Below, one piece after another: positions 1 to 43,800 of a stretch of 43,800 bases of DNA (position 1 is its first letter; every line of letters starts with the position of its first letter). The position numbers and the translations under genes were made by a program. Under the pieces are notes generated by a model. It saw only the letters and a program-made list of their open reading frames with translations. It had not been told where the DNA came from and made no database searches. Origin of the DNA: Oscillospiraceae bacterium (lineage in GTDB: Bacteria; Bacillota; Clostridia; Oscillospirales; Oscillospiraceae); assembly GCA_017465745.1 (NCBI GenBank), contig JAFTVM010000106.1, positions 1 to 43,800 on the forward strand, written 5' to 3'.

Positions 1-20
1 ACTTCTTCGCGATCTAAAAT

Positions 21-66
21 AAAAAATGCGTGATACCCAGCCCATGGGACTGAAGTATCACGCATT
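21..66 (-). terminator. Terminator of the dapA-ddh-lysA operon
   Basis: A perfect 12-bp inverted repeat (AATGCGTGATAC at 25-36, GTATCACGCATT at 55-66) is followed, reading on the minus strand, by a T-rich run. It lies about 100 bp past the lysA stop. Its 18-nt loop contains a further small palindrome, CCCATGGG. T residues on the other side also allow some termination of plus-strand transcripts. Confidence 0.85.
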
Positions 67-165
67 CTTTTGTTGTTGCACCCTGTTTGGCAGCTACCCT
101 ATGTCAGTAGTTTTCATACTGTCTTATTGGAAGCTGCCTTGGGGCTGGTCTTTTTTTGATTCGCA

Positions 166-1461
166 TTACAGGTCACAGCTCAGCAGGTCGTCCAGGGTCT
201 CCCGGCGGACGGCGATGTAGGGACCGTTTTCGCCCAGCATCACGATGGGCGGACGGGAAACGCGGTTGTAGTTGGACGCCATGGAATAGTTGTAGGCGCC
301 GGTGGTCAGCACAGCCAGCAGATCGCCCCGCCGCATCTCGGGCAGGCACACATCCTCCTGGATCAGGTCGCCGCTCTCGCAGCAGCAGCCGGCCACCGTC
401 CACAGCTGCTCGCCGTAGTCGTTCATGCGGCTGGCGGGCAGAATGGTATAGCTGGACTGGTACAGGGTGTAGCGGGGATTGTCGGTCATGCCGCCGTCGA
501 TGGCCACATAATTCTTGAAGCCGGGGATCTTCTTGATGCTGGCGGCGGTGTAGAGGGTCATACCGGCGTCGGCCACGATGCTGCGGCCGGGCTCCATCAG
601 GATGGCGGGAGCCTCCAGGCCGAAGTCCTTACAGATCCCCGCGATCAGCTCACCGATGGCCTTGATATTGGCGGCGTAGTCGATGGCGCTGTCGCCTGCC
701 ACGTAGGGCACGCCCATGCCGCCGCCCAGATTCACCACAGGGGCACAGAAGCCATGCTTTTCCTTGATCTCGGCCACGAATTTCAGCATCAGCACAGCGG
801 CGTCGCAGAAGGGGGTGGGATCGAAGATCTGGGAGCCGATGTGGCAGTGGTAGCCGCAAAGCTCCACATTTTCCTTGCCCAGCGCCCGCAGGATCAGTTC
901 CTCGGCCTGGCCGGTCTCGATGGCGGCGCCGAACTTGCTGTCAATGCGGCCGGTGTTGATCTTCTCATGGGTGTGGGGGTCGATGCCGGGGGTCAGGCGC
1001 AGCAGCAGCTTCTGGCGGATGCCGCGGCGGCCGGCTTCGGCGTTGATGGCGTCCAGCTCATCGGCGTTGTCACAGACGAAATAGCCGATGCCGTGGTCCA
1101 TGGCCAGGGCGATGTCCCGGTCGGTCTTGCTGTTGCCGTGGAAATAGGCGTTTTCCATGGGGAAACCGGCCTTGGCGGCGGTGTACAGCTCACCCACGGA
1201 AACCACATCCACGCCCATGCCTTCCTCCCGCATGATCTCGTAGATGCGCTTCATGCTCAGGGCCTTGCTGGCATAGAGGGGGTGGGAACCGGCGGGCAGG
1301 TACTGCTCCATTGCGGCCTTGTATGCCCGGCAGCGGCTGCGGATCAGCTCTTCATCCATCACCAGCAGGGGGGTACCGTATGCGGCGGCCAGGCTGGCGG
1401 TATCGTGGCCGGCGAAAACCAGGTGGCCGGCGTCGTTGATTGACAGGTTCTTGTAGATCAT
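166..1461 (-). CDS. lysA: Diaminopimelate decarboxylase
   Basis: Converts meso-diaminopimelate to L-lysine, the last step of lysine synthesis, as a cytosolic PLP enzyme with an alanine-racemase-type TIM barrel. The 431 residues match the family length. Visible family features are YASKAL near residue 65 (PLP lysine), the HCHIGSQI segment, the glycine-rich NLGGGMGVPY phosphate-binding stretch, EPGRSIV, and the C-terminal AGCCCESGD and GAYNYSMAS segments that carry substrate-binding and active-site residues. It is the last gene of a minus-strand operon after dapA and ddh and is followed by a strong terminator. The ribosome binding site is weak (AAAGAACGAG), so translation may depend on coupling or simply be low. 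Regulation is inferred to come from the lysine riboswitch upstream of dapA. Confidence 0.95.
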   Translation of the reverse strand: MIYKNLSINDAGHLVFAGHDTASLAAAYGTPLLVMDEELIRSRCRAYKAAMEQYLPAGSHPLYASKALSMKRIYEIMREEGMGVDVVSVGELYTAAKAGFPMENAYFHGNSKTDRDIALAMDHGIGYFVCDNADELDAINAEAGRRGIRQKLLLRLTPGIDPHTHEKINTGRIDSKFGAAIETGQAEELILRALGKENVELCGYHCHIGSQIFDPTPFCDAAVLMLKFVAEIKEKHGFCAPVVNLGGGMGVPYVAGDSAIDYAANIKAIGELIAGICKDFGLEAPAILMEPGRSIVADAGMTLYTAASIKKIPGFKNYVAIDGGMTDNPRYTLYQSSYTILPASRMNDYGEQLWTVAGCCCESGDLIQEDVCLPEMRRGDLLAVLTTGAYNYSMASNYNRVSRPPIVMLGENGPYIAVRRETLDDLLSCDL

Positions 1462-1519
1462 AATTCTCGTTCTTTCTTTTTGGACTTTATTCCCCCCTTT
1501 GGGGAGGGCTTATTCAGTA

Positions 1520-2503
1520 TTACAGCATATGGGCCAGCATCTCTTCCCGGCTCATGAGGCTCAGATCCGCAGGGGATACGTCGAAGATGGTCTTGCAGCC
1601 GGTGTAGCCCCGGGCCTTCATCTTCATGGCGGCTCTTGCCATGGCAACGAGGACGGAGGAGGTGAACTGGGGATTGGAATCCAGGGTCAGCTTGTATTCG
1701 ATGGTCTGCTTATTTTCGCCGTTCCAGCCGGTGACGCCGCTGCGGATGACGCTGCCGCCATGGGGCAGGCCGGAATGATCCCGCTTCATCTCCTCCATGG
1801 TGATGAATTCCACGGTGGTGTCGTAAGGCTCGAAGTAGTTGGGCATGGTCTTGATGGACTGCTCGATGCAGCACCTATCGGCGCCGTCCTCTGCCACCAC
1901 GCAGCAGTAGCGGGTGTGCTTTTCCCGGGCGGTCAGCTCGGGATTCTCGCCGCAGCGGACCCGGTTCAGGGCCTCGGGCACGGGGATGGTGTACTGGCGG
2001 CAGTCGATGACGCCGGGCAGCCGCCGGACGGCGTCGGAGTGGCCCTGGCTGACGCCCCTGCCCCAGAAGGTGTAATCCTTGCCCTCGGGGAGAATGGCGG
2101 CGGCGTAGAGCCGGTTGACGGAGAAGAGGCCGGGATCCCAGCCCACGGAGATGAAGGCGATATGGCCGCTTTCGGATGCGGCTGCGTCCACACTGGCATA
2201 ATGCGCCGGGATATTGGCATGGTTGTCGAAGCTGTCGATGACGTTGAAGTCCTTTGCCAGAATGGGGGTCATTCTGGGCAGGTCGGTGGCGCTGCCGCCG
2301 CAGAGGATCATCACATCGATCTTTTCCTTCCAGTTTGCCGTTTCCGCCAGGGGCAGCACGGGAACATCGGGGGTCAGGATCTTCACGCAGGCGGGATCCC
2401 GGCGGGTGAACACCGCGCACAGGTTCATGTCCGGATTCTGCCGGATGGCACACTCCACGCCCCGGGCCAGATTGCCGTAACCAACAATACCAATATTGAC
2501 CAT
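1520..2503 (-). CDS. ddh: meso-Diaminopimelate dehydrogenase
   Basis: Catalyses NADPH-dependent reductive amination of tetrahydrodipicolinate directly to meso-diaminopimelate, bypassing the succinylase or acetylase branches. The 327-residue length is typical. The N-terminal Rossmann fold shows VNIGIVGYGNLARG, followed by FTRRDP, which fits NADPH binding, and an SVGWDPGLFSVNR segment typical of this family lies near residue 120. A good site (GGAAGAGGATG) precedes the ATG. It lies between dapA and lysA, so three lysine-pathway enzymes are under one control region; aspartokinase, asd and dapB are not in the window. An intergenic repeat separates it from dapA. Confidence 0.95.
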   Translation of the reverse strand: MVNIGIVGYGNLARGVECAIRQNPDMNLCAVFTRRDPACVKILTPDVPVLPLAETANWKEKIDVMILCGGSATDLPRMTPILAKDFNVIDSFDNHANIPAHYASVDAAASESGHIAFISVGWDPGLFSVNRLYAAAILPEGKDYTFWGRGVSQGHSDAVRRLPGVIDCRQYTIPVPEALNRVRCGENPELTAREKHTRYCCVVAEDGADRCCIEQSIKTMPNYFEPYDTTVEFITMEEMKRDHSGLPHGGSVIRSGVTGWNGENKQTIEYKLTLDSNPQFTSSVLVAMARAAMKMKARGYTGCKTIFDVSPADLSLMSREEMLAHML

Positions 2504-2551
2504 AGTTTCATCCTCTTCCTTATGATAAAGGTTTAAGCTTATTATATATTG

Positions 2552-2646
2552 CCCAGTTGACAGTTATGGTGTCGGCTTCGCGGCTGATTTGAAATCATTT
2601 CCGCAGGAAATACAATCACTGTCAACTGTCCATTGTCCACTGTCAA
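2552..2646. repeat. Small intergenic element with heptamer-repeat ends (copy A)
   Basis: This roughly 95-bp element lies between dapA and ddh. Its left end carries CAGTTGACAGT and its right end carries about four tandem variants of a 7-mer (ACTGTCA, ACTGTCC, ATTGTCC, ACTGTCA), giving inverted termini. The core contains GGTGTCGGCTTCGCG and ATTTCCGCAGGAAATAC. The same core framework (GGTGTC, then CCGAAGGAAATAC) recurs at 31200-31347, but there the terminal heptamers have a different sequence. It has no coding potential and is probably a non-autonomous repeat. Confidence 0.6.
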
Positions 2647-2649
2647 TTC

Positions 2650-3540
2650 TTATACGTTAATACCTGCGTCGCGCATCTTCTGGCGCAGGTTGGCTTCGTG
2701 TCCCTCTTCCATGGTCACCAGGGGCAGGCGCAGGCGGTTCTCGCAGTAGCCCATGGCGGCCATGGCGGCCTTGACGGGGATGGGGTTGACCTCGCAGAAC
2801 AGGGCATTGGTCAGGGACAGGTACTGCTTCTGCATCTCCATGGCACCGGCCACGTCGCCGGTCAGCATCTTGTGGCACATTGCGGAGGTCTCGGCGGGCA
2901 GTACATTGGACAGCACGGAGATGACGCCCTTGCCGCCGCAGGCCATGATGGGCACGATCTGGTCGTCGTTGCCGGAGTAGATGTCCAGCTTGTCCCCCAC
3001 CAGAGCGGCAGTTTCCACGATCTTGGAGATATTGCCGCTGGCCTCCTTGATGGCGGCGATGTTGGGATGATCGGCCAGGGCCACATAGGTGGCAGGCTCG
3101 ATATTGACGCCGGTGCGGGAAGGCACGTTGTAGAGGATCAGAGGCTTGGTGGAGGCGTCGGCAATGGCGGTGAACATGGCGATCAGGCCGCGCTGGGTGG
3201 TCTTATTATAGTAGGGAGTTACCACCAGCATGCCGTCATAGCCGATCCCGCAGGCGTACTGCGTCAGCTCGATGGCGTAGTCGGTATCATTGGAGCCGGT
3301 GCCGGCGATCATGGGGACACGGCCGCCCGCCACCTCCAGTGCGAACTTCAGAACCTGGCGGTGCTCTTCATCGGTGAGGGTGGAGGCTTCGCCGGTGGTG
3401 CCGCAGATGACCAGGGCGTCGATGCCGGATTCGATCTGCCATTCGATGAGCTTCTTGAGTGCAGGGTAATCCACGCCATTTGCGTTCATGGGGGTGATGA
3501 GGGCGGTGGCTGCGCCCCGGAAAATGCTTTCAGTCTTCAT
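2650..3540 (-). CDS. dapA: 4-Hydroxy-tetrahydrodipicolinate synthase
   Basis: Condenses pyruvate with aspartate semialdehyde, the committed step of the diaminopimelate/lysine branch. The 296 residues from ATG 3540 match the family. Visible signatures are GAATALITPM at the N-terminus, CGTTGEASTL, LYNVPSRTG (catalytic Tyr) and IAAIKEASGN (Schiff-base Lys). The start at 3540 is chosen because AGGAG sits correctly upstream and the homology begins there; the longer open frame to 3729 is untranslated leader that contains the riboswitch. It is the first gene of the dapA-ddh-lysA operon. Transcription is predicted to be attenuated by lysine. Confidence 0.96.
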   Translation of the reverse strand: MKTESIFRGAATALITPMNANGVDYPALKKLIEWQIESGIDALVICGTTGEASTLTDEEHRQVLKFALEVAGGRVPMIAGTGSNDTDYAIELTQYACGIGYDGMLVVTPYYNKTTQRGLIAMFTAIADASTKPLILYNVPSRTGVNIEPATYVALADHPNIAAIKEASGNISKIVETAALVGDKLDIYSGNDDQIVPIMACGGKGVISVLSNVLPAETSAMCHKMLTGDVAGAMEMQKQYLSLTNALFCEVNPIPVKAAMAAMGYCENRLRLPLVTMEEGHEANLRQKMRDAGINV

Positions 3541-3558
3541 AATAATAGCACTCCTTCG

Positions 3559-3588
3559 AAAAAAATAAGCCGATGCTGGGCATCGGCT
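3559..3588 (-). terminator. Riboswitch-controlled terminator before dapA
   Basis: A perfect 9-bp stem (AGCCGATGC, loop CCA, GCATCGGCT; 3568-3588) is followed on the minus strand by TTATTTTTTT. It lies between the lysine aptamer and the dapA ribosome binding site, where a riboswitch expression platform is expected. Confidence 0.88.
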
Positions 3589-3628
3589 ATCAAAATACAG
3601 CAATATATCATCTCGGATACTTGATGCA

Positions 3629-3793
3629 TGATGATAGCACTCCGCTGATGCGACAGTCGGACAGGTCTTATCCTGCCTGACCAGAAAGCCGTTCGCCTGA
3701 GCTTTCTTCGGCGACGATCCCTTTCCCATCCGCCCCAGCCCTGCGAAGGCCTCCCGGCAGCGGTACTCTTGATGCGACGCACCTCTATCATTT
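3629..3793 (-). promoter_or_regulatory. Lysine riboswitch (L box)
   Basis: Read on the minus strand, the leader shows the L-box consensus in order: GATAGAGGTGCG, AAGAGTA, GAAAGGGATCGTCGCCGAAG, a CTGG segment, then CTGTCGCATCAGCGGAGTGCTATC. The ends close a P1 helix (TGATAG with CTATCA). It is followed by a terminator and then dapA. Lysine binding is expected to favour termination and so repress dapA-ddh-lysA. Confidence 0.93.
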
Positions 3794-3813
3794 TGCTCTA
3801 TTCGGTTGCTTGC

Positions 3814-3842
3814 AGTTTAACATATTAAACAGAACGTGTCAA
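3814..3842 (-). promoter_or_regulatory. Promoter of the lysine operon
   Basis: TTGACA (3837-3842) and TAAACT (3814-3819) on the minus strand are separated by exactly 17 bp, about 20 bp upstream of the riboswitch aptamer. Confidence 0.8.
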
Positions 3843-3958
3843 TACAATTCGTTCAAAATGTTCAAATTGTGTCCGCCGAATAAAAGTACATGTTCACCCC
3901 ACCACAAAACACACAGCGGAACAAATTGTCGTTTATCGCTCGGTTTTGGAAACCTATT

Positions 3959-3988
3959 GTAGGGGCCGGCGCCCTCGACGGCCCCTAC
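3959..3988. repeat. Solo hairpin of the GTAGGG intergenic repeat family
   Basis: A perfect 10-bp inverted repeat, GTAGGGGCCG and CGGCCCCTAC, has a 10-nt loop. A tail with ATAAACTACAATT follows at about 4010-4021, and the same tail follows the related element at 43536-43634. This looks like one half of the paired-hairpin elements seen later in the window. The rest of 3843-4060 shows nothing else. Confidence 0.6.
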
Positions 3989-4060
3989 GGTTTAATTCCT
4001 AACGGTACGATAAACTACAATTGGAAGCGATTCCCGGAGGTAAAAAAATCCGGGCGGCAC

Positions 4061-4089
4061 TTGACAGACAAATGTCTCCGTGGTATGAT
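4061..4089 (+). promoter_or_regulatory. Promoter of trpB
   Basis: TTGACA (4061-4066), a 17-bp spacer and TATGAT (4084-4089) lie immediately upstream of the T-box leader. Confidence 0.85.
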
Positions 4090-4120
4090 ACGGGCAACCG
4101 AATACAAACCGTTGAAGCGG

Positions 4121-4330
4121 AGATAACGGTAGTGATGCCTCCACAGAGAGTCCGGGGCGCTGGGAGCCGGGTGAGAAACACATTATCAAATGGACCGCTG
4201 AGGGTGCAGTCAAATGGGGCTTCCCCAGAGTATTCTGCAACGTGTGGGCATACGTCAGTTGCCGGGGATGTGCAGGCATCCCGCAAGGGCACAGGGTCGC
4301 TCCCTGTGAAAGCAAGGTGGCACCGCGGAT
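4121..4330 (+). promoter_or_regulatory. T-box leader, predicted specificity tryptophan
   Basis: It contains the Stem I motif AGAGAGTCCGGGG with GCTGGGAGCCGGG (from 4145) and the T-box sequence AAGGTGGCACCGCGG (4314-4328), followed by a terminator. The proposed specifier is TGG at 4191-4193 in AAATGGACC, which suits tRNA-Trp and the downstream trpB. T-boxes read tRNA charging: uncharged tRNA stabilises the antiterminator. The specifier choice is inferred from context and local sequence rather than from a folded model. Confidence 0.92.
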
Positions 4331-4342
4331 AAAGCTTTTATT

Positions 4343-4386
4343 CGTCCTTGACAGAAGAGGCATTCTGTCAGGGACGTTTTTTATTT
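4343..4386 (+). terminator. T-box terminator
   Basis: A 14-bp stem with one mismatch (CGTCCTTGACAGAA at 4343-4356, TTCTGTCAGGGACG at 4363-4376) is followed by TTTTTTATTTT. It directly follows the T-box sequence and competes with the antiterminator. Confidence 0.9.
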
Positions 4387-4400
4387 TGGGAGGAATTACT

Positions 4401-4430
4401 ATGTTACTGACCAGACGATGGCGTCGCTGA
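4401..4430 (+). CDS. Nine-codon leader ORF (MLLTRRWRR)
   Basis: This tiny ORF begins 20 bp after the T-box terminator T-run and is preceded by GGGAGGA at good spacing (GGGAGGAATTACT then ATG). It encodes MLLTRRWRR and ends at TGA 4428, 52 bp before trpB, which has its own GGAGGA site. It contains one Trp codon flanked by two Arg pairs. Whether it is translated is unknown. It could be a second, translation-based tryptophan sensor or simply a chance ORF; no convincing second attenuator hairpin is visible after it. Confidence 0.45.
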   Translation: MLLTRRWRR

Positions 4431-4482
4431 ACGTGACCGCAATCAACACAAAATAACAATCATCTGATTTGGAGGAATATTT

Positions 4483-5700
4483 ATGAAGTTTAACAATGTG
4501 GATTTTGATACCTATTTTAAGAATTACCCCGATGAGAACGGCTTTTTCGGCAAGTACGGCGGAACCTACGTCACGCCTGAGCTGAAGAAGGCAATGGATG
4601 AGATTACCGAGGCTTACTTCACCATCTGCAAGTCCAGCAAATTCATCACCGAGCTGCGCCGCATCCGCCGGGAGTTCCAGGGCCGTCCCACCCCCATCTC
4701 TCACCTGGAGCGCCTGTCCAACTCCCTGGGCAATGTTCAGCTCTATGTCAAGCGTGAGGATCTGAACCACACCGGTGCCCACAAGCTCAACCACTGCATG
4801 GGCGAGGCGCTGCTTGCCAAGTACATGGGCAAGAAGAAGCTCATCGCTGAGACCGGCGCCGGCCAGCACGGCGTGGCCCTGGCCACCGCCGCTGCCTACT
4901 TTGGTCTGGAGTGCGACATCTATATGGGTGCCGTGGATATCAAGAAGCAGGCTCCCAACGTGGCCCGCATGAAGATCCTGGGTGCCAATGTCGTGGAGGT
5001 CACCCACGGTCTGGCTACCCTGAAAGAGGCCGTGGACGCCGCTTTTGCCGCCTATGCCGCCGATTACGAAAATTCCATCTACTGCATCGGCTCCGTCGTG
5101 GGTCCCCATCCCTTCCCCATGATGGTCCGCGACTTCCAGAGCGTGGTGGGCATCGAGGCCCGTGAGCAGTTTGTGGGCATGACCGGCGAGCTGCCCGACG
5201 CCGTCGTGGCCTGCGTCGGCGGCGGCTCCAACTCCATGGGCATGTTCTCCGGCTTCCTCAATGACCCCGTGGACATCTACGGTGTCGAGCCCCTGGGCCG
5301 CGGCACCACCCTGGGCGATCATGCCGCTTCCCTGACCTACGGCGAAGAGGGCATCATGCACGGCTTCAATTCCATCATGCTCAAGGATGCCAACGGCGAG
5401 CCTGCCCCCGTCTATTCCGTGGCCTCCGGCCTGGATTACCCCTCCTCCGGCCCCGAGCATGCCTTCCTGCACGACCTGGGCCGCGTCAAGTACGACGTCG
5501 TCGATGACGAGGAGACCATCGACGCCTTCTTCACCCTGTCCCGCATGGAGGGCATCATCCCCGCCATCGAGAGCGCCCACGCCGTTGCCTACGGCATGAA
5601 GCTGGCCAAGAAGATGGGCAAGGGCTCCGTCCTGATCTGCCTATCCGGCCGTGGCGACAAGGATATGGACTACATCATCGAAAAGTACGGCATCCGCTGA
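4483..5700 (+). CDS. trpB: Tryptophan synthase beta chain (standalone)
   Basis: Makes L-tryptophan from indole and L-serine using PLP. The 405 residues match TrpB. Visible residues are HTGAHKLNH (PLP lysine near 100), AETGAGQHG (catalytic Glu), the [10 protein letters not shown] phosphate-binding loop, SSGPEH, and LSGRGDKD at the C-terminus. The residues after the PLP lysine are LNH instead of the more common TN or IN. There is no trpA or other trp gene nearby; a terminator follows directly. With a Trp-type T-box in front, the gene is expected to be induced by tryptophan starvation. The context fits indole salvage or a partner encoded elsewhere, but that is inference. The start has a strong GGAGGA site. 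Confidence 0.95.
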
Positions 5701-5708
5701 TCATCACG

Positions 5709-5735
5709 AAAAGGCGCCCCAGGGGGCGCCTTTTC
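5709..5735 (+). terminator. Terminator of trpB
   Basis: AAGGCGCCCC pairs with GGGGCGCCTT, followed by TTCTGTTT, 10 bp after the trpB stop. Confidence 0.85.
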
Positions 5736-5738
5736 TGT

Positions 5739-5767
5739 TTGCAGCACCGGGCGCAGCGTGCTATACT
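5739..5767 (+). promoter_or_regulatory. Promoter of the PHP-domain gene
   Basis: TTGCAG (5739-5744) and TATACT (5762-5767) have a 17-bp spacer. They lie between the trpB terminator and the next start. Confidence 0.65.
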
Positions 5768-5790
5768 GAAAGGAAAAAGGGGGAAGCGTC

Positions 5791-6630
5791 ATGAAAGCAG
5801 ATCTGCATATCCACACCACCGCCTCCGACGGCAGCGACACCGCCGCCCAGGTGCTGGCGAAAGCGGCGGCCCGGGGAGTTGGGATCCTCGCCATCACCGA
5901 CCACGACACCATCGATGGGGCAGTGTCCGTGACGGATGTTCCGGCGGGGCTGCGCTTCATCCGGGGCATCGAGTTTTCCTGCGCGTTCCCCGGGGGCAAG
6001 TGCCATATTCTGGGCTACGGCTATGATCCGGGAGACCCCGTCTTCCTGGCAGCGCTGGAAGAGGGCCGCCGGCTGCGGCAGGAAAAGACCCAAAAACGCA
6101 TCGCGTTCCTGGCGGAGCGGTTCGGCATCCTTCTGACGGAAGAGGAGGCGGCGTGGCTGCGCCGTCAGAAATCCCCCGGCAAGCCCCATCTGGGTAACAT
6201 TCTGGTGAAGCGGGGGCTGGCGCCGGATAGGGATACCGCTATCCGGGACTACATCAACCCCTGCAGGGGCGGCGCCGGCCGCATCGGAGCGGAAACCGCC
6301 ATCCGAAGCATCCTCCACGCCGGAGGCATCCCCGTCTGGGCGCATCCCCTGGGGGGCGAGGGAGAGCGACGGCTGACCCCGGCGGAATTCAACGCCCGGC
6401 TGGCCATCCTGATGGAGTACGGCATCCGGGGACTGGAGTGCTGCTATTCCCGCTACGACAGGCCGGATACCGCCTTCCTGCTGCAGCAGGCGGCGCAGCA
6501 CGGCCTGCTGGTCAGCGGCGGCAGCGATTACCACGGCAGCAACAAGGTGGGAATCGAACTTGGAATGCTGAATGCGGACAACACCGCCGTGGACAGCGCA
6601 GCCCTGACCGTCCTGCAGGCGCTCCGGTGA
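5791..6630 (+). CDS. PHP-domain phosphoesterase (RNase AM / nucleoside bisphosphatase-like)
   Basis: This 279-residue protein has the polymerase-and-histidinol-phosphatase metal site: HIHTTASDG near residue 6, ITDHDT near 35, GIEFSC near 60, CHILGYG near 70, WAHP near 185 and GGSDYHG near 245. That set and the length match the YciV/TrpH group, whose characterised members hydrolyse 3',5'-nucleoside bisphosphates or act as 5'-3' exoribonucleases. The exact substrate here is not shown by sequence. It has its own promoter, a GGGGGAAG site and its own terminator. E. coli trpH also lies next to trp genes, but the terminator and separate promoter here argue against a functional link. Confidence 0.88.
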   Translation: MKADLHIHTTASDGSDTAAQVLAKAAARGVGILAITDHDTIDGAVSVTDVPAGLRFIRGIEFSCAFPGGKCHILGYGYDPGDPVFLAALEEGRRLRQEKTQKRIAFLAERFGILLTEEEAAWLRRQKSPGKPHLGNILVKRGLAPDRDTAIRDYINPCRGGAGRIGAETAIRSILHAGGIPVWAHPLGGEGERRLTPAEFNARLAILMEYGIRGLECCYSRYDRPDTAFLLQQAAQHGLLVSGGSDYHGSNKVGIELGMLNADNTAVDSAALTVLQALR

Positions 6631-6636
6631 ATCAAT

Positions 6637-6667
6637 AGGCTTCTCCCCCCGGGCGAAGCCTTATTTC
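6637..6667 (+). terminator. Terminator after the PHP-domain gene
   Basis: AGGCTTC pairs with GAAGCCT across a C/G-rich loop, followed by TATTTC. The rest of 6668-6862 is AT-rich and shows nothing recognisable. Confidence 0.65.
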
Positions 6668-6862
6668 ATGGACACCCCCGTCAATGTGCACACACGCCGG
6701 CGGCGATCTGCTGCACCAAAGGGCTTCACAGGGCGCAAAAATAGGACAAAATGCATATGATTTGCATAATTTCCACCAATTCTCAGCGCGCGGACACTTG
6801 TCCATGCACAAAAGTCACAAAACAGTTGTTAAAATAGTGTGAATTTTCAGAAAATAAGCATG

Positions 6863-6891
6863 TTGAAAACATGGATTCACTATATTATAAT
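6863..6891 (+). promoter_or_regulatory. Promoter of the opp operon
   Basis: TTGAAA (6863-6868) and TATAAT (6886-6891) have a 17-bp spacer, giving a leader of about 125 nt before oppB. No riboswitch was recognised in that leader. Confidence 0.75.
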
Positions 6892-7021
6892 CTTTATAAT
6901 TGGCATGATACAGGATATTGACCAACTGCCGCCACAAACCGGGTTTGAATATCACATTCATAGACTGTATACAACCTATACAATCATCCGGTGACGGTAA
7001 TCTCAGGAAAGGAAGGATCCT

Positions 7022-7951
7022 ATGAATTCCAAGACATTATTATACATCCTCAAGCGCATTGCCCTGGCTGTCCTGACGGTCTGGGTGGTCATCACGGTGA
7101 CCTTCTTCGTCATGCGCGCCGTGCCCGGCGGCCCCTTCCTGGGCGAAAAGGCCATCTCCGAAGCCGCCACCGCTGCGCTGGAGGCCAAGTACGGCCTGGA
7201 CAAGCCGGTGCCGGAGCAGTACTTCACCTATCTCAAGGATATCGTCACCCGTTTTGACTTCGGCCCCTCCCTGAAGCTGCGCGGCCGCCAGGTCATCGAT
7301 GTGATCACCGAGAGCATGGGCGTTTCCATCAAGCTGGGTCTCACCGCCGCCAGCATCGCCCTGGTCTGCGGCGTTGTCCTGGGCGCCGTGGCTGCCCTGC
7401 GCCGCAATAAGGTCATCGACAAGGTCATCATGGTCATCACCACCGCCTGCATCTCCATGCCCTCGTTCATCATGGGTACGCTGCTGCTGCTGGTGTTTGC
7501 CCAGATGCTGGGGCTCGTGCCGGCCAATGGCGAAACGGCAGAGGGCCTGATCCTGCCCATCATCACGTTGTCCCTGTCCCCCATGGCAAACATCACCCGT
7601 CTGACCCGCTCGTCCATGCTGGACGTTCTGGGCCAGGACTACATCCGCACCGCACGGGCCAAGGGCGTCTCCCAGCTGAAGATCATCTTCGGCCATGCCC
7701 TGAAGAATTCCCTGATCCCCGTCATCACCTACTTCGGCCCCATGCTGGCCTACATCGTCACCGGCTCTCTGGTTGTCGAGCAGATCTTTGCCGTCCCCGG
7801 TATCGGCCGCTACTTCGTCAGCTCCATCACCGGCCGTGACTATCCCCTGATCATGGGTACCACCATCGTGCTGGCTACCCTGATCGTCATCATGAACCTG
7901 GTCAGCGACATCCTCTACAAGGTCGTCGATCCCAGAATCACCCTGGAATAA
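7022..7951 (+). CDS. oppB: Peptide ABC transporter permease, OppB/DppB type
   Basis: An inner subunit of the membrane channel of an oligopeptide/dipeptide importer. The 309 residues include an N-terminal transmembrane helix (YILKRIALAVLTVWVV) followed by FFVMRAVPGGPF, a signature of OppB/DppB proteins. The EAA-type cytoplasmic loop DYIRTARAKGVSQLKIIFGHALKN (about 205-228) contacts the ATPases, and the C-terminal end DILYKVVDPRI is typical. AGGAAAGGAAGGATCC precedes the ATG. It is the first gene of oppBCDFA, 12 bp before oppC. Confidence 0.94.
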   Translation: MNSKTLLYILKRIALAVLTVWVVITVTFFVMRAVPGGPFLGEKAISEAATAALEAKYGLDKPVPEQYFTYLKDIVTRFDFGPSLKLRGRQVIDVITESMGVSIKLGLTAASIALVCGVVLGAVAALRRNKVIDKVIMVITTACISMPSFIMGTLLLLVFAQMLGLVPANGETAEGLILPIITLSLSPMANITRLTRSSMLDVLGQDYIRTARAKGVSQLKIIFGHALKNSLIPVITYFGPMLAYIVTGSLVVEQIFAVPGIGRYFVSSITGRDYPLIMGTTIVLATLIVIMNLVSDILYKVVDPRITLE

Positions 7952-7963
7952 GGAGGTGCCGAT

Positions 7964-9031
7964 ATGAAGCTTAAGAAATATCCCGGTCTGAGTATGCACG
8001 TCGATATGGACGATTTCCTGCCCGCCACCGACGCGGAAAAGGCCTACATGGTACAGATGCGCCCCTCCACCACCTTCTTCAAGGACGGCATGAAGCGCCT
8101 GTTCCGGAACAAGATCGCCACCATCAGCCTCATCGTCATCGTGGCCGTCACCCTGGCCGCCATTCTTCTCCCCGCTTTCTGGCCCTACAGCTACGACACC
8201 ATGCTGGGCGTCCGTCCCGGCAAGCCCGTTGACGCTTCCTACAACAACCTGGCTCCCTTCGAGTACGGCGAGACCGAACTGGAGCGGATCGCGGCGGGCG
8301 AGGACGTGTTCCCCCATGTTTTCGGCACCGACTCCGCCGGCCGTGACTACTTCATCCGTGTGGTCTACGGCACCCGCATTTCCCTGGCCGTGGGCTTCTT
8401 CGCCAGCATCATCGTGCTGATCATCGGCATGACGGTGGGCTCCATCGCCGGCTACATCGGCGGCAAGGTGGACCTGATCATCATGCGCATCGTCGATATC
8501 ATCTACTCCCTGCCCGATATGCTGATGGTCATCCTGCTGGCCTCCGTCATGAAGGTCTCCCTGGGCCAGCTTATCGAGGGCACCGTCCTTGAAAAGCTGG
8601 GCAGCAATATGATCTCCCTGTTCATCATCTTCGCGCTGCTCTACTGGGTCAGCATGTCCCGCCAGATCCGCGGCCAGATCCTGTCCCTGAAGGAGCAGGA
8701 GTACGTGCTGGCCGCCAAGTCCACCGGCGCCAAGGCCGGCTGGGTCATCACCAAGCACCTGCTGCCCAACTGCATCAGCGTGGTGGTCATCTCCACCGCC
8801 CTGCAGATCCCCAGCGCCATCTTCACCGAGAGCTACCTGTCCTTCCTGGGCCTGGGCGTCAACGCCCCCATGCCCTCCCTGGGCAGCCTGGCCTCCGATG
8901 CCCTCAACGGCATCACCTCCTACCCCCACCGTCTGGTGATCCCCGCCATCGTCATCTCCCTGATCGTCCTGTCCCTGAACCTGTTCGGCGACGGTCTGCG
9001 GGATGCCTTTGACCCCAAGCTGAAGAATTAA
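7964..9031 (+). CDS. oppC: Peptide ABC transporter permease, OppC/DppC type
   Basis: Second channel subunit, 355 residues. The soluble N-terminal stretch of about 40 residues is longer than in many DppC proteins, and is followed by FRNKIATISLIVIVAVTLAAI (first membrane segment). The extracytoplasmic loop contains the conserved HVFGTDSAGRDYFIRVVYGTRISL. The EAA loop is near EYVLAAKSTGAKAGWVITKHLLPN, and the C-terminus is NLFGDGLRDAFDPKLKN. A GGAGG site precedes the ATG. It pairs with OppB. Confidence 0.94.
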   Translation: MKLKKYPGLSMHVDMDDFLPATDAEKAYMVQMRPSTTFFKDGMKRLFRNKIATISLIVIVAVTLAAILLPAFWPYSYDTMLGVRPGKPVDASYNNLAPFEYGETELERIAAGEDVFPHVFGTDSAGRDYFIRVVYGTRISLAVGFFASIIVLIIGMTVGSIAGYIGGKVDLIIMRIVDIIYSLPDMLMVILLASVMKVSLGQLIEGTVLEKLGSNMISLFIIFALLYWVSMSRQIRGQILSLKEQEYVLAAKSTGAKAGWVITKHLLPNCISVVVISTALQIPSAIFTESYLSFLGLGVNAPMPSLGSLASDALNGITSYPHRLVIPAIVISLIVLSLNLFGDGLRDAFDPKLKN

Positions 9032-9044
9032 GGAGGATGCAACT

Positions 9045-10040
9045 ATGGCAATGTTAGAAGTAAAAGACCTGCGCACCTCCTTCTATACCCCCGCAGGCGA
9101 AGTGAAGGCCGTCAACGGCGTGTCCTTCAACCTGGACCACGGCAAGGTCCTGGGCATCGTGGGCGAGTCCGGCTCCGGTAAGTCCGTCACCGCCTATTCC
9201 GTCATGCAGATCCTGGAAAAGACCGGCAAGATCGTCTCCGGCTCCATCAAATTCAATGGTGAAGAGCTGGTGGGCGCCGGCGAAAAGGAAATGAAGAAGA
9301 TCCGCGGCAACAAGATCTCCATCATCTTCCAGGACCCCATGACCTCCCTGAACCCCACCTACACCATCGGCCGCCAGCTGATGGAGGCCATCCTGCTGCA
9401 TACCAACCGCAACAAGAAGCAGGCCCGGGAGCGCGCCATCGAGATGCTGCGCCTGGTCAACATCAACGAGCCCGAGAAGCGCATGAACCAGTACCCCTAC
9501 GAGTTCTCCGGCGGTATGCGCCAGCGCATCATGATCGCCATGGCTCTGGCCTGTGAGCCTGACATCCTCATCGCAGACGAGCCCACCACCGCCCTGGACG
9601 TCACCATCCAGGCTCAGATCCTGGAGCTGATGCAGAGCCTGCAGAAGGAGCTGGGCATGGCCATCATCATGATCACCCACGACCTGGGCGTCGTCGCCCA
9701 GATGTGTGACGAAGTCATCGTCATGTACGCCGGCTCCATCTGCGAGCAGGGCACCGCCGACGAGATCTTCTACAACCCCAAGCACGAGTACACCAAGGGC
9801 CTGATCCGCTCCATCCCCACCATCGAAAACGATGGCCAGAAGCTGCAGCCCATCACCGGCACCCCCATCGACCTGCTGAACATGCCCGCCGGCTGCCCCT
9901 TCGCCCCCCGGTGCGACGCAGCCATGAAGATCTGCCTGCGCCAGCGCTGCGAGCGGATGCAGATCAACGAATGGCATCAGGCCGCCTGCTGGATGAACGT
10001 GAAAGAAGAAATGGAAAAGGAAGGAGGCGCGGCTGAATGA
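9045..10040 (+). CDS. oppD: Peptide ABC transporter ATP-binding protein, OppD type
   Basis: Cytoplasmic ATPase of 331 residues with Walker A GESGSGKS (about 39-46), Q-loop [13 protein letters not shown] signature FSGGMRQR (about 157-164), Walker [13 protein letters not shown] and switch His in ITHDLGVVA. The C-terminal oligopeptide-transporter extension contains the cysteine cluster GCPFAPRC...ICLRQRC, which matches the iron-sulfur-binding type motif of OppD/DppD. Its end overlaps oppF by 4 bp, so the two ATPases are translationally coupled and probably form a heterodimer. Confidence 0.95.
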
Positions 10041-11017
10041 GCGACGTAAAAACTCTGGTTGAAGTCAAGAATCTGAAGGAATACTTCAATATCACCACCG
10101 GCCTGTTTTCCTCCAAGCCCCTGAAGGCTGTGGACGACGTCTCCTTCGCCATCCGCAAGGGCGAGACCCTGGGTCTGGTTGGCGAATCCGGCTGCGGCAA
10201 GACCACCGTGGGCCGCACCCTGCTGCACCTGTACAAGCCCACCTCCGGCGAGATCTGGTTCGACGGCAAGCAGGTGGTCACCAGGAAGGATATTCTGGAG
10301 TACCGCAAGAAGACCGCCATGGTCTTCCAGGACCCCTACTCCTCCCTGAATCCCCGTATGACTGTCTCCGACATCATCGCCGAGCCTCTGGACGTCCACA
10401 AGATGTACCAGAACAAAAAAGAACGCCAGGAGCGCATCCTGGAGCTGATGGCCAAGGTGGGCCTGAACTCCGAGCATGCCAACCGCTACGCCCACGAGTT
10501 CTCCGGCGGCCAGCGCCAGCGTATCGGCATCGCCCGTGCCCTGTCCATGAATCCCGAATTCGTGGTCTGCGACGAGCCTGTCTCCGCCCTGGACGTTTCC
10601 ATCCAGGCCCAGGTCATCAACATGTTCGATGAGCTGCAGGAGCAGATGGATCTGACCTACCTCTTCATCGCCCACGACCTGCTGGTGGTCCGGCACATTT
10701 CCGACCGTATCGCCGTCATGTACCTGGGCAAGATGGTAGAGCTGGCTGACGCGGGCGAAATTTATGACCATCCCCTGCACCCCTACACCAAGAGCCTGAT
10801 GTCCGCCGTTCCCCTGCCCGACCCCAAGAAGGCAAGAGAGAACAAGCGCATCGTCCTCTCCGGCGATATCCCCAGCCCCCTGAACGCCCCCTCCGGCTGC
10901 CCCTTCCGCACCCGCTGCCCCTATGCCACCGACGCCTGCGCGGAATCCATGCCGGAATTCAAGGAGGTCTCCACCGGCCACTTCGTGGCCTGCCACAACA
11001 TGGACAAGATCAACTGA
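10037..11017 (+). CDS. oppF: Peptide ABC transporter ATP-binding protein, OppF type
   Basis: Second ATPase, 326 residues: Walker [21 protein letters not shown], signature FSGGQRQR, Walker [13 protein letters not shown], and [11 protein letters not shown]. The C-terminal [15 protein letters not shown] cluster is the usual oligopeptide-transporter extension. An AGGAGGCG site lies within the end of oppD. It is followed by 240 bp before oppA, with a large inverted repeat that may separate expression of the binding protein from that of the membrane components. Confidence 0.95.
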
Positions 11018-11123
11018 TCATCCGCCCCAATCCGCTTCACACCTGCTTTGGCGGGTATGAATATGGGCATCCTCTGAAAATCCTTTTTTGATGGATTGGA
11101 CGAGAGATTTGGTTTCAAATAAA

Positions 11124-11170
11124 GTTTCGGAAATTCCGGAATCCTCTGTGTATTGCGGGATTTTCGAAAC
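11124..11170 (+). promoter_or_regulatory. Intercistronic hairpin between oppF and oppA
   Basis: GTTTCG (11124-11129) pairs with CGAAAC (11165-11170) and an inner AATCC with GGGATT. It lacks a clean T-run, so it is more likely an mRNA processing or stabilising structure than a terminator. Nothing else was recognised in 11018-11257, and no clear promoter for oppA is seen there. Confidence 0.4.
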
Positions 11171-11257
11171 GCATAGTTGGAGCCAAAGATCCGGCCAAGC
11201 CGCAAAGGGAGGGTTTTTAGCGGTGCCTCAAACTAACATGAGAAAGGAACATGAAAC

Positions 11258-13057
11258 ATGAAGAAACTGATTGCGCTCCTGCTGGCCATCGTCATGGTTA
11301 TGAGCCTGGCTGCCTGCGGCTCCTCCAGCAACAACGAGACCAATCCCCCCACCGATGGCGACAACGAAAATGTCTCCACCGAAATGACCGCCGAAGAGAA
11401 GGCACTGGCTGAGGCTGAGATCCGCTACGCCATCGGCCTGCTGTTCGACCGCAACTACATCGTCGAGAGCGTTTCCCAGGGCGGTGAGCTGCCCGCTTCC
11501 TCCTTCGTCGCCATGGGCATGACCGACGCTGACGGCTCCGAGTTCTACCAGAACGCCGGCAACTCCGACGACTACATCGGCTACTTCGACGCTTCCGCCG
11601 AAGCTTTCGAGGACAACTACGCCAAGGCTTACGAGATCCTGACCAAGTACTACGAGGTCGACGAGCAGGGCATGCTGGTCAACTTCCCCACCCTGAACTA
11701 CATCTACAACACCAACGAGAGCCACAAGGCCATCGCTGAGTACCTGCAGGGCGCTCTGTCCGGCGTGGGCATCACCATGAACCTGGAGAACCAGGAATGG
11801 AACACCTTCCTGAACACCCGTAAGAACGGTGACTACTCCGTGGCCCGTAACGGCTGGCTGGCCGACTACAACGATCCCATCTCCTTCCTGGATATGTGGA
11901 CCTCCACCTCCGGCAACAACGACGTTCAGTTCGGCAAGGGCGAGCACGCCTCCGTCGCTGTCTACTCCCTGGATCTGACCGACCTGGGCTACGACGTCAA
12001 GGTCGAGAACGGCACCTGGGCCGAGACCTACGACGTGATCATCGGCCTGATCAAGACCTGCACCGATTTCGAGACCCGCTATGAGCTGATGCACAGAGCC
12101 GAGGACCTGCTGATGTCCACCGGCGCCATCGTTCCCATCTACTTCTACACCACCACCTTCATGCTGGACGACTCCGTCGACGGCTTCTTCTACAACCCCC
12201 TGGGCTACAAGTACTTCTGGAAGACCACCGTTAACGGCGGCACCGAGTCCCTGCCCGTCTGCATCGGCTCCGAGCCCGACACCATGGATCCCGCTCTGAA
12301 CTCCGCCGCTGACTGCGCCACCATGATCAGCCACCTGTTCGCCGGTCTGGCCAAGTGGGATCAGGATGCCAACGGCAACCTGGTCATCGCTCCCGACTGC
12401 GTTGAAGAGCTGGTCGAAGGCGTTGAGAACGAGGACGGCACCGTCACCTACACCTACACCCTGAAGGAAGGCCTGAAGTGGTCCAACGGCGAGCCCCTGA
12501 CCGCCAAGGACTTCGCAGATTCCTGGCAGCGCGTTATCGACGTCGTCGGTGACTACGAGTACATGTTCGACGTCATCAAGGGCTACTCCGAGGGCAAGCT
12601 GGCTGTCGCCGCTCTGGACGACCGCACCCTGGAAGTCACCCTGAACAATGCCGTTGCTTACTGGAACGAGCTGCTGGCATTCCCCACCTACTTCCCCGTC
12701 TACAACGCAGCAAACGTTGACGAGGCTTGGGCAACCGACGCTTCCACCTACGTTTCCAACGGCGCTTACACCATGACCGCCTGGGAGCACAGCTCCGTCA
12801 TCACCGTCGCCAAGAACGCCAACTACCATGCCGCTGACGATGTCACCATGGAAGAGATCAAGTTCTACCTGTCCGACGACGACAACAACATGCTGACCAA
12901 CTTCAAGAACGGCAGCTGGCTGGAGATCGACTCCGTTCCCACCAACGAGATGGCTTCCCTGAAGGTCGAGTACGCTGACGAGTACTACACCATCGGCCAG
13001 ATCGGCACCTACTATGTCTGCTGGAACGTCAACGAGCCCCTGCTGCCCCAGGAGTAA
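11258..13057 (+). CDS. oppA: Peptide-binding lipoprotein (SBP_bac_5 family), apparently circularly permuted
   Basis: A lipoprotein of 599 residues with lipobox LAAC (Cys20), expected to be anchored outside the membrane and to deliver peptides to OppBCDF. The domain order is abnormal. After a short acidic linker, residues about 54-325 hold what is normally the C-terminal half: IRYAIGLLFDRNYI, then YNTNESHKAIAE, then LENQEWNTFLNTR, then ARNGWLADYNDP, then IVPIYFYT and GYKYFW. Residues about 332-599 then hold what is normally the mature N-terminal half: IGSEPDTMDPALN, then LKEGLKWSNGEPLTAKDF, then ATYVSNGAYTM, ending with IGTYYVCWNVNEPLLPQE and a stop. In usual OppA proteins the last segment runs directly into the first. 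All parts are present once and in one clean frame. A terminator follows. The family call is firm; the permutation is read from motif order. Confidence 0.9.
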   Translation: MKKLIALLLAIVMVMSLAACGSSSNNETNPPTDGDNENVSTEMTAEEKALAEAEIRYAIGLLFDRNYIVESVSQGGELPASSFVAMGMTDADGSEFYQNAGNSDDYIGYFDASAEAFEDNYAKAYEILTKYYEVDEQGMLVNFPTLNYIYNTNESHKAIAEYLQGALSGVGITMNLENQEWNTFLNTRKNGDYSVARNGWLADYNDPISFLDMWTSTSGNNDVQFGKGEHASVAVYSLDLTDLGYDVKVENGTWAETYDVIIGLIKTCTDFETRYELMHRAEDLLMSTGAIVPIYFYTTTFMLDDSVDGFFYNPLGYKYFWKTTVNGGTESLPVCIGSEPDTMDPALNSAADCATMISHLFAGLAKWDQDANGNLVIAPDCVEELVEGVENEDGTVTYTYTLKEGLKWSNGEPLTAKDFADSWQRVIDVVGDYEYMFDVIKGYSEGKLAVAALDDRTLEVTLNNAVAYWNELLAFPTYFPVYNAANVDEAWATDASTYVSNGAYTMTAWEHSSVITVAKNANYHAADDVTMEEIKFYLSDDDNNMLTNFKNGSWLEIDSVPTNEMASLKVEYADEYYTIGQIGTYYVCWNVNEPLLPQE

Positions 13058-13080
13058 TCCCTGAGACATCACCCCAAACG

Positions 13081-13113
13081 AATCCCCGCCTCTTCGGAGG
13101 CGGGGATTTTTTA
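13081..13113 (+). terminator. Terminator of the opp operon
   Basis: AATCCCCGCCTC, loop TTCG, GAGGCGGGGATT, then TTTT, 24 bp after the oppA stop. Confidence 0.92.
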
Positions 13114-13134
13114 TGCGGCGGCTGATTACATACA

Positions 13135-13158
13135 AAAAGCACCCCGAAGGGTGCTTTT
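13135..13158 (-). terminator. Terminator of the metY-cysK-rrf2 operon
   Basis: AAAAGCACCC pairs with GGGTGCTTTT around a 4-nt loop. On the minus strand it lies just after the tRNA-Leu-like element and Rrf2 gene. Nearly the same terminator follows the intact tRNA-Leu at 20282-20308, which suggests a shared origin of both tracts. Confidence 0.8.
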
Positions 13159-13163
13159 CTTAT

Positions 13164-13239
13164 TGGTGCGGGCAACAGGACTCGAACCTGCACGCGCTCG
13201 CAGCGGAACCGAAAGGTGGTGTCACCTCAGGGAAGGATT
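13164..13239 (-). repeat. tRNA-Leu 3'-half-derived element, copy 1
   Basis: The minus strand ends in the variable arm, T arm (GGTTCGAGTCC) and acceptor 3' strand with CCA of a tRNA-Leu. About 47 nt nearly match the intact tRNA at 20314-20396. The 5' half of the tRNA is absent. In its place is a small hairpin (AGGTG, loop, CACCT) preceded by AAATCCTT. The Rrf2 stop codon lies inside this hairpin region. Copy 2 at 16170-16246 aligns over the full 77 nt. It cannot be a normal tRNA because the 5' acceptor strand and anticodon are missing. Confidence 0.75.
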
Positions 13240-13638
13240 TTTGATGAGATCTGCCAGCGTGACACTGTCCAGATAGTCGTTGATCCGCCGGTCCAGTTCT
13301 GTCCAGACCGGGAGTGTCCGGCAGTCTGCCGCCCGGTCGCAGGGCGCAGCACCGCATTCCAGGCAGGAAACGGGAGCCAGAGTACCTTCTGTCAGCCGCA
13401 GAATCTCCCCCAAGGTATAATCTTCCGGCGCTCTGCTCAGGCGGTAGCCGCCGCCCTTGCCCTGGATGCCATCGACGATATTGTTCTTCGCCAGCACGGG
13501 CAGGATCTTTTCCAGATATTTCAGGGAGATCCCCTGACGCTCCGCCACGTCCTTCATGCGGATATAGCCGTCGCCCTGATGCTCTGCCAGATCGATCATC
13601 ACCCGCAGGCAGTAGCGGCCTCTTGTTGAAATCATCAT
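13222..13638 (-). CDS. Rrf2-family transcriptional regulator (CymR/IscR-like)
   Basis: A 138-residue Rrf2 winged-helix repressor: STRGRYCLRVMIDLAEHQ at the N-terminus, the helix-turn-helix near VAERQGISLKYLEKIL (about 31-46), and the GKGGGYRLSRAPEDYTLGEIL wing. Four cysteines at about 92, 95, 100 and 106 (SCLECGAAPC...DC) lie in the region where IscR binds its 2Fe-2S cluster, so metal or cluster sensing is possible. The position directly after metY and cysK instead suggests a CymR-like role in cysteine control; the two are not exclusive. A GTGAGGTGAG site and a TATACT box lie upstream of ATG 13638, so it may have its own promoter besides read-through from cysK 50 bp away. Confidence 0.88.
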   Translation of the reverse strand: MMISTRGRYCLRVMIDLAEHQGDGYIRMKDVAERQGISLKYLEKILPVLAKNNIVDGIQGKGGGYRLSRAPEDYTLGEILRLTEGTLAPVSCLECGAAPCDRAADCRTLPVWTELDRRINDYLDSVTLADLIKNPSLR

Positions 13639-13688
13639 GGGAATCTCACCTCACTTTTTTCTCAGTATAGCACAGCTTGGACAGATTA

Positions 13689-14621
13689 TCAATCGGCAAA
13701 GAGGGGTGTGGACAGATAGCGGTCGCCGGTATCGGGCAGGAGGACCACAATGGTCTTTCCTGTGTTTTCTTCCCGCTGGGCGAGCTGGATGGCTGCCCGG
13801 ACAGCAGCGCCGGAGGAGATGCCCACCAGGACGCCCTCAGCCTTGCCAATGAGTTTTCCGGTGGCGAAGGCGTCCTCGTTGGTGACGGTTACGATCTCGT
13901 CGAAAACATTCGTGTTCAACACATCGGGCACAAAGCCTGCACCGATGCCCTGGATCTTGTGGGGGCCGGGAACGCCGGTGGACAGGACGGGGGAGGAGGC
14001 AGGCTCCACGGCAACCACCTTCACTTCCGGCTTCTGCTCCTTCAGATAGGTGCCCACGCCGGTGATGGTGCCGCCGGTGCCCACGCCTGCCACGAAGATA
14101 TCGACAGTGCCATCGGTATCCTCCCAGATCTCCGGCCCGGTGGTCAGATAGTGGGCCTTGGGGTTGGCGGGATTGGTGAACTGACTGGGGATGAAGCTGC
14201 CCGGGATCTCCGCTGCCAGTTCCTGTGCCCTGGCGATGGCCCCCTTCATGCCCTTGGCACCTTCCGTCAGCACCAGCTCCGCACCGTAGGCCTTCATCAG
14301 CTGGCGGCGCTCCACGCTCATGGTGTCGGGCATGACAATGATGATCCGGTAGCCCCGGGCGGCGGCAACGGCAGCCAGGCCGATGCCGGTGTTGCCGGAG
14401 GTGGGCTCGATGATGACAGAGCCGGGGGTCAGCCTGCCGCTGGCCTCCGCGTCGTCGATCATGGCACGGGCGATGCGGTCCTTGACGGAACCGGCAGGGT
14501 TGAAATACTCCAGCTTGGCAAGGATCTTCGCCTTCAGATCGAACTTCTTTTCAATATGGGTCAGCTCCAGCAGGGGAGTGTGGCCGATGAGCTGGTCTGC
14601 GGAAGTGTAAATGTTAGCCAT
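13689..14621 (-). CDS. cysK: Cysteine synthase (O-acetylserine sulfhydrylase)
   Basis: Forms L-cysteine from O-acetylserine and sulfide with PLP. The 310 residues match CysK. Motifs are IGHTPLLEL, then [13 protein letters not shown] (PLP Lys near 46), [12 protein letters not shown] (substrate/PLP loop), [12 protein letters not shown] (PLP phosphate loop), and GISSGAA (Ser to pyridine N). It lies 12 bp after metY on the same strand with an AGGAGGAA site, so the two are co-transcribed: cysteine from O-acetylserine and homocysteine from O-acetylhomoserine both draw on sulfide. Regulation is probably through the leader before metY. Confidence 0.95.
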
Positions 14622-14633
14622 GATAGTTCCTCC

Positions 14634-15914
14634 TTAAATTGCGTCAAAGCATGCTTGCAGGTCAGAAAGAATGTCGTCGATATGTTCGGTGCCGATGGAC
14701 AGCCGGATGGTGTTGGGCTTGATGCCCTGATCCAGCAGCTCGGCTTCGGTGAGCTGGGAGTGGGTGGTGGTGGCCGGGTGGATCACCAGACTCTTCACAT
14801 CCGCCACGTTGGCAAGGAGGGAGAAGATCTTCAGATTGTCGATGAATCTGTGGGCTTCCTCCACGCCGCCCCTGATCTCAAAGGTGAAGATGGAAGCGCC
14901 GCCGCCCGGGAAGTATTTCTCATACAGGGCGTGGTCGGGATGGTCTTCCAGGCTGGGATGGTTCACGTGCTCCACCAGGGGGTGCTTGGCCAGGAATTCC
15001 ACCACCTTCTTTGTGTTCTGGGCATGGCGTTCCAGCCGGAGAGATAATGTTTCTATACCTTGTAACAGCAGAAATGCTGCGAAGGGGGAGATGCAGGCAC
15101 CGGTATCCCGCAGCAGCACCGCCCGGATGTAGGTGACGAAGGCGGCAGGACCGGCGGCATCCACAAAGGAAACGCCGTGGTAGCTGGGATTGGGTTCCGC
15201 AATGGCGGGGTACTTGCCGGATGCAGTCCAGTCGAATTTGCCGGAATCCACAATGACGCCGCCCAGGGTGGTGCCGTGACCGCCGATGAACTTGGTTGCG
15301 GAGTGGACCACGATGTCCGCACCATGCTCGATGGGACGGATCAGGTAGGGGGTGCCGAAGGTGTTGTCCACCACCAGGGGCAGTCCGTGCCTGTGCGCCA
15401 GTTCCGCAAGGGCGTCAATGTCGGGAATGTCGCTGTTGGGATTGCCCAGGGTCTCAATGTAAATCGCCCGAGTATTGTCCTGAATGGCGGCTTCGACTTC
15501 CTCCAGATCATGGATATTCACGAAGCTGGCCGTAATGCCGAAATTGGGGAGAGTATGCTCCAGAAGATTGTAGCTGCCGCCGTAGATGGTCTTCTGGGCA
15601 ACGAAGTGACCACCGTTCTGACCCAGCGCCTGGAGCACATAGGAGATGGCAGCAGCGCCGGAAGCCACCGCCAGGGCAGCTGCACCACCCTCCAGCGCGG
15701 CGATGCGCTTCTCGAAAACGTCCTGGGTGGAGTTGGTGAGACGGCCGTAGATGTTGCCGGCATCGGTCAGCCCGAACCGGGCAGCAGCGTGGGCGCAGTT
15801 ATGGAATACATAGGAAGTAGTGGCGTAAATCGGAACAGCACGGGCATCGGTGGCAGAATCAGCGGTTTCCTGACCAACGTGGAGCTGTAACGTCTCAAAT
15901 TTGTAGTTAGACAT
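14634..15914 (-). CDS. metY: O-acetylhomoserine sulfhydrylase (aminocarboxypropyltransferase)
   Basis: Uses sulfide and O-acetyl-L-homoserine to make homocysteine, the direct sulfhydrylation route to methionine. The 426 residues from ATG 15914 match MetY rather than the shorter MetB/MetC. Motifs are the N-terminal LQLHVGQ and PIYATTSYVF, the YGRLTNSTQDVFE segment, VASGAAAISYVLQAL, NTFGTPYL, and VVHSATKFIGGHGTT (PLP Lys). ATG 15914 is chosen because homology begins there with AAAGGAAA upstream; the longer open frame runs through the leader region. It is first in metY-cysK-rrf2, behind a 24-codon cysteine-rich ORF. Confidence 0.94.
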   Translation of the reverse strand: MSNYKFETLQLHVGQETADSATDARAVPIYATTSYVFHNCAHAAARFGLTDAGNIYGRLTNSTQDVFEKRIAALEGGAAALAVASGAAAISYVLQALGQNGGHFVAQKTIYGGSYNLLEHTLPNFGITASFVNIHDLEEVEAAIQDNTRAIYIETLGNPNSDIPDIDALAELAHRHGLPLVVDNTFGTPYLIRPIEHGADIVVHSATKFIGGHGTTLGGVIVDSGKFDWTASGKYPAIAEPNPSYHGVSFVDAAGPAAFVTYIRAVLLRDTGACISPFAAFLLLQGIETLSLRLERHAQNTKKVVEFLAKHPLVEHVNHPSLEDHPDHALYEKYFPGGGASIFTFEIRGGVEEAHRFIDNLKIFSLLANVADVKSLVIHPATTTHSQLTEAELLDQGIKPNTIRLSIGTEHIDDILSDLQACFDAI

Positions 15915-15945
15915 GGTCCATTTCCTTTCTGAACGTGAATTGTGG

Positions 15946-16020
15946 TTACGGACATCGACAGCCGCACATTCGCCCAAAACGGAAATTGGCTCTGACCAGA
16001 GCCTCAAAGTAGTTCTTCAT
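15946..16020 (-). CDS. 24-codon cysteine-rich leader ORF upstream of metY
   Basis: An ATG at 16020 with AGAGGTG seven bases upstream opens a 24-residue ORF starting MKNYFEALVR and ending RMCGCRCP before TAA. It begins about 45 nt downstream of the predicted transcription start and ends 31 nt before metY. Three of the last six residues are cysteine, in front of a sulfur-assimilation operon, which is what a ribosome-stalling cysteine sensor would look like. The codons for ALVRA include a hairpin (GGCTCT and AGAGCC). Translation and function are inference; it is too short for usual gene callers. Confidence 0.6.
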   Translation of the reverse strand: MKNYFEALVRANFRFGRMCGCRCP

Positions 16021-16048
16021 GAGAGAACACCTCTTTTTGTCTAATTAC

Positions 16049-16100
16049 TCACCTGTTTGGTAGGTGATTGAAGTATAACACCAAAAACCTACCTTGTCAA
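16049..16100 (-). promoter_or_regulatory. metY operon promoter with overlapping dyad operator
   Basis: On the minus strand TTGACA (16095-16100), a 17-bp spacer and TATACT (16072-16077) form a strong promoter. A dyad TCACCT-N7-AGGTGA (16049-16067) covers the likely start site, and its ACCTACC half also recurs in the spacer next to the -35 box. A repressor site is likely; the nearby Rrf2 protein is the obvious candidate, by inference. Confidence 0.7.
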
Positions 16101-16122
16101 TCGGTTTTATGGGTAAAATTTC

Positions 16123-16165
16123 AAAAAAGAAAACAGCAGTGGTACGGCCTGTATCACTGCTGTTT
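16123..16165 (-). terminator. Terminator after the cohesin-protein gene
   Basis: AAACAGCAGTG pairs with CACTGCTGTTT (11 bp); reading on the minus strand TTCTTTTTT follows. It lies just past tRNA-Leu-like copy 2. Confidence 0.85.
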
Positions 16166-16169
16166 ATAT

Positions 16170-16246
16170 TGGTGCGGGCAACAGGACTCAAACCTGCACG
16201 CGCTCGCAGCGGAATCCGAGGGGGAGATCACCCCACGAAAGGATTC
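16170..16246 (-). repeat. tRNA-Leu 3'-half-derived element, copy 2
   Basis: It aligns end to end with copy 1 at 13164-13239: the variable arm, T arm (GGTTTGAGTCC, one change) and GCCCGCACCA are kept, and the 5' part is again a hairpin (GGGG with CCCC) bracketed by GAATCC and GGATTC. The hairpin bases differ from copy 1 but pairing is retained. It lies 12 bp after the stop of the cohesin-protein gene and before a terminator. Confidence 0.75.
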
Positions 16247-16257
16247 GGCTCAAGCAT

Positions 16258-18102
16258 TCACAACAGGCGGATGCCCCGCTTTTTCAGCCGGAAATATCCG
16301 ACGCCCAGGATGCCGCAGAAGACCAGCGCTTCTACGATGCACAGGATCCACCAAGGGAAGGACCCGCAGATTTCGCAGTCGCCAGCCTCCGCCGTGTAGA
16401 CTTCCCCGCAGGCGCAGGCATGGCTGTGGATGGTGCCCTGATCATCAAACACATGGTCATGGGGCAGCACCGGGGCCATCTCGAAATCGCAGACGGTACA
16501 GACCTGCGGGTTGGAAATGGTGGCCGCCGGACCGGCGGTGTGGGGATCGAAGACCACCTTTTCACCGCAGTCGGCGCAGGCGTACCAGTGGCCGGTGCTG
16601 TCGGAGGTCCAGTCCTCCGCGGGGGCGTGGGCAGGCTCACGGATCATGCCGCAGGTGTTGCAGTCGGCGTCGCAGGCACCGTCAAAATCATGGGGCGCGG
16701 CGCTGTCCTTCTCGTTGCAGTCATCGCAGGCATGCCAGTGGCCCATCTCGTCGGTGGTCCAGGTTTCGGCAAAGCTGTGGACATGGGCGCCTTTGGGCTT
16801 CAGGATCCGGTTACAGACGGTGCAGACCTGATCCGTTGTCTCCGTAGCCTTGGGGCCGGGGGTGTGGGCAGCCTGCTCCGTTTCATTGCCGCAGCCGGCG
16901 CAGCTGCGGAAATGCCAGTTTTCGTCATGCTTCCAGCCATCGCCGTACTGATGGCCCTCCGTCAGCACATGGCTGCAGACACTGCAGATCCGCTTGTGAT
17001 CGGCGTCATCGACAAATACACATTCTCCGTAATCGTGATCCGCGATGGGGATGGTCTCCATTTTGGTGGCGCTGCAGCCGGTACAGGTCAGCTTGCGCTT
17101 ACCGGTCTGCTGACAGGTGGCTTTTTCGGTGACGGTGCCGCTGTTCCAGGTGTGGTTCACGGTTTCTTTTTTGGCGCAGACGCTGCAGGTGCGGCTGTGC
17201 TTGGTGTCGCTGACCTTGCTCCAGGAACCGTATTTGTGGTTATTGGTGACGGGGATAGTCTCATTCTTGGTATGGGCGCAGCCGGTGCAGGTCAGCTGCC
17301 TGGTGCCGGTATCCTTGCAGGTGGCCGCCTTGATCACCTTGCCGCTGTTCCAGGTATGATTGGCATTCTCCTGCTTGCCGCAGACGGTACAGGTATGGCT
17401 GTGCTGGGTATCGCTGAGCTTGCTCCAGGAACCATACTTGTGGTCGTTGGTCACAGGAATGGTCTCCTCCTTGGTTGCGGCGCAGCCGGTGCAGGTCAGC
17501 CGCCTGGTGCCGGTATCCTTACAGGTGGCAGCCTTCACCACCGTGCCGCTGTTCCAGTTGTGGGCTTCGGTCTTCTGCTGACCGCAGATGGTGCATGCGC
17601 TCTCATGATTACTGCCGTCCACCTGGGTGGCGCTGCCGTAGGAATGGCGGCAGGATACGGTGACGCTGGTACCGCTGAGGCTGCAGGGTACGCTGAGGCT
17701 GGCGGAGCCGGAGATGCTGTGGCTGCCGAAGGAAGCGGAATCCTTCACCCGCATGTTGATGGTGAAAATGGTGCCGGAAACCACCGCATCGGTCTGCATC
17801 ACGAAAACGCCGCCGTTGCGGGACGCGGAAACTTCTGCCAGGGTGGCGTTGCTGACATTGCAGCTGCCTCCCAGGAATTCAAAGGCGCTGCTGTCGTAGC
17901 TGAGGATCACGCCGCCGTTGCTGACGGGCTGGTCATTGGACAGGCTCACCGTCAGTGTGAAGGTATCGCCCCGGTACAGGGTACCGGAGGAGCTGCGGAT
18001 GCTCATGTGGGCGCTGCCCGCCGCTTCCGCATTCTGGGCAGTCCCCAGAAACACCATACCTGCCAGCACCAGGCACAGCATAATGGAAATGATCTTTTTC
18101 AT
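16258..18102 (-). CDS. Membrane-anchored cohesin-domain protein with CxxC repeats
   Basis: A secreted surface protein of 614 residues. The signal peptide is about 1-28 (MKKIISIMLCLVLAGMVFLG). Residues about 32-148 resemble a cohesin: RGDTFTLTVSLSND, then GGVILSYDSSAFEF and GTIFTINMRVKD. From about 150 to 575 come tandem repeats of about 65 residues with paired CxxC motifs (TCTVCGK, LTCTGCA) and NHTWNSG, DHKYGSWSK units; the first three are close copies and later ones diverge. The C-terminus has a membrane helix (WWILCIVEALVFCGILGVGY) and a basic tail, so the cohesin is displayed outside. It starts 3 bp after the dockerin protein gene. The cohesin call is by pattern and moderately sure; the partner role is inferred. 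Confidence 0.8.
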   Translation of the reverse strand: MKKIISIMLCLVLAGMVFLGTAQNAEAAGSAHMSIRSSSGTLYRGDTFTLTVSLSNDQPVSNGGVILSYDSSAFEFLGGSCNVSNATLAEVSASRNGGVFVMQTDAVVSGTIFTINMRVKDSASFGSHSISGSASLSVPCSLSGTSVTVSCRHSYGSATQVDGSNHESACTICGQQKTEAHNWNSGTVVKAATCKDTGTRRLTCTGCAATKEETIPVTNDHKYGSWSKLSDTQHSHTCTVCGKQENANHTWNSGKVIKAATCKDTGTRQLTCTGCAHTKNETIPVTNNHKYGSWSKVSDTKHSRTCSVCAKKETVNHTWNSGTVTEKATCQQTGKRKLTCTGCSATKMETIPIADHDYGECVFVDDADHKRICSVCSHVLTEGHQYGDGWKHDENWHFRSCAGCGNETEQAAHTPGPKATETTDQVCTVCNRILKPKGAHVHSFAETWTTDEMGHWHACDDCNEKDSAAPHDFDGACDADCNTCGMIREPAHAPAEDWTSDSTGHWYACADCGEKVVFDPHTAGPAATISNPQVCTVCDFEMAPVLPHDHVFDDQGTIHSHACACGEVYTAEAGDCEICGSFPWWILCIVEALVFCGILGVGYFRLKKRGIRLL

Positions 18103-18105
18103 TGG

Positions 18106-20211
18106 TTATTCTCCTTCTGCGGGGTTAGTGGGTTCTTCCGGCTCCGTGGCTTCTGCAGGCTCGGTGGACGCTTCAGGTTCCGTGGATTCCTCAGGCTCGG
18201 TAGGCTCCTCAGGCTCTGTAGACGCTTCGGGTTCCGTGGGTTCCTCAGACTCTGTAGGCTGTTCAGTCTCTGTAGGCGCTTCAGGTTCCGTTGGTTCCTC
18301 AGGCTCTGTAGGCTCTTCAGGTTCCGTGGGCAGCGCCTCTTCCTCCCATTCGACCTCCAGGGGGAACTGGTCGGGGAAGGAGATATGCCACAGAAGCTGC
18401 ATCACGTCGTCCCGGTTCACCGTGCCGTCGCCGGTGAAGTCCGCGGGCACCCGGATGGGGAACTCCGCCGGGAAGGAAATGTGCCACAGAAGCTGCATCA
18501 CATCATCCCGGTTGACGGTTTTGTTCAGGTCGATATCGCCGGGCAGGTAGGGCACCACCTCCACCTCATAGGCGGCAGTCAGGGTGTCATAGGCCACCGT
18601 AACGGTCTTGGTGCCGTAGGTTTCGGATTCAAAGCCCGCCGTGGTATAGCCCTCGGTGACAATATGCCCGGTACCGTCGGAATAGGTCAGCTCCAGCGCC
18701 AGACCCGTGGTGTCCAGTTCCTCACCCTTGAGGTAGATCAGCGATGCAGGCAGCCGGGAAATGGTCATTTCTGCCAGGGTCGCATCGTCGCGCTTCCACA
18801 CGGCATACAGGGTCAGGTCGTCATAGGCGCTGAGGATGTCGCCGCCCACATACCGGGCGAATTTGCCCGTCTTTTCCATGTTCCAGCCAAGGAAGGTATA
18901 GCCCGCCCGGACGGGAACGGTATTGCTGACAGTGACGGAGTCACCCTCCGCCTGGGTCTGGGCTGCCGGTGCGCCGGTGCCGCCGGCGGCATCATAGGTC
19001 AGGGTATAGGTGTCCAGAACCGTCAGCTTCACCTTGCCCGCCGCGGAAGCGCCAGAACGGTTGCAGGCAATGACCTGCACCTCATACTCACCCACAGGCA
19101 GATCCGTCATGGTAAAGGTCCGGGTCAGCCCCAGGGTCTGCTCCTTGTAGAGTACGCCGTCCCTGTAGACCTTCAGGCGGTACTGCTCGGTGTTGGCAGG
19201 CGCGTTCCAGGTGATGACGGCATCGTCCCCCACCACATATTTCGTCCTGTCGGCGCTCAGTGTGGGGGACGCCGGGACATCGTGGTATTTGGTCAGATAT
19301 TTCGCCTTGATATGCCCCCGCAGACCGTCGTATTCAATATACGCCCAGCCGTAGGACATACCGTGGACATACACCACCGCGCCGTCGGAGACATAGCCCA
19401 CATAATCGGCAGAGGTACTGTGGGTGGTACGGATCCGGATGGGACCGGCAGTGGTGGACATCAGATAGTAGCCCTTGGAAGAGGAGGAACAGCCGCAGGC
19501 ATAGCAGCTGCCGCAGCCGGGCTTCACGGCATTGTAGCCCGTGTAGTACTTGTCGCCGCAGGCGGTACATTGATAATAGGTCTTGTGGGGATGGGCGCTT
19601 TCAGTGCCCTTGATGTAGGTGTGATCCTTGTCGCAGCCCTCGTAGGCGGGCACGCCGAAATAGTGGGCGCTGATGAGCCGCTTGTTGGTCATGACATAAT
19701 AGCTGTCCACTTCCGGATCATCGGGCACCTGGTAATCGTGGTATTTGGCGTTGCCTTCGATGCAGTAGAAGAAATCACCCTCCACATACCAAACGATACC
19801 CACATGGGTGTACTCTTCCGTGAAAAAGAGGTCGCCGGGCTTGGGGGTATAGTTTTTACCGTGGTAGGACTTGATCCCAAAGCTGGTAGGATTGGCTCTG
19901 GGGCTGTCATTCAGAATATCCGTGGAGATATCCGCCTGCCGGGCGCACCAGGACACAAAGGAGGCACACCAGGGCTGAAAGGGATAGCCCAGCCAGTCGC
20001 CGTATTTGGTGTCATTTTCCACCTTTTCCATGTATCCCAGCTGGGTGAACGCCACAGCCAGGATATCCTCCCGCTGATTGCCGGTGTTGACATGGGTATT
20101 GATATATTCCACACCGCCGGGATTGGCGGCCCCGGCCGGCAGTACTGCCGTGGTGAAAAACATACACAGCGCCAACAGAAACGGAATGATCCTGATTTTC
20201 CTTTTTTGCAT
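18106..20211 (-). CDS. Secreted CHAP-domain protein with dockerin
   Basis: A 701-residue exported protein. The signal peptide is about 1-29. A CHAP-type (NlpC/P60-like) domain covers about 45-175, with catalytic Cys near 82 in PWCASFVSWC and His in YTHVGIVWY, suggesting peptidoglycan amidase or endopeptidase activity. Then come an SH3b-like segment (GPIRIRTTHSTSADYVG), a fibronectin-like domain, an InlB-type repeat (YDAAGGTGAP, FLGWNMEKTG), a bacterial Ig-like domain (KGEELDTTGLALEL), and two dockerin repeats at about 556-608, each with TVNRDDVMQLLWHISFP. The tail is rich in TEPEEP repeats. ATG 20211 is chosen for its GAGGAG site and signal peptide; the longer frame runs through the tRNA. The gene is directly followed by the cohesin gene. 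Confidence 0.85.
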   Translation of the reverse strand: MQKRKIRIIPFLLALCMFFTTAVLPAGAANPGGVEYINTHVNTGNQREDILAVAFTQLGYMEKVENDTKYGDWLGYPFQPWCASFVSWCARQADISTDILNDSPRANPTSFGIKSYHGKNYTPKPGDLFFTEEYTHVGIVWYVEGDFFYCIEGNAKYHDYQVPDDPEVDSYYVMTNKRLISAHYFGVPAYEGCDKDHTYIKGTESAHPHKTYYQCTACGDKYYTGYNAVKPGCGSCYACGCSSSSKGYYLMSTTAGPIRIRTTHSTSADYVGYVSDGAVVYVHGMSYGWAYIEYDGLRGHIKAKYLTKYHDVPASPTLSADRTKYVVGDDAVITWNAPANTEQYRLKVYRDGVLYKEQTLGLTRTFTMTDLPVGEYEVQVIACNRSGASAAGKVKLTVLDTYTLTYDAAGGTGAPAAQTQAEGDSVTVSNTVPVRAGYTFLGWNMEKTGKFARYVGGDILSAYDDLTLYAVWKRDDATLAEMTISRLPASLIYLKGEELDTTGLALELTYSDGTGHIVTEGYTTAGFESETYGTKTVTVAYDTLTAAYEVEVVPYLPGDIDLNKTVNRDDVMQLLWHISFPAEFPIRVPADFTGDGTVNRDDVMQLLWHISFPDQFPLEVEWEEEALPTEPEEPTEPEEPTEPEAPTETEQPTESEEPTEPEASTEPEEPTEPEESTEPEASTEPAEATEPEEPTNPAEGE

Positions 20212-20281
20212 TTTCCATCTCCTCGAATCCTGTACAAAGTCGATCATTTTTATTCTACAATGAAGCATTGCAAAAATCAAC

Positions 20282-20308
20282 AAAAAGCACCCCAAACGGG
20301 GTGCTTTT
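20282..20308 (-). terminator. Terminator of tRNA-Leu
   Basis: AAAAAGCACCCC, loop AAAC, GGGGTGCTTTT. It lies 6 bp beyond the CCA end and nearly matches the terminator beside tRNA-like copy 1. Confidence 0.85.
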
Positions 20309-20313
20309 CTTAT

Positions 20314-20396
20314 TGGTGCGGGCAACAGGACTCGAACCTGCACGCTCTCGCAGTGGAACCTAAATCCACCGAGTCTACCAATTCCACCATGCCCGC
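20314..20396 (-). tRNA. tRNA-Leu (anticodon TAG)
   Basis: An 83-nt class II tRNA with encoded CCA. The acceptor is GCGGGCA with TGCCCGC, the D arm is GTGGAATTGGTAGAC, the anticodon stem is GTGGA and TCCAC with loop TTTAGGT (anticodon TAG), the long variable arm is TGCGAGAGCGT, and the T loop is GGTTCGAGTCC. It is the only intact member of the leucine-tRNA sequences in the window. Confidence 0.95.
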
Positions 20397-20469
20397 GTAT
20401 TCTTTTGTGCCTCTGATTTTTACACGGAGAGGGATCCGAGGTGGAGCGTTTCGCTTGATCCACATTATA

Positions 20470-20489
20470 TAAAAACAGGTGAACCTGTT
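20470..20489 (-). terminator. Terminator of the 97-aa gene
   Basis: AACAGG, loop TTCA, CCTGTT, then TTTATAT on the minus strand, directly after the stop at 20491. Confidence 0.6.
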
Positions 20490-20490
20490 C

Positions 20491-20784
20491 TTATTTCCAG
20501 TTGTCCAGGATCTCTCTTGTCATAGCTTTGACCTGTCCGGCATCCAGACCGATTGTGTTCTTGCTGAGATTTTCGTCTTTCATTACAAGAACTTCACTCA
20601 GCCAATCTTTGTGATAAGAAACACTGGAAACATACTTTGAGCTACGGGACGACGCAGTAGATACACGGTTCCAATTCGTGTGGTTCTTGTCAACCTTATC
20701 GTAATAGGCATAGGACACAAACCAGGTTGCACCCATCTTAGACAGAATATCGCCACCGGCAAAAGAAAAATTATGATTTGCCAT
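20491..20784 (-). CDS. Hypothetical protein, 97 aa, unrecognised
   Basis: Starts at ATG 20784 behind a strong AGGAGG at seven-base spacing. The product (MANHNFSFAGGDILSKMG...) has no signal peptide or membrane helix and is rich in Ser, Lys, Tyr and Trp. I do not recognise a family. The gene is more AT-rich than its neighbours, which suggests a foreign origin. It sits between a broken tRNA-Leu 5' half (20822-20856) and the intact tRNA-Leu (20314-20396), and a tRNA-style promoter lies upstream, so it looks like cargo inserted at the tRNA locus. Confidence 0.7.
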   Translation of the reverse strand: MANHNFSFAGGDILSKMGATWFVSYAYYDKVDKNHTNWNRVSTASSRSSKYVSSVSYHKDWLSEVLVMKDENLSKNTIGLDAGQVKAMTREILDNWK

Positions 20785-20821
20785 AGCATATCCTCCTAAA
20801 AACATTCACTGATGTGACAGC

Positions 20822-20856
20822 ACCGAAATCCACTGAGGCTAACATGCCCGCATACG
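20822..20856 (-). pseudogene. tRNA-Leu 5'-half remnant
   Basis: The minus strand reads GCGGGCATG, then TTAGCCTCAGTGGATTTCGG. This matches the acceptor, D-arm end and anticodon 5' side of the intact tRNA-Leu (GCGGGCATGG...TAGACTCGGTGGATTTAGG) with about nine bases missing and several changes. No 3' half follows. It starts right after a strong promoter, as a tRNA gene would. Confidence 0.7.
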
Positions 20857-20861
20857 GTGTC

Positions 20862-20890
20862 ATTTTATCACAGGGACGGTGTCTTGTCAA
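20862..20890 (-). promoter_or_regulatory. Promoter upstream of the tRNA-Leu remnant and 97-aa gene
   Basis: TTGACA (20885-20890), a 17-bp spacer and TAAAAT (20862-20867) on the minus strand. The predicted start falls at the edge of the tRNA remnant, so this was probably a tRNA promoter that now drives the 97-aa gene. Confidence 0.8.
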
Positions 20891-20932
20891 TGTTGCACCG
20901 TTCCCGGTGGGGGATTTGTGTATCTTTATGCC

Positions 20933-20961
20933 TTTACTTTCCTTCCCTTTTGGCTTATAAT
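20933..20961 (+). promoter_or_regulatory. Promoter of the 124-aa gene and gluQ
   Basis: TTTACT (20933-20938), a 17-bp spacer, TATAAT (20956-20961). Confidence 0.7.
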
Positions 20962-20983
20962 AATAGGCTGAGGAGGTGGGAGC

Positions 20984-21358
20984 ATGTTCGACGATCCCAA
21001 GAAGGAGCTGCAGGCGCTGGAGGACCAGCTGCTGGCAGCCGAAGCGCAGCAGGAAACTTCTGAACTGGATGACGCAGAATTTGAGAAGCTCTATGACGAG
21101 ATCCTGGAAGAATTCGGACCCCGGAAAGCATCCGGCGGCGACGCCCCGGTACAGCCCGAACCTCCCATCCGCAATTTCGCCAACGGCTACGGCGGCGTGG
21201 TTCACAGCCGCCCCATCGGCACCGACGGCGATGAGATCCTCCCCGATGACGAGCCCGTTCCCACCGAGAAGGGCGGCAGGGGGCTTGTGGTCCTGGCCGT
21301 TCTCGAATGCGCAGCCATCGCCGGTGTGGTGGTGTACTGGGCGCTGAATTTCCTGTGA
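20984..21358 (+). CDS. Small acidic membrane-anchored protein, unknown
   Basis: A 124-residue protein behind GAGGTGGGAG. The first 60 residues are highly acidic and helical (KKELQALEDQLLAAEAQQE, then LDDAEFEKLYDEILEEFG), probably a coiled coil. A linker follows, and the C-terminal GLVVLAVLECAAIAGVVVYWALNFL is a single membrane helix ending the protein, so it would be tail-anchored with the acidic part in the cytoplasm. I do not recognise a family. Its stop overlaps the gluQ start (TGATG), so the two are translationally coupled, which does not by itself imply a shared function. Confidence 0.75.
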   Translation: MFDDPKKELQALEDQLLAAEAQQETSELDDAEFEKLYDEILEEFGPRKASGGDAPVQPEPPIRNFANGYGGVVHSRPIGTDGDEILPDDEPVPTEKGGRGLVVLAVLECAAIAGVVVYWALNFL

Positions 21359-22263
21359 TGGGCGCGGAAAACAAGGTGGTGGGCCGGTTCGCCCCCACGC
21401 CCTCAGGCCGGATGCATCTGGGCAACGTGTTTGCCGCCCTCATCGCCTGGCTGTCGGTGAGAAGCCGCAAAGGCGAACTGGTGCTGCGGATGGAGGATCT
21501 GGACACCCAGCGGACCAGCAGCGATTTCGCAGACATTCTGCGCGACGATCTGCGGTGGCTGGAGCTGGACTGGGATATCGAGACCCCGCCCCAGAGCATG
21601 CGCAGCGCGGTCTACGACCGCTATTTCGAAAAAATGATGGACGAGGGTCTGCTGTACCCCTGCTACTGCACCCGCAGCCAGCTCCACAGCGTCAACGCCC
21701 CCCATCTTTCCGACGGCACCTATGTCTACCCCGGCACCTGCCGGAACCTCCAGACCCCGCCCCCGGGACGCAGGCCCGCCTGGCGCGTCAAGGTGCCCGA
21801 CCGGGAATGGTACGTCCGGGATCTGGTACAGGGGGACTACCGCCTGAATCTGGCCACGGGCTGCGGCGACATGGTGGTGCGCCGGGCTGACGGCGTGTAC
21901 GTCTACCAGCTGGCGGTCACCGTGGACGACGGCGAGGCCGGCGTGACGGAGGTGGTCCGGGGCATGGACCTGCTCAGCTCCGCTCCCCGGCAGATGTACC
22001 TGCAGGAGCTGCTGGGCTTCCCCCATCCCACCTACGGCCATGTTCCCATGCTGCTGGCTCCCGACGGCCGGCGCTTAAGCAAGCGGGACAAGGATCTGGA
22101 CCTGGGTGAGCTGCGCAAGCGGATGTCCGCGGCGGAGCTGATCGGCCATCTGGCCTTCGCCGCCGGACTCATCGAAAAAGACGCGCCCATTTCCGCTGCG
22201 GAGCTGGCTGCCGAATTTTCCTGGGACGCGCTGAAAGGCGATTCCATTTATCTGCAATTGTAA
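21358..22263 (+). CDS. gluQ: Glutamyl-Q tRNA(Asp) synthetase-like protein
   Basis: A 301-residue truncated glutamyl-tRNA synthetase paralogue lacking an anticodon-binding domain. RFAPTPSGRMHLGN near residue 9 is the HIGH-type motif, RRLSKRDKD near 240 is the KMSKS-type motif, and CYC...YPGTC around 100-125 resembles the zinc site. Characterised GluQ enzymes attach glutamate to queuosine in tRNA-Asp. No queuosine genes are nearby, so the substrate is inferred from family. ATG 21358 is chosen because homology begins at once and it overlaps the upstream stop; the longer frame from 21307 overlaps the preceding gene. Confidence 0.88.
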   Translation: MGAENKVVGRFAPTPSGRMHLGNVFAALIAWLSVRSRKGELVLRMEDLDTQRTSSDFADILRDDLRWLELDWDIETPPQSMRSAVYDRYFEKMMDEGLLYPCYCTRSQLHSVNAPHLSDGTYVYPGTCRNLQTPPPGRRPAWRVKVPDREWYVRDLVQGDYRLNLATGCGDMVVRRADGVYVYQLAVTVDDGEAGVTEVVRGMDLLSSAPRQMYLQELLGFPHPTYGHVPMLLAPDGRRLSKRDKDLDLGELRKRMSAAELIGHLAFAAGLIEKDAPISAAELAAEFSWDALKGDSIYLQL

Positions 22264-22304
22264 TTTTACGTTCAATATAGAAAGACTTTAGGAGGTCAAA
22301 AATT

Positions 22305-23243
22305 ATGGCAAAGAAACCCGTTCTTGTCGTTCTGGCAGCCGGTATGGGCAGCCGTTACGGCGGTCTGAAGCAGATCGATCCCGTGGGCTGCTGCGGCGAG
22401 GCGATCCTGGACTACTCCCTGTACGACGCCCATGAGGCAGGCTTCGAGACTGCCGTCATCATCATCAAGGAAGCCATCAAGAAGGACTTCATGGAGACCG
22501 TAGGCAAGCGCCTGGAGAACTGCCCCATGGAGATCCGCTATGCCTACCAGGAGCTGGACAAGCTCCCCGCCGGCTACACCGTTCCCGCCGACCGCACCAA
22601 GCCCTGGGGCACCAGCCACGCCATCCTCTGCGCCCGGGAAGCCATCGACGGCGCTCCCTTCGCTGTGGTCAACGCCGACGACTACTACGGCAAGTCCGCC
22701 TACAAGGTGATCTACGACTACCTGTGCCAGGCTCAGGACGGCGAGAAGTACGACTACGCCATGGTGGGCTACCGCCTGGACAAGACCGTCACCGACAACG
22801 GCTCCGTGGCCCGCGGCGTCTGTGAGACCGACGAGAACGGCTATCTGACTTCCATCGTGGAGCGCACCCAGATCGAGAAGTACGAAAACGGCATCCGTTT
22901 CACCACCGACGGTGGCGAAACCTGGACCGATGTGGCCCCCGAGACCACCGTTTCCATGAACCTGTGGGGCTACACCCCCGGCTTCATCGATGAGATCGAG
23001 GCCAAGTTCCCCGCATTCCTGGACGCCACCCTGTCCGGCAATGCCGTGAAGGCTGAATTCTTCCTGCCCGGCACCGTTGGCCAGCTGCTGGAGGAGAACA
23101 GGGCAACCGTCAAGGTGCTGCGCTCCCCCGACAAGTGGTACGGCGTCACCTACGCCGCCGACAAACCCGGCGTCGTCGCCGCCCTGAAGGCCATGAGCGA
23201 GCAGGGCCTGTACCCCGCCGACGGTCTGTGGACCAAGAAGTAA
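22305..23243 (+). CDS. Sugar-phosphate nucleotidyltransferase family protein
   Basis: 312 residues with the nucleotidyltransferase P-loop-like motif LAAGMGSRYGGLKQ near residue 9, PWGTSHAILCA near 103, and the metal-binding VNADDYYG near 122. It most resembles uncharacterised NDP-sugar pyrophosphorylase-like proteins of Clostridia; the sugar and nucleotide cannot be told from sequence. An AGGAGG site lies 41 bp after gluQ, and a strong terminator follows. Confidence 0.85.
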   Translation: MAKKPVLVVLAAGMGSRYGGLKQIDPVGCCGEAILDYSLYDAHEAGFETAVIIIKEAIKKDFMETVGKRLENCPMEIRYAYQELDKLPAGYTVPADRTKPWGTSHAILCAREAIDGAPFAVVNADDYYGKSAYKVIYDYLCQAQDGEKYDYAMVGYRLDKTVTDNGSVARGVCETDENGYLTSIVERTQIEKYENGIRFTTDGGETWTDVAPETTVSMNLWGYTPGFIDEIEAKFPAFLDATLSGNAVKAEFFLPGTVGQLLEENRATVKVLRSPDKWYGVTYAADKPGVVAALKAMSEQGLYPADGLWTKK

Positions 23244-23251
23244 TCCATACC

Positions 23252-23284
23252 ATCCCGGACGCAAACGCGTCCGGGATTTTCCTT
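23252..23284 (+). terminator. Terminator after the nucleotidyltransferase
   Basis: ATCCCGGACGC, loop AAAC, GCGTCCGGGAT, then TTTCCTTTT. Confidence 0.9.
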
Positions 23285-23407
23285 TTACGGAGGTTGTAAA
23301 TCGCAGTTTGAACTGCTCCGCCCGCCATTTTCCCCACACAGTCTCTCTATTTTTGTTTTCTTTGCCGAAATATGCAAAGGAGTCCTGGAAAATTTGTGCA
23401 TTTGGCC

Positions 23408-23436
23408 TTGACAATCCCCCTGTGGACAGTTAAAAT
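23408..23436 (+). promoter_or_regulatory. Promoter of rny, with long leader
   Basis: TTGACA (23408-23413), a 17-bp spacer, TAAAAT (23431-23436). The leader to the rny start is about 230 nt and includes an ACCGGC...GCCGGG hairpin and CGCC-TCAT-GGGCG followed by TTTTATTT near 23531-23548, a possible weak attenuator. No known riboswitch was recognised. Confidence 0.75.
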
Positions 23437-23674
23437 ATATAAGGTATGGTGTACGCTGCCCCAGTTTCTGATTTGGTGCGGCGTTTCATGATAACCGGCA
23501 TGACGCCGGGGAAATGGTATGTTACGCCTCATGGGCGTTTTATTTCTGACAATTGACCTGCCGGGGTGGTGTCCCGGTTGGTTTTCATGCAGATTTTAAC
23601 ACCGATGAGATGTCATTCCACCCCTCCCCTGGTTTCGTGTCTGAAAACTACAAGAGGAGGTGCGCATCAGAATT

Positions 23675-25228
23675 ATGGATCCCATCGTAAAAACCATTTT
23701 GATCGTTGTTGGCTATCTGCTGGTGGCTGCCGTCTGCTTCGCTGTTGGTATCATCTACCGCAAGAAGGTCGGCGAACGGGAGATCGGCTCCGCTGAGACC
23801 GAGGCGACCCGCATCATCAACGAAGCGATCCGCTCCGGTGAGAGCCGGAAGAAGGAAATGCTTCTGGAAGCCAAGGACGAAATCCATAAGTCCCGTACAG
23901 AGCACGACAAGGAAGTCAAAGAACGCAGAGCGGAGCTCAGCAAGCAGGAGCGCCGCCTGGAACAGAAGGAAGCCACCCTGGACAAGAAGACCGAAGCTTT
24001 CGAACGCAAGGAAGAAGAGCTGGCCCGCAAGCTGGCCAAGGTCACCGAGACCCAGGCTCAGGCCGACGAAATCAAGAAGCAGCAGCAGGACACCCTGGAG
24101 CAGATCTCCGGTCTGACCCAGGAGCAGGCAAAGCAGTACCTGCTGGAAAGCGTGGAAAACGAAGTCCGTCACGACGCCGCCATGAAGATCAAGGAGATCG
24201 AACAGCAGCTCAAGGACGAGGCTGAGGAGAAGGGCCGCGAGATCATCGCCACCGCCATCCAGCGCTGCGCCGCTGACCACGCTGCCGAAACCACCGTATC
24301 CGTCGTGGCACTGCCCAACGACGAGATGAAGGGCCGCATCATCGGCCGCGAGGGCCGGAACATCCGGACCCTGGAAACCATCACCGGCGTCGATCTGATC
24401 ATCGACGACACCCCCGAGGCCATCACCGTCTCCAGCTTCGACCCCGTCCGCCGGGAGATCGCAAGACTGGCGCTGGAGAAGCTCATCGCCGACGGCCGCA
24501 TCCATCCCACCCGCATCGAGGACATGGTGGAAAAGGCCAAGCGCGAAGTGGACCGCACCATCCGGGAGGAAGGCGAGCGGGCCTGCTACGAGACCGGCGT
24601 CCACAATCTGAACCCCGAGCTGGTGAAGATCCTGGGCCGCCAGAAGTACCGTACTTCCTACGGTCAGAACGTGCTGAACCACTCCATCGAAGTGTCCCAC
24701 ATCGCAGGCCTCATGGCCGCCGAGCTGGGCGTGGACGTGGCACTGGCCAAGCGCGCCGGCCTGCTGCATGACCTGGGCAAGTCCATCGACCACGAAGTCG
24801 AGGGCAGCCATGTGCAGCTGGGCGCCGACCTGGTCCGCAAGTACAAGGAAAACGCCGTTGTGGTCAACGCCGTCGAGGCACACCACGGCGACGTGGAGCC
24901 CAAGACCGTCATCGCCGTCCTGGTGCAGGCAGCAGACGCCATCTCCGCCGCCCGCCCCGGCGCACGCCGCGAGAACGTGGAGAACTACATCCGCCGCCTG
25001 CAGAAGCTGGAGGAGCTCACCGGCTCCTACCCCGGCGTGGACAAGGCCTTCGCCATCCAGGCAGGCCGCGAGGTCCGCATCATGGTCAAGCCCGAGGTGG
25101 TCACCGAGGACAACATGATCCTCCTGGCCCGGGACATCGCCAAGAAGATCGAAGCCGAGCTGGAATACCCCGGCCAGATCAAGGTCAATGTCATCCGCGA
25201 GACCAAGGCAGTGGAATTCGCCAAGTAA
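23675..25228 (+). CDS. rny: Ribonuclease Y
   Basis: Membrane-anchored endoribonuclease that initiates mRNA decay in many Firmicutes. 517 residues from ATG 23675. The order is: N-terminal membrane helix ([21 protein letters not shown]), long charged coiled coil (about 30-185), KH domain with [13 protein letters not shown], and HD domain with [14 protein letters not shown] and the [12 protein letters not shown] metal site, then the C-terminal region. AGGAGG at 23655-23660 is 14 bases from ATG 23675; a GTG at 23660 in the same frame is another possible start but overlaps the site itself. Confidence 0.95.
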
Positions 25229-25232
25229 CTGC

Positions 25233-25267
25233 AAAAAAGAACGGGACAGCGAAAGCTGTCCCGTTTT
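25233..25267. terminator. Bidirectional terminator between rny and rex
   Basis: AACGGGACAGC, loop GAAA, GCTGTCCCGTT. A-run on the left and T-run on the right let it serve both convergent genes. Confidence 0.92.
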
Positions 25268-25272
25268 TTCTG

Positions 25273-25914
25273 TTATGTCAGGATAATGGAATCCGGATCA
25301 TCCCGGTTGCGCAGGCGCATCCGCAGCGCCGTCAGGGAAATGGCCAGATTCTCGTTCTGCACCAGGATGTGCTCCGGCACCTTCAGATGCACGGGGGCAA
25401 AATTCCAGACGGCCTCTACGCCGCACGCCACCAGCCGGTCGCAGACCGCCTGGGCATAGGCGGCGGGAACAGTGATGACGCCCACGCTGACATGGTGGCC
25501 GGTGCAGAAGGCTTCCAGCGCCTCCATGGGATAGACCGGCGTCCCCTCCGGGGACTGCTTGCCTTCCGGATGCTGGTCGAATCCCGCCACGATCTTCAAT
25601 CCGAATACCTCAAAGCCGCTGTAATCCAGCAGGGCCTGGCCCAGCTTGCCCGCCCCCACCAGAATGGCGTCGGTAACATTGTGGTTATCCAGGAATCGCT
25701 CAATATCCCGGATCAGATTTTCCCGCTGGTGGCCGGTCTTCCGGCGGCCGCCGTCGCTCACCACCGCCAGGTCCTTGCGCACCTGCACGTCACCCAGATC
25801 CAGCGCCCTGGCCAGGGCTGTGGCCGAGATATGCACCGTATCCGCCGGCAGGGCTTTCAGATAATTCAGATAGCCGGGCAGCCGGCTGAGCATCGCCTTT
25901 GAGACTCTTTTCAA
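25273..25914 (-). CDS. rex: Redox-sensing transcriptional repressor Rex
   Basis: A 213-residue NADH/NAD+-responsive repressor of fermentation and respiration genes. The N-terminal winged helix has SRLPGYLNYLKAL and LDLGDVQVRKDLAVV; the NAD-binding Rossmann domain starts AILVGAGKLGQALL near 85; FDQHPEGK and VWNFAPVHL are typical. The start is taken as TTG 25914: GGAGG lies eight bases upstream and the following KRVSKAMLSRLP matches where Rex proteins begin, whereas the ATG at 25842 would cut the DNA-binding domain and the longer ATG at 25965 has no site. An imperfect dyad upstream may allow autoregulation. Confidence 0.92.
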   Translation of the reverse strand: MKRVSKAMLSRLPGYLNYLKALPADTVHISATALARALDLGDVQVRKDLAVVSDGGRRKTGHQRENLIRDIERFLDNHNVTDAILVGAGKLGQALLDYSGFEVFGLKIVAGFDQHPEGKQSPEGTPVYPMEALEAFCTGHHVSVGVITVPAAYAQAVCDRLVACGVEAVWNFAPVHLKVPEHILVQNENLAISLTALRMRLRNRDDPDSIILT

Positions 25915-25988
25915 TTTCCCATCCTCCGTACAAATCCGCACAAAAAACCGGATCTCCCAACCCATGCAGAGGATCCGTTTCGATATTT

Positions 25989-26006
25989 TTGTAGCAAATT
26001 GCTCAA
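25989..26006. promoter_or_regulatory. Candidate Rex operator in the rex/LysR intergenic region
   Basis: TTGTAGCAAATTGCTCAA contains a perfect AGCAA-A-TTGCT dyad with TTG/CAA ends, off by one base from full symmetry. It resembles the TTGTGAA-N4-TTCACAA Rex box only loosely. It lies about 20 bp downstream of a TATAAT box (26026-26031) on the minus strand. Confidence 0.35.
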
Positions 26007-26088
26007 TTTTTCTTTTCTTTTTCAGATTATACTATTTACTCTTGCCAAAACCAATAAGGTTATGATATTTTATCTATAGAAATAAACT

Positions 26089-26985
26089 ATGAATAAAGGA
26101 TTGAAAACTTTGAACTATAACTATCTGCGTTATTTCTCCGTGCTGGCTCAGGTGGAGCATTACACCCTGGCCGCCGCCCGGCTGGAAATCTCCCAGCCCT
26201 CCCTCAGCAGCGCCATCCACAATCTGGAAACGGAGCTGGGCGTCAAGCTCTTTGAGAAGACGGGCCGCAATATCCGGCTGACGGAGGAGGGCCGCTATTT
26301 CCAGAAAAAGGTGGATGCCGCCATGGCGGAGCTGAACACCGCCACCCACACCCTCCGGGCCAGCCGGGAGCGTGCGCCCATCGTGGTGCGGCTGGGGCTG
26401 GTGTCCGGTACCCTGCAGGGCATCGCGGCGGAGCTGATGGCGGATTACCTGGCCCACGAAAAACGGTTCCGCTTCCATCTGACGGAGGACGCTGCCGAGA
26501 ACCTCATGGATATGGTGCGCCGGCAGGATCTCCACGTGGCCATTGTGGACACCGCCGTCCGTGACCGCAGCCTCCACTTCCGGCGGCTGCGCCAGCGGGA
26601 TTTCTGCGTGGCGCTGCCTTCCGGTCATCCCCTGGCGGAAATGGAATCCATCAATCCCCATCTGCTGACGGACCTGCCCCAGATCGCCTTCCACACCAGC
26701 CTGGACCGCAGCTTCCAGGAATGGGCCAGCGAATCGGAAACCCATGAGAATATCCTCTGCCAGGTCAACACCGTCCAGGGCGCCCTGGATCTGGTGGCCG
26801 CCGGTGCGGGCTTCGCGGTGATCCCCGACGAATGTGTGCCCGCCCGCCCGGATATCGCCTGCATCCGGCTGGAAAACCGCCACCAGGCGCTGTATCTGTG
26901 CATGCTCTACGACCGCTGGCTGGCCCCCCCGGTGTGGGAATTCGTGGAACGGCTGGTCAGGACCATCCGTCAGCGTACGACTTAA
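26089..26985 (+). CDS. LysR-family transcriptional regulator
   Basis: A 298-residue LTTR. The N-terminal helix-turn-helix reads YLRYFSVLAQVEHYTLAAARLEISQPSLSSAIHNLETELGVKLFEK and is followed by the usual linker helix. The effector domain from about 95 includes RQRDFCVALPSGHPLAE and VAAGAGFAVIPDECVPA. The inducer is unknown. It is divergent from rex, and its usual LysR-type target (a divergent neighbour) would be rex, which seems unlikely; targets may be elsewhere. ATG 26089 has no site upstream; TTG 26110, nine bases after AAAGGA, is an equally good start and would give a typical LysR N-terminus. Confidence 0.9.
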   Translation: MNKGLKTLNYNYLRYFSVLAQVEHYTLAAARLEISQPSLSSAIHNLETELGVKLFEKTGRNIRLTEEGRYFQKKVDAAMAELNTATHTLRASRERAPIVVRLGLVSGTLQGIAAELMADYLAHEKRFRFHLTEDAAENLMDMVRRQDLHVAIVDTAVRDRSLHFRRLRQRDFCVALPSGHPLAEMESINPHLLTDLPQIAFHTSLDRSFQEWASESETHENILCQVNTVQGALDLVAAGAGFAVIPDECVPARPDIACIRLENRHQALYLCMLYDRWLAPPVWEFVERLVRTIRQRTT

Positions 26986-27063
26986 GGTGCTGTTTCCGTC
27001 GTTGCACCAGCAGACGGAATGTGCTATGATATAAGATAACAAATATCCGAAAGGAGCATTCCC

Positions 27064-27477
27064 ATGTTTGAGATCATTTTTGGTATTTTTGCCGCGATTT
27101 TCGCATTTGCTTTCCTGGCAGTGGGCGTCATGGCTCTGGTGGGCGGCGCTCAGCAGAAGCGCCGCTGCAGCGCCACCGCCGCCGGCGTCGTCTCCCGGAT
27201 CCACGCCGAGGAACAGCACAGGGGCAAGCGCCGGGTCACCATCTTCACCCCGGAATTCCAGTTTGAGGCAGACGGCCATACCTATACCATGAAATCCCAC
27301 TTCGGCTCCATGAAGCGGGAATTCAAGGAGGGCCAGGCGGTCACCATCCGCTTCGATCCTGCCGACCCCGCAGCCGCCTATGTGGCCGATGATGTCAACA
27401 ACTCTTCCCAGGGCGGCATCATGTGCGTGTGCTTCGGCCTGCTGCTGGCGGTGGGCGCCGTGATGCTGTTTACCTGA
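27064..27477 (+). CDS. DUF3592-type membrane protein
   Basis: 137 residues with two membrane helices, one at each end (IFGIFAAIFAFAFLAVGVMALVGG and IMCVCFGLLLAVGAVMLF), around an extracellular-type beta domain (FTPEFQFEADGHTYTMKSHFG, then EFKEGQAVTIRFDPADP). This arrangement matches DUF3592, whose function is unknown. GAAAGGAG precedes the ATG. The stop overlaps the next start (TGATG), so it is coupled to the radical SAM gene. Confidence 0.8.
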   Translation: MFEIIFGIFAAIFAFAFLAVGVMALVGGAQQKRRCSATAAGVVSRIHAEEQHRGKRRVTIFTPEFQFEADGHTYTMKSHFGSMKREFKEGQAVTIRFDPADPAAAYVADDVNNSSQGGIMCVCFGLLLAVGAVMLFT

Positions 27478-28346
27478 TGTATACCTCTTTCAGCGACCAC
27501 TGCCGGGAAAAATACGGCTGCAAGGTCTACAAGCTCTCCCTCAACGGCGGATTTTCCTGCCCCAACCGGGACGGCTCCCTGGGAACCGGGGGCTGCATCT
27601 TCTGCGACGGCGCCGGGGCTTTCGCCGCCCGGGGAGACTCTGTGACCGCTCAGCTGGAAGCAGCCAAGGCCCGGGTAGCCGCCAAGAACAGGTGCGGCAA
27701 GTATATCGCCTATTTCCAGGCCTTCACCAATACCTATGCCCCGGTGGCGCGGCTGCGGCAGCTCTACGAAGCGGCCATGGCCCCCGACGAGATCGTGGGA
27801 CTGTCCATCGGCACCCGGCCGGACTGTCTGGGCCGTGATGTGGTGGCGCTGCTGGCGGAATTGAACGCCCGCAAGCCCATCAGTGTGGAACTGGGTCTGC
27901 AGACCATCCACGCCGAATCCGCCCGGTATATCCGCCGGGGCTATGAAACAGCGGTCTATTACGACGCGGTGCGCCGCCTGAAGGCCGCCGGTATCGAGGT
28001 GGTGACCCACATCATCCTGGGTCTGCCGGGGGAGACCATGGAAATGGCCGCCCAGACCACCCGGGCTGCCGTGGCGGCAGGAACGGACGGGGTCAAATTC
28101 CATCTGCTCCATGTGCTGCGGGGCACGGATCTGGCGGCGGAATACGCTGCCGGGAAATTCCGCTGCCTGGAGCTGCCGGAATACGCCGCGTGGCTGAAAC
28201 GGTGCCTGGAGGAGGTACCGAAAAATGTCGTCGTCCACCGGATCACCGGCGACGGCGCAAAAAAGGACCTGATGGCTCCCCTGTGGTCCGCTGACAAGAA
28301 GCGGGTCCTGAACTATCTGAACCGGTATCTGGGACAAAACCCGTAA
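27477..28346 (+). CDS. Radical SAM protein, TIGR01212/YhcC family
   Basis: 289 residues. The cluster motif here is CPNRDGSLGTGGCIFC, the spaced C-x11-C-x2-C form of the YhcC family, near residues 25-40. AFTNTYAPVARLRQLYE, then LSIGTRPDCL and VELGLQTIHAES follow, then EVVTHIILGLPGE. The biochemical role of this family is not settled. ATG 27477 overlaps the previous stop and is where homology begins. Confidence 0.9.
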   Translation: MYTSFSDHCREKYGCKVYKLSLNGGFSCPNRDGSLGTGGCIFCDGAGAFAARGDSVTAQLEAAKARVAAKNRCGKYIAYFQAFTNTYAPVARLRQLYEAAMAPDEIVGLSIGTRPDCLGRDVVALLAELNARKPISVELGLQTIHAESARYIRRGYETAVYYDAVRRLKAAGIEVVTHIILGLPGETMEMAAQTTRAAVAAGTDGVKFHLLHVLRGTDLAAEYAAGKFRCLELPEYAAWLKRCLEEVPKNVVVHRITGDGAKKDLMAPLWSADKKRVLNYLNRYLGQNP

Positions 28347-28382
28347 AAAACGGACATTCTGAATACCAAAGGAGGAATGATG

Positions 28383-28844
28383 ATGAACGATGTGAAGACC
28401 ATCGCCGCCTACCTGTGCAGCCGCTACCAGGCCGCCCACGGCCAGCGGATCGATGAAATGAAACTGCATAAGCTGCTTTATTTTGCCCAGCGGGAGAGCC
28501 TGATCCGCAATGACGCGCCCCTGTTCGAGGGTGAGTTCCAGGGCTGGCGCTTCGGCCCCGTGCTGCCCGCCATCCGGGAGAGCTACCGCTGCGATGATTT
28601 CGGCCCCGCCGGCGATCTGGGCGACGCACAGGCCATCGTGGACGATGTGTTCGACAGCTACGCCGAAAAGGATTCCTGGAGCCTGAGCCGCCTGACCCAC
28701 GGTGAGATCAGCTGGAAGAGATCCCGCAAGGGCATCGCCCCCAGCGAGAGCAGCGCCAACCCCATCCCCCTGGACGATATCCGCCTGGACGCCGACCGGA
28801 TGCGCCAGCGCCGTCAGATGCTGGACCAGTACGGTCTGCTGTAA
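28383..28844 (+). CDS. Panacea-domain (DUF4065) protein, antitoxin-like
   Basis: 153 residues (MNDVKTIAAYLCSRY...) with the DUF4065/Panacea core: MKLHKLLYFAQRESLI near 22-37 and FQGWRFGPVLPAIRESY near 52-68. Panacea domains are known as the antitoxin part of many toxin-antitoxin pairs (SocA and PanA). There are three ATGs in a row at 28377-28385; the third is seven bases from GGAGG and is chosen. The next gene begins 12 bp after the stop, which fits a two-gene module. The antitoxin role is inferred from family and context. Confidence 0.82.
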   Translation: MNDVKTIAAYLCSRYQAAHGQRIDEMKLHKLLYFAQRESLIRNDAPLFEGEFQGWRFGPVLPAIRESYRCDDFGPAGDLGDAQAIVDDVFDSYAEKDSWSLSRLTHGEISWKRSRKGIAPSESSANPIPLDDIRLDADRMRQRRQMLDQYGLL

Positions 28845-28856
28845 CAGGAGGCCGCC

Positions 28857-29798
28857 ATGTCTGATATGACCCGCATCACCCCCGAGCAGGAGGCCATCCT
28901 GAACACCTACACCTGCGAGCGTCTCACCGCCACCCCCTCCAACCGCCTGCGCTCCCGGGAGTTCTACTCCCGCCGTGGCAGAAGCCTGGTGTACAAGCTC
29001 CAGGAGGATGCCTGGTACGAGGATACCGACGGCCTGCCCGCTGCCTATTACGTGGTCAAGAACGCCCGGGGCAAGATCGCTCTGTTCTTCTCACTGAAGT
29101 GCGGCACCCTGTGCGACCCCGATTATGTGGCCAAGGTCTTCGAAAAGTACGACCGCAGCAAGGAACTGATGGCCGCCCTGCAAAATAGGGAAAGCGAAGA
29201 ATGGGCCTATGACTATCTGGAGCAGCTGCGCACCGCTTCCGGCGCCATCCCCTACCTGGAGCAGATGACCATCGTATCCAAATATATGGACGCCAACGAA
29301 GAACGCCGGGACATCAAGAAGGAGAAAAAGACCGAGCCCAGCCGGAAGATCCTCCGGGTGGACGAGGCCTTCCCCGCCATCGAGCTGGTGCATTTCTGTG
29401 TCAACGACAATCTCCGGCAGGAGTGGAAGGAGCTGAACCTGGGCCGCGGCATGGGCGAAGTGTTTTTCTGGCGCTTTGTGGTGCCCAGGATGCTGCAGAT
29501 CCACCAGCTGATCGGCTGCGAATATGCCTATCTCTTCGCCGCCGACGGCAGCCGTGACGGCACGCTGATCAACTACTACGAAAACGCCCTCCATTTCGAG
29601 CGCCCCACCAACATGGGCGGCATCAAACCCCGGTATGATTTTCTGTGCACCTTCATGTGCAAGCGGCTGTTCCGCCTGAGCCGGTTCCGCAAGTCCTGCC
29701 TCGATCCCAGCCTCTACGACGACGAGGATCCCCTGGGTCTGGCGGATTACTGCAGGGATTTCTTTGAGAATTTTAACGAAGTGCCCACCATGGACTGA
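28857..29798 (+). CDS. Unknown 313-aa protein, putative toxin partner of the Panacea protein
   Basis: I do not recognise a family with confidence. An N-terminal region up to about 110 has alternating beta and helix (YYVVKNARGKIALFFSLKCGTL); a charged helical middle contains EERRDIKKEKK; the C-terminal region includes EYAYLFAADGSRDGTLINYYENALHFE, which resembles the last strands of an acetyltransferase (GNAT) fold. No signal peptide or membrane helix is seen. It is co-transcribed with the DUF4065 gene and has CAGGAGG upstream of its ATG. A toxin role is inference from position. A terminator follows the stop. Confidence 0.7.
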   Translation: MSDMTRITPEQEAILNTYTCERLTATPSNRLRSREFYSRRGRSLVYKLQEDAWYEDTDGLPAAYYVVKNARGKIALFFSLKCGTLCDPDYVAKVFEKYDRSKELMAALQNRESEEWAYDYLEQLRTASGAIPYLEQMTIVSKYMDANEERRDIKKEKKTEPSRKILRVDEAFPAIELVHFCVNDNLRQEWKELNLGRGMGEVFFWRFVVPRMLQIHQLIGCEYAYLFAADGSRDGTLINYYENALHFERPTNMGGIKPRYDFLCTFMCKRLFRLSRFRKSCLDPSLYDDEDPLGLADYCRDFFENFNEVPTMD

Positions 29799-29810
29799 CG
29801 CTACATACAC

Positions 29811-29847
29811 CCCCCGCCCCTGCAAACAATCGGGGCGGGGGTTTATT
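29811..29847 (+). terminator. Terminator of the Panacea two-gene unit
   Basis: CCCCCGCCCC, 11-nt loop, GGGGCGGGGG, then TTTATT. Confidence 0.8.
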
Positions 29848-29907
29848 GGGCGGGGATTCAAATTGCAGTTTCTCGGTCCGGTGACAGATGTGCCGCGAAC
29901 CGAGCAT

Positions 29908-29948
29908 GTCATTGCAAGGAGGGCTGAAAGACCCACGTGGCCATCTCC
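29908..29948. repeat. Fragment of the TGTCATTGCGAGGAG repeat family
   Basis: TGTCATTGCAAGGAGGGC at one side and CACGTGGCCATCTCC at the other match the ends and inner arm of the complete copy at 40228-40396, with several changes and most of the middle missing. Confidence 0.5.
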
Positions 29949-29973
29949 CGGTACAACGTCCTTTTCATTCCAT

Positions 29974-30010
29974 AAAAATAACCGGCACCCTACGGGTACC
30001 GGTTATTTTT
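29974..30010 (-). terminator. Terminator of the tRNA cluster
   Basis: AAAAATAACCGGCACCC pairs with GGGTACCGGTTATTTTT with one bulge and a 3-nt loop. It is a U-ending stem in both directions, but it directly follows tRNA-His on the minus strand. Confidence 0.88.
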
Positions 30011-30011
30011 A

Positions 30012-30089
30012 TGGGGTGGATAATGGGATTCGAACCCACGACCTTCAGAGCCACAATCTGACGCGCTAACCAACTGTGCTATATCCACC
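30012..30089 (-). tRNA. tRNA-His (anticodon GTG)
   Basis: Acceptor GTGGATA with TATCCAC, extra 5' G opposite discriminator C as expected for tRNA-His, anticodon loop TTGTGGC, T arm GGTTCGAATCC, encoded CCA. It is third in a minus-strand Gly-Arg-His cluster. Confidence 0.95.
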
Positions 30090-30111
30090 ATATTCTGTTT
30101 TAGCCGAAAGA

Positions 30112-30188
30112 TGGTACGCCAAGAGGGACTCGAACCCCCGACCTACTGCTTAGAAGGCAGTTGCTCTATCCAGCTGAGCTATTGGCGC
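30112..30188 (-). tRNA. tRNA-Arg (anticodon TCT)
   Basis: Acceptor GCGCCAA with TTGGCGT, D arm AGCTCAGCTGGATAGAGC, anticodon loop CTTCTAA between CTGC and GCAG, T arm GGTTCGAGTCC, encoded CCA. Confidence 0.95.
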
Positions 30189-30195
30189 ATTTGAA

Positions 30196-30269
30196 TGGAG
30201 CGGGTGACGGGAATCGGACCCGCGTGACCAGCTTGGAAGGCTGGTGTTCTACCATTGAACTACACCCGC
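30196..30269 (-). tRNA. tRNA-Gly (anticodon TCC)
   Basis: Acceptor GCGGGTG with CACCCGC, D arm TAGTTCAATGGTAGA, anticodon stem CCAGC/GCTGG with loop CTTCCAA, T arm GGTCCGATTCC, encoded CCA. It is the first tRNA of the cluster. Confidence 0.95.
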
Positions 30270-30326
30270 GGATACTCTCGGCTGGTTGATTCAGCCAGAA
30301 GATAGTATCACAGATTTGAGAAATTG

Positions 30327-31178
30327 TCAAGTCTTTTTTAGAATGTTTGGAATTTTTTCGTAAATCACATCTGCCACTGCGCCGTCGGCGCACTTACACA
30401 CGTTTTCATAGCGATGGGCGATGATGGCGTCGGCAGGGCAGAAAGCGTAGTCCGCCGCGTCCAGCATGGAAATATCGTTGCTGGCGTCCCCCACGCACAC
30501 CAGAATTTTCCGGCCCAGGTGGGCTTTCAGGGTCCGGGCGGCTTCTGCCTTGCTGACGCCCTTTGCGTGGACGTCGATGAGCCGGGTGGCAGAGCGGAAA
30601 ATTTCGATCCTGTCCCCCCAGCGGCGGCGCAGCAGATCCTCGGCGGCATTCATCTCCGCCAGCTCCTCCGGGGTAGCGTCGAAGAGCCGGGCCACGGTGT
30701 TGTCGTAAAATTCGCCGTAGAGGGTGAATTTCAGAAAGGGCCCCAGATCCTGGCCCCAGCGGGCCGTGGCATGGGGGCAGCCGTTGTGGATGTTGAAGGC
30801 GTCCCACCTGGGATTGGGGAGAAACGTATAGTGGGCGTCGGGCCCCTGGACCTCCACCGTCAGGCGGGGGAACATTTTCAGCAGCTCCTCCACCGTTTCC
30901 CACAGATCCATGTCGAAGGGGCGCAGCAGGGACAGCTCCCCGCTCTTCTGGTCGCAGGCGGCAGAGCCGTTATACAGCAGCAGCGGCGCATTGACGGGCA
31001 CCTTGTCCCAGATGGAGCGGTACATGGGCACGGAGCGGCCGGTGTTGACGGTGAAAGCGCCGCCGTTTGCCATGAAATATTCGATTGCCTCAATGTTGCG
31101 CACAGGGATGGAAGAATCCGGCGCCGTCAGGGTGCGGTCGTAATCAACGGTCAGCAGCACATCGGAGAAAATACCCAT
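30327..31178 (-). CDS. HAD-superfamily (Cof-type) phosphatase
   Basis: 283 residues. The nucleophile motif near residue 11 reads VDYDRTLT (D-x-D with R in place of the usual G of DxDGT). NTGRSVPMYRSI is motif II-like, a Cof-type cap follows in the middle, Lys lies near GVSKAEA, and CVGDASNDISMLDAAD is motif IV. Such proteins dephosphorylate sugar phosphates, nucleotides or cofactors; the substrate is not evident. GAAAGGAACG precedes the ATG. It lies convergent to nothing obvious, between the tRNA cluster and an intergenic repeat. Confidence 0.88.
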   Translation of the reverse strand: MGIFSDVLLTVDYDRTLTAPDSSIPVRNIEAIEYFMANGGAFTVNTGRSVPMYRSIWDKVPVNAPLLLYNGSAACDQKSGELSLLRPFDMDLWETVEELLKMFPRLTVEVQGPDAHYTFLPNPRWDAFNIHNGCPHATARWGQDLGPFLKFTLYGEFYDNTVARLFDATPEELAEMNAAEDLLRRRWGDRIEIFRSATRLIDVHAKGVSKAEAARTLKAHLGRKILVCVGDASNDISMLDAADYAFCPADAIIAHRYENVCKCADGAVADVIYEKIPNILKKT

Positions 31179-31199
31179 GTTGTTCGTTCCTTTCTTTTT

Positions 31200-31347
31200 A
31201 ATGCTGAATGCTGAATTAAGGTGTCATCTCCGCGCTAAGAGCCGCCCTTCAGGCGGTTGCGCTCCAAAACGCGCCTGCGGGCGCAGGGCTTCGCCGACTA
31301 TTTAATTCATCTCCGAAGGAAATACCACAATTATGCATTCAGCATTA
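31200..31347. repeat. Small intergenic element with heptamer-repeat ends (copy B)
   Basis: The left end has tandem 7-mers related to GAATGCT (AATGCTGAATGCTGAATTA) and the right end the inverse (AATTATGCATTCAGCATT). The core shares GGTGTC and TTCATCTCCGAAGGAAATAC with copy A at 2552-2646, but carries an extra middle with GC-rich hairpins (CGCGCCTGCGGGCGC). It fills the gap between the HAD gene and the pseudouridine synthase. Confidence 0.6.
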
Positions 31348-31350
31348 ACA

Positions 31351-32256
31351 TTATCCCATCCGTTCCAGTTTTTCGAGAACTTCCTTAAAATACTGGGGCA
31401 ATTCCGCAAACACCAGGACGGGTCGTCCGTCCCTGGGGTGCCGGAAGCAGAGCTGGCCTGCGTGGAGGCACTGGGAATCCTGGCCCAATTCGGGCTTCTT
31501 GTGGCCGTAAACCAGGTCCCCCAGGATGGGGTGGCCGATATGGGCCATATGGACGCGGATCTGGTGGGTGCGGCCCGTCTCCAGCTTACAGCGGATGTGG
31601 GTGTAGCCCCGGTAGCGCTTCACCACCTCCCAGTGGGTCACGGCCTCCTTGGAGTTGCGGGCCGTGACGGTCATCTTCTTGCGGTCGGAGGGATGCCGGC
31701 CGATGGGAGCGTTGACGGTGCCGGAGTCCTCCCGGAAGGAGCCGCAGACGATGGCCTCGTAAGTCCGTGCCATGGAGTGGTCTTTCAGCTGGCTGGCCAG
31801 CATGGTGTGCGCCAGGTCGTTTTTCGCTACCGCCAGCAATCCGCTGGTGTCCTTGTCGATGCGGTGGACGATGCCGGGGCGCAGCTCGCCATTGATGCCG
31901 CTCAGGTCGTCGCCCATGGCGTACAGCAGGCCGTTGACCAGGGTGTCGTCCTGGTGGCCGGCGGCGGGGTGCACCACCAGGCCCTTGGGCTTGTTGATGA
32001 CCACCACGTCCTCGTCCTCGTAGACGATGTCCAGGGGGATATCCTTTGCGACGATGTCCACCTCTTTCGGCTCCGGGATGGTGACGCAGATCTCGTCACC
32101 GGGATTCAGCTTGTCATTCTTTTTGCCGGGCTTGCCGTTGCGGGTCACCGCGCCCTGCTCCATGAGCTTCTGGGCGGCGGAGCGGGTCAGCTCCGGACAA
32201 ACACGGGCGACGAAGGCGTCCAGCCGCTCGCCGGGGGTGTCAGCATAAAATGTCAT
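31351..32256 (-). CDS. RluA/RluD-family pseudouridine synthase
   Basis: 301 residues: N-terminal S4 RNA-binding domain (ERLDAFVARVCPELTRSAAQKLMEQGAV), then the catalytic domain with HRIDKDTSGLLAVAKN (catalytic Asp near 139), ETGRTHQIRVHMAHIGHPILGD, and a C-terminal ECF-type segment. It is usually RluD-like, modifying helix 69 of 23S rRNA, though RluA-family target specificity cannot be read from sequence. Its start overlaps the lspA stop by 4 bp on the same strand, a very common Firmicutes pairing. Confidence 0.93.
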   Translation of the reverse strand: MTFYADTPGERLDAFVARVCPELTRSAAQKLMEQGAVTRNGKPGKKNDKLNPGDEICVTIPEPKEVDIVAKDIPLDIVYEDEDVVVINKPKGLVVHPAAGHQDDTLVNGLLYAMGDDLSGINGELRPGIVHRIDKDTSGLLAVAKNDLAHTMLASQLKDHSMARTYEAIVCGSFREDSGTVNAPIGRHPSDRKKMTVTARNSKEAVTHWEVVKRYRGYTHIRCKLETGRTHQIRVHMAHIGHPILGDLVYGHKKPELGQDSQCLHAGQLCFRHPRDGRPVLVFAELPQYFKEVLEKLERMG

Positions 32257-32726
32257 TTCTTCCCGTCCTTCCAGAATTCCTTGTTGAAGAAGATCAGGCT
32301 CACCACAAGGGCGATGCAGCCGCAGGTGATGAAGCAGTCGGCGACGTTAAACACGGGGAAGCGCATGAATTCGGTCTTGATCATGTCCACCACGTAGCCC
32401 AGCCGGATCCGGTCGATCATATTGCCCAGGCCGCCGCCGTAGACGGCCATAACGCACCACCACTCGAAAGCGCTCAGGTGCAGGCTCTGCCTGCGGTATT
32501 CCCAGACCAGCGCCACGGTAAAAACGGCAAAGATCAGGGCAAAGAGCCACTGCATCCCCTCGAAGGAGGAAAAAGCAGCGCCGGTGTTCTGTACGTAGGT
32601 CAGCCCCAGAAAGCCCGGGATAAACTCCACATCCTCATACAGGGCGATGTTTGCCACCGTCAGATATTTGGTAAACTGATCCGCTCCCACGATGGCAGCG
32701 ATGAAGATCACATAATAAAGCAGCAT
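32253..32726 (-). CDS. lspA: Lipoprotein signal peptidase (SPase II)
   Basis: 157 residues and four membrane helices; cleaves prolipoproteins such as the OppA lipoprotein in this window. Catalytic aspartates are in NMIDRIRLGYVVDMI and FPVFNVADCFI, and VQNTGAAFSSF is the conserved NTGAAF motif. GAAAGGAAAGACC precedes the ATG. It is cotranscribed with the pseudouridine synthase. Confidence 0.95.
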   Translation of the reverse strand: MLLYYVIFIAAIVGADQFTKYLTVANIALYEDVEFIPGFLGLTYVQNTGAAFSSFEGMQWLFALIFAVFTVALVWEYRRQSLHLSAFEWWCVMAVYGGGLGNMIDRIRLGYVVDMIKTEFMRFPVFNVADCFITCGCIALVVSLIFFNKEFWKDGKK

Positions 32727-32837
32727 AGGGTCTTTCCTTTCGGTTTGTTAGAGATATCTTACCATCGCGGTCAGGGAAAGTCAAATGAGATTCGGATTGG
32801 CGTATGTTACGGAACGCAAAACTGCAATTTATTTCTC

Positions 32838-32866
32838 TTGTTAAAATTTCCCTGCTGTGGTATACT
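32838..32866 (+). promoter_or_regulatory. Promoter of rubrerythrin
   Basis: TTGTTA (32838-32843), a 17-bp spacer, TATACT (32861-32866), about 50 nt before the start codon. Confidence 0.75.
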
Positions 32867-32922
32867 CACCATAGACGGACACATCCGCCGGAGCACACTT
32901 TTTATCTTAGGAGGATACAATT

Positions 32923-33459
32923 ATGAGCAAGTACGCCGGTACTCAGACCGAGAAGAACCTGGAAGCCGCTTTCGCCGGTGAATCCCAGGCCCGCAACAAG
33001 TATACCTACTTCGCATCCAAGGCCAAGAAGGAAGGCTACGAGCAGATCGCAGCCCTGTTCCAGAAGACCGCCGACAACGAGAAGGAGCACGCCAAGATGT
33101 GGTTCAAGGAGCTGGGCGGCATCGGCAACACCGCCGAGAACCTGCTGCACGCCGCTGAGGGCGAGAACTACGAGTGGACCGACATGTACGACGGCTTCGC
33201 CAAGACCGCCGATGCAGAAGGCTTCCACGAGCTGGCCGCCAAGTTCCGTCTGGTGGCCGCCATCGAGCGCCACCACGAGGAGCGCTACCGCGCCCTGCTG
33301 CAGAATGTGGAAACCCAGCAGGTCTTCGCCAAGAGCGAGGTCAAGGTCTGGGAGTGCCGCAACTGCGGTCACATCATGGTGGGCACCGAGGCCCCCGAGG
33401 TCTGCCCCACCTGTGATCATCCCCGCGCCTACTTCGAGGTCAACGCCAAGAACTATTGA
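32923..33459 (+). CDS. rbr: Rubrerythrin
   Basis: A non-heme iron peroxidase protecting anaerobes from hydrogen peroxide. 178 residues: N-terminal ferritin-like di-iron domain with [14 protein letters not shown] and [15 protein letters not shown], a second helix pair with [10 protein letters not shown]-type ligands, and a C-terminal rubredoxin domain with [12 protein letters not shown] and [13 protein letters not shown] (four Cys). AGGAGG lies at good spacing. It is a single-gene unit with its own promoter and terminator. Confidence 0.96.
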
Positions 33460-33478
33460 TCCGCCTGATATGAAAATT

Positions 33479-33511
33479 GCCCCGGAACGGCCGTTCCGGG
33501 GCATGTTTTTT
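33479..33511 (+). terminator. Terminator of rubrerythrin
   Basis: GCCCCGGAACGG and its exact inverse CCGTTCCGGGGC form a 24-bp palindrome followed by ATGTTTTTT. Confidence 0.88.
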
Positions 33512-35213
33512 ATGTTCTCTTGCGGTAGGTATTGGCCTTTTTGCCGGCGGCGTCCAGCTTGGCTGCCGTCCGGCGCATGATGACGCCCCATTCCCGGGCC
33601 GTGCGCTTGGAGGCCCGGTCGGCGTCCATGTAGCTGCACTGGGGCATGATCCGGCTGCCGAAGCGCCCCGCGAATTTGTTATCCACGCCGAAAGCCATGG
33701 CGTAGGGGATCAGCTCGAAGAAGCAATCGGGATTCCGGCTCAGCTCCTCCTTGATGTCCTCCCGGCGGATGCCCGCCAGATAATGCCGCAGACCCAGGAT
33801 CTGACAGGCCATCTGCCAGCCGGATTTCGTCCGGCGGCCGCCCCAGGCGGTGAAGAAGCCGGCCAGGATCTGGAACACCGTACTGATCAGGCCCGCCGCA
33901 GGCCGGTCGGTCAGGACTCCCACCAGGATCCACACCAGACAGCAGCCCAGGGCCAGGGGCACATCATCCCGGTGGCGCAGGTGGAGCCGCATGAAGCCGG
34001 CCTGGATCTTCCAGGCGGCAAAGCTGCCCAGACCTGCCAGCATCACAGCCAGCACCACCTTCCAGGGGCCGGCCTCCACCAGATTGGCGCCCATGGCGGC
34101 GCCTGCGATGGTGCTGACCAGCATGGCCAGTACCCGGAACACATTCCGGGCGCCCAGGCCGCCCAGGGTGATCTCCTCCCGGCACTCGATGGTATTGCGG
34201 ACAGCGTACCAGAGCCGGCCGTACCGGGTACCGGTACCGTCGACGCTGCGGTTCTTACCAAAGAGCTTGTTAAAGCACTTGACCTCGAATTCGCTGCGCT
34301 CATTGCCCATTTCCATGCGCTTGTGCAGCCACACCCGGTCCCGCCTGTCAGGGACGATACGCAGGTAGCCCAGCTGGGCCCACTGGAACACCAGCATGGT
34401 CAGGTCGCCGCCCTCCATGCTCAGGCGGCTGCCCAGCTCGCCGGCGTGGATGCCCATGGGGGCCGTGCTGCGCCGGCCGGCGAAAACCGGAAGGCTGCGC
34501 AGGAAGAGGATCCAGAACACCAGCGCCAGCACCGCTGCGGCGGACATGGCGTACAGGTGGAGGGTTTCTTCATTTTCGATGATCACCAGCTCCGGGAACT
34601 GCTCCAGGGTGACCGGGATGGTCATGTGCAGGGTCTCCTTATCCTTCATGACCTCGGTGACGGTGCCGGAAACGATGCCATCGTTAAACGTGTAGGTCAG
34701 GTCGGACTCGATACTCTGCAGGAAATAGCCGCTGTAGAAGCTGGGAGACTCCGTCACCCCGTCGGGCAGGACCACGGAGAAGGACATGGATTCCACGGGA
34801 TAGTCAAAACCCGACAGCAGGGGCAGACTCAGCACCAGGCGGCGCTGCGCCCCATCGTCATCGGTTTCTTCATAATCCACCACGGCGGGGATGGTATAGC
34901 CGAACAGCAGATCCTGCACGCCGGTGACGCCGTCCAGGAAGGAAAGATCCACCAGATCCACGCTGGCGTTGACCCGGCTGTGGATCGTCTCCACGGGGGC
35001 TCCGTTCAGCGTCACTTCATCCGCGCCCCTGGGCAGGGGGAAGGTGAGATTTTCCACAGGGTTTTCCAGGCGGATGCTCACCGTCAGCATCACCCGGGCA
35101 CTTCCGTCGGTGAGGACTGTGGTATCATTGCGGACCGCATCGGCCCGGTTGTCGGCATAGACAGCGCCGACCAGCAGCGCCAGGCAGAGAAAAAAGATGG
35201 TAAAGCGGCGCAA
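33510..35213 (-). CDS. DUF2207-like membrane protein
   Basis: 567 residues. A signal or anchor segment comes first (FTIFFLCLALLVGAVYA), then an extracytoplasmic beta-rich region of about 200 residues (ARVMLTVSIRLENPVENLTFPLP), a membrane helix (LYAMSAAAVLALVFWILFL), a cytoplasmic stretch with GDLTMLVFQWAQLGYLRI and two or more further helices (about 370-480). This matches the layout of DUF2207 proteins, which are of unknown function. The start is taken as TTG 35213: AAAGGAGG lies eight bases upstream, whereas the ATG at 35267 has no site. Confidence 0.75.
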   Translation of the reverse strand: MRRFTIFFLCLALLVGAVYADNRADAVRNDTTVLTDGSARVMLTVSIRLENPVENLTFPLPRGADEVTLNGAPVETIHSRVNASVDLVDLSFLDGVTGVQDLLFGYTIPAVVDYEETDDDGAQRRLVLSLPLLSGFDYPVESMSFSVVLPDGVTESPSFYSGYFLQSIESDLTYTFNDGIVSGTVTEVMKDKETLHMTIPVTLEQFPELVIIENEETLHLYAMSAAAVLALVFWILFLRSLPVFAGRRSTAPMGIHAGELGSRLSMEGGDLTMLVFQWAQLGYLRIVPDRRDRVWLHKRMEMGNERSEFEVKCFNKLFGKNRSVDGTGTRYGRLWYAVRNTIECREEITLGGLGARNVFRVLAMLVSTIAGAAMGANLVEAGPWKVVLAVMLAGLGSFAAWKIQAGFMRLHLRHRDDVPLALGCCLVWILVGVLTDRPAAGLISTVFQILAGFFTAWGGRRTKSGWQMACQILGLRHYLAGIRREDIKEELSRNPDCFFELIPYAMAFGVDNKFAGRFGSRIMPQCSYMDADRASKRTAREWGVIMRRTAAKLDAAGKKANTYRKRT

Positions 35214-35386
35214 TAAAGCCCCTCCTTTCGATTTTTTTCGATACTTCTGATTCAAACATTCTAGCATAGGAAACCGGGAAATGCAAGGGGCAACGGGGGA
35301 TTCTTAAATGATCGTTTGGCGATGGTATCATACCGCCAATGCAGGGGAGGGCCAAGCCCCTCCCCTGCTCCGGCGTATATGATACG

Positions 35387-35416
35387 AAAAAAGCCGCCCG
35401 GAAGGGCGGCTTTTTT
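35387..35416 (-). terminator. Terminator of hemW
   Basis: AAAAAAGCCGCCC, loop GGAA, GGGCGGCTTTTTT, next to the hemW stop; works in both directions. A second hairpin (GCAGGGGAGGG with CCCTCCCCTGC) lies at 35339-35370. Confidence 0.88.
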
Positions 35417-35423
35417 ACCTTCA

Positions 35424-36620
35424 TTATCTTCTTCTGATGGGCTGGGTGGTATCCTGAATATTCAAAAGATCCGAAATGATGGCATTGGAAACCAGGTAGC
35501 CCTTGGGGGTCAGGCGCCAGCGGCCGTCTTCAGCCTTGACGGCGTTGCCGTAGCCCTTCTGAACTTCCAGCGCCTCCTCCAGGGGGGCGAAGGGCAGCAT
35601 GAAGCGGCGCTCGTAGTCCGCTCCGCTGATGCCGTTGAGGGTGCGAAGCCGCAGCATGATATACTCACCGGCCCGCTCCCGCAGGGGGATCTCCTCCACC
35701 TCGTCGATGACCTGGCCGCCCTGGTTGATGCCCTTGATGTAGGCCTCGAGATCGCGCACCATCTTGTAGCGCTTGCCGGCGAAGTCGGAGCTGGCGTCGG
35801 GGCCGAAGCCCAGGTACTCGCCCCCCAGCCAGTATTTCATGTTATGGCGGGAGTACAAGCCCTTCCGGGCGAAATTGGAGATCTCATACTGGCGGAAGCC
35901 CCGGGCGGACAGCAGCTCCACGGCGGTGGTGTACATATCCGCCTGGGCGTCATCGTCGGGGAACCGGAACCGGTCCTGATGGTTGTACAGGGGGGTGCCC
36001 TCCTCCAGCTTCAGGCCGTAGCAGCTGATATGCTCGGGGTGCAGGTTCATGACCCGCTCCAGGGTGTCCGTCCAGCCCTCCATGGTCTGGCCCGGCAGGC
36101 CGTAGATCAGATCCACGGACAGATTGGTAAAGCCCGCCCGGCGGATCTTGTCCACCGCGGACACGGCGTGGGCGAAGGTGTGGGGGCGGCCGATGGTTTT
36201 CAGCAGCTCGTCATCGGCACACTGGACGCCCAGGCTGACCCGGTTGAAGCCCTCGTTGCGCAGCCGCTGTAGCAGCTTGATGGCCACGGAATCGGGGTTG
36301 GCTTCGAAGGTGATCTCGGCGCCCACGTCCACATCGAAGCTGCGGCGGATCTCCGCCAGAATGGAGCTGAGGCCGGCGGAGCCCAGATGGCTGGGGGTGC
36401 CGCCGCCGAAATAGATGGTGTCCACCTTGTAGCCGGGGGCCAGGGGGCCAGTCTCCTTGATGTGGGCGCAGACGGCCTTCACGTAGCGGTCCATCAGCTC
36501 CTCATTGCGCTCCTTGCAGGGCAGGGAGTAGAAGTCGCAGTAATGGCACTTGCTGCGGCAGAAGGGGACGTGGATATAGATACCCAGAGGGGTCTTGTTG
36601 CGTTTTACGAATAAGGGCAT
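35424..36620 (-). CDS. hemW: Radical SAM heme chaperone HemW (HemN-like)
   Basis: 398 residues. GIYIHVPFCRSKCHYCDF holds the CxxxCxxC cluster near residue 22-29; TIYFGGGTPSHL, FEANPDSV, RVSLGVQCADDELLKTIGR, and DLIYGLPGQTMEGW follow, then the HemN C-terminal domain. Such proteins are often annotated as coproporphyrinogen III oxidase, but family studies assign most Firmicutes copies to heme delivery. ATG 36620 with GGAGG is chosen; the longer frame passes through an intergenic repeat. It lies downstream of lepA, a pairing seen in many Firmicutes. Confidence 0.92.
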   Translation of the reverse strand: MPLFVKRNKTPLGIYIHVPFCRSKCHYCDFYSLPCKERNEELMDRYVKAVCAHIKETGPLAPGYKVDTIYFGGGTPSHLGSAGLSSILAEIRRSFDVDVGAEITFEANPDSVAIKLLQRLRNEGFNRVSLGVQCADDELLKTIGRPHTFAHAVSAVDKIRRAGFTNLSVDLIYGLPGQTMEGWTDTLERVMNLHPEHISCYGLKLEEGTPLYNHQDRFRFPDDDAQADMYTTAVELLSARGFRQYEISNFARKGLYSRHNMKYWLGGEYLGFGPDASSDFAGKRYKMVRDLEAYIKGINQGGQVIDEVEEIPLRERAGEYIMLRLRTLNGISGADYERRFMLPFAPLEEALEVQKGYGNAVKAEDGRWRLTPKGYLVSNAIISDLLNIQDTTQPIRRR

Positions 36621-36643
36621 GGGATTCCTCCACATTAAATATC

Positions 36644-36763
36644 GTAGGGCGGGGTCATGACCCTGCCGATCAAGTTTCATATTATCTTGTACCCACCGAA
36701 TAACGGTGATCATTACTACTCAATAATCGTGAGGTGGGCGGCGGGGTCATGACCCCGCCCTAC
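36644..36763. repeat. GTAGGGCGGGG paired-hairpin element
   Basis: It begins GTAGGGCGGGGTCATGACCC and ends GGGGTCATGACCCCGCCCTAC in inverted orientation. Each end is itself a palindrome centred on TCATGA. The element sits in the lepA-hemW gap. The same ends occur at 40149-40477 and 41030-41227, with variants at 43536-43634 and 3959-3988. Confidence 0.75.
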
Positions 36764-36772
36764 ATTTCATTA

Positions 36773-38581
36773 TCAATCCTCGTCGAGTTTGAGGACGGCC
36801 ATGAAGGCTTCGGAAGGCACGGACACGGTGCCGAAGGTGCGCATACGCTTCTTGCCTTCCTTCTGCTTCTCCAGCAGCTTCTTCTTACGGGTGATATCGC
36901 CGCCGTAGCACTTGGCCAGCACGTCCTTGCGCAGGGCCTTGATGGTCTCGCGGGCAATGATCTTGCCGCCGATAGCCGCCTGGACGGGGATCTCGAACTG
37001 GGCGCGGGGGATGTTCTCCTTCAGCTTCTCGCAGATCTTGCGGGCGCGGGGGTAGGCGTTGTCGGCAAAGAGGATGAAGCTCAGGGCGTCCACGATGTCG
37101 CCGTTCAGAAGGATATCCAGCTTCACCAGCTTGCTGGGACGGTAGCCGATAAGCTCGTAGTCCAAAGAGCCGTAGCCCCGGGTCCGGGACTTCAGGGCGT
37201 CGAAGAAGTCGTAGATGATCTCGTTCAGGGGCATCTCGTAGTGCAGCTCCACACGGTTGGCGTCCAGATAGACCATGTCCTTGAACTCGCCGCGGCGCTG
37301 CTGGGCCAGCTCCATGATGTTGCCCACATATTCCTGGGGGGCGATGAGGCTGACCTTGGCATAAGGCTCCTCCGCCAGCTCGATCTCCATGGGATCGGGA
37401 TAGTCCAGGGGGGTATAGACCAGCATGGTCTCACCATTGGTCTTGGTGATGCGGTAGACGACGTTGGGAGCGGTGGTGATCAGGTCCAGATTGTACTCCC
37501 GCTCCAGACGCTCCTGGATGATCTCCATGTGCAGCAGTCCCAGGAAGCCGCAGCGGAAACCGAAGCCCAGGGCGATGGAGCTTTCCATCTCATAGAACAT
37601 GGAGGCGTCGTTGAGCTTCAGCTTTTCCAGGGCTTCCCGCAGGTCCTGGTACTTGGCGCCGTCGGCGGGATAGACGCCGGAGAAGACCATGGGCTGGACC
37701 TCCCGGTAGCCGGGCAGAGGCTCGGCGGCGGGGTTATCCAGGGTGGTGATGGTGTCGCCCACCTGGGTATCGGCCACGGTCTTGATGGAGGCGGTGATAT
37801 AGCCCACCTCGCCGGCCCCCAGGGCGTCGGCAGGAATCAGGCCGTTGGGGCTCATGGTGCCCACCTCCACAACCTTATAAGTCGCGCCGGTGGCCATCAT
37901 GCGGATATCCTGACCGGCCCGGACGGTGCCCTGCTTGATTCTCGTGTAGACGATGACGCCCCGGTAGGAGTCGTACTGGCTGTCGAAGATCAGGGCCTGG
38001 AGGGGGGCCTCCCGGTCACCGGTGGGCGCAGGAACATCCCGGACGATCATTTCCAGAACGTCATGGATGTTGATGCCGTTCTTGGCGGAAATTTCGGGGG
38101 CGTCCTCGGCGGGGATGCCGATGATGTCCTCCACCTCTGCCTTCACCTCGGCGGGCCGGGCGGAGGGCAGGTCGATCTTGTTGATGACGGGCAGCACTTC
38201 CAGACCCGCGTCGATGGCCAGATACGTGTTGGCCAGCGTCTGGGCCTCCACACCCTGGGAGGCGTCAACCACCAGCACCGCACCCTCGCAGGCGGCCAGG
38301 GAGCGGGAGACTTCGTAGTTGAAGTCCACGTGACCCGGGGTGTCGATGAGGTTCAGGGCATAGGTTTCGCCGTCGTCGGCGGTGTATTTCAGGGTAGCGG
38401 CGGTGGCCTTGATGGTGATGCCCCGCTCCTTCTCCAGCTCCATGGAGTCGAGCATCTGCTCAGCCCGGATGCGCTGGTCGATGGCATCGCACTCCTCCAG
38501 CAGCCGGTCCGCCAGGGTGGACTTGCCGTGGTCAATGTGGGCGATGATGGAAAAATTTCGAATCTTGGAAAGTTCGGTCAT
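36773..38581 (-). CDS. lepA: Elongation factor 4 (LepA)
   Basis: A ribosome-associated translational GTPase, 602 residues as usual. G motifs are [14 protein letters not shown] near 16, [14 protein letters not shown] and NKIDLPSA; domain II, III and V regions follow, with the LepA-specific C-terminal domain ending at [24 protein letters not shown]. It is followed by a repeat and hemW on the same strand. Confidence 0.97.
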
Positions 38582-38612
38582 ATTGTTGCACCTCAGAATA
38601 ATTCATAGGAAC

Positions 38613-38732
38613 GCCCTCGCCCCCGCGTTTACGAGGGGGGTGGCGCGAAGCGCCGGGGGAGTCAGATCATTGCAGCGTATACTTCCCCCTGCCCCTTCGG
38701 GGCCTCCCCCCTCATAAATGAGGGGGGCAAGG
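38613..38732. repeat. CCCCC/GAGGGGG intergenic element
   Basis: Inner hairpins GGCGCGAAGCGCC and GCCCCTTCGGGGC are flanked by inverted outer arms (CGCCCCCGCG...ACGAGGGGGG and CCCCCCTCAT...ATGAGGGGGG). It shares GGGGGAGT and the hairpin layout with the truncated copy at 43710-43800. It lies between lepA and the sigA promoter; the rest of 38733-38888 is AT-rich and holds nothing recognised. Confidence 0.6.
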
Positions 38733-38888
38733 ATGCATACAGGGCATAATCACGCATTTTCTTGATTATATCGGAAAATTCCAAAAAAGTAAACCGTATC
38801 TTTTCGTTTCTTTCGGGGAAAAATGATGCTGAGCCGGGGAAATTTCTGTTGAAAAGGCGTAATTTTCAAAAAATTCACGGAAAAACCC

Positions 38889-38917
38889 TTGCCAAAAAGT
38901 TTTTTTCGGGGTATAGT
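38889..38917 (+). promoter_or_regulatory. Promoter of sigA
   Basis: TTGCCA (38889-38894), a 17-bp spacer, TATAGT (38912-38917). Confidence 0.75.
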
Positions 38918-38971
38918 TTAACGGCTGAGAAAATATAAAGGCATTACCACTGAGATAAAGAGGGGATTTAC

Positions 38972-40108
<1,137 letters not shown>

Positions 40109-40117
40109 GATTTCGGA

Positions 40118-40146
40118 TAAGCCCGCCGCAAGGCGGGCTTATTTCA
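40118..40146 (+). terminator. Terminator of sigA
   Basis: TAAGCCCGCC, loop GCAA, GGCGGGCTTA, then TTTC. Confidence 0.88.
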
Positions 40147-40148
40147 TT

Positions 40149-40477
40149 GTAGGGCGGGGTCACGACCCCGCCGACCACATTGCGATTATTGACAGGTAGG
40201 TATATTGCAGGATGTTACGACCACCATGTCATTGCGAGGAGCATAGCGAAGCGATCTCTAATATATGATTGCCGGGGGCAATCACACAATAGATCACGCG
40301 ACGCGGCAATCTCCTGGTACCAAGGTTCGTTCCCTGACAGCGTATCAGAACGTTGTACCGGGAGATTGCCACGCCCCTTTTGGGCTCGCAATGACAGTGG
40401 TTATCGGTAGCTGGCAGGGGTGATCCAGCCCAAGCAGTTTCTGCCAGGTGGTCGGCGCGGTCGTGACCGCGCCCTAC
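40149..40477. repeat. GTAGGGCGGGG element with a second element nested inside
   Basis: It begins GTAGGGCGGGGTCACGACCC and ends GGTCGTGACCGCGCCCTAC in inverted orientation, like 36644-36763 but longer. The extra length is taken up by an independent repeat at 40228-40396. Confidence 0.7.
40228..40396. repeat. TGTCATTGCGAGGAG repeat, nested copy
   Basis: Ends are inverted (TGTCATTGCGAG and CTCGCAATGACA). Inner arms GGCAATCTCCTGGTAC and GTACCGGGAGATTGCC form a second inverted pair, and GATTGCCGGGGGCAATC a small hairpin. Sequences of this type are dispersed in many bacterial genomes. A partial copy lies at 29908-29948. Confidence 0.7.
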
Positions 40478-40551
40478 AGAATAAATGTATGACGATGCCC
40501 AATTTGTGCAAAAAATATCAAAAAAATATTTTGAAAACCTGAAAGTTTTTC

Positions 40552-40580
40552 TTTACTTTCGGGAAAACTCATGTTATGAT
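40552..40580 (+). promoter_or_regulatory. Promoter of rpsO, with structured leader
   Basis: TTTACT (40552-40557), a 17-bp spacer, TATGAT (40575-40580). The following leader of about 120 nt has a CTGGC-TGCG-GCCAG hairpin and further GC-rich pairing, which could be an S15 autoregulatory leader; I cannot assign it to a known class. Confidence 0.65.
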
Positions 40581-40706
40581 AGTCGGGCTGGCTGCGGCCA
40601 GACAAATCCATCCCGCCGCTCGGTTGAGGGAGAAGGCTGAAAAACAGCACTCCACTACCCCTCTACTTGGCTGTTGGGAAATATTATATTAAAGGTGGAA
40701 AACACA

Positions 40707-40973
40707 ATGATTCAGAAGGCTAAGAAGACTGAAGTTATCCTGGCTAACGCTACCCACGAGGGCGACACCGGTTCCCCCGAGGTCCAGGTCGCTATCCTGA
40801 CCGCTCGCATCAACGAGCTGACCGATCACCTGCGCGTGCACAAGCATGACAACCACTCCCGCCGTGGTCTGCTGATGATGGTTGGTAAGCGCCGTTCCAT
40901 GCTGGACTATCTGGCTAAGAAGGACATCAACCGCTACCGTGCTCTGATCGCCAAGCTGGGTATCCGTAAGTAA
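40707..40973 (+). CDS. rpsO: 30S ribosomal protein S15
   Basis: 88 residues, the standard length; binds 16S rRNA and nucleates the platform of the small subunit. Family signatures are [38 protein letters not shown] and LLDYL-type [16 protein letters not shown] 40707 is chosen (AAAGGTGG eight bases upstream, homology start). It precedes pnp, the classic rpsO-pnp neighbourhood, but a terminator and a repeat lie between. Confidence 0.97.
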
Positions 40974-40982
40974 GATATTTGG

Positions 40983-41009
40983 AAGGGCGACAGCAATGTC
41001 GCCCTTTTT
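40983..41009 (+). terminator. Terminator between rpsO and pnp
   Basis: AAGGGCGACA, loop GCAA, TGTCGCCCTT, then TTTC. Confidence 0.88.
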
Positions 41010-41029
41010 CAAAGCCTACCGATCCCCAT

Positions 41030-41227
41030 GTAGGGCGGGGTCATCTTAATGATGGTGTGATTGCCCCCGGCAATCAGAATATTCTGATTCGCTGCGCGAC
41101 GCACCGCCCCGCCGACACACCCACAAATTTCGGTCAGGTTTGTTTGTTGCTGAACGTTACCGATTCCGCGTCGTCCATGTGCAGCAATCATCGATACCTG
41201 ATCGGCGGGGTCATGACCCCGCCCTAC
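41030..41227. repeat. GTAGGGCGGGG paired-hairpin element
   Basis: It starts GTAGGGCGGGGTCAT and ends GGGGTCATGACCCCGCCCTAC. Inside is GATTGCCCCCGGCAATC, the same small hairpin seen in the nested element at 40228-40396, and CCGCCCCGCCGACAC, which looks like the inner part of a left end displaced by it. So this copy also appears to have taken up a fragment of the other family. Confidence 0.65.
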
Positions 41228-41349
41228 AATCAATTTAACCACTACCTCGGGAGCAGATTTAGCAGTTGATTGAGCAGCTGAACCGTCGGCGGCTGAATCA
41301 AGTGCTAAACCTCCCGAAAACTTCAAATCTATACAGGAGGTTTTTACCA

Positions 41350-43470
41350 ATGATTACGCGCAAGCAGTATCCCAACCATCATGTTTATGAGATGGAAATT
41401 GGCGGCCGCCCCTTCACCGTGGAAACCGGTAAGGTTGCTGAGCTGGCCAATGCCGAGTGCATCTGCCGTTACGGCGACACCGTCGTCCTGGTCACCTGCA
41501 CCTGCAACCCCATTCCCAAGGCAGGCATCGACTACTTCCCCCTGACCATCGAGTTCGAGGAGCGCATGTACTCCGTGGGCCGCATCCCCGGCTCCTTCAA
41601 CCGCCGCGAGGGCAAGCCCTCCGAGCGCGGCATCCTGAACAGCCGTATCATCGACCGCCCCATGCGTCCCCTGTTCGACGAGGAGCTGCGTAACGACACC
41701 GTCGTCACCTGCACCGTTCTGGCCAACGATCACGAGAACCCCGTGGAGGTCGTGGCTTCCCTGGGCGCTTCCATCGCCATCGCTTCTTCCGATGTGCCCT
41801 GGAACGGCCCCGTGGCTACCACCAACGTGGCTTACCTGAACGGCCAGTATATCGTCAACCCCTCCGCTGACGAGCGCGCCGCCTGCGAGTGCTTCGTGTG
41901 CATCGCTTCCACCTTCGAGAAGGTGGTCATGATCGAGACCGAGGCCAACGAGGCTCCCGAAGCAATCGTCTACGAGTGCATCCGTGTGGCCCACGAGACC
42001 AACATGGAGATCGTCAAGTTCATCAACGGCATTGTCGCCGAGATCGGCAAGCCCAAGTTCACCTTCGAGAAGGCTGCTGTCAACCACGACCTGCTGGACG
42101 ACCTGTGCGAGTACGGCATGGGCCAGATCGAGTACGCTCTGGACACCGACGACAAGAACGTCCGCGAGGAGCGCCTGACCGCTGCCCGCCTGGACTTCGC
42201 TGACAAGTTCGCTGAGAAGTACGAGGACTTCGAGACGCACATCGAGGTCTGCCTGTACAAGATGCAGAAGAAGGTCGTCAAGAAGTGGCTGCTGCAGGGC
42301 AAGCGCGTCGACGGCCGCGGCATGGACGAGATCCGTCCCCTGGACGCCGAGGTCAGCGTTCTGCCCAGAGTTCACGGCTCCGGCCTGTTCTCCCGTGGCC
42401 AGACCCAGGTCCTGTCCATCTGCACCCTGAACACCCTGTCCGCATCCCAGAAGCTGGACACCATCTACCCCGAGGAGTCCAAGCGTTATATCCACCACTA
42501 CAACTTCCCCTCCTTCTCCACCGGTGAGGCCCGTGCCGCCCGTTCCACCTCCCGTCGTGAGATCGGTCACGGCGCTCTGGCCGAGAAGGCTCTGCTGCCC
42601 GTGATCCCCCCCATCGAGGAGTTCCCCTACGCCATCCGCGTGGTGAGCGAGGTCCTGTCCTCCAACGGCTCCACCTCTCAGGGCTCCATCTGCGGTTCCA
42701 CCCTGGCTCTGATGGACGCCGGTGTTCCCATCCGCCGTCCCGTCGCCGGTATTTCCTGCGGCCTGATCTCCGACCAGGAGACCGGCGAGTGGAGAACCTT
42801 CACCGACATCCAGGGCGTTGAGGACTTCCACGGCGAAATGGACTTCAAGGTGGCCGGTACCACCGAGGGCGTCACCGCCATCCAGATGGACCTGAAGAAC
42901 AAGGGTCTGACCATGGAGATCATCGCTGACGCTCTGGAGCGCTGCCGCGTTGCCCGTCTGGAGATCCTAAACGAGGTCATGCTGCCCTGCATCGCTGAGC
43001 CCCGCGCTGAGGTCAGCGAGTACGCGCCCAAGATGATCAGCATGAAGATCCCCGTGGAGAAGATCCGCGAGGTCATCGGCTCCGGCGGCAAGACCATCCA
43101 GAAGATCTGCGCCGAGACCGGCGCCAAGGTGGACATTGAGGACGATGGCTCCGTCTTCATCTCCGCTGTGGACTCCAACGCTGCTTACGCCGCCAAGAAG
43201 ATGGTGGACGACATCTGCTTCGTCCCCGAGGTGGGCAAGCTGTATTACGGCAAGGTCGTCCGCATCCTGCCCATCGGCGCATTCGTCGAGATCGCTCCCG
43301 GTCACGACGGCATGGTCCACATCTCCAAGCTGGAGAACCGCCGCGTCGAGAAGGTGGAGGACGTCCTGAACCTGGGCGACTACACCTGGGTCAAGTTCAT
43401 GGGCTTCGACGAGAAGGGCCGCGCAAACTTCAGCCGCAGAGATGCCCTGAAGGAAATGGCCAACCAGTAA
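41350..43470 (+). CDS. pnp: Polyribonucleotide nucleotidyltransferase (PNPase)
   Basis: A phosphorolytic 3'-5' exoribonuclease in the RNA degradation machinery. 706 residues: first RNase PH domain (GKVAELANAECICRYGDTVVLVT, GRIPGSFNRREGKPSE), a helical linker, second RNase PH domain with GSGLFSRGQTQVLSICTL, STSRREIGHGALAEKAL and GISCGLI, then KH (PVEKIREVIGSGGKTIQKI) and S1 domains (YYGKVVRILPIGAFVEIAPGHDGMVHIS). ATG 41350 with AGGAGG nine bases upstream is chosen; the ATG at 41266 has no site. Together with RNase Y it gives two degradosome-type enzymes in the window. Confidence 0.97.
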   Translation: MITRKQYPNHHVYEMEIGGRPFTVETGKVAELANAECICRYGDTVVLVTCTCNPIPKAGIDYFPLTIEFEERMYSVGRIPGSFNRREGKPSERGILNSRIIDRPMRPLFDEELRNDTVVTCTVLANDHENPVEVVASLGASIAIASSDVPWNGPVATTNVAYLNGQYIVNPSADERAACECFVCIASTFEKVVMIETEANEAPEAIVYECIRVAHETNMEIVKFINGIVAEIGKPKFTFEKAAVNHDLLDDLCEYGMGQIEYALDTDDKNVREERLTAARLDFADKFAEKYEDFETHIEVCLYKMQKKVVKKWLLQGKRVDGRGMDEIRPLDAEVSVLPRVHGSGLFSRGQTQVLSICTLNTLSASQKLDTIYPEESKRYIHHYNFPSFSTGEARAARSTSRREIGHGALAEKALLPVIPPIEEFPYAIRVVSEVLSSNGSTSQGSICGSTLALMDAGVPIRRPVAGISCGLISDQETGEWRTFTDIQGVEDFHGEMDFKVAGTTEGVTAIQMDLKNKGLTMEIIADALERCRVARLEILNEVMLPCIAEPRAEVSEYAPKMISMKIPVEKIREVIGSGGKTIQKICAETGAKVDIEDDGSVFISAVDSNAAYAAKKMVDDICFVPEVGKLYYGKVVRILPIGAFVEIAPGHDGMVHISKLENRRVEKVEDVLNLGDYTWVKFMGFDEKGRANFSRRDALKEMANQ

Positions 43471-43493
43471 TGGACCATTCCCATATAAAACCG

Positions 43494-43523
43494 AAGAGCA
43501 CCGCGAAAGCGGTGCTCTTTTTT
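43494..43523 (+). terminator. Terminator of pnp
   Basis: AAGAGCACCGC, loop GAAA, GCGGTGCTCTT, then TTTT. Confidence 0.92.
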
Positions 43524-43535
43524 GGTACAAATTAT

Positions 43536-43634
43536 TGTAGGGGACGGGTCCCCCGTCCCGGCGGTAAAACCTGACATTTGTATCGGCGAATTCGTAATCG
43601 GAAGGTTCACGGGACGGGGAACCCGTCCCCTACA
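43536..43634. repeat. GTAGGGGACGGG variant of the paired-hairpin element
   Basis: It begins GTAGGGGACGGGTCCCCCGT and ends in the inverse GGAACCCGTCCCCTAC. It has the same two-hairpin plan as the GTAGGGCGGGG family with a changed palindrome centre. ATAAACTACAATT follows at about 43657-43669, as after 3959-3988. Confidence 0.65.
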
Positions 43635-43709
43635 TTGGTGTACCATATCGGAACAATAAACTACAATTTAGGTTATCGGGTTTAATAAGCAAAGTTATCG
43701 ACGAAAGTC

Positions 43710-43800
43710 TTGGCCCCCTCTCTGAGGGGGCTGGCACGGCGTAAGCCGTGACTGGGGGAGTGTCGCATCGTCAGAAGGACACTCCCTCCGAGCCGCCTGC
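43710..43800. repeat. CCCCCTC/GAGGGGG element, truncated by window end
   Basis: CCCCCTCTCTGAGGGGG and CACGGCGTAAGCCGTG hairpins followed by TGGGGGAGT match the left half of 38613-38732. The right half is beyond the window. No gene is seen from 43524 to the end. Confidence 0.5.

Follow-up and report, generated by a model that had tools for sequence, protein, structure and literature searches.

How does an oligopeptide-binding lipoprotein come to carry the parts of its family in the wrong order, in one open frame, directly behind the genes of its importer? The question is raised by the oppA gene of a 43,800-nucleotide stretch of an Oscillospiraceae genome (contig JAFTVM010000106.1 of assembly GCA_017465745.1; the whole stretch is called the window below). 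The encoded protein begins with a signal peptide and lipobox and a low-complexity stretch, continues with the segments that normally end OppA, and passes through a joint of about seven residues into the segments that normally start it. The locus contains the following features.

7022..7951, + strand: oppB, permease; best NCBIfam hits Opp3B/OppB, under the equivalog cut-offs
7964..9031, + strand: oppC, permease; best NCBIfam hits Opp3C/Opp4C, under the cut-offs
9045..10040, + strand: oppD, ATPase; best NCBIfam hit OppD, under the cut-off
10037..11017, + strand: oppF, ATPase; best NCBIfam hit OppF, under the cut-off; PRK11308 at 410.3 bits (cut-off 408)
11258..13057, + strand: oppA, read as circularly permuted (type A), a 599-aa lipoprotein in one open frame
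11258..11317, + strand: signal peptide and lipobox LAAC (Cys20), from the sequence and from 5' colinearity with the normal-order locus L109
11393..11962, + strand: block C1, residues 46-235, which in normal OppA stands after the N-half
11993..12238, + strand: block C2, residues 246-327, the normal C-terminal end
12221..12250, + strand: joint of the old ends, residues about 322-331
12251..13048, + strand: block N, residues 332-597, the normal N-terminal half
13091..13112, + strand: terminator-like hairpin and T run behind oppA (consensus match only)

A sigma-70-like site ahead of oppB (6863-6891, 11 of 12 matches) is likewise a consensus match only. Past oppA on its 3' side, and in the opposite direction, lie genes for an Rrf2-type regulator, a cysteine synthase and an O-acetylhomoserine sulfhydrylase, which have no relation to the finding. 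Elsewhere in the window Rfam identifies a lysine riboswitch at 3627-3795 on the minus strand (RF00168, 81 bits), and positions 13163-13220 look by eye like the 3' end of a minus-strand tRNA, for which ARAGORN and Rfam make no call.

The order of the segments was established in three ways. SBP_bac_5 (PF00496) is the only Pfam family matched in the window protein at E values up to 0.001; it matches in two stretches (204.7 bits, cut-off 32.4), and along the gene profile positions 203-367 precede profile positions 4-213, so that the late part comes first. The family order is N - C1 - C2, whereas the order observed here is C1 - C2 - N. Using phmmer, residues 328-594 matched the N-half of solved OppA/DppE chains and residues 44-225 and 253-325 the C-half, the pieces matched in the chain of Bacillus subtilis OppA (8are) being 18-269, then 286-452 and 460-519. 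Finally, the mature window protein was rotated through all positions and each version scored against a profile built from 104 normal-order relatives. The native order gives two reversed pieces of 444.9 and 405.3 bits; the highest score comes from the rotation beginning at residue 327, a single piece of 849.7 bits spanning profile positions 4-561 of 562. Three normal-order controls, for which every third position was tried, gained at most about 1 bit on rotation. Among the six SBP_bac_5 genes found in the genome, the window gene is the only one with split, reversed hits, the other five being unsplit. Separately, two contigs of this genome (C84 and C104 of G000) have SBP_bac_5 hits with identical score and frame length, perhaps reflecting a duplicated or strain-variant contig.

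The initial annotation had claimed that the family motifs of this OppA-type protein stand in reversed order, and the rotation scan, the order of the Pfam pieces and the phmmer matches to solved chains bear it out; the domain search that it had proposed returned the two partial SBP_bac_5 matches in reversed order. Its particulars also agree with what we found: a normal lipobox stands in front, each part occurs once in a single frame, the break falls behind GTYYVCWNV, and the linker between the old ends, put at about six residues, is short. Codon use is neighbour-like as stated, with a GC3 of 0.90 and 0.85 in the two halves versus 0.86-0.90 in oppB-F, and the full opp operon lies upstream, with oppBCDF at 7022-11017.

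Relatives were then sorted with segment profiles N, C1a, C1b and C2, by which 196 distinct genes with all four segments were classified and other frames set aside. The normal order N-C1a-C1b-C2 accounts for 110 of these. The order of the window gene, C1a-C1b-C2-N (type A), is common to 36 distinct genes including the window's own, in answer to the look at relatives that the initial annotation had also proposed; C1b-C2-N-C1a (type B) is found in 26 and C2-N-C1a-C1b (type D) in 24. A further 32 frames, from additional loci, have the normal order. A fourth permuted order, type E, runs from the second part of N through C1, C2 and a joint to the first part of N. It is represented by one gene (L255), which a protein search of plasmid records located on a circular 215-kb record of Subdoligranulum variabile TSDC17.2-1.1; the gene stands behind oppBCDF (56-64% identical), and its rotation scan yields no single joined match, the two pieces meeting at profile position 128. 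A search of 300 genomes of the family with L255 as the query found no second type E gene among the 47 matches listed, none of which extends into the initial part of N. One protein thus occurs in five chain orders (normal, A, B, D and E), type E in one record.

Among 61 genomes of the window's genus, with its own among them, at least 14 have a type A-order match over nearly the whole query; G049 has a type A-order match as far as residue 565 and G058 a partial match in that order. At least five carry close normal-order relatives with pieces 62-77% identical, a count that leaves out more distant normal-order paralogs. Close unpermuted homologues include L031, 74% identical to the window protein, and L113, 88% identical to the type A protein L082 (aligned segments). 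A scan of named genome contigs covered the best 80 of 317 loci. Every named type A or B record has MAG or uncultured in its title, and animal guts are the source of many. Judged by title, the records belong to Bacillota, for the most part to Clostridia, with two type A genes assigned to Coriobacteriia. The type A genes L065 and L096, Coriobacteriia by title and of another phylum, have RRNFL leaders, which we take to be twin-arginine-like; directly behind the type A gene of L096 lies a second, normal-order opp locus. In one genome (G048) oppA genes of types A and D occur together (C153, C181). Incomplete frames were also seen: L029/L073 hold a type A-like gene whose frame is missing the leader, C1a and the initial third of C1b and which looks frameshifted or decayed, and L036 (G015:C63) is a 220-aa frame comprising the later part of N alone.

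Comparison with normal-order loci at the DNA level shows that the halves are swapped in place. The window is colinear with L109 at 7007-11011 (83%, through oppBCDF) and again at 11238-11327 (74%, the ribosome site and signal peptide). Beyond this point halves of about 0.8 kb are exchanged, window 11412-12217 corresponding to L109 8851-9659 and window 12256-13048 to L109 8015-8810. The type A locus L082 and the normal-order L113 are similarly colinear for 4.2 kb into the signal-peptide region, after which halves of about 0.82 kb with a DNA identity of 80-81% are swapped, and L171 (type D) and L187 (normal) differ by the same in-place swap with the type D cut. At loci with over 3 kb of upstream sequence, oppB, oppC and oppD stand directly upstream in 18 of 18 type A, 18 of 18 type B and 1 of 1 type D cases, and oppF is listed for 17, 18 and 1 of them, respectively.

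A link of 5-8 residues between the profile ends connects the old termini in each of the 86 type A, B and D genes. The lipobox pattern is present in 35 of 36 type A, 26 of 26 type B and 23 of 24 type D genes versus 97 of 110 normal ones, and the type A gene without it begins at a contig end. We calculated dN/dS for the eight closest pairs of each type, obtaining 0.10-0.17 for A, 0.05-0.17 for B, 0.06-0.20 for D and 0.05-0.16 for the normal order. As these ranges are similar, selection holds the permuted copies as it does the normal ones.

That the window genome is assembled in 122 contigs, with 7% contamination, lends some weight to the idea that the order was created in assembly from two tandem oppA genes. 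Such an artefact, or a dead gene, is nevertheless extremely improbable in view of the 36 distinct type A genes, many of them from different named projects, the in-frame joints and full-length open frames, and dN/dS values well under 1 for pairs of close relatives. Three readings were rejected outright: misassembly of the type A order is excluded by the number of distinct genes that share it, a pseudogene is contradicted by the low dN/dS in close relatives together with the full-length frames, and chance motif order is ruled out by the rotation score, the swapped blocks and the 36 same-order genes. The natural circular permutation proposed in the initial annotation is thus supported by motif order, rotation score, in-frame junctions, swapped DNA blocks and shared order. 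We put the probability at roughly 0.87 that the window gene is a genuine in-place circular permutation of oppA whose product is most likely a working lipid-anchored oligopeptide-binding protein for the oppBCDF importer.

Residues that contact the peptide in related proteins can be located in the permuted chain. W200 and D203 show no variation among 21 type A proteins and align with the WCAD of Salmonella OppA (1b05). In AliD, residues W498 and D501 hold the amino end of the peptide (PMC11192437, in excerpt); W200 and D203 were matched to them by the same spacing and via the 1b05 alignment, rather than by an alignment to AliD itself.

How often the order has changed was estimated from trees. 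FastTree with 145 rows requires 11 order changes. IQ-TREE with 106 OppA rows requires 10, of which six concern type A (at least four forced by well-supported forks) and four type B (one forced). In a tree of OppBCDF with 59 rows, type A requires five changes, at least three of them forced, and type B forms one clade with a support of 94. Type A looks polyphyletic, and it is close to certain that the ends have shifted at least four times (A, B, D and E). The initial annotation had noticed neither the further circular orders B, D and E at this operon position nor that type A may have more than one origin. Constraining type A to one clade was rejected by the AU test for 51 operon rows (p = 3.6e-42), where the history of the operon need not equal that of oppA; it was rejected too for a hand-picked set of 43 OppA rows (p = 0.012), and for the 106 OppA rows the constraint was not rejected (p = 0.19).

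L082 is nested among normal-order genes in both the OppA and the operon tree, at forks with a support of 99. Its parts N, C1a and C1b are each nearest to the normal gene L113 and its C2 part to other normal genes, while its joint resembles the ends of its own clade plus about three residues. L082 is probably a separate type A event, seen in one genome: among the 4 genomes of its family no second one with the L082 order was found, and none in IMG/VR.

These data bear on the alternative that a single ancient permutation was followed by horizontal transfer and piecewise gene conversion with normal copies, so that permutation would not have been repeated. The unrejected type A clade in the AU test of 106 rows speaks for it, as do the single type B clade of the operon tree, although type B needs several changes in the OppA tree, and the likeness of many A and B joints (TTV[ND]G). 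We consider this history unlikely, given that L082 sits among normal-order genes in both trees, that its parts are closest to normal genes and its joint to the ends of its own clade, and that the differing cuts of A, B, D and E imply at least three further shifts even with A as one event. Within the type D group of the FastTree phylogeny lie two normal-order genes (L186 and L187), which may represent returns or repeated gain; the IQ-TREE set has few D rows. The wider reading, on which we are evenly divided, is that in gut Clostridia the oppA gene is permuted recurrently at its own locus, with at least four orders besides the normal one, several type A events and perhaps returns in the D group, the connectivity of the chain drifting freely while sequence, operon and leader are kept.

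Our best reading is that oppA has been permuted in place repeatedly, probably by duplication and trimming. At each permutation the mature part of the gene would be duplicated in tandem and in frame, and the outer pieces would then be lost; new ends would survive in surface loops already tolerant of length change, and the leader and anchor would stay in front of a rotated fold. The permuted chain is expected to take the usual two-lobe shape of cluster C, since the former N- and C-termini are adjacent and only 5-8 joining residues are needed. Of the two principal routes to permutation described in the literature, duplication with trimming is one (PMC3320104, in excerpt), and it fits the conserved leaders and joints.

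A duplicated intermediate was not found, as no segment occurs twice in any classified frame. Direct repeats at the junctions able to drive block exchange were not convincing in the window gene or L082, where there are short two-copy matches only. We also searched the flanks of the 86 permuted genes, up to 2.5 kb per side and less at contig ends, for remnants of a duplicate, and obtained matches in two: L096, with its whole second opp locus, and L082, with a 215-aa paralog fragment. The flanks of the window gene gave one weak reverse-strand match (E 0.06), taken as chance. With no duplicated intermediate, no convincing flanking repeats and one paralog fragment, the duplication route, which the initial annotation had put forward as well, is one that we infer. 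The fragment at L082:9757-10401 lies past a hairpin and T run, encodes the late part of another OppA (SBP_bac_5 profile 263-366) without an evident start, and is perhaps what remains of a tandem paralog. At L175 (G092:C12, 4089-7619) two tandem normal-order oppA genes share a reading frame, with 192 bases between them, an arrangement able to give rise to a fused duplicate.

The missing intermediate would suit another route, in which oppA split into two half-genes that fused in the other order, and the lobes are natural units for such an exchange. We think this quite improbable: no separate half-gene pair was recognised among the classified frames, the split frames among them have the look of frameshifts or contig ends, and both leader and ribosome site are conserved in their position.

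The positions of the cuts were compared with loop variability and lobe borders. In the normal-order profile the most length-variable loops are at positions 125, 478-482 and 283-284, and the median cuts of types E (128), D (466-488) and A (281-286) fall at these three; type B is cut at 371-377, in a less variable loop, with 30% of positions scoring as high. By alignment the type A cut falls between about residues 276 and 285 of Salmonella OppA 1b05. In AliD, lobe 1 comprises residues 29-296 and 583-617 and lobe 2 residues 297-582, and AliC forms a domain-swapped dimer through opening of loop 290-294 (PMC11192437, in excerpt). By this analogy, the type A cut would adjoin a connection that nature can open in another way. 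Because the chain passes from lobe 1 to lobe 2 right beside this cut, type A would retain a single covalent crossing between the lobes, against two in types B and D, and its anchor would emerge on the side of lobe 2.

This geometry raises the possibility that permutation was itself selected, because a lipid anchor on lobe 2 instead of lobe 1 would change how the binding protein sits over the permease. Cuts A, B and D lie at the lobe border or within lobe 2 by the AliD borders (PMC11192437, in excerpt), and tethering has been suggested as a possible reason for the permutation of another binding protein, TpMglB-2, by its authors (PMC4990184, in excerpt). We doubt that selection of this kind was at work, as type E has its cut within lobe 1 (the N-half), three of the four cuts just coincide with the loops that vary most in length, and closely related permease genes precede both permuted and normal genes. 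An argument that the N-half contains no cut, which would have favoured a move of the anchor to lobe 2, was overturned by type E.

The window OppA has the segments, lipobox, oppBCDF and Trp-x-x-Asp in common with normal SBP_bac_5 lipoproteins of cluster C such as B. subtilis OppA (8are), and differs from normal OppA/DppE in having the normal C-half first and the N-half last. The permuted genes pass as ordinary SBP_bac_5 members in domain searches, a blind spot illustrated by one type D protein that scores as a single full match. The initial annotation knew of no described permuted member of the OppA family, and our searches of open-access PMC, with subscription papers and preprints outside their scope, likewise found none. 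Permutation as such is known, and one permuted binding protein of another cluster has already been published: TpMglB-2 (Tp0684) of Treponema pallidum, a naturally permuted, lipid-anchored protein of 'Cluster Bc' with a crystal structure and glucose binding, whose topology is reported in Gram-positive, partly gut, bacteria too (PMC4990184, in excerpt). Both are lipid-anchored proteins with a natural permutation, TpMglB-2 a demonstrated and the window protein a predicted substrate binder. TpMglB-2 is a sugar binder of cluster B, whereas the window OppA belongs to SBP_bac_5, another family. The permuted region of TpMglB-2 resembles the unpermuted protein poorly (13% in the authors' alignment; PMC4990184, in excerpt), whereas permuted and normal OppA reach 88% identity over aligned segments.

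These genes offer what may be a rare natural experiment in rewiring protein chains that apparently still work, and they raise the question of whether import depends on where a peptide-binding protein is tethered and on its two-strand hinge. Natural permutants have mostly been compared across old, strongly diverged families; the permuted orders of DNA methyltransferases belong to distant subfamilies. With permuted and normal copies this similar behind orthologous permeases, the steps of permutation and their cost or benefit become directly testable. DNA methyltransferases have natural circular permutations with documented intermediates (PMC3320104, in excerpt); unlike theirs, the orders of oppA differ at one conserved operon position among close relatives.
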